Shown piece by piece: positions 1 to 64,000 of a stretch of DNA of 64,000 nt. The notes under the pieces are model-generated. The model did not search any database. It had not been told where the DNA came from and worked only from the letters and a program-made list of their open reading frames with translations. How positions within the stretch are numbered: the first letter of the stretch is position 1; every line of letters begins with the position of its first letter. The position numbers and the translations under genes were made by a program. The stretch is from IMG/VR virus record IMGVR_UViG_3300042555_002820, positions 1 to 64,000 of that record; one strand, given 5' to 3'. This stretch comes from a virus.

Positions 1-2
1 AT

Positions 3-188
3 ACTGTGATTGTGGAACATACTGATTACGATGAAACTACGGTTTTACACGAAGTTGGTCATACGTTAGGTCTTGTTCACTGTGATAACCCAAAATGTTT
101 GATGGCCATTAATAATGACGCCGAGGTAACTATGGATTTTTGTGATAAATGTAAAAAAAGATTGAAACAAGATGAAAACATTCAATGA
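3..188 (+). CDS. Archaemetzincin-like zinc protease, 3' part only
   Basis: This is the C-terminal end of a zinc metalloprotease whose reading frame runs off the left edge of the window. The visible part carries HEVGHTLGLVHC followed by four residues, C, one residue and M, and then a CxxC pair (CDKC). That arrangement is the archaemetzincin signature: three zinc-binding histidines, the Met-turn methionine and a second structural zinc site made of cysteines. The spacer between the Met-turn and the final CxxC is 12 residues, shorter than the roughly 17 usual in the family. The gene overlaps the next one by 17 bases, suggesting one transcript. The substrate is unknown. Confidence 0.75.
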   Translation, partial: TVIVEHTDYDETTVLHEVGHTLGLVHCDNPKCLMAINNDAEVTMDFCDKCKKRLKQDENIQ

Positions 189-456
189 TTTGGTATTTGA
201 ACCCCACCCAAATTTGAGAGGAGGAGTTCAAGCTTTAATGACCCTTAACAACGGATACGAAATTTCAGTAGTTGGTGGAGATGAATTCTTTTACGGAGAT
301 GGTATTAACACTTTTGAAGTTGCGGTGTTTGACAGAATGGGAGAAATGATAATGCTTCAAGAAACCGACCAAGTTTTAGGGTACCAAATCAAACATGAAA
401 TCACTGATTTAATTCAGAAATACGATAATGAACCAATTTTAAAAGTTAATTTATGA
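172..456 (+). CDS. Hypothetical protein, 94 aa
   Basis: I do not recognise this small acidic protein. It has no signal peptide or membrane segment and reads as a compact alpha/beta domain. It overlaps the upstream protease gene by 17 bases, and its TGA overlaps the ATG of the next gene (ATGA), so the three are probably translationally coupled. No function is proposed. Confidence 0.7.
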   Translation: MKTFNDLVFEPHPNLRGGVQALMTLNNGYEISVVGGDEFFYGDGINTFEVAVFDRMGEMIMLQETDQVLGYQIKHEITDLIQKYDNEPILKVNL

Positions 457-617
457 GTAAAGAAGCTAAAGATTTTGCATATTGGATACCGACGGTATAT
501 GAACCATGTGGCCAACATGATTGGAAATATAGGTATCCAAAAAATTCAGATGAAATGACCAAGTGTTTCACTGTTGAGGAGGTTTACGACGACTATATAC
601 AAAAAAAGGGGAGTTAA
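453..617 (+). CDS. Small hypothetical protein, 54 aa
   Basis: A short frame starts at an ATGA overlap with the upstream gene and ends inside the stem of a rho-independent terminator. The protein begins MSKEAKDFAYW and has aromatic and charged residues, with C19, H22 and C38 as possible metal ligands. The coupling and the terminator immediately after it support a real last gene of a small operon. Function unknown. Confidence 0.6.
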   Translation: MSKEAKDFAYWIPTVYEPCGQHDWKYRYPKNSDEMTKCFTVEEVYDDYIQKKGS

Positions 618-630
618 CAACTCCCCTTAA
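606..630 (+). terminator. Rho-independent terminator
   Basis: A perfect 10-base-pair stem AAGGGGAGTT / AACTCCCCTT closes a 3-base loop and ends the protease operon. The A-run before and the T/A-rich sequence after could let it act on both strands, including the convergent holin-like gene. Confidence 0.75.
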
Positions 631-648
631 TTCCCAATATTTGAAATA

Positions 649-813
649 TTATTTGTTGGATAAAATTGACCATACGGTCCCAACGAAAGTTACAGTCATA
701 CCAATTATGTCCATAATTTGACCTTCTGATGCTAAGCCCCTAGCAACTAAAATTCCCCCTAAAAAAGTAAGTCCGTGTCTAACTAAACCCAAAATTTGTT
801 CTTTTTGTACCAT
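649..813 (-). CDS. Holin-like small membrane protein (Pam3-gp28 type)
   Basis: This 54-residue reverse-strand protein starts MVQKEQILGLVRHGLTFLGG and ends VTFVGTVWSILSNK. It has two short hydrophobic segments (about residues 8-26 and 33-50) separated by a turn. The RH.LTFLGG pattern and the C-terminal VGxVWSI match the small Pam3-gp28-like putative phage holins as I know them. Holins permeabilise the inner membrane at the end of infection. It faces opposite to its neighbours and has its own ATATTTATA late-type motif at 839-847, 26 bases upstream, consistent with late expression. The endolysin candidate is about 10 kb away at 10550. Confidence 0.65.
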   Translation of the reverse strand: MVQKEQILGLVRHGLTFLGGILVARGLASEGQIMDIIGMTVTFVGTVWSILSNK

Positions 814-838
814 TGTTTAAAAATTAAAATTTATTTAC

Positions 839-847
839 TATAAATAT
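839..847 (-). promoter_or_regulatory. Late-type promoter motif for the holin-like gene
   Basis: ATATTTATA is read on the minus strand, 26 bases before the ATG at 813. It is the same motif that precedes the virion genes. Confidence 0.5.
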
Positions 848-878
848 TTTGAAAGTCGGAAAAACACACTTACATTTG
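848..878 (+). promoter_or_regulatory. Bacteroidota-type promoter
   Basis: TTTG at 848-851 and TACATTTG at 871-878 are separated by 19 bases, matching the -33/-7 arrangement of the Bacteroidota primary sigma factor. It lies 25 bases before the ATG at 903. Confidence 0.7.
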
Positions 879-902
879 TAATCACAATTAAAACGATAAA
901 AT

Positions 903-1271
903 ATGTCTAAAGAAAAAAAGAACTCTATTGATTCATTGTATGAACAAACTATGTTAATTGCAAAACAAGTAGAACAATTAAAGAAAGAAGTTATGGGTGA
1001 ACAAACCTATTCCTTCACGAAACAACAACTCAAGGAATTTTCAGACGCACTGTATGATAATTTTGTTCAATTACAAAACTCCTCAATTTCTGGAATTGAA
1101 TTTTCAAGTGATTATGTTCAATTAGAACTTGAGGACAATGTAATCGTTGCTTCAATTGATTCCACTGGTATTTCTGATGAAATTGAAAGTCTTGTTGAGC
1201 CTCCGAGCACTTATGAAATGGATAATATGATTAGTGAGATTTTGGAGAGTATGAAGATAGAACTCCAATGA
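903..1271 (+). CDS. Hypothetical coiled-coil protein, 122 aa
   Basis: I do not recognise the family. The first half is lysine/glutamate/glutamine rich and helical (a probable coiled coil around residues 5-60). The second half is acidic and ends in an amphipathic helix. There is no signal peptide. It has a good host-type promoter just upstream, and its stop overlaps the ATG of the next gene (ATGA), so the two are probably made together. Confidence 0.7.
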   Translation: MSKEKKNSIDSLYEQTMLIAKQVEQLKKEVMGEQTYSFTKQQLKEFSDALYDNFVQLQNSSISGIEFSSDYVQLELEDNVIVASIDSTGISDEIESLVEPPSTYEMDNMISEILESMKIELQ

Positions 1272-1489
1272 AAAAAATCAAATTAAAAAAACCTTATATC
1301 GATAAAACTGATGAGACAAGAAATCAGGTAATTAGAGATATGTTTAACACCAATAAAAAACCAATTACAAAAATGAGATACAATAACAATACACCTTTTG
1401 AAGAATTTATGTACCGTTTTGCGGTTGTCTTTGGAATCACTGTGATTACTTTAAATCTAATTATTTTGGTTTTAAAGTTGATTGGTTAA
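1268..1489 (+). CDS. Small single-pass membrane protein, 73 aa
   Basis: The basic N-terminal half is followed by one C-terminal hydrophobic segment (about residues 49-72, FAVVFGITVITLNLIILVLK). This suggests a tail-anchored inner-membrane protein with its basic domain in the cytoplasm. It starts inside the stop codon of the upstream gene. No family is recognised. Confidence 0.65.
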   Translation: MKKIKLKKPYIDKTDETRNQVIRDMFNTNKKPITKMRYNNNTPFEEFMYRFAVVFGITVITLNLIILVLKLIG

Positions 1490-1508
1490 GGTTTTACCTG
1501 TATATTTG
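1478..1508 (+). promoter_or_regulatory. Promoter of the first tRNA block
   Basis: TTG at 1478-1480 and TATATTTG at 1501-1508 are spaced by 20 bases. Transcription would start about 12-15 bases before the mature tRNA-Leu 5' end at 1526. Confidence 0.65.
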
Positions 1509-1525
1509 TAAAAGTTATTTGAAAT

Positions 1526-1815
1526 GCTGGGTTGATGGAATAGGTAGACATTCAGGACTTTAACTATTTGAGTGCGTCTTGAGAAATCAAGAATGTAGAA
1601 CTCCGTAAATTCGGTGAACCCTCCGAAAGTGGGAACCCCGAGCCAAGCCTGAAAAGGAAGGTGTAGAGACTAGACACGGAGCACCTAAATCGTAAGATAT
1701 GGTGAAGGTATAGTCCAGACCACAAACAACTTTTAGTTGGTAGTGAAAACTATAGTGGTAAGAAAATCCTGTGGACATTGCGTCCGTGTGGGTTCGAGTC
1801 CCACACCCAGTACCA
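1526..1815 (+). tRNA. tRNA-Leu(UAA) interrupted by a group I intron
   Basis: Two exons (1526-1560 and 1763-1815) join into a class II tRNA-Leu. The acceptor GCTGGGT pairs with ACCCAGT (G1-U72 wobble), the anticodon stem is CAGGA/TCCTG with loop CTTAAAA (anticodon UAA), the T arm is GTGGG/CCCAC, and the 3' end encodes discriminator A plus CCA. The exon break falls after U34 of the anticodon, which is the classical insertion site of group I introns in cyanobacterial and plastid tRNA-Leu(UAA). This is the only tRNA of the window with a fully encoded CCA. Confidence 0.85.
1561..1762 (+). other. Group I intron (202 bases) in tRNA-Leu(UAA)
   Basis: The intron ends in the expected terminal G (1762), preceded in the 5' exon by the U that forms the splice-site U-G pair. 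The 5' exon ACTT pairs with GAGT (1570-1573) as P1. P2 is TCTTGA/TCAAGA closed by a GAAA loop (1577-1592). The core has GACTAGAC (1668-1675) pairing with ATAGTCC (1710-1716) as P7. CACC/GGTG (1682-1685, 1701-1704) forms P8 and CAAC/GTTG (1727-1739) fits P9. No homing endonuclease is encoded, and the size fits small IC3-type introns. Self-splicing is inferred. Confidence 0.85.
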
Positions 1816-1817
1816 AA

Positions 1818-1891
1818 GCACCCTTAGCTCATTAGGTTAGAGCAAGTGACTCATAATCACTGGGTGGCAGGTTCGAATCCTGCAGGGTGCA
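1818..1891 (+). tRNA. tRNA with CAU anticodon, probably Ile2 (lysidine) or elongator Met
   Basis: A complete cloverleaf: acceptor GCACCCT/AGGGTGC, D stem GCTC/GAGC, anticodon stem AGTGA/TCACT with loop CTCATAA, T arm GCAGG/CCTGC, discriminator A, no encoded CCA. The C4-G69 and C5-G68 pairs and overall similarity to bacterial tRNA-Ile2 favour an AUA-reading tRNA modified by host TilS, but elongator Met cannot be excluded. It is not the initiator because position 1-72 is paired. Confidence 0.85.
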
Positions 1892-1903
1892 CTAGTTAAA
1901 CAT

Positions 1904-2050
1904 AGTCAAGTGGCGGAATATTGAGAGTCTCCGGAAACATACTCTCAAGGTAGACGTACTAGATGGTTATAGCACTAGGGGTAAAAAAGCACAATGCGTG
2001 TGGTCACTATAATGGCAGCCCGTGGAGGTTCGAATCCTTCCTTGACTACA
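1904..2050 (+). tRNA. Anomalous tRNA-like element (Leu-like arms, 147 bases)
   Basis: The acceptor AGTCAAG/CTTGACT with discriminator A, and a T arm GGAGG/CCTTC with loop TTCGAAT, are clear tRNA hallmarks. The start (TGGCGGAAT) resembles a leucine tRNA. The centre is abnormal: the D-loop region holds an extra hairpin TTGAGAGT/ACTCTCAA (about 1920-1948), and the anticodon region holds an insert flanked by TTATAG/CTATAA. I could not place a normal anticodon arm. It may be an expanded tRNA, one needing processing, or a tRNA mimic. Confidence 0.5.
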
Positions 2051-2066
2051 ATTTTTTTAATTTACT

Positions 2067-2171
2067 ATGAATGGGTTAGAATTATTATTAATTGGTATTT
2101 GGGTCGGAATGGGACTTGGGTACTTAATAACAAAAGATTTTTATAAGAAAAATGGCACAAGGCGTTCATAA
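2067..2171 (+). CDS. Small membrane protein, 34 aa
   Basis: A 34-residue frame beginning MNGLELLLIGIWVGMGLGYL is almost entirely one transmembrane segment followed by a basic tail. It starts 16 bases after the tRNA-like element and overlaps the next gene by 20 bases in another frame. The hydrophobic composition argues for a real micro-protein, but the evidence is limited. Confidence 0.4.
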   Translation: MNGLELLLIGIWVGMGLGYLITKDFYKKNGTRRS

Positions 2172-2796
2172 AATAACTGAAGAATTTGAAAAAAAATTAT
2201 CAGACTATACCGGAGCTCCGTTTGTAGTTACAGTAGATAATCAAAGTAATGCACTTTTTTTATCTCTGATGTATGAAAATGTGAAGGGAATGGATATTGA
2301 AATTCCTTGTAGGACATATCCATCGGTCCCTTGTGAAATAATTCACGCAGGAGGTAAAGTTAAATTCTTTAATGTGGAAGGAGATACGATTAAAGGGGCA
2401 TATCAGTTATATCCAACTAAAGTTTGGGATAGTGCGTTAAGATTTACTCATAACATGTACATTCCAAACACACATATGTGTGTATCTTTCACAGGACCAT
2501 ACAAACATTTAAAATTGGGCAAAGGTGGTGCTATTTTAACTGATGATGAAAATGCCTACAAGTGGTTTAAAAAGGCTAGATTTAGCGGTCGTGATGAATG
2601 TAGTTATCATGATGATGATTTTGATAAAAATCCGGTAATCGGATGGAATTTCTACATGATGCCTGAAATTGCGGCAAGAGGATTACTTTTAATTAGTCAG
2701 TTCTATGATTCGAAGGGAATTCCTATTATCAACGAAGATTTAGAATTACCTTATCCTGATTTATCTAAATTTAAAATCTACACTAAAATTAATTAA
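2152..2796 (+). CDS. DegT/DnrJ/EryC1-type sugar aminotransferase, short form
   Basis: The 214-residue protein resembles the large domain of PLP-dependent nucleotide-sugar aminotransferases, which convert 4-keto or 3-keto sugars to amino sugars. The N-terminal EFEKKLSDYTGAPFVVTVDN block with an SNALFL helix fits the cofactor-binding start. SFTGPYKHLKLGKGGAI carries the lysine expected to hold PLP, and GWNFYMMPEIAARGLL matches the family GxNxRM-type segment. Full-length members are about 370-400 residues, so this copy lacks the C-terminal domain; it could be a minimal phage form or inactive. It is followed two bases later by an acyltransferase gene, the usual partner. Confidence 0.7.
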   Translation: MAQGVHKITEEFEKKLSDYTGAPFVVTVDNQSNALFLSLMYENVKGMDIEIPCRTYPSVPCEIIHAGGKVKFFNVEGDTIKGAYQLYPTKVWDSALRFTHNMYIPNTHMCVSFTGPYKHLKLGKGGAILTDDENAYKWFKKARFSGRDECSYHDDDFDKNPVIGWNFYMMPEIAARGLLLISQFYDSKGIPIINEDLELPYPDLSKFKIYTKIN

Positions 2797-2798
2797 TT

Positions 2799-3464
2799 AT
2801 GGAAAATATTGTTTTATTTGGTGGGGGTAATCAATCTCATTATACCATCGACATTATTGAAAAAGAAAATAAATATAAAATTGTAGGTATTATTGATTCG
2901 ATAAATGAAATTGGTAGTATTAAATATGGATATAAAATTTTAGGAAGAGAAGAAAATTTAAAACAAATAATAAATGAATATGAAGTTTATGGAGGTGTAA
3001 TATCAATAGGTGAGAATTGGACTAGGTATTACGTACATGAAAAAATAATTTCAATGGTTCCTAATTTCAAATTTGTTAACGCAATACATCCATCAGTAAT
3101 CATTGGTAATACAACTGAGATGGGTGTTGGGATTGTGGCTATGGCCGGATGTATATTTAACCCAAAATCAAAAATTGGTGACTTTACTTTTTTTGCAACA
3201 GGGGCTCAGGTTGAACATGATAATATAATATCAGACTTTGCAAGTATTTCCGCGGGTTCAATTACTGGAGGTTATGTAAAAATTGGTAAATATTCGGCAA
3301 TTACTCTGGGAGTCACTGTTTTAGATAGATTAGAAATAGGAGATAATACTGTTGTTGGTGCTGGAAGTTTAGTAATTAAATCTTTACCTGACGATGTTTT
3401 AGCGTATGGTAATCCGGCTAAAATAATTAGAAAAAGAATAAAAGGAGAAAAATTTTTAAAATGA
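2799..3464 (+). CDS. NeuD/PglD-like sugar O/N-acetyltransferase
   Basis: The protein has the two-part architecture of the NeuD/PglD family. It starts with a small Rossmann-like domain (MENIVLFGGGNQSHYTIDII) and ends with a left-handed beta-helix of hexapeptide repeats (about residues 95-205). The histidine in VEHDN is at the position of the catalytic base. Family members acetylate UDP-amino sugars or sialic acid using acetyl-CoA. Its length (221 aa) is normal. The stop overlaps the start of the next gene, so aminotransferase, acetyltransferase and dioxygenase form one operon that probably modifies a surface or virion sugar. Confidence 0.85.
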   Translation: MENIVLFGGGNQSHYTIDIIEKENKYKIVGIIDSINEIGSIKYGYKILGREENLKQIINEYEVYGGVISIGENWTRYYVHEKIISMVPNFKFVNAIHPSVIIGNTTEMGVGIVAMAGCIFNPKSKIGDFTFFATGAQVEHDNIISDFASISAGSITGGYVKIGKYSAITLGVTVLDRLEIGDNTVVGAGSLVIKSLPDDVLAYGNPAKIIRKRIKGEKFLK

Positions 3465-4246
3465 CAATTGACCAATTAAATGAATTAAGTATGAAAGGTC
3501 ATACTATAATTAAAAATCAAGTTAGCACAGAATGGTTAGATATGCTTTCTGAAGAGATGGATAAATCTTTTGTTAAACATAGAAATATTCAAATAAGTAA
3601 TAATAATGAAATAAACTCAGATGGAGTTGCTCTCCACGCTATTTTAGACAGTAAGATTTTCATTGAATTTTTACAAGTATTACTTGACAATGGATTTATT
3701 GATTCACTACAAAATAATTTTTTTAAAAGTAACTGTATCTTAAATTCATTTAGTGCGTTAAATAACCTACCATTTAAACCAAATTTTTCATCAATTATCC
3801 ACAGAGATTTGAGGTTTTACTCGGGAGATTTCCCAATTATGATTAATTGTTTAGTTATGGTTGACGATTTTACTTTAGAAAATGGTGGAACTTTTTTACT
3901 ATCAGGTTCTCATTTAAGTGAGGAAAAACCATCCGATTCAGAATTTTTTTCAAACTCATATCAGGCGACAGGAAATAGAGGAGACATATTAATATTTAAT
4001 TCTAATGTATGGCATTCGTCATCACCTAACAAAACTAATAAAAATAGACGAGCAATACCAATAACTATAAGTAGGTCATTTATGAAACAATTACTTGATT
4101 ACCCAAGAGCTTTAGGGTATGATATTATGAACACCTTTACTCCTAAAATGCAACAATTTCTGGGATATTCTTCAAGGGTACCGGCTTCATTAGATGAATG
4201 GTATCAACCTGAAGAAAATAGATTTTATAAAAAAAATCAAGATTAA
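3461..4246 (+). CDS. Phytanoyl-CoA dioxygenase (PhyH)-like Fe(II)/2-oxoglutarate oxygenase
   Basis: The 261-residue protein shows the PhyH metal triad: HxD in IIHRDLRF (near residue 113) and a distal H in NVWHSSSPN (near residue 183), followed by an arginine (NRRAI) suited to bind 2-oxoglutarate. ENGGTFLLSGSH is the typical central strand of the family. PhyH enzymes hydroxylate small molecules or sugars. It overlaps the acetyltransferase gene by four bases, so its substrate may be the same glycan precursor; this is inferred from context only. Confidence 0.8.
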   Translation: MTIDQLNELSMKGHTIIKNQVSTEWLDMLSEEMDKSFVKHRNIQISNNNEINSDGVALHAILDSKIFIEFLQVLLDNGFIDSLQNNFFKSNCILNSFSALNNLPFKPNFSSIIHRDLRFYSGDFPIMINCLVMVDDFTLENGGTFLLSGSHLSEEKPSDSEFFSNSYQATGNRGDILIFNSNVWHSSSPNKTNKNRRAIPITISRSFMKQLLDYPRALGYDIMNTFTPKMQQFLGYSSRVPASLDEWYQPEENRFYKKNQD

Positions 4247-4281
4247 TAATTATTAAATTAGCAATCGTAATATCAACTTAT

Positions 4282-4316
4282 GTAAGAAAAGATGGAATAA
4301 TTCCATTTTATTTACG
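4282..4316 (+). terminator. Possible terminator hairpin
   Basis: ATGGAA/TTCCAT with a three-base loop is flanked by A-rich and T-rich arms that extend the stem (GTAA/TTAC). It lies in the 170-base gap after the sugar operon, which holds nothing else recognisable. Confidence 0.4.
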
Positions 4317-4415
4317 TCTTACTTTGGAATCAACATTTAACCAAACACATAAAAAATTTGGCAGTTTAAAAAAAATGACTTTAATTTGTATTCAATAATT
4401 TAAAATATATATAAC

Positions 4416-5444
4416 ATGAAAAAAACAATTTTTTTTACATTAATTTCTCTTTTTTATTACAACTTGATTGTATCTCAAGTACCAAATTATTTACCAACAA
4501 ATGGTCTTATCGGTTGGTGGCCGTTTGACGGTAATGCCAATGATGAAAGTGGAAATCAAAACCACGGACAGGTTTTTGGTTCGTCTTTAACTATGGATAG
4601 ATTTGGTAATTCTGATATGGCCTATAATTTTAATGGAATTGATAATTTTATTTTGGTCGATAATTCTGAAAGTATTTCTAACGTCCCATCGTTATCAATT
4701 TCTGTATGGTTAAAAAAACCTGTCGGTAGTAGTGTAGATGATTACCAAGGAATTGTTACTAAATGGTTTTTTTCATACTTTGATGTATGTAATGGAGGGT
4801 CTTTTGATTCATATACAATGTTGATAGGTGATAATAACTTTATATCATCAACTAATATGAATACAATTAATGGTAATAATGTTAATGGTGGAACTTGTAC
4901 TGCTGATGATAAATGGCATTTCTTAGTCTTTACTCATAGTCCTGTAAATGGTGGAAAAATGTATGTTAATGGAGTATTAACCGGTGAACAAACTACATAT
5001 GGTGATATTTGTCCATCTGAAAATAATTTATTTTTTGGAGCTGATAATTTCCAAGGTAATATGTACAGATTTTTATCAGGTAATTTAGATGATGTAGGAA
5101 TGTGGAATCGAGATTTGAATGAGGATGAAGTTTTTAAACTTTATAGAGATTCAAATTCCCAAAACCCAACTAATACTGATAACCCCAACATAGTTATAAA
5201 CATTGATGTATTCCCCAACCCAACTACAGATGTTATTAATATTGATTTGTCTGGTCTGAACGATTATAGTGGTCAAAAACTAAGAATTATGAATTTGTCA
5301 GGTCAAATTGTATATGAAGAAAATGTAAACCAAAGTAAAGTTGTTATTGATGTTAAATCATTACTTTCTTCGGGAATCTACGTTCTTAACACGGTTGACC
5401 GAAATGGTACAATAACGTCCACAAACAAATTTGTGGTCCAATAA
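4416..5444 (+). CDS. Secreted LamG-type lectin with type IX secretion sorting domain
   Basis: The 342-residue protein has a signal peptide (residues 1-20, ending IVSQ). A concanavalin/LamG-like domain follows (about residues 28-245; LIGWWPFDGNANDESGNQNH and SISVWLKK are typical). The C-terminal 75 residues (VFPNPTTDVINIDLSG ... GIYVLNT ... KFVVQ) are a type A Por-secretion C-terminal sorting domain. In Bacteroidota such domains direct export through the T9SS and attachment to the cell surface. Finding one on a phage protein implies the infected cell exports it by the host T9SS. It may coat the cell or bind glycans; ligand unknown. A terminator follows. Confidence 0.85.
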   Translation: MKKTIFFTLISLFYYNLIVSQVPNYLPTNGLIGWWPFDGNANDESGNQNHGQVFGSSLTMDRFGNSDMAYNFNGIDNFILVDNSESISNVPSLSISVWLKKPVGSSVDDYQGIVTKWFFSYFDVCNGGSFDSYTMLIGDNNFISSTNMNTINGNNVNGGTCTADDKWHFLVFTHSPVNGGKMYVNGVLTGEQTTYGDICPSENNLFFGADNFQGNMYRFLSGNLDDVGMWNRDLNEDEVFKLYRDSNSQNPTNTDNPNIVINIDVFPNPTTDVINIDLSGLNDYSGQKLRIMNLSGQIVYEENVNQSKVVIDVKSLLSSGIYVLNTVDRNGTITSTNKFVVQ

Positions 5445-5456
5445 TCGACCAAAAAA

Positions 5457-5487
5457 GAAAATACCACCTTCGGGTGGTATTTTTTTT
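5457..5487 (+). terminator. Rho-independent terminator
   Basis: AAAATACCACC/GGTGGTATTTT with a TTCG tetraloop and a T-run, directly after the lectin gene. Confidence 0.9.
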
Positions 5488-5500
5488 GTTAATAACTTAA

Positions 5501-5532
5501 TTTTGTGGGATGAGTTGTTCGCCGTATATTTG
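5501..5532 (+). promoter_or_regulatory. Promoter giving a leaderless mRNA
   Basis: TTTTG at 5501-5505 and TATATTTG at 5525-5532, spacer 19. Only four bases separate the -7 box from the ATG at 5537, so the transcript should begin at or next to the start codon. Confidence 0.75.
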
Positions 5533-5536
5533 TGGT

Positions 5537-6019
5537 ATGAATAACGAAATCAAATACATACCCACAAAAGAGGCGATTATTGGATACTCTGATTCAACAA
5601 TTGCCAAAACCGAAAAAAATGATTGTGTCGTAAGAGCCATCTCGTCATCATTTGAAATGCATTATGATGAGGCTCACAAGTTTGTTGCAAAGATTTGGTT
5701 CCGTAAAAACTTTGAAGGAACAAGAAACTTTGTCGGTGGTATGCGTCATATGGTTGACAATAAAATTCTGATTAATGGAAAATCATTCTCAAATTTGGGT
5801 AACCAGTACGGACATATGAAATATGATGTTAAGTCCAAAGGTCAAATGGTTAAACGTAATATGACCACCAGTACGTTTATTAAGAAATATCCTGTTGGTA
5901 AGTATCTTGTGGTTGTTCGTGGTCACGCATTTTCAATCATTGATGGTCAAGTCGTTGGAAACGCATCTGACGCAACAATGAAGAAACGAGTGATTAATTT
6001 CGCATTCAAAATTTGTTAA
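5537..6019 (+). CDS. Papain-like cysteine peptidase-fold protein
   Basis: An upstream in-frame ATG at 5510 lies inside the promoter, so 5537 is chosen as the start (160 aa). NDCVVRAIS near the N-terminus and GHAFSIIDG near the C-terminus supply a Cys and a His in the order and setting of C39/papain-like peptidases, and N153 could complete the site. Similar small proteins are common in phages. They may act as peptidases or amidases, but no substrate is known. No signal peptide is present. Confidence 0.55.
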   Translation: MNNEIKYIPTKEAIIGYSDSTIAKTEKNDCVVRAISSSFEMHYDEAHKFVAKIWFRKNFEGTRNFVGGMRHMVDNKILINGKSFSNLGNQYGHMKYDVKSKGQMVKRNMTTSTFIKKYPVGKYLVVVRGHAFSIIDGQVVGNASDATMKKRVINFAFKIC

Positions 6020-6050
6020 TAACTTAATCTTATCGTAACCTAATTTGTTG

Positions 6051-6058
6051 TATCTTTG
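6051..6058 (+). promoter_or_regulatory. -7 promoter box
   Basis: TATCTTTG lies 20 bases before the ATG at 6079; no clear -33 box was found. Confidence 0.5.
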
Positions 6059-6078
6059 TCTACTTAAAACTAAAAACT

Positions 6079-6219
6079 ATGGAATACATCGGAGTATACA
6101 AGAAAAACAAAATGATTGGAATGATTGACCTTGACGAGATAACCGTTGAGTTATTGGATAGAATGTTTCAAGAAGGTTATGAGTTTATGAAATTCTCAAA
6201 AAAAGATTTGGTGGTTTAA
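6079..6219 (+). CDS. Small hypothetical protein, 46 aa
   Basis: A 46-residue frame (MEYIGVYKKNKMIGMIDLDE...) follows a TATCTTTG promoter box and ends just before the promoter of the next gene. It has an alternating beta pattern then an amphipathic helix. Family and function are unknown. Confidence 0.6.
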   Translation: MEYIGVYKKNKMIGMIDLDEITVELLDRMFQEGYEFMKFSKKDLVV

Positions 6220-6238
6220 AATTAAATACTTAAATTTG
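6207..6238 (+). promoter_or_regulatory. Promoter giving a leaderless mRNA
   Basis: TTTG at 6207-6210 and TAAATTTG at 6231-6238 with a 20-base spacer. The ATG follows at 6243, four bases later. The -33 box lies inside the end of the preceding gene. Confidence 0.7.
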
Positions 6239-6242
6239 TCCA

Positions 6243-6425
6243 ATGAAACAAGAAACAATATGGTGTGAAAGATGTGGTGAAAAACTTAACCCATCAAAGG
6301 CTGTATGGCTTGAATTATCAATGACCGATGGAAAATACTATAATCAAATTCCTGGTGGTCACGATAGTCAAGGAGCATTCAGTTTCGGTAAAGCATGTTC
6401 TAAATCACAATTAAAAGAAATATAA
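6243..6425 (+). CDS. Small zinc-ribbon-like protein, 60 aa
   Basis: CERCGEKLNP near the N-terminus gives one CxxC half-site, and C52 plus H40 could complete a metal site. Otherwise unrecognised. It is predicted to be translated from a leaderless transcript and is followed after one base by the next ATG, so the pair is probably co-transcribed. Confidence 0.6.
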   Translation: MKQETIWCERCGEKLNPSKAVWLELSMTDGKYYNQIPGGHDSQGAFSFGKACSKSQLKEI

Positions 6426-6426
6426 A

Positions 6427-6759
6427 ATGTCAGGAGGAGCATTCGACTACAAACAATGGCATATTGAACAAATTGCCGATGACGTTGAGAAACTGATTGA
6501 GAAAAATGGTCGTGAAAAAACACGAGAGGAACTCAAAGAAGAAGGATGGCGTGGGGATGATTGGTATGAGAAATATCCTGAAGATTTAAGTCATTACAAA
6601 TATCCTGATGAGGTAATTGAAAAATTCAAGGAGGGTATGAAAGTTCTTAGAGTCGCCGCAGTTTATGCTCAACGTATTGATTGGTTGTTATCGGGCGATG
6701 ATGGAGAAGAAAGTTTTTTGAAAAGATTGAAAGAAGAATTAGGTGAATTGGAAAAATAG
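6427..6759 (+). CDS. Conserved phage protein of the SGGAFDY type, 110 aa
   Basis: The start MSGGAFDYKQWHIEQIADDV matches a small family of unknown function that I know to be widespread in phages. The body is helical and highly charged, with an EE(G)WRGDDWYEKYP segment in the middle. No catalytic residues can be assigned. The gene ends just before the promoter of the structured RNA region. Confidence 0.7.
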   Translation: MSGGAFDYKQWHIEQIADDVEKLIEKNGREKTREELKEEGWRGDDWYEKYPEDLSHYKYPDEVIEKFKEGMKVLRVAAVYAQRIDWLLSGDDGEESFLKRLKEELGELEK

Positions 6760-6762
6760 TCG

Positions 6763-6770
6763 TATATTTG
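6763..6770 (+). promoter_or_regulatory. -7 box of the structured RNA region
   Basis: TATATTTG lies 27 bases before the first long helix of the RNA at 6797. No convincing -33 box was found at the usual distance. Confidence 0.55.
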
Positions 6771-6796
6771 TAGAAGTTCTTTAAAAATATTTAAAA

Positions 6797-7250
6797 GGTG
6801 GGGTGGCAGACGAAAGTTAGATATATCCAAGTCAAACGTAGCTACGGTGTTTTTAAAACACGATGGATAAACGACAAGTAGAGCTTTAAGGGAATAAGTC
6901 GCTCTTATTCCTCCCCCACCGACCACATTATAGGTTGATTGGGGAATGATTATACCAATAGTTTGAGAGTGGATACCGACTGGTATAATCGGAGTTGGCA
7001 GGTATTCACCTGAAGTAATGCCAATCGTAAAAGGGGTTGTCCACTCGACCATCTTCCCCTTACCTAAACTTAATGTGTTGTTCCCTTGAGAAAGGAAAGG
7101 AGTAGAGCTTAGTGACACTAGAGTCATCACTACAACACATAGGGTTTCTCACCCTAAAAATTCACAGAGTGGCGCAGGTTGATACTACTTCGCAAGTAGA
7201 TTGATACAGAGTAAAAAGAGGTGGGGGAAACCACTCATTAACCCACCCAA
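6797..7250 (+). ncRNA. Large ornate structured RNA upstream of tRNAs
   Basis: About 450 bases with no plausible gene but dense base pairing. A 5' domain is closed by GGTGGGG (6797) with CCCCACC (6914) and contains GGAATAAG/CTTATTCC. Next come GGGGAA (6941) with TTCCCC (7054), and GATTATACCA (6948) with TGGTATAATC (6981), whose loop holds GAGTGGA (6967) pairing with TCCACTC (7040) as a pseudoknot. TTGGCA/TGCCAA (6995, 7019) and TGTGTTGT/ACAACACA (7074, 7132) follow; inside the latter is CCTT-GAGA-AAGG. AGGGT/ACCCT (7141) and CTACTT/AAGTAG (7185) end it. The setting and complexity recall GOLLD or ROOL RNAs; class membership is untested. Confidence 0.75.
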
Positions 7251-7253
7251 CAT

Positions 7254-7328
7254 AGTCAGGTGTACTTAACTGGTAAAGTACCTAACGCTTAATTAGGGAA
7301 TACAGGTTCGATTCCTGTCCTGACTACA
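7254..7328 (+). tRNA. tRNA, anticodon tentatively CUU (Lys)
   Basis: Acceptor AGTCAGG/CCTGACT, D stem TACT/AGTA, anticodon stem CCTAA/TTAGG, T arm ACAGG/CCTGT, discriminator A followed by CA. The seven-base anticodon loop reads CGCTTAA, giving CUU as the anticodon but with G at position 33 where U is nearly universal. Position 26 also seems absent. It could be a modified-function tRNA; the identity is uncertain. Confidence 0.6.
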
Positions 7329-7424
7329 GAGGCTCGTCAAATGGGTGACGATTTATTAAATGAGGGGTGTAGATACCTCAATGATACCGAGGTTTAATAA
7401 AGTAGTGACGTTAAATAACCCAAT
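7329..7424 (+). ncRNA. Structured spacer RNA between two tRNA elements
   Basis: This 96-base stretch contains a CGTCA/TGACG hairpin (7335-7350). It also has a nine-base helix TTTATTAAA (7352) with TTTAATAAA (7393), enclosing GAGG, CCTC and GAGG segments that can pair in alternative ways. It is probably part of the same transcript as the flanking tRNAs. Confidence 0.5.
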
Positions 7425-7535
7425 AGTCAGGTGGCGGAATTGGCGCCAGTAGTTGTATCACGAGTTCAGTAATCCTCCCAATCGGACGTGAATCAAGGAG
7501 GTGACTATACAAGTTCGATTCTTGTCCTGACTACA
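7425..7535 (+). tRNA. Anomalous tRNA-like element (111 bases)
   Basis: Acceptor AGTCAGG/CCTGACT, T arm ACAAG/CTTGT with loop TTCGATT, discriminator A and CA are clear. The 5' side GTGGCGGAATTGG is leucine-like. The middle does not give a standard anticodon arm. It contains TTCA/TGAA enclosing CCTCC (7476-7480), which can pair with GGAGG (7497-7501) outside, a pseudoknot-like arrangement. It shares acceptor sequence with the elements at 1904 and 7254. Confidence 0.5.
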
Positions 7536-7740
7536 ATGAGTAAGAGATACTCAGAGTCTTCGAATCAAGACTTAAAGAATGATTCCGCAGAATGTCTACG
7601 GCGCGAGTGGGACATCGTGGGATAAAGGGATAGACACATTCCCTCCCAGTAGTGTTGGATGTTTTTAACGGGTAAGACCAGCAGGTTTTTAAGAAATAGA
7701 AAACCGATAAATCTACTCACCAATAATCTCAAGGTGGGGA
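7536..7740 (+). ncRNA. Structured RNA segment between tRNA elements
   Basis: About 205 bases without a gene but with clear hairpins: GAGTA/TACTC, AGTCTT/AAGACT, GTCTA/TAGAC and GGTTTT/AAAACC. It could be a separate small RNA or the 3' domain of the RNA that begins at 6797, with tRNAs embedded in it. Confidence 0.5.
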
Positions 7741-7745
7741 AACAT

Positions 7746-7821
7746 AGTCGGATAGCTCAGGTGGTTAGAGTTGCACGCTTATACCGTGATGGTCGTGGGT
7801 TCAACTCCCACTCCGACTACA
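7746..7821 (+). tRNA. tRNA-Ile(UAU)
   Basis: Acceptor AGTCGGA/TCCGACT, D stem GCTC/GAGT, anticodon stem GCACG/CGTGA (27-43 mismatch), loop CTTATAC with anticodon UAU, T arm GTGGG/CCCAC, discriminator A then CA. It would read AUA codons, which are common in this AT-rich genome. It is preceded by the same ACATAGTC context as the other tRNA elements. Confidence 0.8.
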
Positions 7822-7863
7822 ACTGAAAAACTATAGTTCATATCTAACTCGCGTTTTGTTCAA

Positions 7864-7874
7864 GATATTTACTA
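7864..7874 (+). promoter_or_regulatory. Late-type promoter motif, weak variant
   Basis: GATATTTACTA, one or two bases off the ATATTTATA consensus, 13 bases before the ATG at 7887. Confidence 0.35.
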
Positions 7875-7886
7875 TAAAACCTAACA

Positions 7887-8387
7887 ATGAAACACGTATT
7901 TTTTGTACTATGTACAATTTTGAGTATCAATGCCTTTTCACAAACTTTTAAAGACCCAGTATCTTTTAAGTCCGATTTATGGCTTGTTCAAACTTTTGAG
8001 GAAGGCACATTCGTCGCTCCTGATACTATCTCAATAACTTGGGATATTAAAAAAGTTAGGCCAAATAAACATGCCATATATGTTGACATCTCTAAAAAGG
8101 GAACATTGATTGGAATCAAATACCCAAATAAGGTTAAGTTAAGTTCTGAAGGATTACCCAATAATGGATTTATGGGTGAGAAGTGGTTCAGCAAATACTC
8201 AATGTATATTCAAAGTATGGTAAAGGATGAAGATGGATATATTTGGACAGTTACTGTTGGTAAAGATGCGTTTTCTGATGATTATACGGGATTAGAAAAT
8301 GGTAGAATATATGTGGTCATACAAGACCCAAAACATATAAAACCAAGTTGGTATTTTACCATTAAAACCTTTGGGAGTAAAAAATAA
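7887..8387 (+). CDS. Secreted hypothetical protein, 166 aa
   Basis: The protein has a signal peptide (residues 1-19, ending NAFSQ) typical of Flavobacteriia, followed by a beta-rich domain with no cysteines. I do not recognise the fold. It is the first of two signal-peptide genes between the tRNA region and the lysis genes, and a terminator follows. It probably acts in the periplasm or at the cell surface. Confidence 0.65.
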   Translation: MKHVFFVLCTILSINAFSQTFKDPVSFKSDLWLVQTFEEGTFVAPDTISITWDIKKVRPNKHAIYVDISKKGTLIGIKYPNKVKLSSEGLPNNGFMGEKWFSKYSMYIQSMVKDEDGYIWTVTVGKDAFSDDYTGLENGRIYVVIQDPKHIKPSWYFTIKTFGSKK

Positions 8388-8409
8388 ATTTAAGGTCGGG
8401 GATGGAGTT

Positions 8410-8440
8410 AAACCACACCAATAGGTGTGGTTTTTATTTT
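8410..8440 (+). terminator. Rho-independent terminator
   Basis: AACCACACC/GGTGTGGTT hairpin with an AATA loop, followed by a T-run. Confidence 0.85.
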
Positions 8441-8448
8441 TTATAAAA

Positions 8449-8457
8449 ATATTTATC
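8449..8457 (+). promoter_or_regulatory. Late-type promoter motif
   Basis: ATATTTATC, 61 bases before the ATG at 8519. Confidence 0.4.
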
Positions 8458-8518
8458 TTGAGTATGTTTGATATATCTCAAATTATACATTATTATTTAA
8501 CTCTAAAACTAAAATTCT

Positions 8519-9643
8519 ATGAAAAACCTAATTTTACTTCTCAGTTTATCTTTTTTAACGATAAATTTATTTTCACAGTGTGAAAATGATTCCATTAATC
8601 CTTATTTTATCAACTTTGAACCTGAAGTTACCATTTCTTGTGATGTTGATTTGAGTGTTGTATTTCCTGTAGCACTTGATGAGTGTGATGATAGTGTTGA
8701 GATTGCTTGGTATGAAGAAGTTACGACCGGTATTTGTGAAAACAATTATGATGTTTTTAGAGTATATCGAGCTTTTGATAACTTTGGAAATCAATCAGTG
8801 GAGAGTCAAATAATTCACGTTGTTGATGAAACTTCGCCACTTTTTGTACCTTTGGTCAATCGTACAGTGGAATGTGGTGACTCAATTATATTCGATGACC
8901 CCCAAGTCACAGACAACTGTAGTGATTTTGTACTAACTTATTATAACATAATTCAAAATGTTGATAGTTGTTCTACAATCTATACTAGGGTTTGGGAGGC
9001 CGTTGATTTTTGTGGAAATACTTCTATCTCGTCACAAACAATAACATCTATTGATATGACACCGCCGGTTATTACAGGTCCAATTTATTTGGAGGTTAAT
9101 GAAGATGATAATATTGATACTTCGTTTGTAACTGTGACAGATAATTGTTCATCAATAAATTTAATTTATAGCGATTTAGAATATTCAGCAAATAACATTA
9201 TAAGAAATTATACCGCAACTGACGCTTGTGGTAATGTGTCAACATTTGAACAAATTATTGGAATCAATATTGTTATCCCACCTGGTGATGACGATGACGA
9301 TGAAGATGAGGACGATGAAGATGAGGACGATGAAGATGAGGATGAAGATGAGGACGATGAAGATGAGGACGAAGATGAGGACGATGAAGATGAGGATGAA
9401 GATGATGAAGATGACGATGATTGTCACAAAGTTGCGATTTGTCATGGAACGGGTAATGGTTCTTATCATACAATTTATGTGAATCAAAATGCGGTTCAGG
9501 CACACCTAAATCACGGAGATTATCTTGGTCCTTGTACCGAAATGATAATTGATTGGCAAACTATTTTACCAAATAGTGATTTACAAATGAGAGTTATTAA
9601 GGGAAAAGATAATAAGTACAAAAAATTTGTGAGAGTTAGATAA
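8519..9643 (+). CDS. Secreted Ig/HYR-like surface protein with acidic repeat
   Basis: A signal peptide (residues 1-20, ending LFSQ) is followed by three short beta-sandwich repeats (residues about 25-250) with paired cysteines and DNCSD/DACGN motifs. These are common in Bacteroidota adhesins (HYR or related domains). Residues about 255-302 are an uninterrupted Asp/Glu tract likely to bind calcium. The C-terminal part carries CHKVAICHGTGNGSYHTI and AVQAHLNHGDYLGPC, a cysteine/histidine-rich segment frequent at the ends of secreted Bacteroidota proteins. The final residues are basic. It is likely displayed on the infected cell or the virion; function unknown. Confidence 0.7.
   Translation: MKNLILLLSLSFLTINLFSQCENDSINPYFINFEPEVTISCDVDLSVVFPVALDECDDSVEIAWYEEVTTGICENNYDVFRVYRAFDNFGNQSVESQIIHVVDETSPLFVPLVNRTVECGDSIIFDDPQVTDNCSDFVLTYYNIIQNVDSCSTIYTRVWEAVDFCGNTSISSQTITSIDMTPPVITGPIYLEVNEDDNIDTSFVTVTDNCSSINLIYSDLEYSANNIIRNYTATDACGNVSTFEQIIGINIVIPPGDDDDDEDEDDEDEDDEDEDEDEDDEDEDEDEDDEDEDEDDEDDDDCHKVAICHGTGNGSYHTIYVNQNAVQAHLNHGDYLGPCTEMIIDWQTILPNSDLQMRVIKGKDNKYKKFVRVR
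9285..9425 (+). repeat. Tandem GAT/GAG/GAC acidic codon repeat
   Basis: About 140 bases made of near-identical 6- to 15-base units (GATGAAGATGAGGAC type) encode the Asp/Glu tract of the 8519 gene. Such a tract is prone to length change by slippage. Open frames on other strands here are artefacts of the repeat. Confidence 0.85.
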
Positions 9644-9657
9644 AACACCTATCTTTG
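9626..9657 (+). promoter_or_regulatory. Promoter giving a leaderless mRNA
   Basis: TTTG at 9626-9629 and TATCTTTG at 9650-9657, spacer 20, with the ATG at 9662 only four bases later. Confidence 0.75.
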
Positions 9658-9661
9658 TACT

Positions 9662-10114
9662 ATGAAAAGAATTTATTTGGATGACATTCGTACACCTCTA
9701 TCTAACGATTGGATTGTTGTTAGAAATTACGACGATTTTGTTAATAAAGTAACTGAGATTGGTCTCGGTGAAATTGAAACAATCTCATTGGACCATGATT
9801 TGGGTGATACCGCAGTGAATGAGTATTTTGCAAATGTATCCCCAAACTACAAATTGGATTACGATAATATTAAGGAAAAAACCGGATATGATTGTACAAA
9901 ATGGATTGTAGATTATTTTTATGAAATGAATCCTGATAGGATTGAGATGAGCCGTTCCAAAAAGGGTGCTAGTAGTATTAAATTTCCTTTGGTAGTCGTA
10001 CACTCGGCCAATCCTATCGGCTCGGCAAATATTATGGGGTATATTAATAATTTTTTGATGAATGAAAATAAACCTCAAACTTGTATTAGGGTTAATATTG
10101 ACCATACGGTTTAA
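9662..10114 (+). CDS. Cyclic-phosphate-processing receiver (cREC) domain protein
   Basis: The 150-residue protein matches the stand-alone receiver-like cREC family. It has LDDIRTP at the N-terminus, WIVVRNYDDFV, then SLDHDLGD (D44, H45, D46), followed by TGYDCTKW and a VVVHSANPIGSANI strand-helix. This family has been proposed to act on cyclic phosphate ends or linkages in nucleic-acid repair or conflict. Stand-alone copies in phages could help repair RNA cleaved by host defence nucleases. The enzymatic role is from family proposals, not shown here. A leaderless host-type promoter suggests early expression. Confidence 0.7.
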   Translation: MKRIYLDDIRTPLSNDWIVVRNYDDFVNKVTEIGLGEIETISLDHDLGDTAVNEYFANVSPNYKLDYDNIKEKTGYDCTKWIVDYFYEMNPDRIEMSRSKKGASSIKFPLVVVHSANPIGSANIMGYINNFLMNENKPQTCIRVNIDHTV

Positions 10115-10125
10115 TTAAACATTCG

Positions 10126-10133
10126 TATATTTG
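10126..10133 (+). promoter_or_regulatory. -7 box directly before a terminator
   Basis: TATATTTG is followed within seven bases by a terminator hairpin, so any transcript would be about 30 bases long. The -33 element is poor. Confidence 0.4.
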
Positions 10134-10134
10134 T

Positions 10135-10170
10135 AAAAAAGTATGACTCTATGTCATACTTTTTTTTTGT
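10135..10170 (+). terminator. Bidirectional rho-independent terminator
   Basis: An A-run, then GTATGAC/GTCATAC with loop TCTAT, then nine T residues. Ends the cREC transcript. Confidence 0.85.
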
Positions 10171-10174
10171 TTTT

Positions 10175-10184
10175 GATATTTATC
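10175..10184 (+). promoter_or_regulatory. Late-type promoter motif of the lysis genes
   Basis: GATATTTATC, 31 bases before the ATG at 10215. Confidence 0.5.
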
Positions 10185-10214
10185 TTAATATAATAACTGA
10201 CTTAATAAAAACTG

Positions 10215-10550
10215 ATGATGGAGCAACACTTGGTTACAATTCTCGTTACACTAATAACGGTTTTAACTTCAAACGCGGCTTGGAAATATTATGAGAAAAG
10301 AATGTTGTTGAAGCAAAGGCAAGAAGAGAATCAACACAAAGATGGGGAACTTTATAGAGATGATTTAAGAGAAAGAATTGTTAAATTAGAAACATTACTT
10401 GACGAATCATCCAAAGAAAAAGATAAGATGAGAGAAAACATCATCGTATTAACCACTTCACTCTCAAGATTAGAAGTTGAGGTGGATTTCTTAAGAAAAG
10501 AAAACGAAAAGTTAAGAGCGGAAAATCAATTTTTGAGAACTAAAGGATAA
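10215..10550 (+). CDS. Membrane-anchored coiled-coil protein, possible spanin or lysis accessory
   Basis: A single N-terminal transmembrane segment (about residues 5-24) is followed by a long charged coiled coil (about residues 28-108). That is the shape of an inner-membrane spanin or a lysis-associated membrane protein. The second ATG (10218) is an equally good start. Its stop codon shares one base with the endolysin start at 10550. The immediate coupling to an endolysin supports a lysis role, but no outer-membrane partner lies next to it. Confidence 0.55.
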   Translation: MMEQHLVTILVTLITVLTSNAAWKYYEKRMLLKQRQEENQHKDGELYRDDLRERIVKLETLLDESSKEKDKMRENIIVLTTSLSRLEVEVDFLRKENEKLRAENQFLRTKG

Positions 10551-11233
10551 TGAATAAAAAATTAAATGAGGTAGTTGATACGTACTCAAATGTTGAATTT
10601 AGAGATAGAGTGGTAGGTAATTCAACGCCATCTAAGGATAATATTAATATTTCTTTATTATCAGACATTCAGACTGCAGCTAAAAAGGCGAATGTTCAAG
10701 TTTCAGTAACTACGGCAGTGACCGGACATAGAAAAGGAACTAGACATCAAACGGGTAATGCTGTTGATATTGCCATGATTAACGGTAAAGGTTGGAGCGA
10801 TGAAAGTTCTGCAAAAACCAAAGGGATTTATGATAGTATTAAACGATTTGTTGATGAATTGAAAAATTTGGGGTATTTGGTGAATGTTAAAGAATCAGGT
10901 AATCCTAAAGTTGTTTTATGGTTTGGTTATAAAAATCATAATAATCATGTTCATATTTCAAATAAGTCAGGGGTATCACCCACACAACCTCCTAAAGATT
11001 CGACAACTACCAACGATGAAGATTTACCAACACCTGATGATGATTCAGAAGAAATTAGCCCTGAATTATCTAAATCACTTAAAACTTTAACTCCGGGCTC
11101 TAAAGGTCTTGATGTGTTTGGTGGAAAATTGGACCCTTTAATGAAAGGGTTTGAAAAGGCGTTTGGTCAATTTGGTATGAATTCTATCGTTAAAGAAGAT
11201 GTCGATAGAATTAAAAATTTGATGAATCTGTAA
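10550..11233 (+). CDS. Peptidase M15-type endolysin
   Basis: The protein carries the metal site of M15 D-Ala-D-Ala/L-Ala-D-Glu peptidases: GHRKGTRHQTGNAVDIAMI gives H66 and D73, and HVHIS gives the third ligand H135. Such enzymes cleave peptidoglycan stem peptides. The catalytic domain spans about residues 30-138. A Pro/Thr/Asp/Glu-rich linker (140-175) then leads to a C-terminal helical segment (180-227) that may bind the wall or the virion. No signal peptide is present, so release needs a holin; a candidate is at 649-813. Confidence 0.8.
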   Translation: MNKKLNEVVDTYSNVEFRDRVVGNSTPSKDNINISLLSDIQTAAKKANVQVSVTTAVTGHRKGTRHQTGNAVDIAMINGKGWSDESSAKTKGIYDSIKRFVDELKNLGYLVNVKESGNPKVVLWFGYKNHNNHVHISNKSGVSPTQPPKDSTTTNDEDLPTPDDDSEEISPELSKSLKTLTPGSKGLDVFGGKLDPLMKGFEKAFGQFGMNSIVKEDVDRIKNLMNL

Positions 11234-11247
11234 TTTTTTTACGATTT

Positions 11248-11280
11248 TGCTTGTCTGGTGAGTATTTATCCTTATATTTG
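11248..11280 (+). promoter_or_regulatory. Promoter 1 of 3 upstream of the giant RNA
   Basis: TTG at 11251-11253 and TATATTTG at 11273-11280, spacer 19. The short transcript region after it has a CACCT/AGGTG hairpin and ends in an A-rich run. Confidence 0.7.
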
Positions 11281-11350
11281 TAAAAGATTTGACACCTACA
11301 GGTGATGAAAGATACTCGGAAAGTTAAATCAAAAAAAAAATACAAATAAA

Positions 11351-11382
11351 TTTGGTAGATTGAAAAAGTCACCATATATTTG
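11351..11382 (+). promoter_or_regulatory. Promoter 2 of 3 upstream of the giant RNA
   Basis: TTTG at 11351-11354 and TATATTTG at 11375-11382, spacer 20. The downstream sequence (AAAGGATTTGAGAC) resembles that after promoter 1 (AAAAGATTTGACAC), suggesting duplication. Confidence 0.7.
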
Positions 11383-11448
11383 TAAAGGATTTGAGACGGA
11401 CAACGATTAAGATACAAGTCTCGAATCTTAAAAAAAGTTTAAGAAAAA

Positions 11449-11480
11449 TTTGACAGAACGAAAAATTTGACTTAAATTTG
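11449..11480 (+). promoter_or_regulatory. Promoter 3 of 3, for the giant RNA
   Basis: TTTGACA at 11449 and TAAATTTG at 11473-11480, spacer 20. It is the promoter closest to the structured RNA. Confidence 0.75.
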
Positions 11481-11484
11481 TAAA

Positions 11485-12375
11485 ACAATTCGGGAATGAC
11501 CGAAGAAGTTCTTTGAAAAGTAAGATTATCCATTCAGTGAAAGTAACCTTCGGGTGATGACAACTGATAAAAGATAATGGGCCGTGTATGGTCCTTAAAT
11601 AAACTACGAAAGTAGGATAAAGTGACCTCCCCCGTGTTGAGGAGGTTGCGGTTTCGAAAGGAACTCGAGTACACAAGTGGGATATCACAAGACCTTTAGT
11701 ACCGAGGGTAACACTGTAGGGAAAGTGGTCAGGTGACTTGGCAAAGTGGATTGTCAAGTTGAGGTGGGAACACCAACAAGAATAACCCATAGGAATCAAG
11801 TAAGAAACGTAGCTCCAACTACACAATTGCGGATTCCAATACCGAAGGGGATTTAAAACCGAAAGGTAAGGTAGAGAACGAGTGGTGTCGCTACTACCCC
11901 TAAAGATGACCTACCAAGGTCTCTTTATGAAGTAATCTGAAAGTATGGAGATAGGGATATCTCACGGAGTAGTTTAGTATTTCGTCGCCCAAAAGGAGAC
12001 GGAGCTTAAGGTGGACCACTACTCTGACACATCCACGACACAAATCTAAAATTATGAACAATAATTAAAGGAAAAGTGTCCATCAGGTTTGAGTGAAAGG
12101 TCACTACACAGTCACGGGTTGTCCGTGGCACAGAAAGACCCCAAGTCTAACTGTAGTTTTACGAAAAACCTTTAATCCCGCAAGGATGAACTGGGGTGGC
12201 AACCTCGGAAAGAGTTAAGTAATAAGAGAGTAACTTAAACCTCAAGGAGTGGTAAACCTAAAAGACCGTGACTGAGAAATACTTCTCAAAAGGAAGTGGA
12301 TAAGAAGGGAAACAATAATCCTTCAAAAGGTTCTCACTCAAAGCTGTAATCTCAGGCTTAGTTCAACTATTACAT
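11485..12375 (+). ncRNA. Giant ornate structured RNA (about 0.9 kb), GOLLD/ROOL-like candidate
   Basis: About 890 bases contain no plausible gene but many compact hairpins. These include CTAC-GAAA-GTAG (11604), ACCTCC/GGAGGT (11625), GGTG-GGAA-CACC (11763), GGAATC/GATTCC, ACC-GAAA-GGT (11858), GACCT/AGGTC (11908) and GAGATA-GGGA-TATCTC (11948). Further on are AGTGA/TCACT (12092), CACGG/CCGTG (12113), TTAAGT/ACTTAA, GAGAA/TTCTC (12274) and GAAGG/CCTTC. Several loops are GNRA tetraloops, typical of large folded RNAs. It sits between strong promoters and an initiator tRNA that ends in a terminator, matching the phage, tRNA-adjacent setting of GOLLD and ROOL RNAs. Class membership is inferred. 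Confidence 0.75.
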
Positions 12376-12450
12376 CGCAACTTAGAGCAGAGGCCAGCTC
12401 GTCAGGCTCATAACCTGAAGGTCGGAGGTTCGAATCCTTCAGTTGCAACA
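12376..12450 (+). tRNA. Initiator tRNA-fMet (CAU)
   Basis: The cloverleaf has C1 opposite A72 (unpaired), the hallmark of bacterial initiators that permits formylation and blocks elongation. The D stem GAGC/GCTC has A11-U24, also an initiator feature. The anticodon arm is TCAGG-CTCATAA-CCTGA, so the usual three G-C pairs are reduced to two with an A-U pair. T arm GGAGG/CCTTC, discriminator A, then CA. The D arm to variable loop is very close to the bacterial fMet consensus. It is co-transcribed with the giant RNA. Confidence 0.85.
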
Positions 12451-12456
12451 AATCAC

Positions 12457-12480
12457 AGGTGGGGAAACCCACCTTTTTTA
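12457..12480 (+). terminator. Terminator of the giant RNA and tRNA-fMet transcript
   Basis: AGGTGGG-GAAA-CCCACCT followed by T6. The GAAA-capped stem starts seven bases after the tRNA. Confidence 0.9.
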
Positions 12481-12488
12481 TTTTTCAT

Positions 12489-12497
12489 ATATTTATA
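12489..12497 (+). promoter_or_regulatory. Late-type promoter motif
   Basis: ATATTTATA, 16 bases before the ATG at 12513. Confidence 0.5.
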
Positions 12498-12512
12498 TAA
12501 AAAAATAGTACA

Positions 12513-12947
12513 ATGAACAATATAGAACAATACAAAAAAAGATTTTATAATTTGATGGAATCAACAATGGGTGACGCTAAACCATTGATAAATGAAGAAG
12601 AACAATCAATGGATGAAAATTGGTCTAAAATTGTTTCTTCTTTAGTGACTACAAGTCCTAAACAAATCAAAATGAAAGACGGGGACCATAGTTTAAATTG
12701 GGGTTCACACTCAGGGCCAGGAAATGATTGGGGAATGTCAATATCAAAAGTAGGAACATTCAGTTTCCAAAGTGACGACCCTCAAAAGGGTAAATTAGTT
12801 TTTGACCTTACTCAGAAATATGGTTTTCCGGTTAAAAAAATGGGTACCCATAGTGGGTTATATTTGAACCCATACACATCCTTTCCAACTGATAAATTAA
12901 TTCCTTTGATTAGAGAAATTATTAATCTTTGTAAACAGAAAGTATAA
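12513..12947 (+). CDS. Hypothetical protein, 144 aa, possible virion protein
   Basis: The N-terminal 30 residues form an acidic/basic helix (MNNIEQYKKRFYNLMESTMG). A compact domain follows with glycine/histidine turns (NWGSHSGPGNDWG) and a C-terminal helix. The family is not recognised. A late-type motif upstream and an N-terminal helix like those of other small proteins in this phage suggest a virion or internal-head role, which is inference. It is cytoplasmic by sequence. Confidence 0.6.
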   Translation: MNNIEQYKKRFYNLMESTMGDAKPLINEEEQSMDENWSKIVSSLVTTSPKQIKMKDGDHSLNWGSHSGPGNDWGMSISKVGTFSFQSDDPQKGKLVFDLTQKYGFPVKKMGTHSGLYLNPYTSFPTDKLIPLIREIINLCKQKV

Positions 12948-12963
12948 TTAATAAAATTAAATT

Positions 12964-12992
12964 AAAAATCCCCTCTTCGGAGGGGATTTTTG
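12964..12992. terminator. Bidirectional terminator between a late gene and the tmRNA
   Basis: AATCCCCTC-TTCG-GAGGGGATT flanked by A- and T-runs. It can serve the plus-strand gene ending at 12947 and the minus-strand tmRNA ending at 12998. Confidence 0.85.
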
Positions 12993-12997
12993 TTTAC

Positions 12998-13374
12998 GGT
13001 GGAGGTATGGGGAGTCGAACCCCTTCCTACTCATTTTAACTACTAAGCCCTACATGTTTAGGTCAACATCGCTTCTCAATGTTCCGAAATATTGGTTTTT
13101 GAGCTCTCAAAACCACAAACGAGTTGTGCTTCTTTTCGGGTAGAAACCACACCACAGTACGAGCTTCTGTTCCAAGGTTGTATGCTTACCGACCCGTTTT
13201 GTAGGCTAATCCTAGATTAGGCTACTGAAATGTTCTCCTCAGTACGGATAAGACCAACTGCAGAGAGTTTGTTGATAACGTTGCCGTTTATCGTGTGAAC
13301 CAGTTTTACAAGGTTAGTTCAGCCTCGACATGCTCCGAGTAATCAACCATGCTAGTCAATTCCAAGTTACCCCC
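12998..13374 (-). ncRNA. ssrA: Transfer-messenger RNA (tmRNA)
   Basis: On the minus strand the 5' end GGGGGTA pairs with 3' TACCTCC to form a seven-base acceptor, followed by A and CC(G). The 3' T arm is GGGG-TTCGACT-CCCC. The conserved 5' core (TTGGAATTGACTAGCATGG, then GCATGTCGAGG) matches bacterial tmRNA. After a TAAAC context the resume codon is probably GGC, encoding a 22-residue tag GNVINKLSAVGLIRTEENIS plus VA, then TAA, inside a near-perfect GTAGCCTAATC/GATTAGCCTAC hairpin. tmRNA rescues stalled ribosomes. The tag lacks the usual ALAA-type degradation end. Bacteroidota tmRNAs normally encode a short Gly-starting tag. Confidence 0.9.
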
Positions 13375-13394
13375 ATATATCAAATAACGTGATA

Positions 13395-13425
13395 CAAAGA
13401 TATAAATAGTTTATCGGTATTCCAA
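13395..13425 (-). promoter_or_regulatory. tmRNA promoter
   Basis: On the minus strand TTG (13423-13425) and TATCTTTG (13395-13402) are spaced by 20 bases. Transcription would start about 15 bases before the mature tmRNA 5' end. Confidence 0.8.
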
Positions 13426-13434
13426 GTATTTATA
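13426..13434 (+). promoter_or_regulatory. Late-type promoter motif, divergent from tmRNA
   Basis: GTATTTATA, 14 bases before the ATG at 13449. It abuts the -33 box of the tmRNA promoter on the other strand, so the two promoters may exclude each other. Confidence 0.45.
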
Positions 13435-13448
13435 TAAAAAGTTTTTTA

Positions 13449-14513
13449 ATGGAACTATATAAATCGCTTTTACAATTTCGTGATTCAAATTTAAACCCTA
13501 TATTTGTTAAAGAGGCCGATGATGATAGAATTGTAAAGGTTACAAGAGTAAATGAAAAAAATAGAGGAAAGTCTTTGGTTGAATTAAGATTTACTGAGGA
13601 AGAATATATGAATATATTCATAGATGACAAAGACAATTACAATAATAATGCTTCAATAATCGCCGCTTGTGAGAGTAGATATTCGGGTAACTTATTTGTT
13701 GACAGTTATTGGGGTGATGATGAGATGAGAGGTGGTTATCCGATTCATTATTTTAATGAAGAAAATTTAACTTTATTTAAAAATATTATAAAATTGGTTA
13801 ATCCTCCTTTGGCTAATTTCCAAATTGGTTATAATGAAGGTGTTGGTGAATTTTTCTATCAGAATTTTAGTAATGAGGCTAGTGAAATTGGAGGTTATTA
13901 TGCTGATTATTATGACGAAACGTTAAAGGCGGGTTGTTTAGAATATGTCAATAAAAATTTATGTGGTAAATTTGATAATTTTGGAATTATTGAAAAAGAG
14001 TGTAAAGAAGTATACCTTACAACTGTAAGTAGTTTAATTTATTTTTGGGACAAAACCAAAACTCCTCACGAGGATAGTTTGATTGACATGTTTAAGAATT
14101 TCGTTGGACAAAATAATTTAGAGTTTGACGAAAATTTATATGAGGATTATTACAATTATTGGAGCAACGAGAATTGGGATGGAGATGGGTTCAATAGAGA
14201 GGTTAACAGAATTTTGGATAGGTTATATAATAGGTTAGTTGAAGATATTGACCCTGAAGAACTTGAAAAAATGCAAAAATTCTACAAATTATTAGATAAA
14301 CTTAATTACAGTTCGGGTCAGTGGAATAATTTCCCAGTACAAAAAACTTTTGGAAAGAAAAACGAAAATAAAATATTCAGAATTGAAGGGTTTGAAGATG
14401 GAAAAATTAAAATCTTACATAAACCTGACAAAAACAATTATTACGGTGTCGAAAAAATGTATGTAGAAGTTGATGATTTCTATAACTTTTTGTATCACCC
14501 TGAATTATTTTAA
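13449..14513 (+). CDS. Hypothetical protein, 354 aa
   Basis: I do not recognise this acidic, tyrosine- and asparagine-rich protein. It has no signal peptide or membrane segment. The central part is predominantly helical with DDYD/EDYYNY motifs, and the C-terminal 80 residues look like a small beta domain. It is transcribed alone between the tmRNA and the peptidase gene, downstream of a late-type motif. Confidence 0.7.
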   Translation: MELYKSLLQFRDSNLNPIFVKEADDDRIVKVTRVNEKNRGKSLVELRFTEEEYMNIFIDDKDNYNNNASIIAACESRYSGNLFVDSYWGDDEMRGGYPIHYFNEENLTLFKNIIKLVNPPLANFQIGYNEGVGEFFYQNFSNEASEIGGYYADYYDETLKAGCLEYVNKNLCGKFDNFGIIEKECKEVYLTTVSSLIYFWDKTKTPHEDSLIDMFKNFVGQNNLEFDENLYEDYYNYWSNENWDGDGFNREVNRILDRLYNRLVEDIDPEELEKMQKFYKLLDKLNYSSGQWNNFPVQKTFGKKNENKIFRIEGFEDGKIKILHKPDKNNYYGVEKMYVEVDDFYNFLYHPELF

Positions 14514-14542
14514 ATTAATTTTATTTATTCACAAACTTGACC

Positions 14543-14550
14543 TATCTTTG
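14543..14550 (+). promoter_or_regulatory. -7 box giving a leaderless mRNA
   Basis: TATCTTTG ends five bases before the ATG at 14556. The -33 region is weak. Confidence 0.55.
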
Positions 14551-14555
14551 TCAAT

Positions 14556-15380
14556 ATGCAAAGAGACCTAAATTTACTTAAATCTGTTTTATCCGTACCA
14601 ACAAAAACTTATCAAGAAGATTTGATGATTGAGTTTTTGATTGATTGGTTAACCAAAAATAACATTGAATATTCTGTTGATGAACATTGGAATGTTTATG
14701 CAACAAAGGGTGAAATAAGTGAAAACTCATTTTACCCATGTGTTGTCGCTCACACCGATACCGTACATGATATCGATGTTATTAACATTAGAGAAGAGGA
14801 ACTGGAAAACTTTCAAGGAGAATTAAAACAATCACTCAAAGCCTACAATGATTTTGGTAGACCAACCGGCATTGGTGGTGATAACAAATGTGGTGTGTTT
14901 GCTTGTTTGGAACTTCTTAAAGAACTACCGGTTTTGAAAGCCGCGTTTTTTGTCTCAGAAGAAACAGGTTGTCATGGGTCACGAAAGGCCGACCCAAATT
15001 TCTTTTATGATGTTGGTTATGTGATTCAGTTCGATGCTCCGTTTAATTGGATGGTTTCTGAATATTGCATGGGTGTTAAATTGTTTGAAAAATCTGACGA
15101 ATTCTTTAAAACATGTGATAATGTTCTAAATGAATCTTTCCAAGGACGACAAAAGTATGGGTCACATCCTTATACTGATGTTTATGCATTAAAGAATAAA
15201 TTTGACTTCTCTTGTATAAACATTTCAATTGGGTATTACAATTATCATACTCCCGAAGAATATGTTGTAATTGAGGATACCTTTAATGGGATTGAGACTG
15301 GTAAAAAAATGATTGAGGAATTGGGTTACAAAAAATATTATTTGACCCCTCGTAAAGATTCTCAGTTTTTACTTTTTTAA
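14556..15380 (+). CDS. M20/M42-like zinc aminopeptidase
   Basis: This 274-residue protein has the metal site of dinuclear zinc exopeptidases. AHTDTVH gives H66 and D68, GGDNKCG gives the bridging D109, SEETG gives the catalytic E135 and metal ligand E136, and a late histidine (YHTPEE) fits the last ligand. Such enzymes trim peptides or deacylate small amides. It is shorter than typical M20 enzymes (350-400 aa), with no obvious lid domain. Its promoter box lies only five bases upstream of the ATG. It could recycle peptides during infection; the substrate is unknown. Confidence 0.8.
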   Translation: MQRDLNLLKSVLSVPTKTYQEDLMIEFLIDWLTKNNIEYSVDEHWNVYATKGEISENSFYPCVVAHTDTVHDIDVINIREEELENFQGELKQSLKAYNDFGRPTGIGGDNKCGVFACLELLKELPVLKAAFFVSEETGCHGSRKADPNFFYDVGYVIQFDAPFNWMVSEYCMGVKLFEKSDEFFKTCDNVLNESFQGRQKYGSHPYTDVYALKNKFDFSCINISIGYYNYHTPEEYVVIEDTFNGIETGKKMIEELGYKKYYLTPRKDSQFLLF

Positions 15381-15390
15381 GATATTTATA
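15381..15390 (+). promoter_or_regulatory. Late-type promoter motif
   Basis: GATATTTATA, 13 bases before the ATG at 15403. Confidence 0.55.
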
Positions 15391-15402
15391 AAAAAAAATA
15401 TC

Positions 15403-15780
15403 ATGGGAAAAGTTATAAGATTAACAGAATCCGATTTAGAAAAAATAGTTAAGAGAGTTATTGAAGAACAAGAAACTCAAGAAGGTATAAGTGACGTGTA
15501 TCAAGGATTGAAAGGTGTATGGAGAGGATATGGTTATGATTACTACAAATACACAAGTAATTTAAGAAATCTTACTCGTAAACTAAAAAAATTAGACGAG
15601 CCGAATACAAGAATAATGACCCAACTTTCCGATTTAAAAGGTAAGGTTCAGGCCTCGAAAATGCCCGCACAAAGTAAGTTCGACTTAGAAAATGAAATAG
15701 ACGATGCGGTAAATTATTTTACGTCATATGCAAATGCGATTGACAAAATCGAAAAATTAACTTCACAAACACTAAAATAA
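15403..15780 (+). CDS. Small protein with N-terminal RLTESDL motif, possible internal head protein
   Basis: The N-terminus (MGKVIRLTESDLEKIVKRVI) closely resembles the start of the gene at 58089 and the end of the reverse gene at 60852, while the rest is unrelated. The remaining 95 residues are a basic, helical domain with no known family. In T4, internal head proteins carry short N-terminal targeting peptides cleaved by the prohead protease after (L/I)xE; LTE here fits. A packaged or capsid-delivered role is inferred. A terminator follows at once. Confidence 0.6.
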   Translation: MGKVIRLTESDLEKIVKRVIEEQETQEGISDVYQGLKGVWRGYGYDYYKYTSNLRNLTRKLKKLDEPNTRIMTQLSDLKGKVQASKMPAQSKFDLENEIDDAVNYFTSYANAIDKIEKLTSQTLK

Positions 15781-15808
15781 AAAAAAGGGGATTTTACTCC
15801 CCTTTTTT
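15781..15808. terminator. Bidirectional terminator
   Basis: AAAAAGGGG/CCCCTTTTT with an eight-base loop. It separates the convergent 15403 and ClpC-like genes and overlaps the last codons of the latter. Confidence 0.85.
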
Positions 15809-17842
15809 CTTTCTTGTCTTTTTCACAGGACTTATTGTGGTAACCTGTTTAATTTTAATTTCTTTGGTTTCTACATACAATTGGTAATCACCATTTTCTA
15901 CAATGTTACCTTTTAATACTTCTTCAGAAATATAGTCCTCAATCTTGTCTTGGATTGCTCTCTTTAAAGGACGAGCCCCGAATTGTTCATCGAAACCAAC
16001 CTCAGAAATTAAATCGGTTACACTCTGTTCATATGTGATGTTGTATTTCAGACCAACTAATCTATTACAAAGTTTATCAAGCTCAAGTTTAACAATTTGT
16101 TGAATATCTTCTTTTTTCAAACTATTGAAGACAATAACTTCATCAATACGGTTTAAGAATTCTGGAGCAAAAAACTTCTGAAGTTCTTTTTTCAAAACGT
16201 CTCTTTTATACTCCTCCTCAACGTAAGTGTTAACACTCTTAAATCCGATACCAGCGCCAAAATCTTGTAATTTTTTCGCCCCAATATTCGATGTCATAAT
16301 AATCACACAATTTTTGAAATTAATTTTACGACCCAAACCATCTGTAACGTGACCGTCATCCAATACCTGTAATAGAGTTGAGAAAATGTCTTTGTTTGCC
16401 TTTTCAATTTCATCAAATAGAATCACAGAATATGGTTTGTTTTTAACTTGTTCTGTCAACTGACCACCTTCATCATACCCAACATATCCTGGAGGAGCTC
16501 CAATCAAACGAGATATTGTATGTTTTTCTTGAAACTCTGACATATCAATTCTGATAAGGTTATCCTCACTACCAAAAATTTGTTTTGCAAGTTCTTTGGC
16601 TAGTAATGTTTTTCCGATGCCTGTTGAACCTAAGAATATAAATGAACCAATTGGTTTGTTTGGGTCCTTGATACCCAATCTATTTCTTCTGATAGATTTT
16701 GCAATTTTTGCAACAGCCGGTGCCTGACCGATAACCCTACCGGATAAATTTTCCTCAAGTTTAGTTAACAACTTAGTTTCGTCAGAATCTAATTTAGAAA
16801 TTGGAATTTTGGTCATGTTAGAAACGGTTTCATAAACCAATTCTGTTGTGATTTCTCTTTTCTGTGAGATTAATTCTTCCTCGAATTTCTTTTTCTCATC
16901 TTCCAACTTACTAATAATTTTCTTTTCCTTATCTCGTAAGTTTGCAGCCTCTTCATAGTTCTGTTTTTTAACAACCTCAATTTTTTGTTGTTTAATATCG
17001 GTTGCTTGTTGTTTCAATTGGTCGATAATTTCAGGAACCTTAATCTCAACTTGACTACGAGCTCCTACTTCATCAATAATGTCGAAAGCTTTATCAGGAA
17101 ACTCACGGTCGGTTATATATCGTTCTGCCAAATCAACACAAAGATTAAGAATTTCATCAGAGTATTTCACTTTATGGTAAGTTTCATACTTATCCTTAGC
17201 ATTCTTAAGAATCAAAAATGTTTCTTTTTTTGTTGCCGAATCAACAACAACTTTTTGGAATCTTCGTTCGAGGGCACCATCCTTTTCAAAATTCTTTCTA
17301 TATTCATCCAATGTTGTTGCTCCAACACATTGAATTTCTCCTCTAGCAAGTGCTGGCTTAAAGATATTGGACGCATCCAAAGAACCCGATGAATTTCCGG
17401 CCCCAACTATTGTATGAATCTCATCGATAAAGACAATAATGTTTGGAGAGGATTGTAGTTCTTCAATAATAACTTTCATTCTCTCTTCAAATTGACCACG
17501 GTATTTTGTACCGGCAACAATTGATGTCATGTCTAAAGACACAATTCTTTTGTCCATCAAATTTCTTGGACAATCTCCCTCAAAAATTTTAATGGCAAGA
17601 CCCTCAACAATTGCGGTTTTACCACAACCAGGTTCGCCAATAATAATTGGGTTATTTTTCTTTCTTCTAGATAAAATTTGGGCAATTCTTGTTATTTCTC
17701 TTTCTCTACCTATAACAGGGTCAAGTTTACCTTCTTCAGCCAACTTTATCAAATCTCTACTAAAATTATCAAGGACTGGAGTTGACGAATCTCCTTTTGG
17801 TTTGCTTTTGCTTTTTCCGTCATTATCCATTGGTTCAGTCAT
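15794..17842 (-). CDS. ClpC/ClpA-family AAA+ unfoldase without N-domain
   Basis: The 682-residue protein has two AAA+ modules. The first shows Walker A GEPGCGKT (about residues 69-76), Walker B VFIDEIH and arginine-finger context ALERRFQ. A middle region with a UVR-like motif (NYEEAANLRDKEKKI) follows. The second module has Walker A GSTGIGKT, Walker B ILFDEIEKA, sensor segment IIMTSNIG and the C-terminal Clp D2-small domain (FGARPLKRAI). ClpC unfolds proteins and feeds them to ClpP. This copy lacks the N-terminal double Clp repeat that normally binds adaptors. It may redirect host ClpP or remodel phage proteins. It stands alone on the minus strand. Confidence 0.9.
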   Translation of the reverse strand: MTEPMDNDGKSKSKPKGDSSTPVLDNFSRDLIKLAEEGKLDPVIGREREITRIAQILSRRKKNNPIIIGEPGCGKTAIVEGLAIKIFEGDCPRNLMDKRIVSLDMTSIVAGTKYRGQFEERMKVIIEELQSSPNIIVFIDEIHTIVGAGNSSGSLDASNIFKPALARGEIQCVGATTLDEYRKNFEKDGALERRFQKVVVDSATKKETFLILKNAKDKYETYHKVKYSDEILNLCVDLAERYITDREFPDKAFDIIDEVGARSQVEIKVPEIIDQLKQQATDIKQQKIEVVKKQNYEEAANLRDKEKKIISKLEDEKKKFEEELISQKREITTELVYETVSNMTKIPISKLDSDETKLLTKLEENLSGRVIGQAPAVAKIAKSIRRNRLGIKDPNKPIGSFIFLGSTGIGKTLLAKELAKQIFGSEDNLIRIDMSEFQEKHTISRLIGAPPGYVGYDEGGQLTEQVKNKPYSVILFDEIEKANKDIFSTLLQVLDDGHVTDGLGRKINFKNCVIIMTSNIGAKKLQDFGAGIGFKSVNTYVEEEYKRDVLKKELQKFFAPEFLNRIDEVIVFNSLKKEDIQQIVKLELDKLCNRLVGLKYNITYEQSVTDLISEVGFDEQFGARPLKRAIQDKIEDYISEEVLKGNIVENGDYQLYVETKEIKIKQVTTISPVKKTRKKKGE

Positions 17843-17889
17843 AACTGTTTTTTTTTTAATAATAACAATTATTTTTAAAAAAAAAAGTT

Positions 17890-18132
17890 ATGGGAATAAT
17901 CAAAGAAGAAATTGTTGGAACAAAAATTATTAATGAAATTCAGTCAAGTAATTTGAAAAAAACTGAATATGATACTGAGACCAAAAAAATGTTGGTTGAA
18001 TTTAATAATGGTGCAAAATATGAGTATAGTGAGGTCCCCCACCAACTATATACTCAATTTAGAATGTCAGAGTCTCAAGGTAAATTTTTCAATACAAAAA
18101 TTTCAAAGACTTATAAATATAGAAAAGTTTAA
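17890..18132 (+). CDS. KTSC-domain protein, 80 aa
   Basis: Residues 22-78 match the KTSC domain: SSNLKKTEYDTETKKMLVEF followed by GAKYEYSEVPHQLYTQF and SQGKFFNTKI, although the typical KTSC tetrad has changed. The domain is often fused to or near nucleic-acid and ribosome-related proteins; its function is uncertain. The gene is divergent from the ClpC-like gene across a 47-base gap. Confidence 0.75.
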   Translation: MGIIKEEIVGTKIINEIQSSNLKKTEYDTETKKMLVEFNNGAKYEYSEVPHQLYTQFRMSESQGKFFNTKISKTYKYRKV

Positions 18133-18149
18133 CAATTAACACTACTCAA

Positions 18150-18158
18150 ATATTTATC
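18150..18158 (+). promoter_or_regulatory. Late-type promoter motif
   Basis: ATATTTATC, four bases before the ATG at 18163. If active there, the mRNA would be nearly leaderless. Confidence 0.45.
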
Positions 18159-18162
18159 TCTG

Positions 18163-19839
18163 ATGAGTAGTTTAAAAGATATTCTTTCGAGTTTTCATCT
18201 ACAAGATGAACTGAACCCAAAAATTTGGTCCAAAGACGGACAAAAAATGAATCCAAAGGTCCGTGAGAGACTATTGGAGATAACCAATGATTTTATAGAA
18301 TTTTTGGGTGTTGACGTTATTGTTACTGATGTAATAATGACAGGTTCACTTGCCAACTACAATTGGTCAAAATTTTCAGACATTGATTTACATATTGTTG
18401 CGAATTTTTCTCAGTTTTCAGAAGAACAATTACCACTATACGAAGAGTTATTCAAACTCAAAAAAACTTTATATAACGACAAACACAATATAAAGATTTT
18501 TGGTTATGACGTTGAATTATACGTCCAAAACGAAACCGAAATTCATTTTAGTAGTGGTGTTTATTCTGTGTTATTTGATGAATGGAGTAACAAACCTGAA
18601 AAAGAAACTGTCAAAATTGATAAGGAATTAATCAAAACCAAGTCTCAACAATGGATGGACATTATTGATAGTGTTATAGAAAATGCTTCAGATGAACCAA
18701 TTGAAAGTGCTAAGAAAATAATTAAAAAATACAAAGATAAGTTAAAAAAATATCGTACTTGTGGTCTTGAAAAAGATGGAGAATATTCAGATGAAAATTT
18801 GGTATTTAAAGTTCTTAGAAGAAACGGGTATATTGAAAAACTTTTTAATTTTGAAGACAAGCACATTGATAAACAATTATCACTCAAGGAGCAGGCTGAA
18901 AGTGATGAATACTCAAATATTGTCGATAGTTTAACCGAATTATCAAATAAAAATCTGACATTAATCAATGAACCAAAACCTAAAGGTCAAAAAATCTTTA
19001 ATCCAAATACTGAAATTTTACAAACAGCTTTGACACTTATGGGTTATCCTTTACCTAAATTTGGTGTTGATGGTAAATTTGGAAAAGAAACACAAACCGC
19101 AGTTGAGTCCTTCGAATCTGAAAATGGGTTAACTGTCGATGGTAAAGTTGATTCTAAAGACTTCAAAAAAATGTCAGAAGTTATTTTTAAAAGAAGACCT
19201 GTTAAAACTTTAGAACCAATAAAATCAAAAGAAACTGAATTAATCGTTAAAAAAGAACCGAAAATTATATCACCATCAGGTTCAGTTGATTTTAGACAAA
19301 TCACAAGAAGTGTCATTAATAATTTGGAAGGAGGTTATTACAATCCAAAATGGCACAATACAAAAGGAATGGGTAGGTCAGGTGAGACTATGTTTGGAAT
19401 TGATAGAAGACATGGAGGTAACTATAATACAAGTCCTGCAGGTATTAAGTTTTGGGGTATTATAGACAAAAATAAAAGTCAACAGGTTTGGAAATATAAC
19501 TACAGAGGAGGACAACTTGAAGGAGAACTCACAGATTTAGTTGTTGATATTATTCAACCTTTTTATAACGAATTTAAAAATAGATACTTGTCTCCAACGG
19601 CAAAGAAATTAGTTGATAGTGATTCAAGATTGACCTTCCATTTTGCTTATGCGGTTTGGAACGGACCAGGATGGTTTAGAAAATTTGCTAAAGTTATTAA
19701 TAAAGCGGTTGAAAATGGGGAACTTAATACTGATGTATTGTCCAAAAAGGCAATAAGAAGTAGAGTTGATAGTGGTAATAGTTTGATTGCTAAGAGCGGA
19801 AGAAAGATAGATGACGTTCTTGGAATTAATGCTGCGTAA
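18163..19839 (+). CDS. Three-domain fusion: nucleotidyltransferase, peptidoglycan-binding and lysozyme-like
   Basis: Residues about 20-140 carry the Pol-beta nucleotidyltransferase motif MTGSLANYNWSKFSDIDLHI, with G-S and paired aspartates. Residues about 282-340 are a peptidoglycan-binding repeat (LQTALTLMGYPLPKFGVDGK, then GLTVDGKVD). The C-terminal 180 residues resemble GH108-type lysozymes: NLEGGYYNPKW supplies the catalytic Glu and GETMFGIDRR the substrate loop. The combination is unusual; it could be a virion-associated lysin with an added nucleotide-transferring head. It opens the structural gene cluster. Confidence 0.75.
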   Translation: MSSLKDILSSFHLQDELNPKIWSKDGQKMNPKVRERLLEITNDFIEFLGVDVIVTDVIMTGSLANYNWSKFSDIDLHIVANFSQFSEEQLPLYEELFKLKKTLYNDKHNIKIFGYDVELYVQNETEIHFSSGVYSVLFDEWSNKPEKETVKIDKELIKTKSQQWMDIIDSVIENASDEPIESAKKIIKKYKDKLKKYRTCGLEKDGEYSDENLVFKVLRRNGYIEKLFNFEDKHIDKQLSLKEQAESDEYSNIVDSLTELSNKNLTLINEPKPKGQKIFNPNTEILQTALTLMGYPLPKFGVDGKFGKETQTAVESFESENGLTVDGKVDSKDFKKMSEVIFKRRPVKTLEPIKSKETELIVKKEPKIISPSGSVDFRQITRSVINNLEGGYYNPKWHNTKGMGRSGETMFGIDRRHGGNYNTSPAGIKFWGIIDKNKSQQVWKYNYRGGQLEGELTDLVVDIIQPFYNEFKNRYLSPTAKKLVDSDSRLTFHFAYAVWNGPGWFRKFAKVINKAVENGELNTDVLSKKAIRSRVDSGNSLIAKSGRKIDDVLGINAA

Positions 19840-19850
19840 TTTAAAATGAA

Positions 19851-19877
19851 ATATTTATATTTCGCCGTATATTTATA
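19851..19877 (+). promoter_or_regulatory. Two late-type promoter motifs in tandem
   Basis: ATATTTATA occurs at 19851 (ending AT) and again at 19869-19877, 33 bases before the ATG at 19910. The doubled motif precedes a large structural operon. Confidence 0.55.
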
Positions 19878-19909
19878 TAAAAAAATTAATTTTTTAAAAA
19901 GAAAAAAAA

Positions 19910-21199
19910 ATGGGAAACTTAAGACCAATTGGTAGTGAAAAATTAGATGGTATGGATAAAATTAACCGTATTATGGAGATTGCTCGTTATAACGAACATA
20001 TCCCACAACCAATAAATGAAGATTCATCAAATGAATATAAAATCACTTTAGCTGATGGTATTAATTACCAAATAGTTAAAGAAAAGAATGGTTATGTAAT
20101 TAAAAAAGGACTTAATGAGTCAATTGATTATCTTGAACCAATGAAAAATAGAAAATATTATTCTTCATATTCTGCGGCCTTTAAAAGACTTAATTTAATT
20201 GCTAAAGAAGTTAATATCAATGAAGGTCAAGACAAAAATATTTCTTTGTTTACTGAGAGTGAAGAATCTGAAAAGAAATATTATTTGAAATTGAATACCA
20301 ACGAACAGGCCGCACCAGCACCAGCTCCCGCACCTGCTCCGGCACCTGCACCCGCACCCGAGGCGGACATTCCTGTACCATCAGCTGAGCCTGAAGCGGA
20401 AATGCCCCCTATGGATGACATGGCGGATGAGGCTCCTGATGATGAAGTTGTTACTTTTAAAGTAATTCAAAAATTGACAGGAAAATTAGGTCAAAAATTA
20501 AGAACACTGAATGCTGATGAAGAAACAAAAATGACATCTGATGACACAAAATATGTTATAAATTCGATTCTTTCGGCTTTAGATTTAAACGGTTTAGCTC
20601 CCGAAGACAAGGAAGAAATTATGTCCAAGTTTGAAGGTGGTGAAGATATGGGTATGGAACCTGATATGGGTGGTGAAGACATGGGTATGGAACCTGACAC
20701 TTCGGAAGAACCTATGCCACCAGCACCTGAAGGTGAAATGGCTGAGGGAGATATGGGAATGTCAATGGATGATATTAGTTCAATGTTTGATGATGAAGAG
20801 TCTGATGATTTTGATTATCCTTCTGAACCAAGACATAGGAAAATTAAAGATAGAAGAATCAGTGATGACCGTGCATACAAAATGGAAGAAATGATTGAGG
20901 GTATTTTCTCTGAATCTAAAATTGACAAAATTTTAACCAAATACTTCCAAATTGATGAAGCGGAAAAAAGAGAAATACAAAATAAAAAACCAAAAGTGGT
21001 TTCAGAAGAAGTTGAACGTAAAAAATTAGTTAAGAGAGTTCAATATGTTTCTGAAAGTGAAACTCAGTATTTGAAATCAAAGAAACTTATTAGCCAATAC
21101 CCTGATGCTAAATTGTTAGGAAAAACAAAGAACAAAAATTTGGTTTTCCAAGTAAATGAGTCTAAAATTAAGATTACTCCAAAGGGTGATGTTATATGA
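19910..21199 (+). CDS. Ala-Pro-rich acidic virion protein, 429 aa
   Basis: The protein has an N-terminal domain, an (AP)n linker (about residues 131-150), Met/Asp/Glu-rich repeats with MGMEPD occurring twice (about 240-285), and a basic C-terminal domain. It is not a known enzyme. Its place before the terminase and its low-complexity acidic style, shared with the scaffold at 30219, suggest a head-assembly or core protein. The stop overlaps the next start by four bases. Confidence 0.6.
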   Translation: MGNLRPIGSEKLDGMDKINRIMEIARYNEHIPQPINEDSSNEYKITLADGINYQIVKEKNGYVIKKGLNESIDYLEPMKNRKYYSSYSAAFKRLNLIAKEVNINEGQDKNISLFTESEESEKKYYLKLNTNEQAAPAPAPAPAPAPAPAPEADIPVPSAEPEAEMPPMDDMADEAPDDEVVTFKVIQKLTGKLGQKLRTLNADEETKMTSDDTKYVINSILSALDLNGLAPEDKEEIMSKFEGGEDMGMEPDMGGEDMGMEPDTSEEPMPPAPEGEMAEGDMGMSMDDISSMFDDEESDDFDYPSEPRHRKIKDRRISDDRAYKMEEMIEGIFSESKIDKILTKYFQIDEAEKREIQNKKPKVVSEEVERKKLVKRVQYVSESETQYLKSKKLISQYPDAKLLGKTKNKNLVFQVNESKIKITPKGDVI

Positions 21200-21609
21200 G
21201 CTATTTGATATTTGTAAATGAATTAGGACCAAATTATAAGGGAGATAACATATACGAGTTTATTTTTTCTGACGATTTGGAAGGTGTGTGGGGGGATTCA
21301 TGGGAATCAAAACCATCAAACGGATACCCCCTCCCACCTGACTTAGAACATATAAAAAAGGTTGGAGTTTTGAAAAACGACATAATAACAATGTCTGTGA
21401 TTCAAAACTCTGATTATTTTTCAATGGTTGATGCGGTTGATGGTGTGATAGCTTTGTGTTGGGAAAATGAAAGTGAAACGATTGATTTTGACAGAAACAA
21501 GCGTTTGGTTTTTAGATTCGGTGAACCTGAAGAAACTGTAAAAAATAAACTATACGAAAGAGACATCGTATTAGAATTTGAAAAAAAAATATTCTATGAA
21601 AGCCAATAA
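21196..21609 (+). CDS. Conserved T4-like phage protein of unknown function, 137 aa
   Basis: The start MSYLIFVNELGPNYKGDNIY and the FSDDLEGVWGDSWES segment look like a protein repeatedly seen beside terminase and portal genes of marine T4-like phages, as far as I recall; no function is assigned. It is acidic and has no signal peptide. It overlaps genes on both sides, indicating tight co-translation. Confidence 0.65.
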   Translation: MSYLIFVNELGPNYKGDNIYEFIFSDDLEGVWGDSWESKPSNGYPLPPDLEHIKKVGVLKNDIITMSVIQNSDYFSMVDAVDGVIALCWENESETIDFDRNKRLVFRFGEPEETVKNKLYERDIVLEFEKKIFYESQ

Positions 21610-22606
21610 AAAAATAATGGAGTTATTAAATCACGGGTTTAGTAATTCTTTGCTTTCTAATCTTAATGAGAGACAAATTGATTCTTTACATCAGAGACTT
21701 GAAGAGTCAAAAAAAGAAAATAAGGAACAAATAACAACAAGTGCAACCACGGTTCAAATTGTTGGACCCAAAGGAGGAACAACTACAATCGGGGGAAAAC
21801 CTGTCACTATGACTCCAACTTCCGCAGGTATGGCAATTAAAGCTGAGAGCGAAATGAATGAGGATGATGATACTGACATTGCATTGGCTTTACAATCTAA
21901 AGAAACCAATGAACAAGAATCTAATGATGGTGATATTTTATTAGCAATGAATGACCCTGAAATTGCGGTTACATTTGGTGCTCAAGATTTAGGAGAAAAA
22001 TTTGAATCAAAAAAACAACAAAAATATTTTTGGTACAAGTGTGGTGATGGTAAAACAAAAGAACAGAAAAAGTGGTGTAAGATGGCAAAAGAATTTTCTG
22101 ATTCTACTAAAAATTTTAGTAAATTACCTGAAAAAAAGAAAAAAGAAACAAAAGAAGAATTTGGAATGGGTGATTACACAAAAAAATTATCATCAGTGTT
22201 AGCAAATAATTTAGAAAAAGCTGCGTATAATATGAAACCTGATGTTAAATTTGGCGAAAGTGTTTTAGAAAAGAAAATTAGTAATTTAGTAGAAAAACAT
22301 TTACCACCTAAGATGAGCAAAAAAGATTTAGTAAATATGATTAATGAGGCCGGAAAAGAAGTTGAGACCCCTGTTAAACCGGATGTTAAACCTGAAAGAC
22401 CAAAGCCTCAAACCCCATATCAACCAAAACATAAACCAGCTCCAAAGGCCGGTGAGAGAGAAGTAGAAACCCCTGTCAAACCTGACGTTAAACCTGAAAG
22501 ACCAAAACCACAAACTCCATATCAACCAAAACATAAACCAGCTCCAAAGGCCGAGGATGTTCCACAATGGTTAACATTTGGGTCCATTGGTATTAATTTG
22601 AAATAA
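21578..22606 (+). CDS. Hypothetical virion protein with tandem 31-residue repeat
   Basis: An internal ATG at 21596 (MKANKKIMELL) is an equally good start. The N-terminal helices are followed by GPKGGTTTIGGKPVTMTPTS and a lysine-rich domain with paired cysteines (WYKCGDGKTKEQKKWCKMAK). A Pro/Lys-rich unit beginning EVETPVKPDVKPERPKPQTP occurs twice (22360-22449 and 22461-22552). The unrelated halves and repeat suggest a structural linker protein. Function unknown. Confidence 0.6.
   Translation: MKKKYSMKANKKIMELLNHGFSNSLLSNLNERQIDSLHQRLEESKKENKEQITTSATTVQIVGPKGGTTTIGGKPVTMTPTSAGMAIKAESEMNEDDDTDIALALQSKETNEQESNDGDILLAMNDPEIAVTFGAQDLGEKFESKKQQKYFWYKCGDGKTKEQKKWCKMAKEFSDSTKNFSKLPEKKKKETKEEFGMGDYTKKLSSVLANNLEKAAYNMKPDVKFGESVLEKKISNLVEKHLPPKMSKKDLVNMINEAGKEVETPVKPDVKPERPKPQTPYQPKHKPAPKAGEREVETPVKPDVKPERPKPQTPYQPKHKPAPKAEDVPQWLTFGSIGINLK
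22355..22555 (+). repeat. Two-copy coding repeat of about 93 bases
   Basis: The two copies encode the same Pro/Lys-rich segment with mostly synonymous differences, so they have diverged at the DNA level while the protein sequence is kept. Confidence 0.8.
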
Positions 22607-22607
22607 A

Positions 22608-23933
22608 ATGAGTTTCAATCCTAATATGAAAAAAGTTATTACAGAAAGGAACAATTTAGAAAAAAAATTGGTTTCTGAGGGTCTAACGACAAAAGAAAAA
22701 CAAACATTGAAAAACCTTAAATCAAAATTGAACGAGGCTCCGATTGATTACGAAGGTCCTGAAAGGATGGGTCGTGACATCGAGAGAAAAATAACTAGTA
22801 AAGAAACTCCATATTCTGAAAATCCGGCATTACCAAAGGGTGACCGAGACTTTGTTGAGTTAGTTTCGTCAAAAAGATTCAAAGATTCTGTTGACACTGT
22901 AAGACGATATTTGGGTACTACCGCACCTTTACAGGGAGGTAATCCCCTCATGCAACTTATGGGAATGGCAATGCAGTCGTTACAACAAGTAATGAGAATT
23001 GAATTTCAAAATAAAGAATACCTCGAAAGATTGGCGGTTGATTTGGTTAAAAAAGAAATGGGAATTCCTGACGGGGCAATGCAGTTTGATGCAAAATTGG
23101 TCCAAGGACCGATGTCATCTGCAGAAGGAATGAGGTCCACGCCTCAGAAACCAAGTAAAGAGGAAGTTAAACAGGCCTTTAAACATAAAGAAGAACTTGA
23201 GGATTTTGCTGATGAGTTTGAGAAATTCAATTTAGAAAAATCAAAAAGAAGATTTATTAATTCACTCATACAAGGGGCGTCTAAAAAAGGACACTATATG
23301 TTTGAGTTAGTTAGAGATGAACTAAACCGTCTTGACCCTAATTTGGTAAATCTATACGGTGTTAACCAATCACTTATGGACCACCTTTATTGGGTAATGC
23401 CTGATATGGAAGGTATGGCAGCAAGTGGCGGAGGTCAAATGGGACAAACAAGTGTTGACCCTGAAACCGACCCACCAACTGTAAAAGCAAGAGCCGCAAC
23501 ATTCCCACTTCTTATCCACGAATTGATTAAGGGTATTTATGAAATATTTGGTACTCACGGACTTCCAGATGACCCACGTCAGGCCGAAATGGTTATGGGG
23601 TCTGAGGATACTCTACCCGCAGAAATATGGGACATGAGATTAGGTCCAATATTTTGGGAAAAATTCACTGAAGCATACCCAATTGAGTTATTTGATGAAG
23701 ATAAGAAACATATTCAACATTATTTGTTCATGAGATTTTCTAAATTACCGGCCGAGGATTTCTTCAAATTCGCTAAAGCGGTGTTAAACGGAGACCCATC
23801 AGGAGCAAAGGCCATGCAAAGAATGGTTGATGAGATTGTTTCAGATTTAAAGAAACAAGAATATGAACAAGAGTCTTCCAAATGGGAAGACGATGATATC
23901 GACGATGTTGACCTTTCAAGTTTAGGTCTATAA
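22608..23933 (+). CDS. Hypothetical structural protein, 441 aa
   Basis: The N-terminus is a coiled coil. The middle has LGTTAPLQGGNPLMQLMGMA and long amphipathic helices, and the C-terminus is acidic (EDDDIDDVDLSSLGL). No signal or membrane segment. Its position directly upstream of the terminase and its helical make-up suggest a terminase small-subunit-like, neck or core protein, but I see no diagnostic motif. A terminator follows. Confidence 0.6.
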   Translation: MSFNPNMKKVITERNNLEKKLVSEGLTTKEKQTLKNLKSKLNEAPIDYEGPERMGRDIERKITSKETPYSENPALPKGDRDFVELVSSKRFKDSVDTVRRYLGTTAPLQGGNPLMQLMGMAMQSLQQVMRIEFQNKEYLERLAVDLVKKEMGIPDGAMQFDAKLVQGPMSSAEGMRSTPQKPSKEEVKQAFKHKEELEDFADEFEKFNLEKSKRRFINSLIQGASKKGHYMFELVRDELNRLDPNLVNLYGVNQSLMDHLYWVMPDMEGMAASGGGQMGQTSVDPETDPPTVKARAATFPLLIHELIKGIYEIFGTHGLPDDPRQAEMVMGSEDTLPAEIWDMRLGPIFWEKFTEAYPIELFDEDKKHIQHYLFMRFSKLPAEDFFKFAKAVLNGDPSGAKAMQRMVDEIVSDLKKQEYEQESSKWEDDDIDDVDLSSLGL

Positions 23934-23936
23934 TAA

Positions 23937-23960
23937 AAACCCCCACTTAGTTGGGGGTTT
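23937..23960 (+). terminator. Rho-independent terminator
   Basis: AAACCCCCA/TTGGGGGTTT with a short loop, directly before the terminase promoter motif. Confidence 0.85.
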
Positions 23961-23961
23961 A

Positions 23962-23970
23962 ATATTTATA
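23962..23970 (+). promoter_or_regulatory. Late-type promoter motif of terminase
   Basis: ATATTTATA, 15 bases before the ATG at 23986, immediately after the terminator. Confidence 0.55.
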
Positions 23971-23985
23971 TACAAATATAGTCTT

Positions 23986-25746
23986 ATGACAAAAGAACAA
24001 TTAATGCTTGAGTACGTAAAGTGCATGAAGGATACTCCATACGCACTACGTACCTATTTACAAACTTATGACAATACCGTTTCGAAGTATGTTCCATTAG
24101 AACTATTTCCTGACCAAATTTCGTTACTTGATGACTATGAAAACTTTAACGAAAATATTGCATTAAAATATAGACAGGCAGGAGTTTCTACGGTTACCGC
24201 TGCTTGGGTATCAAAAAAGTTAGCCTTCGCAAAGAAAAACAAACCTGAAAAAATTCTAATTATCGCCAACAAACTTGACACATCTCAAGAAATGGCAAAT
24301 AAAATAAGAGCGTTTATAACACAATGGCCTGAGTGGGTTGGTGTTGGATTTTCCGTCGAGAAAGACTCTCAAAAACACTATAAATTAAATAATGGATGTG
24401 AAGTAAAGGCGGTTGCGACATCAAAGGATGCACTTCGTGGATTCACCCCAACGATACTTATATTTGACGAGGCCGCGTTTATCGACGCAGATTCTGATTT
24501 TTGGGCGGCTTGTATGGCGTCCCTATCTACGGGTGGTAAAGTAATTGTAGTTTCAACACCTAATGGATATGACCCAATCTATTATGAGATTTATGACCAA
24601 GCATTAAGAAATATGAATGATTTCAAAATTTCTGAGATGTATTGGTTTAGAGACCCAAGATATACCAGAGATTTATATTTGGTTAAAACTAAAGATATTA
24701 TTCATTACTTACTAAACAAAGAAGAGTATAGTAAGGACGATGTTATAAGTTGGGAGAGTATACCCTTTGACGATAGAAACTACGAAGAACTTAAACTTAT
24801 TATGGATACAGGTTATAAACCTTGTTCGGCTTGGTTTGAGGGTATGGTTAAGAAACTTAAATACGATAAACGTAAAGTATCTCAAGAGTTAGAATGTAAC
24901 TTTTTGGGTTCGGGTGATAACGTATTTGATTCTAATTTGTTACAAAGAGTTAGAGAAAATTATATAAGAGAACCTCAAAATAAGATGATGGGTAACGCTC
25001 TTTGGATTTGGAAAGAACCAGTTGTTGGTCACAAATATGTTATGGGGGTTGACGTTAGTAGAGGAGATAGTGAAGACTTTAGTTCATTTCAAATTATAGA
25101 TTTTGATGAGAGAGAACAAGTTGCCGAGTACGTTGGTAAGTTACCTCCTGATACAATGGCTGAGATTTGTTATAAATGGGCCAATATGTATTCTTGTTTT
25201 GTCGTAATAGATATAACCGGAGGAATGGGGGTATCAACAGCAAGAAAAATGCAAGAGATTGGATTTAAAAATCTATATGTTGATGGTGTTGATGTTGCAA
25301 ACAAATGGAAGTGGGACCCAAAGGCCGCTGAAAAAATACCGGGTATTAATTTTAATAACAAAAGAGTTCAAATCATAGCCTCGTTTGAGGAAGTCATGAG
25401 ACATGATTTTAAAATTTATAGTAGTCGTTTGTTTAATGAGATGAATACATTTGTTTACATTAACGGAAGACCTGACCACCAAAAGGGTCATCACGATGAC
25501 TTAATTATGTCAATCGCCATGGCAACATATGTTGCTGAGTCATCTTTCAGTCAATTAACCAAAGTTACAGAACAAACAAAGGCCATGATTGATTCGTGGT
25601 CTGTAAGTAATAATGATAATGTAACTAACCAACTTGCGTTTAATCCGGTATTACCAAATATCAATGAAAAAATCAATCAATATGGTCAACAGAATGTCAC
25701 CAGAGACGATTATATGAAATATAATTGGTTATTCGGAGGTAGGTAA
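23986..25746 (+). CDS. terL: Terminase large subunit (T4 gp17-like)
   Basis: The packaging motor ATPase is seen as a deviant Walker A YRQAGVST (about residues 61-68), Walker B ILIFDEAAF (about 152-160) and coupling motif VVSTPNG. The C-terminal RNase H-like nuclease has three acidic clusters: GVDVSRGDSEDF (about 354), VVIDITGG (about 407) and HHDDLIMS (about 502). The protein cuts concatemeric DNA and pumps it into the prohead through the portal encoded next door. The length (586 aa) fits gp17-type terminases. No separate small subunit is recognised upstream. Confidence 0.95.
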   Translation: MTKEQLMLEYVKCMKDTPYALRTYLQTYDNTVSKYVPLELFPDQISLLDDYENFNENIALKYRQAGVSTVTAAWVSKKLAFAKKNKPEKILIIANKLDTSQEMANKIRAFITQWPEWVGVGFSVEKDSQKHYKLNNGCEVKAVATSKDALRGFTPTILIFDEAAFIDADSDFWAACMASLSTGGKVIVVSTPNGYDPIYYEIYDQALRNMNDFKISEMYWFRDPRYTRDLYLVKTKDIIHYLLNKEEYSKDDVISWESIPFDDRNYEELKLIMDTGYKPCSAWFEGMVKKLKYDKRKVSQELECNFLGSGDNVFDSNLLQRVRENYIREPQNKMMGNALWIWKEPVVGHKYVMGVDVSRGDSEDFSSFQIIDFDEREQVAEYVGKLPPDTMAEICYKWANMYSCFVVIDITGGMGVSTARKMQEIGFKNLYVDGVDVANKWKWDPKAAEKIPGINFNNKRVQIIASFEEVMRHDFKIYSSRLFNEMNTFVYINGRPDHQKGHHDDLIMSIAMATYVAESSFSQLTKVTEQTKAMIDSWSVSNNDNVTNQLAFNPVLPNINEKINQYGQQNVTRDDYMKYNWLFGGR

Positions 25747-25754
25747 TATTTATA
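25746..25754 (+). promoter_or_regulatory. Late-type promoter motif of portal
   Basis: ATATTTATA, directly after the terminase stop codon and 28 bases before the portal ATG. Confidence 0.55.
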
Positions 25755-25782
25755 TTATTGATAAAGTGATTAAATTATCTTA

Positions 25783-27624
25783 ATGGAAAATAATAAACAA
25801 TTTACGGTTTGGCAAAGACTCACAAGAGCGTTTGGACCAAACGCACTATTAAACCAAGACTATCCAACCTATAAGTTTGATAAAGAAGAATTATTAAAAA
25901 CTACGTCCAAGCAGGAATATGAAAAAGAGTTATTACAAGCTCAACAAACATACTACCTTGCCAACCAATGGACAAAAATTGAAAGTAATCTTTATACTCA
26001 AGCGGTATATTATGAACCAACAAGATTGGCTTCATTTTACGATTACGAATCTATGGAATATACTCCTGAGATATCGGCAGCTTTGGACATTTATGGGGAA
26101 GAATCAACTACTGTTGACCAATATGGTTATATGTTACAGATTTATTCTGAGTCAAAAAGAATAAAAGGAATACTTGCGGATTTGTTCAATAACGCATTAG
26201 ACGTAAATACTAACTTACCAATGTGGACAAGAAACACTTGTAAGTATGGTGATAATTTTGTTTATTTAAAATTGGATTCGGACAAGGGTGTTGTCGGTTG
26301 TATGCAACTCCCAAACATTGAGATTGAACGTTTGGAACGAGGTATGCCGGCAAAATCTCAAAACGTAGAGGAACCAAAAGAAAATAGAGGTTTAAGATTT
26401 AAGTGGAAGGCAAAAGACATGGAATTCAATTCATGGGAGATTGCTCACTTTAGATTAATGGGTGATGATAGAAAACTTCCTTACGGTACTTCTATGTTGG
26501 AAAAAGCTCGTCGTATTTGGAAACAATTATTGTTATCAGAGGATGCGATGTTGATATATAGAACATCAAGAGCACCTGAAAGACGTGTGTTTAAAGTGTT
26601 TGTTGGTAATATGGACGATAAAGATGTTGAGGCGTATGTACAACGTGTTGCAAATAAATTTAAACGTAGTCAGGTTGTTGACAGCCAAACAGGTAATGTC
26701 GATTTGAGATTCAATCAAATGGCGGTTGACCAAGATTACTTTATTCCTGTTCGTGACCCGGCTCAAGCGTCACCAATTGAAACATTAGACGGGGCTAAAA
26801 ACTTATCGGAAATAGCTGACATTGAATATATCCAAAAGAAACTTTTAACTGCACTTCGTGTTCCAAAAGCGTTTTTAGGCTTTGAGGAAGTTGTAGGGGA
26901 AGGTAAAAATTTATCTTTACAAGATATTCGTTTTGCTCGTACAATAAACAGAATCCAAAAGTGTATGATTGCCGAATTGAACAAAATTGCTATTATTCAC
27001 CTTTTCTTATTAGGTTTTGAGGATGAGTTAACTAATTTTACTTTAGGATTAACTAACCCATCGACCCAAGCTGACTTACTTAAAATCGATGTTTGGAAAG
27101 AAAAGATGTTATTATACAAAGATGCGGTTGGGGCTATTGAAGGTATTGCTCCAGTGTCTGTGTCTTGGGCTAAAAAACATATTCTTGGATTCAGTGATGA
27201 AGAAATTAAACTTGATTTACAACAACAACGTATTGAAAAGGCCGTTGGAGCTGAGTTAACAAACACCGCCACAATTATTGCTCACACAGGTATATTTGAT
27301 AATGTGGATAAATTATATGGAGGACCTGGTTCAGGAGCAACCGCTTCATCCGCTGCAACTCCTCCACCACCTCCAGGAGGTGATATGGGAGGTGAAATGG
27401 GAGGTTTGGGTCCTGAACCTGGAGGAGCTGAATTACCTCCTCCACCACCTCCACCAGGTGGTGAAGAGGGTGGAATAACTCCTGAATCGTTTAATAGAGA
27501 TAATTTAAATATTTTATTAGAATCGGACTCATTATTTGAAGAGGATTCTTATATCGATTTATCTAAAGCTAAAAATTCATTAGGTCAAATGGAGTCTCAA
27601 CTAGAAAAACTTCTGAGAGATTGA
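25783..27624 (+). CDS. Portal protein (T4 gp20-like)
   Basis: The 613-residue protein has the portal signature regions YRTSRAPERRVFKVFVGNMD and YIQKKLLTALRVPKAFLGFE, which are very characteristic of T4 gp20. Twelve copies form the ring at the capsid vertex through which the terminase moves DNA. The C-terminal region (about residues 500-575) is low-complexity Gly/Pro-rich, unlike T4 gp20, and may be flexible. It directly follows terL. Confidence 0.95.
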   Translation: MENNKQFTVWQRLTRAFGPNALLNQDYPTYKFDKEELLKTTSKQEYEKELLQAQQTYYLANQWTKIESNLYTQAVYYEPTRLASFYDYESMEYTPEISAALDIYGEESTTVDQYGYMLQIYSESKRIKGILADLFNNALDVNTNLPMWTRNTCKYGDNFVYLKLDSDKGVVGCMQLPNIEIERLERGMPAKSQNVEEPKENRGLRFKWKAKDMEFNSWEIAHFRLMGDDRKLPYGTSMLEKARRIWKQLLLSEDAMLIYRTSRAPERRVFKVFVGNMDDKDVEAYVQRVANKFKRSQVVDSQTGNVDLRFNQMAVDQDYFIPVRDPAQASPIETLDGAKNLSEIADIEYIQKKLLTALRVPKAFLGFEEVVGEGKNLSLQDIRFARTINRIQKCMIAELNKIAIIHLFLLGFEDELTNFTLGLTNPSTQADLLKIDVWKEKMLLYKDAVGAIEGIAPVSVSWAKKHILGFSDEEIKLDLQQQRIEKAVGAELTNTATIIAHTGIFDNVDKLYGGPGSGATASSAATPPPPPGGDMGGEMGGLGPEPGGAELPPPPPPPGGEEGGITPESFNRDNLNILLESDSLFEEDSYIDLSKAKNSLGQMESQLEKLLRD

Positions 27625-27632
27625 TATTTATA
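27624..27632 (+). promoter_or_regulatory. Late-type promoter motif
   Basis: ATATTTATA overlapping the portal stop codon, 13 bases before the ATG at 27646. Confidence 0.5.
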
Positions 27633-27645
27633 ATAAAAAAAGAAA

Positions 27646-28368
27646 ATGATTAAGTTCGGAAATATTAAATCAAAGATTGAAGAAAAATTACTTGAATCTT
27701 ATTCTAAGAATACTTTTAAATCTGAAATGAGGAATTTTAAGTCTTTAGTTTTGGGTAATAAGAATATTAGTAAGTTGTTTTATCTATACGATGAAATGAG
27801 TTCAAATAAAGGTTTAAACGAATCTTTGGTTAATGATTACATCTATGAATGTGTTACAATTTATGAGAACACCGTAAATAAAATTGATGAATCAACAATC
27901 AACAATCTAAAGAAATGGGTTTCTGATGTTAAATGTGATAATAAGTACGAGAACATTGATAATTTGTTTTCAACTGACGTTTTAACAATTGAGTCTCGTT
28001 TAAAAAGTAAAAAGGTTATTTCTGAAAACTTAATTAAGTCTACTGAAACCAAAAAAACAGAAACAGTTAATTTGCCGATTTCAACTATGATTAATATTGC
28101 AAATAAAACTTTCTCAAATTACGTTGAAAATTTAAATGAGTCTGACAGACAAGATTTAATTAAATTTTTAAAGACCGAAGACTCTGAATTGGAACCTCAG
28201 TTTGAGTCAATTAAAAATGAGGTTAAAACAAAATTAACTTCTTTGAAGGAAGGCACACAAGATAATGACACTTTAGACAGAGTTGAAGAAACAATAACAA
28301 AAGTTGATTCTGAGACGTATAATAAATTGTCATACTTCAGATTAAAGAACTTGAACGAAAGTCTTTAA
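27646..28368 (+). CDS. Hypothetical helical virion-operon protein, 240 aa
   Basis: The protein is almost entirely helical and charged, beginning MIKFGNIKSKIEEKLLESYS. No family is recognised. It lies between portal and protease, where T4 encodes small prohead core proteins, so a core role is possible. Its stop codon overlaps the stop of the convergent bS21 gene by four bases. Confidence 0.65.
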   Translation: MIKFGNIKSKIEEKLLESYSKNTFKSEMRNFKSLVLGNKNISKLFYLYDEMSSNKGLNESLVNDYIYECVTIYENTVNKIDESTINNLKKWVSDVKCDNKYENIDNLFSTDVLTIESRLKSKKVISENLIKSTETKKTETVNLPISTMINIANKTFSNYVENLNESDRQDLIKFLKTEDSELEPQFESIKNEVKTKLTSLKEGTQDNDTLDRVEETITKVDSETYNKLSYFRLKNLNESL

Positions 28369-28556
28369 TCCTCAGAGTCTTTTCTTTTTTGAACGTATTT
28401 GGCTTTTTTAAGAATATCTCTTTTTCTAATAGATTTTTTGGTATATTCTTTTCTATTAACCAACTCAGAGGTTTGTTTTGTTTTAATAACTTTGCTCTTA
28501 AGAATTTTAAGTGCCTTCTCAATATTAATATTTTTATCTAATTTAACGATTAACAT
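28365..28556 (-). CDS. rpsU: Phage-encoded ribosomal protein bS21
   Basis: The 63-residue basic protein begins MLIVKLDKNINIEKALKILK and continues with KTKQTSELVNRKEYTKKSIR and KRDILKKAKYVQKRK, the hallmark pattern of bS21. In the host ribosome bS21 sits beside the 3' end of 16S rRNA and affects the Shine-Dalgarno interaction. In Bacteroidota it is reported to help sequester the anti-Shine-Dalgarno. A phage copy could exchange into host ribosomes and change which mRNAs start well. It is the only gene on the minus strand in the head cluster and has a host-type promoter box. Confidence 0.85.
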   Translation of the reverse strand: MLIVKLDKNINIEKALKILKSKVIKTKQTSELVNRKEYTKKSIRKRDILKKAKYVQKRKDSED

Positions 28557-28601
28557 ATATTACAAATATCTTTAAAATAAGTTTTTTTTTGACTATCGGT
28601 A

Positions 28602-28609
28602 CAAATATA
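28602..28609 (-). promoter_or_regulatory. -7 box of bS21
   Basis: TATATTTG on the minus strand, about 45 bases before the bS21 ATG. No clear -33 box. Confidence 0.5.
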
Positions 28610-28651
28610 CTTATTTTTTTTAAAAATAAACTTGTATAATATGGAAAGTTG

Positions 28652-29122
28652 ATGAAAAAAGGAAAGACCTCACAGATTCAGGGGTTTAAAACGGCCAAAG
28701 TAGTTTATGGCACGGTAGATTCAGTTAATTTCAAGTCATTGTATTTAAACATTCAAACATGGGTCGAACCCAAGATAAATTCTGAAAATTGGAATAGAAT
28801 AGTTTTAAACTTAAGTCGGTTTATAAAACATTCGGTCTTAGATTCTTTAGACAAAACATTATTTGATAATAAATTTATTGTTGATTTAGATTTACGTTCA
28901 AGCGGATTACAAAAAGGTAAAAAGTCATTTTTAAATTTGGAAATAAATTTTTATTTGACAGGAGATGAGGGTGATTTTAAATCAAGACGACTCAAAGAGT
29001 CACTTAAAAAAATATGCAAACAATTATTTCAGGAAAACTTCACAAACAACGAATACTTCAAGTTCCAACTTACAAAAACCAAAAAAACTAAGGTAGAGAA
29101 AATAGAAACCGACAATCTTTAA
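28652..29122 (+). CDS. Hypothetical protein, 156 aa
   Basis: The ATG at 28652 is preferred over the TTG at 28649. The protein is basic, with a beta-rich core (VDSVNFKSLYLNIQTWVE) and a lysine-rich C-terminal tail. I do not recognise the family. It sits just before the prohead protease gene and may belong to the head operon. Confidence 0.6.
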   Translation: MKKGKTSQIQGFKTAKVVYGTVDSVNFKSLYLNIQTWVEPKINSENWNRIVLNLSRFIKHSVLDSLDKTLFDNKFIVDLDLRSSGLQKGKKSFLNLEINFYLTGDEGDFKSRRLKESLKKICKQLFQENFTNNEYFKFQLTKTKKTKVEKIETDNL

Positions 29123-29130
29123 TATTTATA
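29122..29130 (+). promoter_or_regulatory. Late-type promoter motif of prohead protease
   Basis: ATATTTATA, 13 bases before the ATG at 29144, overlapping the previous stop codon. Confidence 0.55.
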
Positions 29131-29143
29131 AAGAAAATTAAAG

Positions 29144-29869
29144 ATGAATCATCAAATTATACAACCCGGTCAAATAGGTAAGGGATTACTTGTTGAACAC
29201 GATGCGGGTTATATTTCACCTACGGAACAACGTAACGCCAATTTAATCCGTGAGTCTAAAGGAATGTTGGACCACTCAAAACCATTTGAGTTTTATGCGG
29301 TACTACAAAAATACAATACTCCAAATAGAAACGGTAGAATATATCCTGAAAAAGTATTAAAAAGAGAAGCCGACAATTATAAAAAAATGATTGGTAAAGG
29401 TATTGCTTTGTCTGAATTAAATCACCCTGAGTCATCACTTGTCGATTTAGATAGAGTTTCTCATGCAATTACCGATATATGGTGGGAAGGTCCTGTTTTG
29501 ATGGGTAAATTAAAATTACTCACTTCGCCAGGTTTTCATGAAAGAGGAATTGTTTCTACAAAAGGAGACCAAGCGGCAAATCTTTTAAGACAAGGTGTAA
29601 CACTTGGTATCTCATCTCGTGGTGTGGGGTCACTTAAAAAAATTGGAGAACAAAACGAAGTACAGGACGATTTTGAATTAATTTGTTTTGACCTTGTATG
29701 GTCACCATCAACACCTGGTGCTTATCTATTCTTGGAGCCAAATGACAGATTTAACTTTGAAGAAAACTTGGAGGAGGAGAACAAAATGAAAGCACAAAGA
29801 GTTTCAGGTGAAAGTTCAAACAAATCGCTTGACTTAATGAAAAAATTGAACGATTATTTGAAGTACTAA
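29144..29869 (+). CDS. Prohead core protease (T4 gp21-like)
   Basis: The 241-residue protein has the serine protease features of gp21-type maturation proteases. ALSELNHPESS supplies the catalytic His, GISSRGVGS the Ser, and NRNGRIYP the N-terminal conserved loop. It cleaves scaffold and capsid proteins after (L/I)xE sequences during head maturation. Likely targets in this window are the scaffold at 30219, the capsid protein at 31717, and perhaps the small proteins starting with LTE motifs. Confidence 0.9.
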   Translation: MNHQIIQPGQIGKGLLVEHDAGYISPTEQRNANLIRESKGMLDHSKPFEFYAVLQKYNTPNRNGRIYPEKVLKREADNYKKMIGKGIALSELNHPESSLVDLDRVSHAITDIWWEGPVLMGKLKLLTSPGFHERGIVSTKGDQAANLLRQGVTLGISSRGVGSLKKIGEQNEVQDDFELICFDLVWSPSTPGAYLFLEPNDRFNFEENLEEENKMKAQRVSGESSNKSLDLMKKLNDYLKY

Positions 29870-29880
29870 AAATAATTAAA

Positions 29881-30090
29881 ATGGACGAAAAATATTTTGT
29901 AGCAAAAATTACAACAGACATGCCTGACCCCGAGACAGGTAAAATTAAAAAACTAAGACAAGAAAAATTAGTTAAAGGTTATTCACCAACAGATGTAGAA
30001 GCAAAAGTGACTAAAGTTTTTGAAAATTATTCTGAAGATTGGAGAATAACCGCAATTGTTGAAAGTAAAATAGATGAGGTGATAGAATAA
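29881..30090 (+). CDS. Small hypothetical protein, 69 aa
   Basis: A compact alpha/beta protein (MDEKYFVAKITTDMPDPETG...) with a weak resemblance to small DUF4494-type phage proteins; I cannot confirm this. It follows the protease by 11 bases and is closed by a terminator, so it is the last gene of that operon. Confidence 0.6.
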   Translation: MDEKYFVAKITTDMPDPETGKIKKLRQEKLVKGYSPTDVEAKVTKVFENYSEDWRITAIVESKIDEVIE

Positions 30091-30111
30091 TCTATATATC
30101 AATGATTAAAT

Positions 30112-30138
30112 TAAAGGAGGTTTTATACCTCCTTTTTT
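30112..30138 (+). terminator. Rho-independent terminator
   Basis: AAAGGAGG/CCTCCTTT hairpin and T-run. Confidence 0.85.
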
Positions 30139-30190
30139 ATTTTATTTTGGTTTGATTTGTCAATATAAATAAATTTTTTAAAACTCGATA

Positions 30191-30199
30191 ATATTTATA
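30191..30199 (+). promoter_or_regulatory. Late-type promoter motif of scaffold and capsid genes
   Basis: ATATTTATA, 19 bases before the ATG at 30219. Confidence 0.55.
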
Positions 30200-30218
30200 T
30201 AAAAAATTAAAACCAAAA

Positions 30219-31688
30219 ATGGCAAAAGAAAAATCAATTGTTGAAGAGGCAATCATCCAAATGAGAAATTTGGAAGAAGCGGTTGCTGAAAATGCAAAAG
30301 GAATACTTGCTTCTACTATGAAGGAAGAAATCAAAGAGCTAGTAAAGGAATCTCTATCTGAACAAGAAGAAGATGAGATTGAAATGACTGATGTAGACAT
30401 GGAAGGACCTGAAATGGAAACAGACGACGAAATGGACTCTGATGAAATGGACATGGGTATGGAAATGGATACTGATGACGAAATGGAAGATATGGAAGAA
30501 CCTATCGACCTTACCGACAAGTCAGATGAAGAAGTACTTCGTGTATTTCAACTTATGGGACCTGATGATAACATTATCGTAACAAAAGACGATGCTGGAA
30601 ACATCAATATCAAAGATGAAGAAAATGAATACATGATTGTAGGTGAATCTGACGAAGAAATGGAAGAAGAATTCTATGAGTCAGAAGAAATGGAAGAATC
30701 TATGGAAATGGAGAAATCATATTCTACTGACGAATCAATTGAAGACATCGTTTCTAAAATGTTTGATGATGAAGAATCAGACGAAGAAGAAATGGATTCT
30801 GAAGAAGACATGGAATTTAGCGATGAATATTCAGAAGGTGACGAAATTATGTACGAAATCGAAATGTCTGACGACTCCGATGAAGAAGAGGAGGAAGAGG
30901 AAACTGAAGGTATGGTGTACGAAATTGAAACGCCTGATGAAGACGAAGAAGAGGAAGAATACAATGAATCTTTAGAAGAGTCTAAAAAGACGTTCAAAGC
31001 AAAAGGTAAGAACATGGGTAAACCAAAATTCTCATATAATAAAAATCCAAATCAAGGTGAAGGGTTTAAAGTTGTTAAAAAGAGTGCTAACAAAACTATG
31101 GGTACAGGTAACGCTAAAAAAGTTAATGTATACAAAGATAAGGAAACTCTTGATGGCGAATTCAAAATTAAACCAAAAGGCGCTAAGAAAACGGAAACAA
31201 AAGAAGCCGCACGTACATATGGTAATGGTTCTAAATCAGGTCGTGGTCTAAGAAAAGGGATTACTCCTAATAGAAACCTAACTTTTGAAGGTGTGGATTC
31301 AAACGAGTTACAAATTCTTAGAGAGAAAAACGAAGAGTATAGAAAGGCACTTAACGTGTTCAGAAATAAATTAAACGAGGTAGCGGTATTCAATTCAAAC
31401 TTGGCATACGCAACACGTTTGTTTACTGAACATTCAACATCTAAACAAGAAAAAATTAACATCTTGAAAAGATTTGATGGTGTTGAAACTCTTAAAGAAT
31501 CGAAGAATTTGTATAAATCAATCAAGGATGAGCTTTCAACGGTACAAAGTCAACCAATGAACGAGTCAATCGAACGTAAAATTGAATCAGTTCCGGCTAC
31601 AGGTTCTGCGGTTAACTTAATTGAATCAAAAACTTATGAAAATCCTCAATTCCTTAGAATGAAAGATTTAATGGCAAAATTAAAATAA
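30219..31688 (+). CDS. Prohead scaffold/core protein (T4 gp22-like)
   Basis: The 489-residue protein has a helical N-terminus and then about 200 residues of Asp/Glu/Met/Ser-rich sequence. A basic linker (residues about 262-350) follows, and the C-terminal helical domain (LREKNEEYRKALNVFRNKLN, NSNLAYATRLFTEHSTSKQE) has the gp22 shape. Scaffold proteins assemble inside the prohead and are digested by the protease encoded upstream. Its place directly before the capsid gene matches T4 order. The acidic stretch is far longer than in T4 gp22. Some codon repeats (GAAGAAATGGA type) may be slippage-prone. Confidence 0.8.
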   Translation: MAKEKSIVEEAIIQMRNLEEAVAENAKGILASTMKEEIKELVKESLSEQEEDEIEMTDVDMEGPEMETDDEMDSDEMDMGMEMDTDDEMEDMEEPIDLTDKSDEEVLRVFQLMGPDDNIIVTKDDAGNINIKDEENEYMIVGESDEEMEEEFYESEEMEESMEMEKSYSTDESIEDIVSKMFDDEESDEEEMDSEEDMEFSDEYSEGDEIMYEIEMSDDSDEEEEEEETEGMVYEIETPDEDEEEEEYNESLEESKKTFKAKGKNMGKPKFSYNKNPNQGEGFKVVKKSANKTMGTGNAKKVNVYKDKETLDGEFKIKPKGAKKTETKEAARTYGNGSKSGRGLRKGITPNRNLTFEGVDSNELQILREKNEEYRKALNVFRNKLNEVAVFNSNLAYATRLFTEHSTSKQEKINILKRFDGVETLKESKNLYKSIKDELSTVQSQPMNESIERKIESVPATGSAVNLIESKTYENPQFLRMKDLMAKLK

Positions 31689-31716
31689 ACTTAAAATTAA
31701 TAAAAAACCAAAAAAA

Positions 31717-33582
31717 ATGGGAGCATTATTAGAATCAGGTCTTGTTGGTAACATCGGTCTTAAGCACCTTAAAGTTATCAAAGAAGATACTATCAACAAA
31801 TGGGACAAATTAGGGTTCCTTGAAGGTCTTAAAGGCCACCTAAAAGAAAATGTAGCGCAGTTATATGAAAACCAAGCGTCACATTTGATTAACGAAGCTA
31901 CTTCTGACGGTTCTTCAGGTTCATTTGAAACTGTTGTATTCCCAATCGTTAGACGTGTATTCTCTAAGTTACTTGCTAATGAAATCGTATCAGTACAAGC
32001 TATGAACTTACCAATCGGTAAGTTGTTCTACTTCGTACCAAAGATTCAGGCTTACAATGCGGGTAATCCATACTTTGACCCACAATTACCATCAAATAAC
32101 TACGATGGTTCTTCAGGTGGTCACTTGAGTCCAGTTGGGTCACCAGGTGCTTATCCTGGTTCACCGACATCAGGGTATACAACTGGTAACCAATTCCAAA
32201 AGAACCTTTATGATTTGTTTTATGAAGGTAATGAAGGTCAATTAGACCCTCCAGGTTTGTTTGACTATTCAAAAGGACAGTGGTCTGCAGTTACTGTACC
32301 CGGTGACGTTCAAGTTTGGTCAAATGGTTCATTGGTTAACTATGGTGGCGAATTTGATGGTTTGAACGTTAGAAAAGTTATCGTTAAAATTAGCGGTTTT
32401 GCTAATGTTGGTAATGGTAAATTAATTGGACCTGATGGTAATGAATACGATTCAGAAACTTTCTTGTCTGATTTAAGAGTATTTGCAACAAATGATTTCG
32501 TTGACGCAGAAAGTCCTTGTTCAGTAGTATTTGACGATGCTGGAGACCCAAATTCATTATTGTTTAGAGTTGTGACTCAACAATATGGTCAAGGTATCGT
32601 TAGCGGATTAAACACTCGCACTCCAGTTCCATGGCCAGCACAAGGTAACGGAGGTTCATTCAACGATATTTGTAGCCCAACAGGTGACATTTATTTGGAA
32701 GTTGACCTTTCTTGTCCTGTTTGTGCAACTTGTTCAGGTACCACTTTAGATGGTTATACAGGTACGACTATTGATACTTTAGGTTTAACTAACTTAAGTG
32801 CAGTATTCAGACGTTATAAGAACTTAGAATTCGAAGACCAAATCGGTGAAGTTTCTTTCGACCTTGAGTCTGTAACTGTTTCTGTAACTGAAAGAAAGTT
32901 AAGAGCTCAGTGGTCTCCAGAACTTGCTCAAGACGTTGCGGCATTCCACAACATTGACGCTGAAGCTGAATTGACGGCTTTATTGTCAGAGCAAGTAGCT
33001 GCGGAAATTGACCGTGAAATTCTTCGTGACCTTCGTAAGGGTGCCGCTTGGAACTTACGTTGGGACTACAACGGTTGGAGAAGAATTTCTCAAACTACTT
33101 CTTACACTCAGAAAGATTGGAACCAAACATTGATTACTGCAATCAACCAATTGTCAGCTCAAATCCACAAGTCAACTCTTCGTGGTGGTGCTAACTGGAT
33201 TGTTGTATCATCTGAGGTTTCTGCAATCTTTGATGACTTGGAATATTTCCACGTTTCAAATGCGTCTCCTGAGCAAGACCAATACAACATGGGTATTGAA
33301 AGAGTGGGTACTTTAGCTGGTCGTTACCAGGTTTATCGTGACCCATACTTCCCACCGAACCAAATATTGATTGGTCACAAAGGTACATCGTTACTTGATA
33401 CTGGTTACATTTACGCACCGTATGTACCACTTCAATTAACTCCAACTATGTACAATCCATTCAACTTCACACCAATCAAAGGTATCATGACACGTTACGC
33501 GAAGAAGATGGTCAACAACCGCTTCTATGGCAGAATTACAATTGATGGTGTTCGTACATTTGATTTAAGAGAATTGAGATAA
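31717..33582 (+). CDS. Major capsid protein (T4 gp23-like)
   Basis: The 621-residue protein has a gp23-type N-terminus (residues 1-60, with HLINE followed by ATSDGSSGSFE). Cleavage after residue 60 (INE) fits the gp21 protease rule. FPIVRRVFSKLLANEIVSVQ and NLPIGKLFYF are strongly characteristic of gp23, as are the C-terminal MVNNRFYGRI and VRTFDLRELR. It builds the hexamers of the head. An insertion-like domain (about residues 125-360) with a CPVCATCSGT segment is longer than in T4 and may be exposed. A terminator follows. Confidence 0.95.
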   Translation: MGALLESGLVGNIGLKHLKVIKEDTINKWDKLGFLEGLKGHLKENVAQLYENQASHLINEATSDGSSGSFETVVFPIVRRVFSKLLANEIVSVQAMNLPIGKLFYFVPKIQAYNAGNPYFDPQLPSNNYDGSSGGHLSPVGSPGAYPGSPTSGYTTGNQFQKNLYDLFYEGNEGQLDPPGLFDYSKGQWSAVTVPGDVQVWSNGSLVNYGGEFDGLNVRKVIVKISGFANVGNGKLIGPDGNEYDSETFLSDLRVFATNDFVDAESPCSVVFDDAGDPNSLLFRVVTQQYGQGIVSGLNTRTPVPWPAQGNGGSFNDICSPTGDIYLEVDLSCPVCATCSGTTLDGYTGTTIDTLGLTNLSAVFRRYKNLEFEDQIGEVSFDLESVTVSVTERKLRAQWSPELAQDVAAFHNIDAEAELTALLSEQVAAEIDREILRDLRKGAAWNLRWDYNGWRRISQTTSYTQKDWNQTLITAINQLSAQIHKSTLRGGANWIVVSSEVSAIFDDLEYFHVSNASPEQDQYNMGIERVGTLAGRYQVYRDPYFPPNQILIGHKGTSLLDTGYIYAPYVPLQLTPTMYNPFNFTPIKGIMTRYAKKMVNNRFYGRITIDGVRTFDLRELR

Positions 33583-33601
33583 TCAATATCTTAGTAATAT
33601 T

Positions 33602-33632
33602 AAAAAGGTCAGAGAAATCTGACCTTTTTTAT
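33602..33632 (+). terminator. Terminator of the capsid transcript
   Basis: AAAAAGGTCAGA-GAAA-TCTGACCTTTTTT, a 12-base-pair stem with a GAAA tetraloop. Confidence 0.9.
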
Positions 33633-33638
33633 TTTATA

Positions 33639-33776
33639 AAGGTGAGACTTGTATCTTAATCGTCTTCCATCTCACCTTATTGATTAGAATTGTTTCACTC
33701 TAATCTTATTTTAATATGTAGACGAAACCTCATTATGATTCGACATAAATTAGTTTGATAGGACAGGCATCAAACT
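33639..33776 (+). ncRNA. Structured element with three hairpins after the capsid gene
   Basis: The 230-base gap holds three consecutive hairpins: AAGGTGAGA (33639) with TCTCACCTT (33670), ATTAGA/TCTAAT (33683-33704) and AGTTTGAT/ATCAAACT (33752-33776). There is no open frame and the stems are perfect, so a small structured RNA or leader is likely. Function unknown. Confidence 0.45.
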
Positions 33777-33785
33777 TAAACAACG

Positions 33786-33794
33786 ATATTTATA
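33786..33794 (+). promoter_or_regulatory. Late-type promoter motif
   Basis: ATATTTATA, 18 bases before the ATG at 33813. Confidence 0.5.
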
Positions 33795-33812
33795 TGTAAA
33801 TGTTTTTTACAT

Positions 33813-34388
33813 ATGAGGTTTTTATTTTTATTGTTTTTTCTACCATTACTAACAAATGCACAACTTAGGGATTCGGTTTATGTAACAACTTCTATTTTTA
33901 ATGTAGTATATTCTGAAAAGTTACAACAACCAAAATGGGTTGAATATAGGGTGTTATGTACTGACGGTACAATATCCCGTAAAGGTCTTGATTTTTATCC
34001 TGTAAAGGGAATTGTCACCTCAACTGAGGAAGACTATGAAAATAATATATACGATAAAGGTCATTTGGCTCCGGCAGCTGACTTTAATTGTGACAAAGAA
34101 AATTTAAAACAAAGTTTCTCATATCTTAATTGTACACTACAACACGAGAAACTAAATCGAGGCACATGGAGACTTCTTGAGGCTTACGAGAGAGAACTCG
34201 CAAAAACTAACACAGTTTCAGTTGAAATCAGGATGAATTATAGTAAAAATTCAAAAATCTTACCTACGGGAGCAACTATACCCGATTCTTTTACAAAAAT
34301 TATAACTTACGGAAATAAAAAAGAAAAATATTTCTTCAAAAATGAAGAGCCGAAATCGTCTGACTACAACAATTACAAGGTCAAATGA
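33813..34388 (+). CDS. Secreted DNA/RNA non-specific endonuclease (NUC1 type)
   Basis: A signal peptide (residues 1-16, ending LTNA) precedes a beta-beta-alpha metal nuclease. DKGHLAPAADF (near residue 80) is the DRGH motif with its catalytic His, and the Asn in SYLNCTLQ fits the metal-binding position. Such enzymes degrade DNA and RNA without sequence preference. Exported from the phage-infected cell, it could digest extracellular DNA or be carried on the virion. It follows the capsid gene in its own late-type transcript with the subtilase. Confidence 0.8.
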   Translation: MRFLFLLFFLPLLTNAQLRDSVYVTTSIFNVVYSEKLQQPKWVEYRVLCTDGTISRKGLDFYPVKGIVTSTEEDYENNIYDKGHLAPAADFNCDKENLKQSFSYLNCTLQHEKLNRGTWRLLEAYERELAKTNTVSVEIRMNYSKNSKILPTGATIPDSFTKIITYGNKKEKYFFKNEEPKSSDYNNYKVK

Positions 34389-34414
34389 TAATAAACAATT
34401 AAACCAATAAAAAA

Positions 34415-36739
34415 ATGAAAAAAATCGTTTTATTACTTACACTTTGTCTATCCTTTATTCTCGGATACGGTCAATATGACTTATCCAAGAATATTGAAAG
34501 ACAAATTATTGTGGTTCCAAAAAAAGGAATGGAACTACAAGCAAAAAATCACTTTAACCAAGGTGATACAAAAGTTGTTGTCGAGTTCGACCAACTTGGG
34601 TGGTATGTTGTCCTGATTCCGAATGGTGCGAGCCAAGACGAATTTATTAATCGAAACAAAAGTTTAAGTTTCGTACAAAATCTTTACAAGGATGAGACAA
34701 GAGAAATGAAGTTGGACTATCTTCCAAACGACGCTGAATTTGCATCTTGTTGGCATCTACGTCAGTCTACTGATAAAGATATTGATGCCGATGAAGCATG
34801 GGACTTAGTTCCGGCAAACAATCCATTTGTTAGTGTTGCAATGTTCGACGGAGGATTGGATTTAACTATTCCTGACCTCGTTGGGAATACAAACAGTCCA
34901 TTCAATGCGGTTAATAGCACAACAAATATTCCTTATGTAAACGCTGAGGACAAACACGGAACAACTTGTTCGGGAACTATTGCGGCCGTTACAAATAATG
35001 GTATTGGTGTTAGTAGTGTTGGTAACAACAAAGTAAAGGTAATGCCGGTTAACATTATGTCCGAAGTTTTTGCTGGAGGTAGTTTCCGAACATCGGACGT
35101 AATTCAGATTAATGGTGTAAATGCTGCGATGGCTAATCCAACTTGTGTTGCAATTGCAATGTCTTATGGTGGGTCATCATACTCTGCGGCTCTTGACGCT
35201 TCGTTTCAGGCGGCAAGAACAACCGCAAGAGGTGGAAAAGGTATGGTGGTAGTAGCATCATCAGGAAATGGAGCTTCAGGTACTGCAAATCAATATCCGG
35301 CTAATTACCCAGCTGTATGGGGAATTGGGGCAACATCACAATCAGATGTTAGAGCAAGTTTCTCTAACTTCGGTCAAATTTGTGACATATCGGCACCTGG
35401 TGTTGGTATTAGAACTACTGATAGATTGGGAGCTGCGGGTTATAACGCAGGTGACTACACTTCTATAAACGGAACCTCATTCTCTTGTCCTATTACGGCA
35501 GCCGCTGCGGCTTTTGTATTCTACAAGAATTGGGAACTTACTGACGACCAAGTACTACAGATACTAGCTCAATCGGCTGAAAAAGTAGGTGGATATGTTT
35601 ACTCTAACAATCCTACTTGGCCGTTATCAACAAGAAGTAATGAACTTGGTTATGGAAGAATTAATTTAAAAGATGCGATTAATCTAACACCAAACCCAGG
35701 TGGTGTAATTCCTCCTCCACCTCCTCCGACGCTCATTCATAACTTTGTAATTAATACTTTAACTGTAAGTCCTGCGGCGGTTACAGTAGGTTCTAATATT
35801 ACAATTACTGCAAATGTCGCGACACAAAATCCTACATATCCATCGGTGAATGTAATGACTCAACACAGATTATCAACCAACACAACTTGGGGTGACTCTG
35901 ATGATATTGTTATAGGAACAACAAGTGGCAATCTTGGTGGTGGAGTTGCAACTGACGTTGAGACAATAACTTATAATGTTGGTAACATTACAGGACTCAG
36001 ATATATTATAAGTAGAGTTAATTATATGGGTACTATATCTGAAACTAATACAACTGATAATACAAGACAAACAAGTTTCAATGTTACTCAACCTGTTGTA
36101 TCAGGTGGTGACTTATCAGTTGCACTGACTATACCGTCAACACCAACTGCAACAATTTCACCAACACAAACTCAAATTACTTTCCAATGGAAGGTTACAA
36201 ATACAGGTACAGTTCCAATTACATCATTTACTTGGGACAGAATGTGGGTGAATATTCCTGAAGCACCTAGAACTTGGCCTATGCCTGCAAATGGAGGTTT
36301 TCCAGGTTCTTGGCAAGGTCCATTACTTCCAGGTCAATTCATTTATTTACCAGGTGGAGGATTACCTACAAACCGATTAGGCGTGTCTTATTTATCGGCA
36401 TCTGTATGTTTTAGTACAAACAGTTGTGCTCTACCACTCGGTTCAACAAACACTTTCAGAGTAAGAATTCTTACTGTAAATGGTGGTGCAGGTGATGAAA
36501 ACCTTGCAAATAACCAAGTTGAATGTACGGTAACAAGACTTGCAACTGCGGTTAACAATGACGAGGTTATTGATGCACCTGAAGTTAAATTTGTTGAAGT
36601 TAGACAGTTTAGTAATTTATATGAAAAACCAATTAGGTACGGTAGTATTGATGAAGCAATACTTGAAAAGGGACTTAATGTAATTCACATTCATTACTCT
36701 GATGGAACGGTAGAAATTAAAAAGATTTCTGTAAACTAA
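34415..36739 (+). CDS. Secreted subtilisin-like serine peptidase (S8)
   Basis: A signal peptide (residues 1-19, ending GYGQ) and a propeptide region (about 20-125) precede an S8 domain. Its triad is Asp in MFDGGLDL (about residue 144), His in DKHGTTCSG (about 180) and Ser in NGTSFSCP (about 351). After a Pro-rich linker come two CARDB-like beta-sandwich domains (about 440-710), typical of secreted Bacteroidota proteins. The C-terminal tail is not a clear T9SS domain. A phage-encoded secreted protease could trim surface proteins or virion fibres. The terminator at 36760 ends this unit. Confidence 0.85.
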   Translation: MKKIVLLLTLCLSFILGYGQYDLSKNIERQIIVVPKKGMELQAKNHFNQGDTKVVVEFDQLGWYVVLIPNGASQDEFINRNKSLSFVQNLYKDETREMKLDYLPNDAEFASCWHLRQSTDKDIDADEAWDLVPANNPFVSVAMFDGGLDLTIPDLVGNTNSPFNAVNSTTNIPYVNAEDKHGTTCSGTIAAVTNNGIGVSSVGNNKVKVMPVNIMSEVFAGGSFRTSDVIQINGVNAAMANPTCVAIAMSYGGSSYSAALDASFQAARTTARGGKGMVVVASSGNGASGTANQYPANYPAVWGIGATSQSDVRASFSNFGQICDISAPGVGIRTTDRLGAAGYNAGDYTSINGTSFSCPITAAAAAFVFYKNWELTDDQVLQILAQSAEKVGGYVYSNNPTWPLSTRSNELGYGRINLKDAINLTPNPGGVIPPPPPPTLIHNFVINTLTVSPAAVTVGSNITITANVATQNPTYPSVNVMTQHRLSTNTTWGDSDDIVIGTTSGNLGGGVATDVETITYNVGNITGLRYIISRVNYMGTISETNTTDNTRQTSFNVTQPVVSGGDLSVALTIPSTPTATISPTQTQITFQWKVTNTGTVPITSFTWDRMWVNIPEAPRTWPMPANGGFPGSWQGPLLPGQFIYLPGGGLPTNRLGVSYLSASVCFSTNSCALPLGSTNTFRVRILTVNGGAGDENLANNQVECTVTRLATAVNNDEVIDAPEVKFVEVRQFSNLYEKPIRYGSIDEAILEKGLNVIHIHYSDGTVEIKKISVN

Positions 36740-36759
36740 AATAAAAAATAATTAAAAAT

Positions 36760-36790
36760 TAAAAGGAGGCATTAGCCTCCTTTTTTGTTT
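36760..36790 (+). terminator. Rho-independent terminator
   Basis: AAAAGGAGGC-ATTA-GCCTCCTTTT followed by T-rich sequence. Confidence 0.9.
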
Positions 36791-36795
36791 TATAG

Positions 36796-36804
36796 ATATT
36801 TATA
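36796..36804 (+). promoter_or_regulatory. Late-type promoter motif of the first giant gene
   Basis: ATATTTATA, 16 bases before the ATG at 36821, directly after the terminator. Confidence 0.55.
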
Positions 36805-36820
36805 AAAAAACTTATTAAAT

Positions 36821-39800
36821 ATGGACCCTTTTATTTATTATTATGATTTCGAGGACTGTTTTCAACTTGACCTCTCAGGAAACCCATTAACCTATGTGGT
36901 AGGTTCAAATGAAGAATTGAGCTTAGACGCACCTTATTTAATCTACCCTATTGAAGAACCTAATAGTCGTAGTTGTGCGGTTTATATCACAGCATCAACA
37001 TCAAGTGCTGCAACTCATTACACTGACGTTGCTTCAAAGTATGTTGATTGTGACTTATGTCTTTCTGCCAATACTCAAGTTGTTACGGTATCAGGTATTA
37101 CAAAACCTGATTTAAGTAGTTTAAATTTGATTGCCGATAGTAGATTTAAAAAGGGAGATGTTTTAGGAGTAAACATAGTTTATGACGATTCTGGAACTAC
37201 TAAATTTATAAATTCTCCAGCAATTATAACTGAAACTTTTCCATATAAGTTTGGAAGTAAGGCTTGTGATTATTCAGTTTCTAATATTGAATACGTGGGT
37301 CCGTTTTACACATTTATAATTCATTTTAACCAACCTTTAAATACCAATATATACACCATTAATGTTGCGGCACCTATGGGGTATTATCAAATTGTCACTA
37401 ATACATATACCCTTAATTCCGAATCTGAGTCATTGAATATAGCACCAGGATATACTAGTATACCATTTAATGTTCCTTTACAGAATCCTGATACATGGGT
37501 ACAAACCATAACTTTTAATGTAACATTTACATGTACTGATGGAACTACAACATTTAACGAAGTTACTTTTAATTTTCCGTGTAATTGTTATACTTTAAAT
37601 AATAGCGGAGCCACGGCACAATCTGTGACTTATGTCAGTTGTGTAACTACTGAATTTTTTACAGAAACTTATCCTGTAAAAACTCTAAAATTTGTAGGTA
37701 CCAAAAAAATATGTGCTAAAAGATTAATAAACGTTGGGTCAAATATTACATATGTAGATAATACCGAAACTGAAGGTGTGGTATGTTCTAATTTAACCGA
37801 CCAACCATTTATAAATGAAGATATCAAATGTAGAAATTCTAGTTTATTTATTAGAAAAAGCATCAACTCAAGTATACCAGTAAAAGTCAATTATTTACCA
37901 TACGATTCGTTCCAACAAGTGGTTGAATCTAAAGGTGTCTATTATTTAGTTGAGGATTGTGTTAACGGTTCAACAAGTGTGATATTAAGTCACCAATATT
38001 TTGAGAAATATGGACAAATAATAAGTTTACCTACTGGAGAATCAAAATGTAAGAAAGTTTTAAACGCCGTAACCTCAGGTGATTATTCTGAAATATCAGG
38101 AGTTACTACAGAAATATTTAGTACAAAAGTTTTTGAAAACTGTTATGAGTGTTCAAATTATATAAATAATAGCGGTATTGACGAAACATTTAAAGATAAC
38201 TCATACACAACATCTCAAATTAATACGATTACTCAATTAAATGATGGGTCAATATTAGTTGGGGGAGACGGTTTAGTACAAGTGAATAATGGTTCTTTGT
38301 ATAGTGCGGGAAACATTTTAAAAATGAGTCCTGAAGGTGAATTAGTTCTTAATTTTAATTCAAATAACGGAGGTAGTTTATCGTTATATAACGGTAATTA
38401 CATTTATACAGACTTTAGCGAAGGGTTTAATTTTGATTCAGATTTCACTGTAGAATTTTGGCTAAATTATAGTAGTACAAACTTAGAAAATCCTTCGATT
38501 ATTTCTTTTTATGATTCATCAAATACCCAAGGGTGGGAATTATCATTTACAGGACTATGTCAACTTAATTTTACGTATAACGAAAATGTAATTAATTTTG
38601 AAAGTCAGATTAATATATATCAATGGGTTCATATTGCAATAGTTAGAAATTCAGGAGATATTTTCCTATATGTTAACGGAAAACAAGATTCAATTGTAAC
38701 CACAGGTATTACAGATTCTATTACCGCAACAACAGGCACGTCATTCTACATTGGAACTAATTATGATAAGACAACTAATTTAGATGCCTATATTAGTAAC
38801 CTTAGAATTTGTAAAATTGCAGTTTATACTGGTGAATTCACACCACAAACAACTCCCTTAACAATAACCCAATCATCATATAGTAATGTGTCTTATTTAC
38901 CAACAAGCGCAACCACGTTATTAATGAATTTTGAAAATTTATCATCAATACTATTTGATAACAGTATTTATTCTAACGTTTTTTATTCATACAAACCAAC
39001 AATTTCTTATTTAGCATTTTCACCGGTGAATAAAACCGACTTGAATGAAATTTATGACGGACAACCAACTAATAGTTTTGTTCAACTAGATTTACCTGAA
39101 GGGTTCACTTTGAATGCTTATGGTACAAAAATATCTACAGTTTATTTAGGAACAAATTCTTATTTAACATTTGAACAAGGAAGTAATTCAGGAGATTTAA
39201 TTTTACCTGAGGATATTCCTTCATCAATAAGTTCATCAGGTTTGTTTATCTCAACCGTTGGTGATGGACTTACTACGGATAACGATACGTATATTAGAAA
39301 AATTTCAACCGGATATACCGAAAATGGGGAATCTTTAATTGTCCGTGTTGAGGGTGGTTATAAAAATTTCTTGGGTGGAGGTCAAGGTTTTTGTTGTAGA
39401 TGTATTACCGTGACAAATCAATCACAAAATGTGAATTATTTAAATTACACAAAATGTGATAATTTATCAGAAGAAGTGACTATAACAGTATTACCGTCGA
39501 ATGAATATACTTTTTGTGCGGTTTGGAGTGCTAATGAGTCTCCTGATTTACCTTCTAATCCATATTTTGCAGAACCATTATCCTTCAGAGCTTACAGAAA
39601 TGTTGCTCAAAATTTACAAATTGCACAACCTAATATATGGACAGATTTTACGTTTAATACGGAGAGTTTTGATTACTATAATGGATATAATCCTACAACT
39701 GGAGTATATACCTCGCCAGGAAATGGTGATTATACGTTTAGAGCAAGATTTGTATTCGTGTCTCAACAGAACAATAATTTCCTAACTGTGGGTCTTTTTG

Positions 39801-42800
39801 TTAATGGAGTATTATACGACTCATTTACTTATGGACCTTCAACCGCTTTAGTTAATTTTGAAACTGAAAGTATATTTGAAAACGTTCAATTAAATATTAA
39901 TGATGCAGTAAGAATACGAGTTGCTAGAACTGTAAATGGTTCTACAACTGGAACATTTACAATATTGGCAGGAATCGATAGTTCTAATGGAAACAATTTA
40001 TTTGAATTAACCAATGTTAACAGTGGTTTAAGTAACGAACTATCTCCAACAAGTGTAACAACAATAAGTGTAGATGGGTGGTGCGGAAAATTAACCGATG
40101 ACTCCAATTCTCATTGGGTTTGTGGAGACGATTTCAGTTGGGTTGAGGGATGTTCCCCAATAGCGGTTTGTCAAGAAAATAACGTAGTTGCTAACCCACA
40201 ATTTTTAGTTCAAGGAATACCGAATACAACCATACCTTCATGGGAGTCAGTTAATGGAGTCGGACAAACTTCAACACTATGGCAGACAGTTGGTAATAAT
40301 AGTACATTTGGCTCGGCCGCGCTATATACGGGAGGTGATTTAAATAATTATCTTCAACAAAACTGCTTGGTTATTGGGGCAACCTATGAAATTTCTTTTG
40401 ACTTATCACTTCCTGTATTTTTTACCGATTTTGGTGGCACTTGTACTGTATTTCCTGGGCAAAGATGGGTTAGAGTTTTTGCAGGTTCTAATGGGTCTGA
40501 ATTTTTTACTCCAACTAGTACATTTGGTTCCGGAGGATACCAAAGATTTACCACTACATTAGTAGCAACAAGTACACTACTAAGATTTCAGGCACATGAA
40601 GATTGTGTTGCTAATATACCAATTTCTATTAGTAATATTTGTGCAATCCAAACCGAACCAGCCCCTGATTGTACTTGTTACGAAGTACGTCACACAAACG
40701 CAGGACTAAATCCTCCTCAGAGTACTTGGTTCTTATTTTCTTGGAGAGATTGTAGTGGTAGTCCACATAGTTCTTTTGTTGGCCAAAATCCTTTATTCCC
40801 TTGTATTCTAAATGATAATTTTAGTTTTGTTGACCAACCAGGGATAGGTACTAATGAACAATATGCTTATGTTGAGGATACCAATGAATTTTGCGGTCTT
40901 TCAAATTCTCAGTATTGTATTGAACCCACTGTTTTTCCTTGTACATGTTTTGAACTTAAAATAGGTAATAATCTAACTGTCGAATTTTTAGATTGTGATG
41001 GTAATTATAGATTTATTACGAATAATTACGGTCCGTCGGTTACTGTTCAAGGAACTGTATGTATGACTTCTATCATAAATACATCATCTCAAAGTAGTAT
41101 TACAGACAGAGGTCCATGTACAGCAAATAACGCATATTGTTTAGCTCGTCTTTTACCTGACCCATTACCTCCGATTGAAGGTTGTATAGTAATGTTAAAT
41201 TCATCTACAGACGAATTTGATATATTCTTATATGACACCAATCAAGGTAGTTTAATACCAATTTCACTACAAGGTCCATACATATTTAATAATGCGGATT
41301 CAAGTGGGGATACCTATACCGACATAGCAATTTCAAGAACATCTCAGAGAGTTTATTTCAAAACAAATGGTACCTATCAAACAAATCAAGTTGGACCATA
41401 TCCCGCCAGTTATATTGGGTATTTTACTATTAATTTCCAAACCGGAACTTACGTATCAGGGGCAACAATTAATGTAACCCCTGATTTACCTTTCCAAGAC
41501 CCGTATGATTTTTTTACGGTTAACCATGGATTAGAAGTTGATTTGGACGGATTCCATGTTTTTGTAAGCTCAATGAACTATTCTGAACTTGATGATGTAC
41601 AATCAATTCTAAGATGTGAAATTATTGACTCTGGTCAGGATACTATCCTTACCCAAGTATGTCCTTGTGAGAGATTATTTGATTTATTACCAGGAAGAAG
41701 AGTTCAAGGGGATATGTGTAGAACTACTGATAATAAATTATTTATTACAACAACAGATGGTGAACGTGTATTCATTGAACAATGGCATACCGATGGAACA
41801 CCTGAGGGGTCTCTTTTCGAGTTTGAAATTGTAACAGGTTTAAGCGCCGACGGAGATAATCAAATAGATTTATATATATTAGACGGTTCGTTATTTTGTA
41901 TAGATAATAATCAATTTAATATACCTGTTTATAAAGTAATTAGTGATTATCCTTATGGATTAGAGCCGGTTGATAGTATAACTAATCTTACCAATTATGC
42001 TACATATGGTGGATTATTTAACGGAGCTGCCACATTCCCTGAGTGTAATTCATTTAGTTTTATTTATCCTGACCCAAGATGTAGACCATTACTTTTATTT
42101 TCAGGGTTAAGTAATACCTTTTTTGTATCCAGATTCAACTTCTTACCATTCCAACCTATAAGCACTTTAAATTTAGGAACTCACCCCGTACCTACTGTAG
42201 GACCCAATGAAATTGCCCATACATTTGACTATGAAACAAATACAGGTTTATTATGGATTCTATTTAACACACAATCATCAATTTGGGTAACAACAATATG
42301 GGAATTTACTTTAAACGGTACAACATTACCTAATGGTGAAATAGATTTTATTGGTACTTATAACAGACAAATTACTTTGACGCAGACCAATCAAGCAATT
42401 ACGAGTCTTCGTTTCTTTGCCGGATTAGCGGCAATTGATGATAATACTTTAATAATTGGTACCCGCAATGGATATGGGACAAGTAGCGCAGCTCTTAGGT
42501 CCAGAATTGTACAACTTAATTTAACACCTGGTAATGTGAATTTGAATTTAACTTTTAACGCAAATACAACTACTATGTTTACATTACCTACAGCAGGGTC
42601 TCCAGGGTACACTTTACCGAGAAATGCAATTATTCAATCAATGGATTATGCTGTAGATAATAAATTAATTGTAATTGTGAGAAGTGGATTACCTGAAAGC
42701 AGTAATATAAATTTAACAAGAGTCATTTTACAATACCCATACGCAATAGATGCACAATATGAATATATCAATACTATATTAGACGCCGAAGGAAATGGCA

Positions 42801-45800
42801 ACGCCACTAGTGATAATGTACAACAAATTGGAGTTGTTAACTATAATAATTTTATTTTTGTACATAGAAATCAGAATATTGGGGCTAACCAGAATTGGGG
42901 CGGTTATATACTCAATAATGAGCCAAACTATGGTATTTCTGGTTATTTGGACATACCTCAAACTCAATATACTTTATCACCACTTTTTAATACTGCTTTA
43001 AGAGCGTCCTCAACAATTAATGTAACTGTACCTAGCCAAATTCAATGTGAATTAACTAGATTTGTACCAAATATAGCGCCGGTCATTCCTACTTTAAGTA
43101 ATTGCCCTGTATTTTTGAATTCTTCAGGATTGGAGGGTCTTTGGAATTATAACGTCACAAATAATACACATAACTTTATTTTATTACCTCAGCTTGGAGA
43201 TGTTGCGGAAACTATCTATAGCTATAGAGATGTTGCGGTTTGTAATACTAATAATAGATTATATGTTTTACAAACATTAAGTGATTTACCTCAACCCAAT
43301 CCATCATCTCCATGGGACAATAATTTAATATGGTGGAATGTTGATTTTGAGACCGGACAGTTAATTGATGGTCCGTTCCTAATACAACTACCTTCACCAG
43401 TAACATTTGGAGCTCTTAGACTTAGCGAAGGATTAGAAGTTAGCCCTAACGGTAATTTAATATACCTATCTACAGTTCCAATCCCCGGAGAACCTCAAAC
43501 TCCAAGAGTACTAATTTACGATGTTTTCAACACTAGCCAATTCAACTACTATACAGAATTGATAAGCTTTACAAATGGAAGAAGAGTTAAAGGTGATTTT
43601 ATAAGAACTAATAATGATAAATTATTTATTTCAACAACTGACGGAACAACTATATACATAGAACAATGGACTTGTGACGATAGTCCAGAGGGCACTATTT
43701 TTGACAATGAAATTGAATTTGGTCCTGATGTTTATGAATCTTTGGATATTTTCTTAAGTTTAAATGAAGGAGTTAGTGAATTTTATGTAGTTGCTAGTCA
43801 AAATAGTACATCTTCAGTTTTTAAAATTGATGTTGATTTAACAATAACTCAATCGTGGAATAACACTAATTTACAAACAATTAATGGGGCGGCATCTTAT
43901 CCATCATGTCACTCATTTGAATTTGAATTCCCTGACCCAAGATGTAGACCGTTAATATTATTTTCAGGTAATAATCAATTTGTCGCAATTAGATGGGATG
44001 GAGAAACAGAGGACCCGCAACAAGTTTTAGACTTAGGAAATACATATCCGGCACCTGGAAATTCTGTACAGAGAAGTATGTCAATTACTCACATTTTTGA
44101 TTTCAATTTTAACACAGGTTGGATGTGGATTAGTCGTAGACCAACCCCCGCAATTACTAATGTTAATTTTCAAATATACGAATGGAGTATTGATGATGAA
44201 GATTTTAATTTAACTTTTAATAGAGTAATTAACGTTTCTGCATCAGGTACTACTTTTAGACACAACCTTGGAATTGCTTCATTAGACAGAAATACCTTGA
44301 TAATTGAAACTTGGTCAGGTGGTACTGGCCCCTATAATAATCAGCAGAATTACCGTGAGTTTATTGGTCAGTTGGATATTACTCCGGCATTAGGTAATAA
44401 CTTATCTTTGGTGAATAATATGACATTAATGTTCAGATTACCGGCACAAGGAGATTCGATATATACCGGAACACGCTCAACTGTTATTTATAGTAATTTT
44501 TATTTAGGTCCTGATAATAAATTAGTAATATTTGCTAGAGATTCTACCAATTTGTCTCAGACGGGTATAAAATATCTTTTACAATATGAGTACGTCCAAA
44601 GTACAAATCCTAACTTTTTTGCATTCCCTGAAGTATATTTCCCATATCCTGACCCTCAGAATCCGGGAAATGGTGTTACAAATTTTATTGCAACATTCTT
44701 AGACGAAATAAGGTCAATAAGATTAACAAATAATGCTCCTGGTTTTGGAAATGCTTTCAGTCAACTTTTATTTAGTCCAACTAATTACCTTGTCACTGGC
44801 TCAAATATTGATGAATTTTGGACTCCCCCAAACGGACGAGGACCTTTTGGAGCGTCTTCAATAAACTCAAGTCCTGAAGCGATAGCCTTGTGTAATCCAT
44901 TAACTTTTACACCAAATTTAATAGTAACAACTATATTACCTACTTGTCCTGTGTTTTTTGTCACAAGAGCCGATAATAATGATTTAAATCCTAACAGGGT
45001 TTTTTATTATAATGTTAATGATAATGAGTCAATTGAAATTGAGTTACCAAATATACCTACTATTACAAATGATAGATTTTGGGATATTGCCTATAATTCA
45101 GTAAGTCAAAGACTTTATTTATTACATGGTAGTAATCAAACAACTGATGTAAGATTAACATGGTGGAATGTTGATTTCATATCAGGATTTGTTATAACTC
45201 CAAACCCAACCTCAGTAACTCTACAAAATCCAGAACCACTTGTTAATGGAAACCCTGGACTATTTGCTGCGGCATTAGGGGTAAGTGAGGACGGACTCAA
45301 TGTGTTTTTATCAACCAGACCTTCAAATTCTAACACATGGTCTATTAGAAGATTTGATACTGTGAGTCAGCAATTCATAACTCCGGCTATTTTGACTTTA
45401 CCCGTCGATGAAAGCCCAACGGATATTGCGGTTGTAAATAATAATAGAATGTTGATTGGTTATGGTGTAACTAATCCTACTAGATGGATGATTAAACAAA
45501 TTTATTTGGATGGTAGTTTTACTAACGCGGTGATTGAAGAAACTGTGACTATTTTTAATTTTCCTGAGTCAACCGATTACGGTAGTGGAATTGATTTATT
45601 TTTAACCGACCAAAATAGATTGTACATTGCCGCGTCATATGCAAGTAATTCATCAAATGTGTCTGACATTTATGAAGTTGACATATATGGTAATACCACA
45701 TCGGTTTATTCCGACACTGGTTTGGGTAGAGTGTCAGGTGCGGCCAGCTCTCCATCCTGTTCATCTTTCTCATTCCAATCACTGTGTAATCCTTTGATGT

Positions 45801-48800
45801 TATGGTTGGCGCCTACTAGTCAAACACATAGATTAAGAGTATCAAGATACGCATTAGGTCTTGGAGAACCTACTTTCTTAAATTTAGGTACTAGTTACAA
45901 TCCTAATATTTTAGGATTAGGCTCTTTAGTTGAAACATTAGATATTGCACATTCATTTGATTTTATAACAAATACCGGATTTTTATGGATTAAGAAAGTC
46001 GCCAACACTAATGTTACGTATATAAATGAATGGACAATTAATGATGAATACTATAATTTAACTTGGAGTAGATTAATCACACTTAATACTTCAAATAATA
46101 ACGGAGTGATTTCAAGAATTGACCAAGGTATGGCGTATATCTCTCCAAACACACTTGCCATGGGAGCAATAGTAGGTGGAGGATGGGCCGGTTGTCCAAC
46201 AGCGTCTTGTAGAGGGGTTATTTTACAAGTTAATATTACAAATAATAGCATTACGTTTACTAACTGTACTGTGATGTTTAATCTTCCGGTTGTTGGAAGT
46301 GTGAATTACAATGGAACTACTAACTTACTTGTTTGGTCAGGTATGTATTTTATGGATAATAGCCTGATTATCACCGCAAAATACGGTAGTACTTTAGTCT
46401 CAGCGTCACCAATGTATATTTTAGAATATCCATATGTGATTGGGGCTACACCATCGTTGATTCAAGAAATAGGTCCTAATTATACCCAACCCGCAGTTTC
46501 GCACTTCCCAATGACAATGGAAAATGGTGTTTATTTGATTAGAAATGAAAACACTAACTGGTCTGTATTTGAATATGAAACTTCGTTCCCAAATGGTGTT
46601 TCTTCTGTCTACCAAGGATTAACATTCAATGGAGTTACTGGACCTCACGGAGTTTCTTCAATAAATTCAACCGCCGAATCTTTACAACTATGCGAACCTA
46701 TAGCTTTAACTACTGATTTGTGTGAAGAATGTGGTTTTTATTTTGACATAATTGAAACCGGTAACATAGGTTACATAGTAGCCGGCAACTTATTGTCGAC
46801 ATGTCAGGGTAATATTTCAGATTATGTTATTAATTGGTACGGACCAAATAGTACAACAGAAATTGCGTTTACCAGCGGTTTAGGAAATCAATTTATTTAT
46901 GATTATCCTCATCCATTAACAGGTGAACAATCTCCAATTGTATTATCAGGGGAATATTTACCTGTGATTGATAGAATCAACTTAGGTGGTGTTATTTATT
47001 CACAAGATGGGTCAAATGGTAGTATTGCCACAAACTTGTCTTGTTTTGAATCAATTGAAGTTACATGTGCTGATTGTTTAAATGGAAATTCTGATGACCC
47101 TATTTATTCATATGAATTTTCATTCGATGGTGCGATTGTAGGAACTCAAACACCACCGTTCCAAACTTGTTTGTCTCTACCATCTACAGTTAATCATATT
47201 GCTTGGGCATTCACAGGATTTGCGGCTTATGATAATATTAAGATTATATATAATGGAAATAACTACACACAACCAGTTATTTTAGCCAATTTTAACATAG
47301 GTAGTACCCTGATTCCAATGGGAACAATGTGGACAAATTACGAAATAGACGTTGCCGCCCCATCTTTTAGTAAAGTCACGTCATTAACTGGTTTATTAAG
47401 AAGTCCAGGGTTTGAAAATATTATTTTCCAAATTACCTCCCCATCAGGTGCGAGCAATTGGATTTTAAAATATGATTGTATGGAAACATTTGATTGTGAA
47501 AATTGTCCTCAAAATCAGGAAATTGAAAACAAGTATAAAATTGATTCAAGTAGTATAAGTACAACCTCATATGATGGTAATAATCAACCTATAGATTTTT
47601 CAGCATCTTGTTATAGTAAAGTTGTTTTGGGTATAAAAGTGTGTGATGAAGACTGTTCTACAGTATCAATACCTCAGACACTTTTCAATTATTATCCATA
47701 TGCGTTTTCGCCTTACACGGGTCCTAAAGGTTATGCGTTATGTAATTTTCCACCAAATGACACAGTTTTATTTGGAGGTAATGAACAATTAACTTTAGAT
47801 GGTTTAAAAACCATACAATTAAATCCTGGAAATCAACCATATAATTGTCTTTCATTATCTCAAACTAGCACAATATCTTATAACAAATATGTTGACGGTG
47901 ATTATTGGATTATCGAGGTCACCTCAAACTCCAATATTCCAATCGATTATATGTACCAATCATACTTAAATGCGATGAATGAAATCTCATATTGCGGATA
48001 TATGGATTGTAATCAAGATTTTCCAGGTGTTGTTGGGCAGACTTGTCCATTTAGTGGAGGAACGTCAATCAATGGTATACCATCATATTCTGACCCAACA
48101 GATTATAGATATTATAGAAGTATTGAATTTGGTATTCCTACCGCATCAGGTAATACTTTATGTGGGGAAATTCTTGGGGGAGATACTGGAGGTTCAACAG
48201 GTACTGTTGGCAATACTACCGACACGGCTTTAAAATTCCAAATCCACGTTTCAGCTGTAGTAACTACAGGAACAATGGATGGTTTAGAGTTTTATTTAAA
48301 AATTGAGAACTATGGATTTTTAGAATCAAATACATTCACTTGTTCTACTTCACCTAATTTTGGTATTAATATCATTAATTTTATAAATAATTCATATTAC
48401 AGTGACGATGTTCAATTTACTTCACAAACAGGAGCAATATTTGAATCACCATTCACTACCTCAAGACGTGTTTATCTAACGTCATGTAATCCACGGGTTT
48501 CTTATAATATAGCAGGTTTGTTTGATACTAATTTAATCAGTAATGCCACATTGCCATTCTATTCTCAAAATGAAAGTTTACCTGAATTTTCTTCAACAAC
48601 TTGCACTAATTTTGTAGGAATGTTTAATACGTATTTCCCCAATATAGTTGATTACTATATGTATAAATATAGACTTGAGATTATAGATAGTAACACAGTA
48701 GATTTTAACATTTACGCTTATCCTATAGTTAATGGTATATGGCAAAACACACCAATTTTGATTCTTACCTACGTAAATGGTGTGGTAACTTTTAGTGACC

Positions 48801-48817
48801 CAAACTATGTATATTGA
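36821..48817 (+). CDS. Giant multidomain protein (3998 aa), probable tail fibre/adhesin
   Basis: No signal peptide is present. Domains in order: an N-terminal beta domain; a Cys-rich module with CNCYTLNNSG (about residues 145-345); a delta-60-like strand pair (ILVGGDG, about 485); and a LamG-like domain (about 540-690). More Cys-rich modules (CTCYEV, PCTCFEL) follow. Three tandem repeats of about 620 residues start near 41180, 43100 and 44941; each ends in FPDPRCRPLILFSG-type and propeller-like strands. The C-terminal domains are novel. It is likely a very long, beta-rich virion fibre that recognises host glycans. A single intact frame of 12 kb implies strong selection. Confidence 0.7.
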   Translation: MDPFIYYYDFEDCFQLDLSGNPLTYVVGSNEELSLDAPYLIYPIEEPNSRSCAVYITASTSSAATHYTDVASKYVDCDLCLSANTQVVTVSGITKPDLSSLNLIADSRFKKGDVLGVNIVYDDSGTTKFINSPAIITETFPYKFGSKACDYSVSNIEYVGPFYTFIIHFNQPLNTNIYTINVAAPMGYYQIVTNTYTLNSESESLNIAPGYTSIPFNVPLQNPDTWVQTITFNVTFTCTDGTTTFNEVTFNFPCNCYTLNNSGATAQSVTYVSCVTTEFFTETYPVKTLKFVGTKKICAKRLINVGSNITYVDNTETEGVVCSNLTDQPFINEDIKCRNSSLFIRKSINSSIPVKVNYLPYDSFQQVVESKGVYYLVEDCVNGSTSVILSHQYFEKYGQIISLPTGESKCKKVLNAVTSGDYSEISGVTTEIFSTKVFENCYECSNYINNSGIDETFKDNSYTTSQINTITQLNDGSILVGGDGLVQVNNGSLYSAGNILKMSPEGELVLNFNSNNGGSLSLYNGNYIYTDFSEGFNFDSDFTVEFWLNYSSTNLENPSIISFYDSSNTQGWELSFTGLCQLNFTYNENVINFESQINIYQWVHIAIVRNSGDIFLYVNGKQDSIVTTGITDSITATTGTSFYIGTNYDKTTNLDAYISNLRICKIAVYTGEFTPQTTPLTITQSSYSNVSYLPTSATTLLMNFENLSSILFDNSIYSNVFYSYKPTISYLAFSPVNKTDLNEIYDGQPTNSFVQLDLPEGFTLNAYGTKISTVYLGTNSYLTFEQGSNSGDLILPEDIPSSISSSGLFISTVGDGLTTDNDTYIRKISTGYTENGESLIVRVEGGYKNFLGGGQGFCCRCITVTNQSQNVNYLNYTKCDNLSEEVTITVLPSNEYTFCAVWSANESPDLPSNPYFAEPLSFRAYRNVAQNLQIAQPNIWTDFTFNTESFDYYNGYNPTTGVYTSPGNGDYTFRARFVFVSQQNNNFLTVGLFVNGVLYDSFTYGPSTALVNFETESIFENVQLNINDAVRIRVARTVNGSTTGTFTILAGIDSSNGNNLFELTNVNSGLSNELSPTSVTTISVDGWCGKLTDDSNSHWVCGDDFSWVEGCSPIAVCQENNVVANPQFLVQGIPNTTIPSWESVNGVGQTSTLWQTVGNNSTFGSAALYTGGDLNNYLQQNCLVIGATYEISFDLSLPVFFTDFGGTCTVFPGQRWVRVFAGSNGSEFFTPTSTFGSGGYQRFTTTLVATSTLLRFQAHEDCVANIPISISNICAIQTEPAPDCTCYEVRHTNAGLNPPQSTWFLFSWRDCSGSPHSSFVGQNPLFPCILNDNFSFVDQPGIGTNEQYAYVEDTNEFCGLSNSQYCIEPTVFPCTCFELKIGNNLTVEFLDCDGNYRFITNNYGPSVTVQGTVCMTSIINTSSQSSITDRGPCTANNAYCLARLLPDPLPPIEGCIVMLNSSTDEFDIFLYDTNQGSLIPISLQGPYIFNNADSSGDTYTDIAISRTSQRVYFKTNGTYQTNQVGPYPASYIGYFTINFQTGTYVSGATINVTPDLPFQDPYDFFTVNHGLEVDLDGFHVFVSSMNYSELDDVQSILRCEIIDSGQDTILTQVCPCERLFDLLPGRRVQGDMCRTTDNKLFITTTDGERVFIEQWHTDGTPEGSLFEFEIVTGLSADGDNQIDLYILDGSLFCIDNNQFNIPVYKVISDYPYGLEPVDSITNLTNYATYGGLFNGAATFPECNSFSFIYPDPRCRPLLLFSGLSNTFFVSRFNFLPFQPISTLNLGTHPVPTVGPNEIAHTFDYETNTGLLWILFNTQSSIWVTTIWEFTLNGTTLPNGEIDFIGTYNRQITLTQTNQAITSLRFFAGLAAIDDNTLIIGTRNGYGTSSAALRSRIVQLNLTPGNVNLNLTFNANTTTMFTLPTAGSPGYTLPRNAIIQSMDYAVDNKLIVIVRSGLPESSNINLTRVILQYPYAIDAQYEYINTILDAEGNGNATSDNVQQIGVVNYNNFIFVHRNQNIGANQNWGGYILNNEPNYGISGYLDIPQTQYTLSPLFNTALRASSTINVTVPSQIQCELTRFVPNIAPVIPTLSNCPVFLNSSGLEGLWNYNVTNNTHNFILLPQLGDVAETIYSYRDVAVCNTNNRLYVLQTLSDLPQPNPSSPWDNNLIWWNVDFETGQLIDGPFLIQLPSPVTFGALRLSEGLEVSPNGNLIYLSTVPIPGEPQTPRVLIYDVFNTSQFNYYTELISFTNGRRVKGDFIRTNNDKLFISTTDGTTIYIEQWTCDDSPEGTIFDNEIEFGPDVYESLDIFLSLNEGVSEFYVVASQNSTSSVFKIDVDLTITQSWNNTNLQTINGAASYPSCHSFEFEFPDPRCRPLILFSGNNQFVAIRWDGETEDPQQVLDLGNTYPAPGNSVQRSMSITHIFDFNFNTGWMWISRRPTPAITNVNFQIYEWSIDDEDFNLTFNRVINVSASGTTFRHNLGIASLDRNTLIIETWSGGTGPYNNQQNYREFIGQLDITPALGNNLSLVNNMTLMFRLPAQGDSIYTGTRSTVIYSNFYLGPDNKLVIFARDSTNLSQTGIKYLLQYEYVQSTNPNFFAFPEVYFPYPDPQNPGNGVTNFIATFLDEIRSIRLTNNAPGFGNAFSQLLFSPTNYLVTGSNIDEFWTPPNGRGPFGASSINSSPEAIALCNPLTFTPNLIVTTILPTCPVFFVTRADNNDLNPNRVFYYNVNDNESIEIELPNIPTITNDRFWDIAYNSVSQRLYLLHGSNQTTDVRLTWWNVDFISGFVITPNPTSVTLQNPEPLVNGNPGLFAAALGVSEDGLNVFLSTRPSNSNTWSIRRFDTVSQQFITPAILTLPVDESPTDIAVVNNNRMLIGYGVTNPTRWMIKQIYLDGSFTNAVIEETVTIFNFPESTDYGSGIDLFLTDQNRLYIAASYASNSSNVSDIYEVDIYGNTTSVYSDTGLGRVSGAASSPSCSSFSFQSLCNPLMLWLAPTSQTHRLRVSRYALGLGEPTFLNLGTSYNPNILGLGSLVETLDIAHSFDFITNTGFLWIKKVANTNVTYINEWTINDEYYNLTWSRLITLNTSNNNGVISRIDQGMAYISPNTLAMGAIVGGGWAGCPTASCRGVILQVNITNNSITFTNCTVMFNLPVVGSVNYNGTTNLLVWSGMYFMDNSLIITAKYGSTLVSASPMYILEYPYVIGATPSLIQEIGPNYTQPAVSHFPMTMENGVYLIRNENTNWSVFEYETSFPNGVSSVYQGLTFNGVTGPHGVSSINSTAESLQLCEPIALTTDLCEECGFYFDIIETGNIGYIVAGNLLSTCQGNISDYVINWYGPNSTTEIAFTSGLGNQFIYDYPHPLTGEQSPIVLSGEYLPVIDRINLGGVIYSQDGSNGSIATNLSCFESIEVTCADCLNGNSDDPIYSYEFSFDGAIVGTQTPPFQTCLSLPSTVNHIAWAFTGFAAYDNIKIIYNGNNYTQPVILANFNIGSTLIPMGTMWTNYEIDVAAPSFSKVTSLTGLLRSPGFENIIFQITSPSGASNWILKYDCMETFDCENCPQNQEIENKYKIDSSSISTTSYDGNNQPIDFSASCYSKVVLGIKVCDEDCSTVSIPQTLFNYYPYAFSPYTGPKGYALCNFPPNDTVLFGGNEQLTLDGLKTIQLNPGNQPYNCLSLSQTSTISYNKYVDGDYWIIEVTSNSNIPIDYMYQSYLNAMNEISYCGYMDCNQDFPGVVGQTCPFSGGTSINGIPSYSDPTDYRYYRSIEFGIPTASGNTLCGEILGGDTGGSTGTVGNTTDTALKFQIHVSAVVTTGTMDGLEFYLKIENYGFLESNTFTCSTSPNFGINIINFINNSYYSDDVQFTSQTGAIFESPFTTSRRVYLTSCNPRVSYNIAGLFDTNLISNATLPFYSQNESLPEFSSTTCTNFVGMFNTYFPNIVDYYMYKYRLEIIDSNTVDFNIYAYPIVNGIWQNTPILILTYVNGVVTFSDPNYVY
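41180..46725 (+). repeat. Three tandem coding repeats of about 1.85-1.9 kb
   Basis: Units begin with CPVFLNSSG-like residues near 41180, 43100 and 44941 and share the same order of motifs (NNRLYVLQ/QRLYLLHG, IYIEQW, AASYPSCHSFEF, DPRCRPL, AHSFDFNTGWMWI). They have diverged in sequence, so they are old internal duplications. Confidence 0.75.
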
Positions 48818-48839
48818 TATTACAAAAAAATAATTATTA

Positions 48840-48867
48840 AAAAAGGAGGTTATTTAACCTCCTTTTT
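48840..48867 (+). terminator. Rho-independent terminator
   Basis: AAAAGGAGGTTA/TAACCTCCTTTT hairpin with T-run. Confidence 0.9.
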
Positions 48868-48876
48868 AATTTATTG

Positions 48877-48885
48877 ATATTTATA
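48877..48885 (+). promoter_or_regulatory. Late-type promoter motif of the second giant gene
   Basis: ATATTTATA, 53 bases before the ATG at 48939. Confidence 0.5.
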
Positions 48886-48938
48886 TAAAAACTATAAATA
48901 ATTGTATTTAGAATACACTATTAAAAAAATATAAGTAA

Positions 48939-51900
48939 ATGGAAAGTCAAAATTATAATCCTCCTTTGGGATTTGTGTTAACCCCGTTTCCAACAAATAC
49001 ACCTACACCAAGTAACACTCCAACCCCAACTAAAACGCCTAGCAGCGGGTTCGTTAATCCAACACCAACTAATAGTCCTACAAATACTAAAACTCCAACT
49101 AATACTAAAACCCCTACTAAAACTTCTGGAATTACTCCAACAAATACTCCAACTAGAACAAACCGCCCTGCAGAAGAATTGGCCGAAGTAACAGTAGGAC
49201 CAAACGGGTTCCAAGGACCAACAATTTATGTAAAAAACTTAACAAAAAATACCATTTATATATATGATGGTTCAAATGGTTGGACTGGATTAAACGTTAA
49301 AATAGGACAAACTAAAACCTTTCCATTAATAGAGTTTACAACTGGTATTATAAGAATTGACACCAATGCTGACTCATATCAAAGTTATGAAAGCACATGT
49401 TATAATATAAATTACAGACAAGGTGATAAATCAAATACATCATTTTTAGGAGATTACGTTTATTTTGAAAAAGTTAATTGTAATGAAGAGTTACCACAAG
49501 TTGTACTTAATAATACTTGTTTTTGTAATTCAGAAAAATGCGGAGTTGAACAAAATATAAATCAATCGGTAATTTCTTATACAACAATACAGTTATGTGA
49601 ACAAAAAGAAAACACACCAAAAGGATTAGTTTATTTGGATACGGAAATTGACCCATCATTAGGTTTTCCGGTTACTTTTGACGTTTATTATAGCTCATTG
49701 TATCCTAACTCTCCTGATTTTACTTTCACATTAGATGATACCGATACGAGAATGTCAGATTTAGGAAGCTCTATTGATAATTCTATTTATTTGGACGGTA
49801 CCGGTCCTAAGTTCATTTTTGTTGTAATAACGGCCGAAAATGGAGGTAAGTGGTCAACATCAGTATCTTGTGCCGATGATACTTCACCTTTAATATATAG
49901 TTACGAATTTTATTTGAATAACCCGAATAAATTTGTTTTAAATATTGAGTCTAATCCTTTCACAGGAACTGTTAATAGACTTGGCGGTATAAGTGATGGA
50001 ACTTCATCATATACTGAAACTTTTTTAACTAATACGGAAAGTTCAGTCATATTTGATTTTGCAAATATTAATAAAAATAACACTCAATTTAAAAATTCAC
50101 CAATAATAAATAAAAATGGTTTCACTAAAGATTTATTAGTTTCTGGAGCTTCTGTAAATACCATTGTTGAATTTGGTGATAGTATTTTGGTAGGTGGAGA
50201 TTTTAATTATTATAATGATAGAATGGTTTGTCCATTAGTTAAACTAGACAAAAACGGAATCCAAGATTTAACTTTTTCAGATAATTTATATATAAGCGGA
50301 GAGGTTAAAACTATTTTATCCACAGATAAAGATTCGATATTTGTTGGTGGTGATTTAAAATCAAGCACATGCGATAGACACATTTTGTTTGTAGAACATG
50401 AAAATGTCATATATAACACTATACCAGGAGTGGTGTTACCAGGAGACCCGGCTGAAAAAAGATTCAATATAGTATCTTATAATATTTTAACCAATACGGC
50501 TAGAGTTATATTCGAAAGCGAAAATAATTTGCAAGCAGCGGTGGGTGAACAGGCGGTTGATATTGCACATACTTTTAATTATAATACAAATACAGGTAAG
50601 ATTTGGATACTTTACAAATCGCCAGGAACTGGAACACATGCTAAAACAATATATGAGTATAACATTTTAAATTCTAACTACGATGTTTCAGAATTAGTAA
50701 GAACTATAACCATAGCCGAGCCTGAAGAGTTCGTAGGTTTAGGAAGAGGATTGGCAGTATTTGATAGCGAAAATTTGATATCAACATTATTTAACAGTTT
50801 CTATGATATTTCTTTTGTAAAAATTCCTATAAATAGCGTCGGAAATGTAACGGTAAATCCAATTCCAATAGAGGGTATAAATCCCGATATATTTTCTAAT
50901 TACCCCGCAAACCCAAGATTTTACTCTGACGTATTAGTTACAGATAATAATACTATAGTTTACGCCTTTTCGGAGAGAGAGTCTTTAGGACAAAGCGCAT
51001 ATACAACTATTTATGAAATTGATATTGTAAGTGGGGGTGTAGTATTTTCAGCAACAACACCTGTGCAATATATAGATGATGGAGGTATTGACATTAGGTT
51101 AGAAGTTGGAGGGTTGTTTTCTTTTCAAAATTATTGGTATCTTACATTTACGCGTCATCCAAACGATTTTTATGACTCACCATCTAACAATGAGTTTATA
51201 TTTAAAATTAATGACCCTAATATAGGATTTATTCCATTTGTTTATAATATACAATCAGCCAATCAATCAAACATAACTCATCATCCCCAAAGAACATTTG
51301 TCGGGGCATCATCTTTGAAGGATTGTAATATCTTTTCGTATTTAGTTCGACCTCCTGAACCTTGCCAGTGTTATAAATTCTATAATAGCGGAAGTACGGC
51401 TCAAGGTATGACATATGTTGATTGTGCATCAACAACTAAAAAAATTAAATTTAAAGGAACCAAAAAATTATGCGTTCAAAATGTATTATCTTTAGGAACA
51501 AATATTTCTCAAACTTTACTTGGTAATTGTGTTAATGGAAAATGTCCAATAACTCAAACACCATCAGATAACATTGTAAAAATAAATAGTTTAGGGCAAA
51601 TAGATAATAAGTTCTTTAAAAATTCAGGTGAAGGATTTAACGGACCTGTAAATATAATAAAAAAATATATAAATAATACTATTATAATTGGTGGTAATTT
51701 CTCTCAATATAATGGTCAAACAGCTAGAGGTATCATTATATTAAATACCGATGGTACAATATATGACAATTTTGAAGGAGGGTTTAATTTATCAGGTCTG
51801 ACGCCAAATGTTACTGGTATTGAAATATTATTAGATAATTCATTAATAGTTATTGGAGGAGGAGATAATCTAAGTTCGTGGATTACCTCATTTAAAAAAC

Positions 51901-54900
51901 AACCAATTCCAACAAATATTGTTAGAATAGATTCAAGAGGTATTTTAGATACCAAGTTTTCAGCGACAACTGGTTTAGATGGCTCCGCATATTCAATAAC
52001 AACTGATTGTGATGGAAAAATAGTGATTACTGGTGACTTTGATTGTTATGAAGACACCAATGGTAATAATTGCGGATTAAACAACGTATTAAGAATTAGT
52101 AATGAAGGTATTTGTGATACTGGATTTGCAAACGATTTATCACTTGACGGTCAGGTTAATGCTGTACTTTCTTTAACAAAAAATAGAAGTTTATGTAACT
52201 ATTCAGTTTCTAATATTGAATACGTGGGTCCAACTAATCAATTTAAGATTTATTTTGAGCAACCATTGGATGAAAACATATCTTCAATTAAGGTTGAAAG
52301 ACCAGGAGGATTCCAATTGTATTTAGTAGGTGAGAATTCTGAATATGTTGGAATTGAACCTGGAGATACATGGATACCTCATAATGTTGGGTTGACCGGT
52401 TATCTTTCTGAATGGGTGCAAACAATAACATTTATAGTTACTTTCACATGTGTAGATGGAATAACTTCAGTTAACGAGGTAACTTTTAATTTCCCTTGTG
52501 ATTGTTATACCTTATATAATAGTGGAACTACCCCTCAAATAGTAAGTTATGTCAGTTGCATAACAGACCCTGAATATTTGACAACATATGCACCTTTACG
52601 TTCATACCCAACAAAAACCGTTAAATTTGTAGGTACCGAAAAAATATGTACAAAAAGATTAATAACAGTTGGGCCTAATGTTACATACGTAAACAATAGT
52701 GAAATTGTAGGGTCTCAAGATAGACAAATTTGTACTAATTTAACTGATAACCCATTTATTAATGAAAATATTAGATGTAGAAGTACAAGTGGTTCTAATC
52801 CATTAGTTTCTGTAAAAAAGTTAACAACTCAACCACAGTTACAAAGTTGTGAAGAAAAAACTTTGATTTTTGGAGGTTCATTTACTTCCCCTGTTGAAAA
52901 TTTAGTTAAAGTTAGTTTAGGTTCTAATGAAAGACTTTATGAATTTCTGACTTGTGATGGTATTACCGGATTCACTTATGCTCCGGTAAATACTGAAATT
53001 GGTTCTATAGTTTTAGCCTATGTAAATAAAACTGAAGTAGTTTGTGGTACCATAGGTTCTGAGGTTACATCAGGAGACACTATAATCTATACTACTGATG
53101 CTAAAATAAAATATAGTAGTTGTACTGAGTGTTCAGAAACTTACCAAGTAAAATTATTAGTTAGAGAAAAAGGAAAACAAGATAGAGTGTTCTTAAAAGG
53201 AATGGATAAAACTCAAATAGATAAAATTTTATCTGATGGGCCAATATTCTCAACTGGAGGGCCTGAAATATATGAAATTTTAGATTATTGGTTGGGTTCG
53301 AGCGTTGTAGGTTCAAAGTCATTAAGTTTTAGTGCAATAACTCCTACTCCGTCGTTTACTCCAAGTTCAACAGTCCTAAGTAATTGCCCGAGTTTAACCG
53401 GTGTTACTATTTCTGATATTGAAATATCAGGAGGTGATTATAGATTCGTTAATAATGAATCTGGATATGATTTAATACAAATAACATCAACATATCAAAT
53501 TATAACCTCCATAAGTAACGGACAAAGTACTATCTTACCATTATCTTATTTTGAAAATAATACCGCGATTTTTGCAATTATTACTTATCCACAAAATTTC
53601 TCTTGTGTATATTGTATTGATATTTTAACAAATGAACAAGTAACTTGTAATTTTGTAACTCCCACCCCAACACCAACAAAAACCCCTACTCAAACAATAC
53701 CAACTTTATATCCTGATTGTCCAATATATTATATTCTTAACAATAGTTTGTATTTGTTTAACCTACAAAATTCAAACAGTTATTTGATGGAGCCTAATTT
53801 CATTTATAATTCGGCCACAAAATTCACATTGGCTGAAAATAGTTTATATTCAGTCAAAAATCTGACATCTAACGGAAACATTTTTGCAACCCAAATAACT
53901 AAATATAATTTAACAAGTCCTCCATTAAATGTTACATTCTCTGATACATTTGATATTAGTTCTACTGATAATGCAACTTCGATTTTTGCAATAAGTAACA
54001 ACATAATATTTGTTTCATATTATGAAGGCGTTAATTTCATATCAACAAACAATTATATTAGACAATATACATTCCAAAATGGTGTTTTAAATAATAGCTT
54101 AACAACTGATTTAATAACGTTACCGGTAAATCTATTAATAATAGATTTTATTATTACTTCAACAAATAAAATTTTAGTTTTAGTAAAAAATACATTTAAC
54201 AATTCTTACTATATAAATCAATACGACTATACTAACCCTAACGGCAATTCATCAGAATTAAGTATCTATATTTCATCAGATAATGAAATTTCAGTAACTT
54301 CAATTTTTGAATTTAGTGGTCAATTGTATTTTACATATGTTGATTATAATACCGAGTGGTACGTTCAATTGGTTAAAAGTGTTAGTTTAAACCCACCTTA
54401 CACAATTAGCACAGCCGCTTCTAATTTTAATGGTATATCTTCTGATTATTTTACATTATATTCTTGTTCTACTATTAATTTTATACAACCAACACCACAG
54501 CCTTCTACAACCCCTACTGAAACAAATGGGTATACAGCTGCAACTCCAACCGCAACCTCAACTAATGTACCGACTAAAACTCCAACTAAAACTAAAACAC
54601 CAACAGTAACTAGAACAAACACTTCTAATTATGTTTCACCAACACCAACTAAAACCGGTACCCCAACTAAAACTAAAACTAAATCACCAACCCCTACAAA
54701 TACTCCTACTAAGACTTCAACGACTACAAACACAAAAACCCCATTTAACACACCAAATCAAACACCATCAATAACTCCAACCAATACAGTAACAAAAACT
54801 GTAACAAAAACTCAAACACCTACAAGAACCCCATCTAGAACTCCAACAAATACTCCAACTAGAACAAATACCCCAACTAGAACAAAAACTTCAACAAATA

Positions 54901-56945
54901 CACCTACAATAACTCCAACTAATACCCCAACTCCAACTAAAACAGTAACACCTTATAATACTCCAACAAAAACATCTAGTGTTACTCCAACAAAAACTAA
55001 AACACCTACAAGAACACCATCAGTTACCCCATCGGTTACCGTTACTAAGACAGTAACTAGAACAATAAGACCTACCGCAACTCCAACTTTAACATCTAAT
55101 TTACAGGTTATTTTTGAACCATGTTGTAGTTCAATATCTAATGAGATATTCGCATTATACCAAATACCACCTTCAGTTTTCGAATATTTAACAGGTGGAA
55201 CTATTTGGGAGATTAATAGTAGTGGATTTATAGGATGTGCAAAAGTTTCAACGTCTGGAACATCGTTGTACAATTACATATTCAATGGTATTAATGGACC
55301 TATTCAATCTTGTGATTCAGGTTCTTGTTTCACCGATTGCCCTAAGGATACTCCAACTCCAACAAAAACTCAAACTCCTACAAAAACCCCAACTCAAACT
55401 CAAACCCCAACAAACACTCCAACAAAATCAATTACTCCAACAAACACTCCAACAAAATCAATTACTCCTACAAAAACAAAAACTCAAACTCCTACAAGAA
55501 CTCAAACTCCTACAAGAACTCAAACACCAACTGTTACTAAAACTCAAACACCTACAAGAACTCAAACCCCAACCAATTGTTCTGACACACAAATAATAAC
55601 TTCGGCAACCACCCCATCCTCACAATCAATTGTAAATTTAACAGGAGTTACGTATGGTACTTATACAATGATGGGAACCGTATTCCATAGTCCATTTAAT
55701 TTAAATGGAACGAGTCCTAATAATGATTACCTATATCTTTCAACTACCCCTGTTGTATGGAGAAGAGCTAATTATACTAATGGTCCTTTAAACAGAACTG
55801 GAAAATGGAGTACTGATTTAAATTTCCCTATTAATACTTGGTTAGGGTATAGCGTATGTGTTAATGCACCTGAAACAAAAACATACTGGATTGGTTTGGG
55901 AGCGGATAATAATTTTAGAATTGTTGTCGATGGTACTGATATTGTAAACACAATCAATGGACCTTATGATGGGTTGTATGATAACGATACTAACATTTCA
56001 TTTATATATTGGCATGTTTACCCTGTAACTCTTGGTGCTGGAAATCACGTAATAGAATTATACGGTTTAAATAGAGATAATTTAAGTATAGCGTCTTTTG
56101 GATGTGAAATTTATAATAATACAATTGATGAATTAACGGGAGCAACTACCGTATCTGACTTGAATATATTATTCTCTTCTAGTGGGCAAACAAGTGCAAC
56201 CACCGTTCAAAATATATCTGGACAATATTTGTCAAGCGGATATACATGTCCTACAGGTTATATTTATGACCCATGTAATTCAAATTGTTATACAATAACA
56301 AATCCTTGTCAACCTGGACCATTACCATCTGTTACTCCGACAAAAACTAAAACTCCAACTCCAACAAACACACCAACAAAAACAAGGCCTATTGTTTATA
56401 CCGGCTTTTCGGCATGTGACCAACCTATTTATGTAAATTCTCAACCAGGAATTCATGAGTATTTAATTATATTAGGAAGTGGTATTGGCGTAGTTCAGTT
56501 AAATTATAACTCTTATAGTATACCTGATAGCTATCAACTTATTTGGAACGGAAGTACGGTAATTGACACCGGATTTAGAGGAAGTTCAACTTATAACTCT
56601 CAACTGAATTCATTAGGATATCCTGATGTTGAAGGAGCGGGTAACGGGTTCGTTACATTTGATAAAACAGTTTCATCTCCAATTACGAATACGGCTATGT
56701 TAATTGTTAATTCACCAATAGAAGCGGCGTTATGGAGTGTTACTGTAAATTGTCCTAAACCATTCCCGTCCCCAACACCTACCAAAACTAAAACTCCAAC
56801 CAATAGTAAAACTCCAACTAAAACCCCAACACCTACTAAAACTCCAACACCTACACCAACAAATGCAACCATACCACCACTTACGATAATTTATACATTA
56901 ACTGACCCTAATAATCAAAATTTAAAGGGTGTTATAATAAAATAA
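48939..56945 (+). CDS. Giant Pro/Thr-rich multidomain protein (2668 aa), probable fibre/adhesin
   Basis: PTPTNTPTKT-type stalks (near residues 15-70, 1570-1590, 1850-2050, 2135-2215, 2460-2485 and 2605-2650) separate globular domains. The N-terminal half has delta-60-like repeats (ILVGGDFNYYN, IIIGGNFSQYNGQ, VITGDFDCY) and Cys-rich CQCYKFYNSG/CDCYTLYNSG modules. One of these (52190-52790) is almost the same as a module of the 36821 protein. A PA14/lectin-like domain sits at about 2220-2450. No signal peptide. The beads-on-stalks layout suits an extended virion fibre. Threonine-rich stalks could be glycosylated, perhaps by host enzymes. Confidence 0.7.
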   Translation: MESQNYNPPLGFVLTPFPTNTPTPSNTPTPTKTPSSGFVNPTPTNSPTNTKTPTNTKTPTKTSGITPTNTPTRTNRPAEELAEVTVGPNGFQGPTIYVKNLTKNTIYIYDGSNGWTGLNVKIGQTKTFPLIEFTTGIIRIDTNADSYQSYESTCYNINYRQGDKSNTSFLGDYVYFEKVNCNEELPQVVLNNTCFCNSEKCGVEQNINQSVISYTTIQLCEQKENTPKGLVYLDTEIDPSLGFPVTFDVYYSSLYPNSPDFTFTLDDTDTRMSDLGSSIDNSIYLDGTGPKFIFVVITAENGGKWSTSVSCADDTSPLIYSYEFYLNNPNKFVLNIESNPFTGTVNRLGGISDGTSSYTETFLTNTESSVIFDFANINKNNTQFKNSPIINKNGFTKDLLVSGASVNTIVEFGDSILVGGDFNYYNDRMVCPLVKLDKNGIQDLTFSDNLYISGEVKTILSTDKDSIFVGGDLKSSTCDRHILFVEHENVIYNTIPGVVLPGDPAEKRFNIVSYNILTNTARVIFESENNLQAAVGEQAVDIAHTFNYNTNTGKIWILYKSPGTGTHAKTIYEYNILNSNYDVSELVRTITIAEPEEFVGLGRGLAVFDSENLISTLFNSFYDISFVKIPINSVGNVTVNPIPIEGINPDIFSNYPANPRFYSDVLVTDNNTIVYAFSERESLGQSAYTTIYEIDIVSGGVVFSATTPVQYIDDGGIDIRLEVGGLFSFQNYWYLTFTRHPNDFYDSPSNNEFIFKINDPNIGFIPFVYNIQSANQSNITHHPQRTFVGASSLKDCNIFSYLVRPPEPCQCYKFYNSGSTAQGMTYVDCASTTKKIKFKGTKKLCVQNVLSLGTNISQTLLGNCVNGKCPITQTPSDNIVKINSLGQIDNKFFKNSGEGFNGPVNIIKKYINNTIIIGGNFSQYNGQTARGIIILNTDGTIYDNFEGGFNLSGLTPNVTGIEILLDNSLIVIGGGDNLSSWITSFKKQPIPTNIVRIDSRGILDTKFSATTGLDGSAYSITTDCDGKIVITGDFDCYEDTNGNNCGLNNVLRISNEGICDTGFANDLSLDGQVNAVLSLTKNRSLCNYSVSNIEYVGPTNQFKIYFEQPLDENISSIKVERPGGFQLYLVGENSEYVGIEPGDTWIPHNVGLTGYLSEWVQTITFIVTFTCVDGITSVNEVTFNFPCDCYTLYNSGTTPQIVSYVSCITDPEYLTTYAPLRSYPTKTVKFVGTEKICTKRLITVGPNVTYVNNSEIVGSQDRQICTNLTDNPFINENIRCRSTSGSNPLVSVKKLTTQPQLQSCEEKTLIFGGSFTSPVENLVKVSLGSNERLYEFLTCDGITGFTYAPVNTEIGSIVLAYVNKTEVVCGTIGSEVTSGDTIIYTTDAKIKYSSCTECSETYQVKLLVREKGKQDRVFLKGMDKTQIDKILSDGPIFSTGGPEIYEILDYWLGSSVVGSKSLSFSAITPTPSFTPSSTVLSNCPSLTGVTISDIEISGGDYRFVNNESGYDLIQITSTYQIITSISNGQSTILPLSYFENNTAIFAIITYPQNFSCVYCIDILTNEQVTCNFVTPTPTPTKTPTQTIPTLYPDCPIYYILNNSLYLFNLQNSNSYLMEPNFIYNSATKFTLAENSLYSVKNLTSNGNIFATQITKYNLTSPPLNVTFSDTFDISSTDNATSIFAISNNIIFVSYYEGVNFISTNNYIRQYTFQNGVLNNSLTTDLITLPVNLLIIDFIITSTNKILVLVKNTFNNSYYINQYDYTNPNGNSSELSIYISSDNEISVTSIFEFSGQLYFTYVDYNTEWYVQLVKSVSLNPPYTISTAASNFNGISSDYFTLYSCSTINFIQPTPQPSTTPTETNGYTAATPTATSTNVPTKTPTKTKTPTVTRTNTSNYVSPTPTKTGTPTKTKTKSPTPTNTPTKTSTTTNTKTPFNTPNQTPSITPTNTVTKTVTKTQTPTRTPSRTPTNTPTRTNTPTRTKTSTNTPTITPTNTPTPTKTVTPYNTPTKTSSVTPTKTKTPTRTPSVTPSVTVTKTVTRTIRPTATPTLTSNLQVIFEPCCSSISNEIFALYQIPPSVFEYLTGGTIWEINSSGFIGCAKVSTSGTSLYNYIFNGINGPIQSCDSGSCFTDCPKDTPTPTKTQTPTKTPTQTQTPTNTPTKSITPTNTPTKSITPTKTKTQTPTRTQTPTRTQTPTVTKTQTPTRTQTPTNCSDTQIITSATTPSSQSIVNLTGVTYGTYTMMGTVFHSPFNLNGTSPNNDYLYLSTTPVVWRRANYTNGPLNRTGKWSTDLNFPINTWLGYSVCVNAPETKTYWIGLGADNNFRIVVDGTDIVNTINGPYDGLYDNDTNISFIYWHVYPVTLGAGNHVIELYGLNRDNLSIASFGCEIYNNTIDELTGATTVSDLNILFSSSGQTSATTVQNISGQYLSSGYTCPTGYIYDPCNSNCYTITNPCQPGPLPSVTPTKTKTPTPTNTPTKTRPIVYTGFSACDQPIYVNSQPGIHEYLIILGSGIGVVQLNYNSYSIPDSYQLIWNGSTVIDTGFRGSSTYNSQLNSLGYPDVEGAGNGFVTFDKTVSSPITNTAMLIVNSPIEAALWSVTVNCPKPFPSPTPTKTKTPTNSKTPTKTPTPTKTPTPTPTNATIPPLTIIYTLTDPNNQNLKGVIIK
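54495..55090 (+). repeat. Low-complexity Pro-Thr codon repeat
   Basis: Degenerate repetition of ACTCCAACTAAAACT-type units encodes the longest PTPTKT stalk. Similar shorter tracts lie at 48990-49165, 55350-55575 and 56765-56870. They are coding and not CRISPR-like because no unique spacers exist. Confidence 0.85.
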
Positions 56946-56971
56946 AATAAAAATTTAAAAAACAAAAAAAT

Positions 56972-57844
56972 ATGCCATTTATTTATACATTTAGTACAGG
57001 TTCTACAGAGGTCTATGACGCATCTGATTATAGCGGTGTTGATACATTACAAGCGGTTAGTGGGGGTGACATAAACCTAATTAATTCAGTTTACAACATC
57101 AATTACCAAAAAATATTTGCAGGGCCATCTGCTAACTTTACAGGTTTAACTATTTATGATTCAGGTAATACTAAAACAGTAATAAACGTATCTGGGTCCA
57201 CTTTTGGAATAGCTGTCGATAATACCAATGATTTGGTTGCATTAATTGATGTATCTGGCGTATTTGATAATGTTGTTAAAGTTGTAGACGCATCTACAAA
57301 TACAGTTGTAAGTACGATTGATGTTGCCACCAGTTATAAAGGTGATATAGCATCAGATAATAATGGTTATTGTTATGTAGTCGGGGGTCACAGTGATGTT
57401 ATGACAAAGGTAGATATTATCAGCGGTGTGACTGCAGATACTATTAATATTGGGGATGGGGCGGTTCTTAACAGAAAAGTCATATATAACACAAATAATA
57501 GTTTTGTTTACACTTGGACACCTACCGTTAGAATTAGAGTATGGGACCCTTCTGGATGGGGTAATGAGGCCAATATAAATTTGACTGGAAACACCCCATT
57601 TTTTGTTTTTAATCCTGACAAAGATTATATTTATGTTGGAAATGTAACAGGTGGTACTAATGACTTTGTTATTACGACAATTAGATGTGCAAATAATACA
57701 ATACTCAGTGAAAACCTTATTTATTCCGGAGCAGTTATAGGTGGTGGTGGTGATACTGGAGTATTTGGATTTTATTCAACAGAGACACAATATTTATATG
57801 TAGGAGACTCAGAATCTGATAGTATTTTAGTCTTAACAACATAA
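56972..57844 (+). CDS. YVTN/WD-type beta-propeller protein, 290 aa
   Basis: Repeats of about 40 residues with VVKVVDASTNTVVSTIDV, KVDIISGVTADTINIGD and ETQYLYVGDSESDSILVL form a YVTN-like six- or seven-bladed propeller. No signal peptide is present. It lies 26 bases after the second giant gene and is probably a fibre-associated or tip protein of the same transcript. The ligand is unknown. Confidence 0.7.
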   Translation: MPFIYTFSTGSTEVYDASDYSGVDTLQAVSGGDINLINSVYNINYQKIFAGPSANFTGLTIYDSGNTKTVINVSGSTFGIAVDNTNDLVALIDVSGVFDNVVKVVDASTNTVVSTIDVATSYKGDIASDNNGYCYVVGGHSDVMTKVDIISGVTADTINIGDGAVLNRKVIYNTNNSFVYTWTPTVRIRVWDPSGWGNEANINLTGNTPFFVFNPDKDYIYVGNVTGGTNDFVITTIRCANNTILSENLIYSGAVIGGGGDTGVFGFYSTETQYLYVGDSESDSILVLTT

Positions 57845-57866
57845 AAAAATTAAAAAATAAAATAAA

Positions 57867-58082
57867 ATGGCAGATATTAATCCAATTTATTATTACGGTG
57901 ACATTGCCGGCGCAAATGCCCCCCTGTCAGCCGGAACCCCAAATGTAATATGTTTAGAGCAATGTGACCAATCAGTTGTATCAGTTGCACCTCCTCATCC
58001 TGTATGGACAAACTTAGGTGGAAAGGCGGTGGTCATGTTAGACGCAGTTGTTTTGGGAGGCCCATTTGGTTTAAACGGATAA
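57867..58082 (+). CDS. Small hypothetical protein, 71 aa
   Basis: A short Gly/Ala/Pro-rich protein (MADINPIYYYGDIAGANAPL...) without charged core, resembling a small virion decoration or fibre-end piece. The start YYYGD echoes the start of the first giant protein (MDPFIYYYDFED). No family is recognised. Confidence 0.6.
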   Translation: MADINPIYYYGDIAGANAPLSAGTPNVICLEQCDQSVVSVAPPHPVWTNLGGKAVVMLDAVVLGGPFGLNG

Positions 58083-58088
58083 TTAATT

Positions 58089-58592
58089 ATGAAGAAAGTA
58101 GTTAGATTAACAGAATCAGAATTAATTAACGTTATTAAACGTATTATCACAGAAGGTCAGTCTGAAATTGATTCAATTTTGGATAAGATAAACCGTGTTG
58201 GATTTGAGGGATTAACCCCAAAAGAACAATCTTATCTTAGACATTATTCTGAAACTGGTGAATTTAAAGATGATGAAGAGCTTGTAACAAGGTCTCAATC
58301 ATTTGATTATGAACATAAGTTTTCAAATAAAATAGATGGAGTTGATATGACCTTCAAATATGAGTCAACTGAGGATACTCCTGATGAAATGATTCACAGT
58401 GGTTATTTGGAAATTAATAACGATGAGTTCTATGGTGAAATTTATTGTGACACAGATGGAACGTACTCAACATGTAATTTTGAGGATGGCGACGGTGTAA
58501 ATTTATTTGAAAAATATGAAGGTTTGGAACATGAGGTTGAGTATTTTTTAGATAATGTATGCGAAGAAATAAAAGGAAACGAAACGGTTTAA
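58089..58592 (+). CDS. Protein with N-terminal RLTESEL motif, possible internal head protein
   Basis: It begins MKKVVRLTESELINVIKRII, nearly the same peptide as in the gene at 15403, and continues with an unrelated acidic alpha/beta domain of about 140 residues. The shared start with LTE fits a capsid-targeting peptide cleaved by the prohead protease (known for T4 internal proteins; inferred here). It is followed after one base by the next gene. Confidence 0.6.
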   Translation: MKKVVRLTESELINVIKRIITEGQSEIDSILDKINRVGFEGLTPKEQSYLRHYSETGEFKDDEELVTRSQSFDYEHKFSNKIDGVDMTFKYESTEDTPDEMIHSGYLEINNDEFYGEIYCDTDGTYSTCNFEDGDGVNLFEKYEGLEHEVEYFLDNVCEEIKGNETV

Positions 58593-58593
58593 A

Positions 58594-59073
58594 ATGAAAA
58601 ACAACAAACTAGAAAATCTAATTAAAAAAGTTTTAGAAGAACAAACTTCTGATAGATACATGTTCTTTTCTAATTTAGAACAAATAAGAAGACAATGTGA
58701 TATATTGTTAAGTGAAAATAGAGATGAAATTGATTCTATTTTGGACAACGGTCACGATTGGGCTCAAGACCATATTGCCGAGGCAAAGAATAATATGGAC
58801 CAAGTATTTGATTTTTTAATGAACGAAACTTCTGATGAAAGTGATTTAGATGACCAATCAGATGAAGAAGAAATGGTTATGATGGAAGGTCGTAAAAAAG
58901 CGGGTACAAAATTGTGCTCAAGAGGTTACGCTGCCGCAAAGGCAAAGTTTAAAGTATTTCCCTCAGCATATAGCTCAGGCTACGGAGTTCAAGTCTGTAA
59001 AGGTAGAATGCCAGGATTAGACGGTAAAAAACGTTGTTCACCACCATATTGTGGTTCAAAAAAGAAGAAATAA
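58594..59073 (+). CDS. Small basic-tailed phage protein, 159 aa
   Basis: The start MKNNKLENLIKKVLEEQTSD is a shorter version of the helical start of the upstream gene. The middle is acidic. The C-terminal 60 residues (KLCSRGYAAAKAKFKVFPSA, YSSGYGVQVCKGRMPGLDGK) form a conserved Cys-rich, basic domain that I know from other phages but that has no function assigned. It could bind DNA inside the head. Confidence 0.6.
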   Translation: MKNNKLENLIKKVLEEQTSDRYMFFSNLEQIRRQCDILLSENRDEIDSILDNGHDWAQDHIAEAKNNMDQVFDFLMNETSDESDLDDQSDEEEMVMMEGRKKAGTKLCSRGYAAAKAKFKVFPSAYSSGYGVQVCKGRMPGLDGKKRCSPPYCGSKKKK

Positions 59074-59088
59074 TTCTTCTTTTTTTTA
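59061..59088 (+). terminator. Rho-independent terminator overlapping the stop codon
   Basis: AAAGAAGAA-ATAA-TTCTTCTTT followed by T-run. The TAA stop of the 58594 gene is in the loop. Confidence 0.75.
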
Positions 59089-59107
59089 ACTTTTTGTGTT
59101 TACCCAT

Positions 59108-59116
59108 ATATTTATA
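59108..59116 (+). promoter_or_regulatory. Late-type promoter motif within a dyad
   Basis: ATATTTATA lies inside a CCATATATTTATAAATATGG dyad that includes the ATG at 59120. Confidence 0.4.
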
Positions 59117-59119
59117 AAT

Positions 59120-59635
59120 ATGGGCACACAAAAAAAATGTAAAATTTGTAATGAAGTAAAATTTTTGGACGAATTTTATAAATCACAAAGAGGTTTAAGA
59201 TGTAAAACGTGCGTATTAGAATCAACAAGAGAATATAAAAGAAGCAAAAGGAAAGATTCCGAATTTAGAAAAATCGAAGGTCAAAAACAAAAGGAAAGAA
59301 GAGTTAGACTTTGGCAAAATACACTAATAAACGATTCTAAACACAGAAATATAGAAAATACATTAACTGTTGATGATATAAATGAAATGTTTGAAAATCA
59401 AAAAGGACTTTGCTATTGGTTTAAAATACCATTAATCCCTTCAAGTAAGTCTAAACACCCCCAACAACCATCAATAGATAGATTAGATAGAAATAAAGGT
59501 TATACGAAAGATAACGTAGTTCTTTGTTGCTACTCTGCAAACATAGGTAGAAATGAAAATGATTTAGAAACTTGGATTGAATTTATTAGTCTCTTGAATT
59601 TTAACAAATTATCCTTATTATTAGATAATGAATAA
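59120..59635 (+). CDS. HNH-type endonuclease, free-standing
   Basis: The start at 59120 (MGTQKKCKICNEVKFLDEFY) is preferred over 59096, which lies upstream of the promoter motif. The N-terminus is a zinc site made of two CxxC pairs. The C-terminal part (PSIDRLDRNKGYTKDNVVLC) is the D-R-x-x-x-x-x-G-Y core of HNH nucleases of the phage homing type. It may be a mobile gene inserted among virion genes. It overlaps the next gene by eight bases. Confidence 0.75.
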   Translation: MGTQKKCKICNEVKFLDEFYKSQRGLRCKTCVLESTREYKRSKRKDSEFRKIEGQKQKERRVRLWQNTLINDSKHRNIENTLTVDDINEMFENQKGLCYWFKIPLIPSSKSKHPQQPSIDRLDRNKGYTKDNVVLCCYSANIGRNENDLETWIEFISLLNFNKLSLLLDNE

Positions 59636-60056
59636 GAGTAAATTAAAGGATTATATCTTTATTTTTGCCATTATATTACTTTTGGCATATATTTTCTTTT
59701 TGAAAGATAATTTTAAACATAAAGTTGAATCAACTAAAGAGGTTAATACATCACATCAAATTAACCAATTAAGAGATTCTATTAGTATACTAAGATTATC
59801 AAATAGAGAATTATTACTTTCATTTTTACAAAGAGAACGTGATTATCAAGATGAAACTATAATAAATTATGAGACAAATATTACAAAAGTCACTCCTTCT
59901 ATTGGTACTTATGTTGACCATGATAGGGACAGGATTTGGTCAGACTATACGTCCCAAGAGGATAGTGTTCCAAGGGGACACTGGGATATTCTTAACCAAA
60001 AGACAGGAGGGAGAAGTATTAAAGAGATTAGCGTTGAGGGATTCTTACAAAAGTGA
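59628..60056 (+). CDS. Candidate inner-membrane spanin
   Basis: A single N-terminal transmembrane segment (about residues 9-25) is followed by a periplasmic coiled coil (about 35-75) and a polar C-terminus. This is the layout of an inner-membrane spanin. The last 188 bases encode, in another frame, the start of the next protein, as in Rz/Rz1 pairs. Sequence similarity between spanins is poor, so the call rests on architecture. Confidence 0.5.
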   Translation: MNKSKLKDYIFIFAIILLLAYIFFLKDNFKHKVESTKEVNTSHQINQLRDSISILRLSNRELLLSFLQRERDYQDETIINYETNITKVTPSIGTYVDHDRDRIWSDYTSQEDSVPRGHWDILNQKTGGRSIKEISVEGFLQK

Positions 60057-60396
60057 GATAGACTCGATTTTCAAATACTCAAGTGATTGTACAGACGCTC
60101 TCTTATTATCAAGAGATGCGTTTTTTGGTTTATTTGATAACTACAAAGATTTGGAAGAAGAGGCGATGAATTCTGCATTAAAAAATCAGAATTTGGAAAG
60201 CCAATTAGAACAGGCTCAAGAAAAAATATCACAAGAACAAAAAAAGAAAGTCAGGTGGAAAAGGGCAACGGTAAGTACTAGTATTGTCGCTGTTGGAGCC
60301 GTAGCCGCGGTTGTTACTGGAGCGTGGTTACCTGCATTAGCCGTTGGAGCGGCAGTCGAGTTAGGTTATATTTTAACACCTAAAAAAAATAAATAA
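59869..60396 (+). CDS. Candidate partner spanin embedded in the upstream gene
   Basis: It starts within the 59628 gene in the +1 frame. It has a signal peptide (residues 1-25, ending GTGFGQ), a coiled coil (about 95-130) and a C-terminal hydrophobic segment (about 138-168) before a basic tail. It lacks a lipobox cysteine, so if it is a spanin it would be anchored by the C-terminal segment rather than by lipid. An alternative is an unrelated exported membrane protein. Confidence 0.45.
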   Translation: MRQILQKSLLLLVLMLTMIGTGFGQTIRPKRIVFQGDTGIFLTKRQEGEVLKRLALRDSYKSEIDSIFKYSSDCTDALLLSRDAFFGLFDNYKDLEEEAMNSALKNQNLESQLEQAQEKISQEQKKKVRWKRATVSTSIVAVGAVAAVVTGAWLPALAVGAAVELGYILTPKKNK

Positions 60397-60397
60397 T

Positions 60398-60428
60398 TTT
60401 GTGGGATTGGAGTTTTGTCGTATATTTG
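60398..60428 (+). promoter_or_regulatory. Bacteroidota-type promoter
   Basis: TTTG at 60398-60401 and TATATTTG at 60421-60428, spacer 19. It lies 18 bases before the ATG at 60447. Confidence 0.7.
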
Positions 60429-60446
60429 TACCACAAAACACCTAAT

Positions 60447-60869
60447 ATGTTAAAAAAGTTAATAATCCGCTACAAGTTATTTCTCAGAAAAATAAATAGA
60501 TTTACATCTATGGAATCTGAGTTATCGAAAGTTAACACAAGTCAATGTACATTTATTTGTCGTAAATTAATTCATGACAAAAATTCAGAATTGTTAATTG
60601 CGCCAATTTCTGAAAAGATGTATATTAAAAACCAAGAATTAGGTATATTCATAACTAAAGATGGACACGAGGTTACAATTACTAACCACACCTATAGTTA
60701 TTTCATTAAATTGAGCCCAAATCAATCCGAAAAGTTAAACAATTTCTTCTTTAAAGAAATGGAGATTAGGGCTAAGATTATGGAACGTGAATTAGAAGGT
60801 CAAATTAAACACTCTTTAGATAAGATATTCACAACTATAAGTTCGTATGAATCAAAGACCGTTGTTTAA
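60447..60869 (+). CDS. Hypothetical protein, 140 aa
   Basis: The start is set at ATG 60447 because an upstream TTG-initiated extension would overlap the promoter. The protein starts basic (MLKKLIIRYKLFLRKINRF) and has a central beta domain and a charged C-terminal helix. No family is recognised. Its 3' end overlaps the convergent gene by 18 bases. Confidence 0.6.
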   Translation: MLKKLIIRYKLFLRKINRFTSMESELSKVNTSQCTFICRKLIHDKNSELLIAPISEKMYIKNQELGIFITKDGHEVTITNHTYSYFIKLSPNQSEKLNNFFFKEMEIRAKIMERELEGQIKHSLDKIFTTISSYESKTVV

Positions 60870-61577
60870 AACCGTATTGATAAGTCTCTTGATTTGACTC
60901 TCAGTAAGTTTAATTTGTTCGTTTTGTTTTTTTGGTTTGTATGAAACCATAGTTGGTGAATTACCAGTTCCTGATTTTGGGTTACTTTTTTCGGCTTTTC
61001 TTTTTTGTTGACAAGCGGACCTTTTTTGAGCGTCTGTCATTTTAGAGGCAACACCCGCAGCTCTGCATTTTGGATAACCCTTAGAATCAGCATCAGGTCT
61101 ACCACAAGGCGGATGACCACCACCTTCTTTTTTACGACATATATTAACCCATGGACCCTTTGGTTGTTTACTTCCTTTAGGTTTCTTTTTAGTACCAAAC
61201 CATACCCCTAAATCCTCTAATACAGTACTTTCAGTAATCTCAATCCATTCATTAAGTTTACCAGGTGTTGGGTTAATTATATCTCCGTCATCGTCATTAA
61301 TAGTGGGATGATTTTTTTTATAGTTAGATATTTTATTGGATTTTTTTTCCATTTTTTTAATCTTTTTTTTAGGTTCATCCATGTGTCCGTCTAAACTATC
61401 ATAGTTTAACTCGGCATTGTCGTATTTTGAAACTTGAATTGAAAATGGGGATAATTGATTTTTATCAAATTTTTTTAATCCTGGTTGTAACGGTAAACTG
61501 TAAGAACCTCTACTACCACTTTCAGAAGTGGCCTCTTTTAAGTATTGTATAATTTTATTTTTTAAATCCATTAACAA
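60852..61577 (-). CDS. Cys-rich basic phage protein with C-terminal LTES helix
   Basis: The 241-residue protein has a helical start (a second ATG lies at 61571) and a polar linker. A conserved basic domain follows (GPWVNICRKKEGGGHPPCGR, then YPKCRAAGVASKM), resembling a phage domain of unknown function (I recall DUF6321 or similar). The last 20 residues (IKLTESQIKRLINTVLNNGL) copy the LTES helix seen at the N-termini of the 15403 and 58089 proteins, here at the C-terminus. A virion or DNA-associated role is inferred. Confidence 0.6.
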   Translation of the reverse strand: MLMDLKNKIIQYLKEATSESGSRGSYSLPLQPGLKKFDKNQLSPFSIQVSKYDNAELNYDSLDGHMDEPKKKIKKMEKKSNKISNYKKNHPTINDDDGDIINPTPGKLNEWIEITESTVLEDLGVWFGTKKKPKGSKQPKGPWVNICRKKEGGGHPPCGRPDADSKGYPKCRAAGVASKMTDAQKRSACQQKRKAEKSNPKSGTGNSPTMVSYKPKKQNEQIKLTESQIKRLINTVLNNGL

Positions 61578-61599
61578 TGTGTTTTTTATTGACTATAAT

Positions 61600-61608
61600 T
61601 ATAAATAT
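61600..61608 (-). promoter_or_regulatory. Late-type promoter motif, minus strand
   Basis: ATATTTATA on the minus strand, 22 bases before the start at 61577. Confidence 0.5.
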
Positions 61609-61622
61609 CTAATTACAGTAAA

Positions 61623-61862
61623 ATGGAAAATAGTGAAAACAAAGAATTTGGTAAATTATTTAACTCAGTTTCATTAATAAGTGAGGAACATTTGGAGTTA
61701 ATATTAACAACAATGTCTCAAAAAGAGGCAATTTATCTATTGGTACAAGCGGTTAAGCATGCCCATCATTTGGGTACTTATTCTATAGGAGAAACTGAGG
61801 TAATATCTAAAGCAATACGAGTTATTTCGAAAAGTACTGAAGAACCTACCGAAAATAGTTAA
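61623..61862 (+). CDS. Small hypothetical protein, 79 aa
   Basis: A small acidic helical protein with a HAHHLG segment (residues 46-51). No family is recognised. It is an isolated plus-strand gene between minus-strand genes, with only two bases separating its stop from the convergent gene. Confidence 0.55.
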   Translation: MENSENKEFGKLFNSVSLISEEHLELILTTMSQKEAIYLLVQAVKHAHHLGTYSIGETEVISKAIRVISKSTEEPTENS

Positions 61863-61864
61863 AC

Positions 61865-62518
61865 CTACGCAGTTGTTTGTGGGTTAACAGTAGACTGTAC
61901 TGGTTTCTGTTCAGGATATGCGTTACAAGCGGTATAAACAGAATCATCTCTAACTAACATATCATTTTTCATACAATTTCTAAGAGCGTCACATAGCGAT
62001 TGACTAGCAACACTTTTAGAAAATGGATTTATTGGATTGACAGCTCTACCTATCGTTCTACACATTTCTTTATCGGCCTTACCTTGTTGTTTAACTTTAT
62101 CCGCTTCTAATTTCGCCATTTCAATCGCCTGGGTGGCATCGTATTGTGTTTTAATGTCTTTGTTCAAATTGGATAAAGGAGATGTTGTTGGAATCTGAAG
62201 TTTAACATCTGTATTAGTTGGTAACTCCAATTTCACGTCTCTTGTTGCCATTGGGGTAATCGCTTCTTTACCTTTTTGAGATTGTTTTCTTTGTTCTATA
62301 TCACTAATCGCTTGAGTTATTGCTGAATAAGTCATTTTACCAAACTTACCGTCAGCACCTGTCTTACCTAAATCATGACCTAATTCAACTAGTTTATTCT
62401 GAACATCAATGAGAGTTACTGGTTTTTCCGCAGCTTGTTCTAAAACAATATTTTTTTGAGAGTATAAACTCACTATTTCATTTTTATCTTCTTCTGTTAA
62501 AATAAATCTTTTGTTCAT
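61865..62518 (-). CDS. Protein with N-terminal LTEEDK motif and peptidoglycan-binding-like domain
   Basis: The start (MNKRFILTEEDKNEIVSLYS) is shared in pattern with the next minus-strand gene. Residues about 35-75 (VQNKLVELGHDLGKTGADGK, FGKMTYSAI) look like a peptidoglycan-binding repeat. The rest is a Gln/Lys/Thr-rich linker and a Cys-containing C-terminal region. It may be a virion protein that touches the cell wall during DNA entry; this is inferred. Confidence 0.6.
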   Translation of the reverse strand: MNKRFILTEEDKNEIVSLYSQKNIVLEQAAEKPVTLIDVQNKLVELGHDLGKTGADGKFGKMTYSAITQAISDIEQRKQSQKGKEAITPMATRDVKLELPTNTDVKLQIPTTSPLSNLNKDIKTQYDATQAIEMAKLEADKVKQQGKADKEMCRTIGRAVNPINPFSKSVASQSLCDALRNCMKNDMLVRDDSVYTACNAYPEQKPVQSTVNPQTTA

Positions 62519-62528
62519 TTTTTTTATA

Positions 62529-63353
62529 TTATTGAGAGAGTTTATCCATTATCGCTTTTAATGTTTTTGGTCCTAAAATTCCATCAACTTTTTCCACCCC
62601 TACCTTAGTTTGTAAATCTTTAATTCTTGTAACATTTGGATTTTCTTGGCCACCTTTTAAACCACCAGTTCCATCTGTTTCTGTTTTGGTCTGAACTTTA
62701 AAAATTTCATCATTACAAGTATAGTTCATCATGGTTCCATCAGCAAGACGCTTACGACCATTATTAAAATAAGTTTCACCATTAATTGTATAAACTATAG
62801 AACCGGATGGATTTTTTACTTGTTTAGCGTTAGGATGATTAATAACACATTGGTAATTATTCCATTTTTCTAATTGGTCCCTATCCGCAACAACAAGTTG
62901 TTGTTCTTTATCTAATACCCCACATAAATCGTCAAAGGCTTTTTGAACCGCAGATTGAAAATTTTCCCCAAAGTATTGAATATTATCCTTATTAGTTCCA
63001 AACCTTTTTGAATCACAGTAATAATAAACATCTCCGGTTAAGTTCTCTAAAACTATACCAGTCAAGTCATCAACCAATTGATACGGAATACCCTTTGATA
63101 TTAAAAATTTAGAGGAACCTTTAACAAATTTAGTACCTTTGTTTAACTTTAATTCACGGTTCATAGTACCATCCGCTCGTTCCATTTCTAGGTAGTTATT
63201 CAAAATTAAAGTTTTAGCATTTAAATCCACCTCAACCCAATTTCCAGTACCGTATGATACCTCATTAATCAAATAATGATTTTTAGTTGCTGACTCGTGA
63301 AGACCTATTATTCTATTTTTTTCTTCTTCTGTTATTACAAATAAATTTTTCAT
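62529..63353 (-). CDS. Protein with N-terminal ITEEEK motif and C-terminal peptidoglycan-binding-like domain
   Basis: The start at 63353 (MKNLFVITEEEKNRIIGLHE) is chosen because the longer frame to 63389 would overlap the promoter motif at 63368-63376, and because it aligns with the start of the neighbouring gene. The middle is a beta-rich domain. The final 35 residues (IKDLQTKVGVEKVDGILGPK) fit a peptidoglycan-binding repeat. It probably accompanies the 61865 protein in the virion. Confidence 0.6.
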   Translation of the reverse strand: MKNLFVITEEEKNRIIGLHESATKNHYLINEVSYGTGNWVEVDLNAKTLILNNYLEMERADGTMNRELKLNKGTKFVKGSSKFLISKGIPYQLVDDLTGIVLENLTGDVYYYCDSKRFGTNKDNIQYFGENFQSAVQKAFDDLCGVLDKEQQLVVADRDQLEKWNNYQCVINHPNAKQVKNPSGSIVYTINGETYFNNGRKRLADGTMMNYTCNDEIFKVQTKTETDGTGGLKGGQENPNVTRIKDLQTKVGVEKVDGILGPKTLKAIMDKLSQ

Positions 63354-63367
63354 GAAAAATATTTTAT

Positions 63368-63376
63368 TATAAATAT
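63368..63376 (-). promoter_or_regulatory. Late-type promoter motif, minus strand
   Basis: ATATTTATA on the minus strand, 14 bases before the start at 63353. Confidence 0.5.
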
Positions 63377-63993
63377 CATAAATCCTCAAAATATTTCAAG
63401 TTGACTATTTGAAATTTGATGGTTCTTTTATATGTGTTTATTTCCCCACTACTTTCAACTTTCATATCGACAAAATATTCATTTGGTATTTTATCACGAG
63501 TATCAAATATGAAATAATATTCGTTTGGAGTTCTATTTAGTTTTGTCCAATCCTGTACTTGAACTTCGGTTTGACCTTCCCTAACATAAACTCGGTAATA
63601 AGCGTCAACGTTTGGTAATAGTTTTTGAGTGGTATAGGCTTGTTTTATTATAACACCTACTTTTCTAATGTCTGTATTATAAATCTTTTCATCTTGTTTT
63701 AATCCATAGAAATCAAATCCATATAATTTTGGGTCTTGAGATTTTGGTCCAATTTGGATTGATTTTTTCATCGGGTATACCGAAAAAGTGTTGGTCACAT
63801 CACCAATATCAAATCCATTTAAAATTAGATTTGTCCATTTGTCAGTAAACATACATGGAGTTTTATAACCGGCTAAAGGAGGTAATGTGATTTCATAAAC
63901 ACCCTTAGTTCTTCTACACGAAGTTAAACCTGTTAATCCAACAATACCTCTACCATAAGGGTCTAAAATTGATACAGTAGGATTGACATCCAA
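63376..63993 (-). CDS. Hypothetical beta-rich protein, possibly continuing past the window
   Basis: The frame is open to the right edge, so the start at 63993 may be internal. The visible 205 residues form beta-strand-rich domains with one CRR and one PCMF cysteine and no signal peptide. Sequence such as PNVDAYYRVYVREGQTEVQV suggests a virion base or fibre-like sandwich. No family is recognised. Confidence 0.55.
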   Translation of the reverse strand: MDVNPTVSILDPYGRGIVGLTGLTSCRRTKGVYEITLPPLAGYKTPCMFTDKWTNLILNGFDIGDVTNTFSVYPMKKSIQIGPKSQDPKLYGFDFYGLKQDEKIYNTDIRKVGVIIKQAYTTQKLLPNVDAYYRVYVREGQTEVQVQDWTKLNRTPNEYYFIFDTRDKIPNEYFVDMKVESSGEINTYKRTIKFQIVNLKYFEDL

Positions 63994-64000
63994 ATTTATT

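What the first reader, a model, noticed from the sequence alone, without database searches (positions are those of the whole stretch)
11485..12375. 0.9 kb ornate non-coding RNA co-transcribed with an initiator tRNA
No gene fits this stretch, yet it folds into at least a dozen perfect hairpins, several with GNRA tetraloops. It has three strong promoters upstream and ends at tRNA-fMet plus a terminator. Size and tRNA-adjacent phage setting match GOLLD/ROOL-type giant RNAs; it may be a divergent member or a new class.
Basis: partly seen in the sequence, partly recalled or inferred. Interest (0 to 1): 0.9.

Follow-up and report, generated by a model that had tools for sequence, protein, structure and literature searches.

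The report
Phage GOLLD RNA with initiator-like tRNA
A virus of bacteria carries a member of a known family of giant cage-forming RNAs, apparently made as one transcript with a start-codon-type tRNA, and its gene neighbourhood offers a concrete clue to what this unexplained RNA family may do.

Summary
Window 11485-12375 (+) is a full-length GOLLD RNA: its 3' half scores 321 bits against Rfam RF02032 (cut-off 150) over the whole model. It is neither ROOL nor a new class. Beyond Rfam: in 28 full-length sequences (window plus 27 relatives) the 5' "cap" half has 102 pairs in 20 helices, 97.5% of cells paired, 65 pairs with double-sided changes. Loops fitting published inter-subunit contacts are present. 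Three Bacteroidota-type promoters precede it; an initiator-like tRNA and a terminator follow. Such a tRNA abuts GOLLD in 10 of 55 cap-type clusters, on either side: 10 of 17 abutting tRNAs are initiator-like, against 3 of 145 others on the same contigs. In two contigs the ring half was swapped as a cassette. A phage tmRNA lies near GOLLD in 26 of 64 clusters, in three arrangements (here convergent downstream), against 0 of 109 unmatched control stretches; many also carry a ClpC-like unfoldase. Verdict: new member of a known kind. Its function is unproven; the neighbourhood points to translation.

The parts
11251..11280 (+). Bacteroidota-type promoter 1 (TTG...TAnnTTTG)
   Evidence: regex; 0/2000 Markov sequences have 3 or more such sites
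11352..11382 (+). Bacteroidota-type promoter 2
11450..11480 (+). Bacteroidota-type promoter 3, next to the RNA start
   Evidence: start position inferred
11485..12375 (+). GOLLD RNA, full length (both ends inferred; 3' end from expected cleavage at the tRNA)
   Evidence: Rfam 321 bits for 11965-12358; alignment A1 covers 11482-12360
11489..11504 (+). 5'-terminal hairpin; several relatives have a hairpin of other sequence here (by eye, not counted)
11505..11964 (+). 5' (cap) domain, not covered by RF02032; 20 covarying helices counted within about 11579-11963
   Evidence: 102 pairs, 97.5% of 2855 cells paired, 65 pairs with double-sided changes; 0/500 shuffles on four measures, 15/500 on the fifth
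11584..11588 (+). GUGUA loop, pairs with UACAC 11670-11674 (pseudoknot or kissing contact)
   Evidence: helix 2, 28/28 sequences pair, 2 of 5 pairs covary, 3 never vary
11670..11674 (+). UACAC partner of 11584-11588
11965..12358 (+). 3' (ring) domain, complete RF02032 match
12033..12068 (+). variable A/U-rich linker (limits approximate; disordered cage-interior linker in the solved env-38 structure)
   Evidence: alignment A1; analogy to PMC12286853 section 7
12070..12071 (+). GG, pairs with CC 12141-12142; fits the published L20 kissing contact (bridge B7; names assigned by me)
   Evidence: both pairs form in 28/28 (GC 23, UA 5; GC 17, CG 11)
12141..12142 (+). CC in a hairpin loop, partner of 12070-12071
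12100..12104 (+). GUCAC, pairs with GUGAC 12268-12272
   Evidence: 140/140 cells paired, 21 double-sided changes, covariation score 0/500 shuffles (7/500 and 36/500 on two other measures)
12268..12272 (+). GUGAC partner of 12100-12104
12180..12181 (+). GC in the loop that fits L21a (published self-kissing bridge B8, GC/CG switch)
   Evidence: by eye: GC in 23; the 5 huge-phage-group sequences have CG, one column further on
12199..12200 (+). GC in the next loop (fits L21b, bridge B9)
   Evidence: by eye: GC in 28/28
12376..12449 (+). tRNA-Met(CAT), initiator-like (C1xA72, A11:U24)
12457..12480 (+). intrinsic terminator after the tRNA
   Evidence: stem 12457-12474 with T tail
12997..13374 (-). 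phage tmRNA, convergent with GOLLD; tag read as GNVINKLSAVGLIRTEENISVA
   Evidence: Rfam RF00023 93 bits; tag frame chosen by me; ARAGORN missed the gene but reads a near-identical tag in relative L035
15794..17842 (-). ClpC/ClpA-type AAA+ unfoldase, same strand as the tmRNA; IGF motif at residue 532

Best explanation
The stretch is a full-length GOLLD RNA of a phage that very likely infects Bacteroidota. SHOWN BY SEQUENCE: family membership of the 3' half; a covarying 5' half; pairing loops that fit known inter-subunit contacts; the order promoters - GOLLD - initiator-like tRNA - terminator. INFERRED: one transcript is made, and tRNA maturation (RNase P at the tRNA's 5' end) frees the GOLLD 3' end; in relatives with the reverse order, 3' tRNA processing would free the GOLLD 5' end. 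INFERRED BY HOMOLOGY: chains assemble into the 14-chain RNA-only cage solved for another GOLLD, 5' halves as caps and 3' halves as rings. PROPOSED FUNCTION (about 0.3 on its own): during lytic growth the cage acts on the translation machinery, holding or trapping ribosomes, subunits or initiator tRNA, so that the phage can steer host translation; the neighbouring tRNA, tmRNA and Clp unfoldase would belong to the same translation-control island. The confidence below is for identity, anatomy and co-transcription, with cage assembly as the expected consequence; it is not for the proposed function.
For: RF02032 321 bits, full model. 28 full-length sequences aligned: 121 of 181 pairs with compensatory change. 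Structure-blind test: 28 of the top 50 covarying column pairs out of 183,229 lie on the predicted structure. Cap domain: 97.5% of cells paired against 36-44% for slid structures; covariation score 0/500 shuffles. Contact loops. 3' pseudoknot. Promoters. tRNA. Initiator-like tRNA abuts GOLLD in 10 of 55 clusters, 4 after and 6 before; 10 of 17 abutting against 3 of 145 other tRNAs, Fisher p 2e-9, kinship ignored. tmRNA near GOLLD in 24 of 55 cap-type and 2 of 9 other clusters, in 0 of 109 viral stretches without GOLLD by profile and ARAGORN. From PMC12286853 (abstract, sections 7, 8, 9 and 19 and passages seen): GOLLD is a 14-mer cage; env-38 GOLLD lies downstream of a Met-tRNA; tRNAs are sometimes in the linker; ribosomes are reported to bind GOLLD in pull-downs; expression rises during lysis.
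Against: No transcript, processing or assembly data for this RNA. The tRNA has two, not three, G-C pairs in the anticodon stem. 38 of 55 clusters show no abutting tRNA (some contigs lack a flank; with both flanks held, 35 of 49), so the tRNA is not obligatory. On the ring tree the after-GOLLD tRNA label is no more clustered than shuffled labels, 3 changes against 3.0. The 21 convergent tmRNAs all lie in one 38-row branch of that tree, so synteny by descent explains much of that arrangement. Control stretches were not matched for phage size or tRNA richness, and GOLLD phages are tRNA-rich. PMC7567579 (one passage) reports a Lactobacillus prophage GOLLD dispensable for phage production.
Confidence: 0.9

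Rival explanations
1. GOLLD packs or protects a small cargo (a phage tRNA, nucleotides, a protein) inside the cage; the tRNA and tmRNA neighbours only mark a place where phages collect RNA genes.
For: The cage is hollow and tRNAs are sometimes in the linker (PMC12286853 section 9); four of nine clusters without the window's cap show a tRNA match inside the ring stretch (L034, L036, L041, L143). Other tRNAs also abut GOLLD (Gly in 3 clusters, Leu in 1, one undetermined). GOLLD phages are tRNA-rich, so tmRNA may come with that.
Against: The abutting tRNA is initiator-like far more often than other tRNAs on the same contigs (10/17 against 3/145). This window's linker, about 36 nt and A/U-rich, holds no tRNA.
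Confidence: 0.35
2. The initiator-like tRNA is only a processing signal: RNase P or the 3' tRNA nuclease trims the GOLLD end, with no joint function.
For: Short spacing suits end maturation: 15-23 nt after, or 3-7 nt before, in 9 of 10 clusters, 95 nt in the tenth (measured from inferred ends). Many GOLLDs without a tRNA end at a terminator hairpin instead (by eye).
Against: Any tRNA would serve as a processing site, yet the initiator-like type is preferred.
Confidence: 0.3
3. It is a ROOL RNA or a new giant-RNA class.
Against: RF02032 321 bits over the complete model; no ROOL match at E<=1.
Confidence: 0.01
4. The structure is incidental to a coding or purely regulatory region (e.g. a long leader for the tRNA or a downstream gene).
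For: Three tandem promoters upstream; an antisense ORF is open in the window.
Against: Compensatory changes across the 0.9 kb; antisense frame open in 2 of 28; several relatives have GOLLD with its own terminator (by eye).
Confidence: 0.01

Closest known systems
GOLLD RNA (Rfam RF02032); env-38 GOLLD 14-mer cage, PMC12286853
   Same: Full match to the 3' model; ~880 nt; 5' and 3' domains with a variable linker; loops that fit bridges B7, B8 and B9; phage setting; Met-tRNA next to the gene
   Different: Here the tRNA is downstream and initiator-like; env-38 is described as downstream of a Met-tRNA. Whether the 5' fold is the same as env-38's was not tested (its sequence was not on hand)
GOLLD of huge phage LR745206 (L162) and contigs L125, L136, L150, L152
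   Same: Same cap and ring domains (59-65% identity to the window); initiator-like tRNA abutting; ClpC-type gene 2-4 kb downstream in L125, L136 and L162
   Different: tRNA upstream of GOLLD (3-7 nt); CG instead of GC in the L21a-like loop; Clp on the GOLLD strand; no tmRNA found in the stretches held (L150 and L152 hold under 500 nt downstream)
ROOL RNA
   Same: Large ornate phage RNA near tRNAs that forms a cage (PMC12286853, abstract and passages)
   Different: No covariance-model match
Phage tmRNAs, e.g. of huge phages (PMC7162821, passages only)
   Same: A virus-borne tmRNA gene
   Different: Here next to GOLLD, with a conserved 21-22-residue tag; no SmpB found in the record

Membership tests
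GOLLD (RF02032) | Covariance-model score above curated cut-off | tested here: met
   321 against 150 bits, positions 1-416/416
GOLLD (RF02032) | Covarying secondary structure of the 3' domain | tested here: met
   pairs; pseudoknot 140/140 cells
GOLLD (RF02032) | Large structured 5' domain, total over ~800 nt | tested here: met
   102 pairs, 20 helices; ~880 nt
GOLLD (RF02032) | L20 kissing contact and self-complementary loops (bridges B7, B8, B9) | tested here: met
   loop names assigned by me from the paper's text, no coordinates compared
GOLLD (RF02032) | Same 5'-domain fold as the solved env-38 RNA | not tested
GOLLD (RF02032) | Phage or prophage location near tRNAs | tested here: met
   virus record; tRNA starts 16 nt past the ring profile's end
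GOLLD (RF02032) | Assembly into a 14-chain cage | not testable with these tools
   needs mass photometry or cryo-EM
GOLLD (RF02032) | Expression rising during lysis | not testable with these tools
   no RNA data
ROOL | Match to the ROOL covariance model | tested here: not met
   none listed at gathering score or at E<=1
Initiator tRNA | Mismatch at 1:72 | tested here: met
   C1xA72
Initiator tRNA | A11:U24 in the D stem | tested here: met
   by eye on the sequence
Initiator tRNA | Three consecutive G-C pairs in the anticodon stem | tested here: not met
   UCAGG/CCUGA: two G-C pairs plus A-U; hence 'initiator-like' only
tmRNA (RF00023) | Covariance-model score above cut-off; G3-U70; tag frame ending in a stop | tested here: met
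   93 against 47 bits; G3-U70 by eye; tag frame

The most novel reading that the evidence does not exclude
GOLLD cages are a translation-control organelle of phages. The initiator-like tRNA on the same transcript is a working partner (cargo or ribosome-docking handle), favoured at either end of the RNA. The cage is coupled to phage trans-translation: tmRNA sits beside GOLLD in several GOLLD lineages and in three different arrangements, in one large clade with its own long conserved tag and a ClpC-like unfoldase.
Probability: 0.2. Interest if true: 0.88.

Novelty: new member of a known kind. Interest (0 to 1): 0.55.

Why it matters
GOLLD cages are among the largest RNA-only assemblies known and their function is open (PMC12286853). 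This locus adds three handles: a favoured neighbour (initiator-like tRNA), a recurring tmRNA neighbour that in many phages comes with a Clp unfoldase, and natural ring swaps showing that cap and ring are exchangeable modules. Each can be tested directly. The covariation model of the 5' half extends what Rfam covers.

Tried and rejected
Rejected: ROOL or a new class; a coding region; generic sigma-70 promoters as evidence (no excess). The long-range pairs 72-76 with 1020-1024 proposed by RNAalifold were dropped before counting: one double-sided cell in all. Considered and not supported: that ring swaps make incompatible cages; L018 and L019 keep the window's contact-loop letters.

The L005 query found no phage record; L139, L036 and L162 found 4, 10 and 2. 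Most proteins beside GOLLD matched no family. No SmpB or ClpP at E<=0.1 in the phage record, which may be incomplete; no further Rfam family in its other 44,982 bases.

Counts use 64 clusters of complete rings at 97% identity: 127 of 145 ring-bearing loci entered and 18 incomplete rings were left out; 55 clusters carry the cap type. Neighbours are pooled over cluster members. The 28 rows of A1 were chosen for holding both halves: 29 references passed (six exact duplicates, two truncated and the shorter matches left out), and L020, near-identical to the window, was dropped. The cap structure was predicted from the same alignment, which favours it over slid versions. Clusters L009 and L342 were not scanned with Rfam. 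83-nt RF00023 matches in L002 and L005 were not counted.

Full report
WHAT IS THERE. The window belongs to a 107,982-base virus record that holds one GOLLD match. At 11965-12358 (+) Rfam finds GOLLD, RF02032, at 321 bits (cut-off 150) over the entire model. RF02032 covers only the 3' half; 11485-11964 is the 5' half, which Rfam does not model. No other large-RNA family was listed even at E<=1.

IS THE 5' HALF REAL. Three motif scans of IMG/VR and one phage hit gave relatives; profile searches found the ring in 53 loci and the cap in 42 at E<1e-5, the window's own included. Twenty-eight full-length sequences, window included, were aligned. RNAalifold predicts 181 pairs, 121 with at least one compensatory change. 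For the cap alone, pseudoknot included: 102 pairs, 20 helices, 97.5% of 2855 cells paired, 65 pairs and 486 cells with double-sided changes. On four measures 0 of 500 shuffles reach the observed value; on the fifth, further pair types, 15 of 500 do. Structures slid by 1-3 columns drop to 36-44% paired. In a test that knows no structure, 28 of the top 50 covarying column pairs among 183,229 lie on the predicted structure.

CONTACT LOOPS. Kretsch et al. (PMC12286853; abstract, sections 7, 8, 9 and 19 and passages seen) solved the env-38 GOLLD as a 14-chain cage. They describe a kissing contact between loop L20 and a junction, and two self-pairing loops, one of which switches GC and CG. Here 12070-12071 pairs with loop bases 12141-12142 in 28 of 28 sequences through three dinucleotide pairs. 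The loop at 12180-12181 has GC in 23 sequences and CG, one column on, in 5; the next loop keeps GC in 28 (loops by eye). The loop names are my assignment; no coordinates were compared. Two further pairings covary: 11584-11588 with 11670-11674 and 12100-12104 with 12268-12272. Whether they act within or between chains is unknown.

TRANSCRIPTION UNIT. Three Bacteroidota-type promoters (motif recalled) lie in the 251 nt upstream; 0 of 2000 Markov sequences have three. The tRNA-Met(CAT) begins 16 nt past the ring profile's end, and a terminator follows. The tRNA has the C1xA72 mismatch and A11:U24 of initiators but two of three anticodon-stem G-C pairs. The host is inferred from the promoters; the portal protein's hits include Flavobacterium phages at 37.6% identity, but the best of 2492 records is a Microcystis phage.

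tRNA CENSUS. A fourth scan widened the set to 145 ring-bearing loci of 254 viral stretches; 127 complete rings form 64 clusters at 97%, 55 with the window's cap type. A tRNA abuts GOLLD in 17 of 55: 12 are CAT and 10 initiator-like (CAT, mismatch at 1:72, six stem pairs), 4 after GOLLD and 6 before it. With both flanks held: 14 of 49 abutting, 9 initiator-like. Elsewhere on the same contigs 3 of 145 tRNAs are initiator-like (Fisher p 2e-9, kinship ignored). On a quick ring tree with several long branches the trait needs 6 changes; the before-GOLLD label is clustered (3 changes, shuffled mean 5.9), the after-GOLLD label is not (3, shuffled mean 3.0). The tRNA is not obligatory.

MODULE SWAP. 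L018 and L019, from different IMG records, carry caps 96.7% and 92.1% identical to the window but rings only 71% identical, while their rings match each other at 99.3%. Identity falls at the linker and rises again in the last 37 columns. L018's tRNA differs too. This fits exchange of the ring as a cassette, as the separate domains of the solved cage would allow. The contact-loop letters are kept.

tmRNA AND CLP. A tmRNA lies at 12997-13374 (-), 93 bits, cut-off 47; ARAGORN missed it. A profile from such tmRNAs finds it downstream of GOLLD in 21 of 55 clusters, convergent in 21 of 21, 138-4287 nt away. Rfam scans of the other clusters (all but L009 and L342) add three cap-type clusters with tmRNA some 340-390 nt upstream on the GOLLD strand (L298, L321, L338) and two clusters of other 5' type with tmRNA about 1.9 kb downstream on the GOLLD strand (L329; L034, which matches the alpha and permuted tmRNA families). 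In all: 26 of 64 clusters, three arrangements. Of 109 viral stretches without GOLLD none has a tmRNA by profile or ARAGORN; these controls are not matched for phage size or tRNA richness. Tags of the convergent type, read in an aligned frame, are 21-22 residues in 36 of 37 rows (18 distinct tags); 35 end in VA, L299 in VAA, and L019 is cut short. ARAGORN gives the same tag for L035 and L131 but other frames for L319 and L361. The other lineages have other tags, e.g. 26 residues ending AVAA in L321. Seven host tags from eight Bacteroidota genomes have 9 residues ending YALAA or YAMAA; one genome gave none and one gave a second, overlapping call. A ClpC/ClpA-type unfoldase lies further on the tmRNA strand; it has an IGF motif, taken as ClpP-docking from recalled knowledge. 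Of 31 cap-type clusters with 5 kb or more downstream, 13 have profile-detected tmRNA and Clp, 0 tmRNA only, 2 Clp only, 16 neither. The Clp gene occurs in 31 of 145 GOLLD loci and 0 of 109 controls. In the huge-phage group it lies on the GOLLD strand.

MECHANISM. Identity about 0.99; co-transcription with the tRNA about 0.9; cage assembly by homology about 0.85; action on translation about 0.3, from the initiator-like tRNA preference, the tmRNA and Clp neighbours, and the published statement that ribosomes bind GOLLD in pull-downs (PMC12286853 section 9). Rivals are a general cargo cage, and the tRNA as a mere processing signal. Against strong claims stands the report that one prophage GOLLD was dispensable for phage production (PMC7567579, one passage).

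KNOWN OR NEW. GOLLD in phages and near tRNAs is known (PMC12286853; PMC6582537 passages), and env-38 itself is noted as downstream of a Met-tRNA. In the listings (open-licence library; 'initiator' was not a search term) and the passages read I saw no paper linking GOLLD as a class to initiator tRNA or to neighbouring tmRNA. So: a new member of a known kind, with new context.

Noticed in passing
12997-13374 (-): Phage tmRNA beside GOLLD with a 22-residue tag ending in ISVA; relatives share a 21-22-residue tag pattern unlike the 9-residue YALAA/YAMAA tags of seven Bacteroidota genomes.
   Followed up: partly
15794-17842 (-): ClpC/ClpA-type unfoldase with an IGF motif; present in 13 of 13 clusters that have the convergent tmRNA and 5 kb or more downstream. 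No ClpP or SmpB found in the phage record.
   Followed up: partly
L298:1028-1383, L321:1363-1751, L338:2455-2778, L329:4789-5097, L034:11219-11698: tmRNAs near GOLLD in other arrangements: upstream on the same strand (first three) or about 1.9 kb downstream on the same strand (last two; L034 matches the permuted type).
   Followed up: partly
L018:115-1007 and L019:2515-3388: GOLLD with a window-like cap but a foreign ring half (71% identity; the two rings 99.3% alike), from different IMG records: natural cassette exchange.
   Followed up: yes
11281-11336 and 11383-11440: Each of the two upstream promoters is followed by a short stretch with inverted repeats and then an A-rich run, seen also in close relatives (by eye). 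Possible small RNAs or leader elements.
   Followed up: no
L034:13906-13977, L036:589-659, L041:1213-1276, L143:1002-1068: tRNA matches inside the ring stretch of four GOLLDs without the window's cap type, like the published linker tRNAs.
   Followed up: no
L002:5274-5356 and L005:1188-1270: 83-nt matches to both ends of the tmRNA model near GOLLDs without the window's cap; perhaps unusual tRNA-like genes.
   Followed up: no
9662-10114 (+): Small protein with a cyclic-phosphate-processing receiver domain (PF20274), about 1.4 kb upstream of GOLLD.
   Followed up: no
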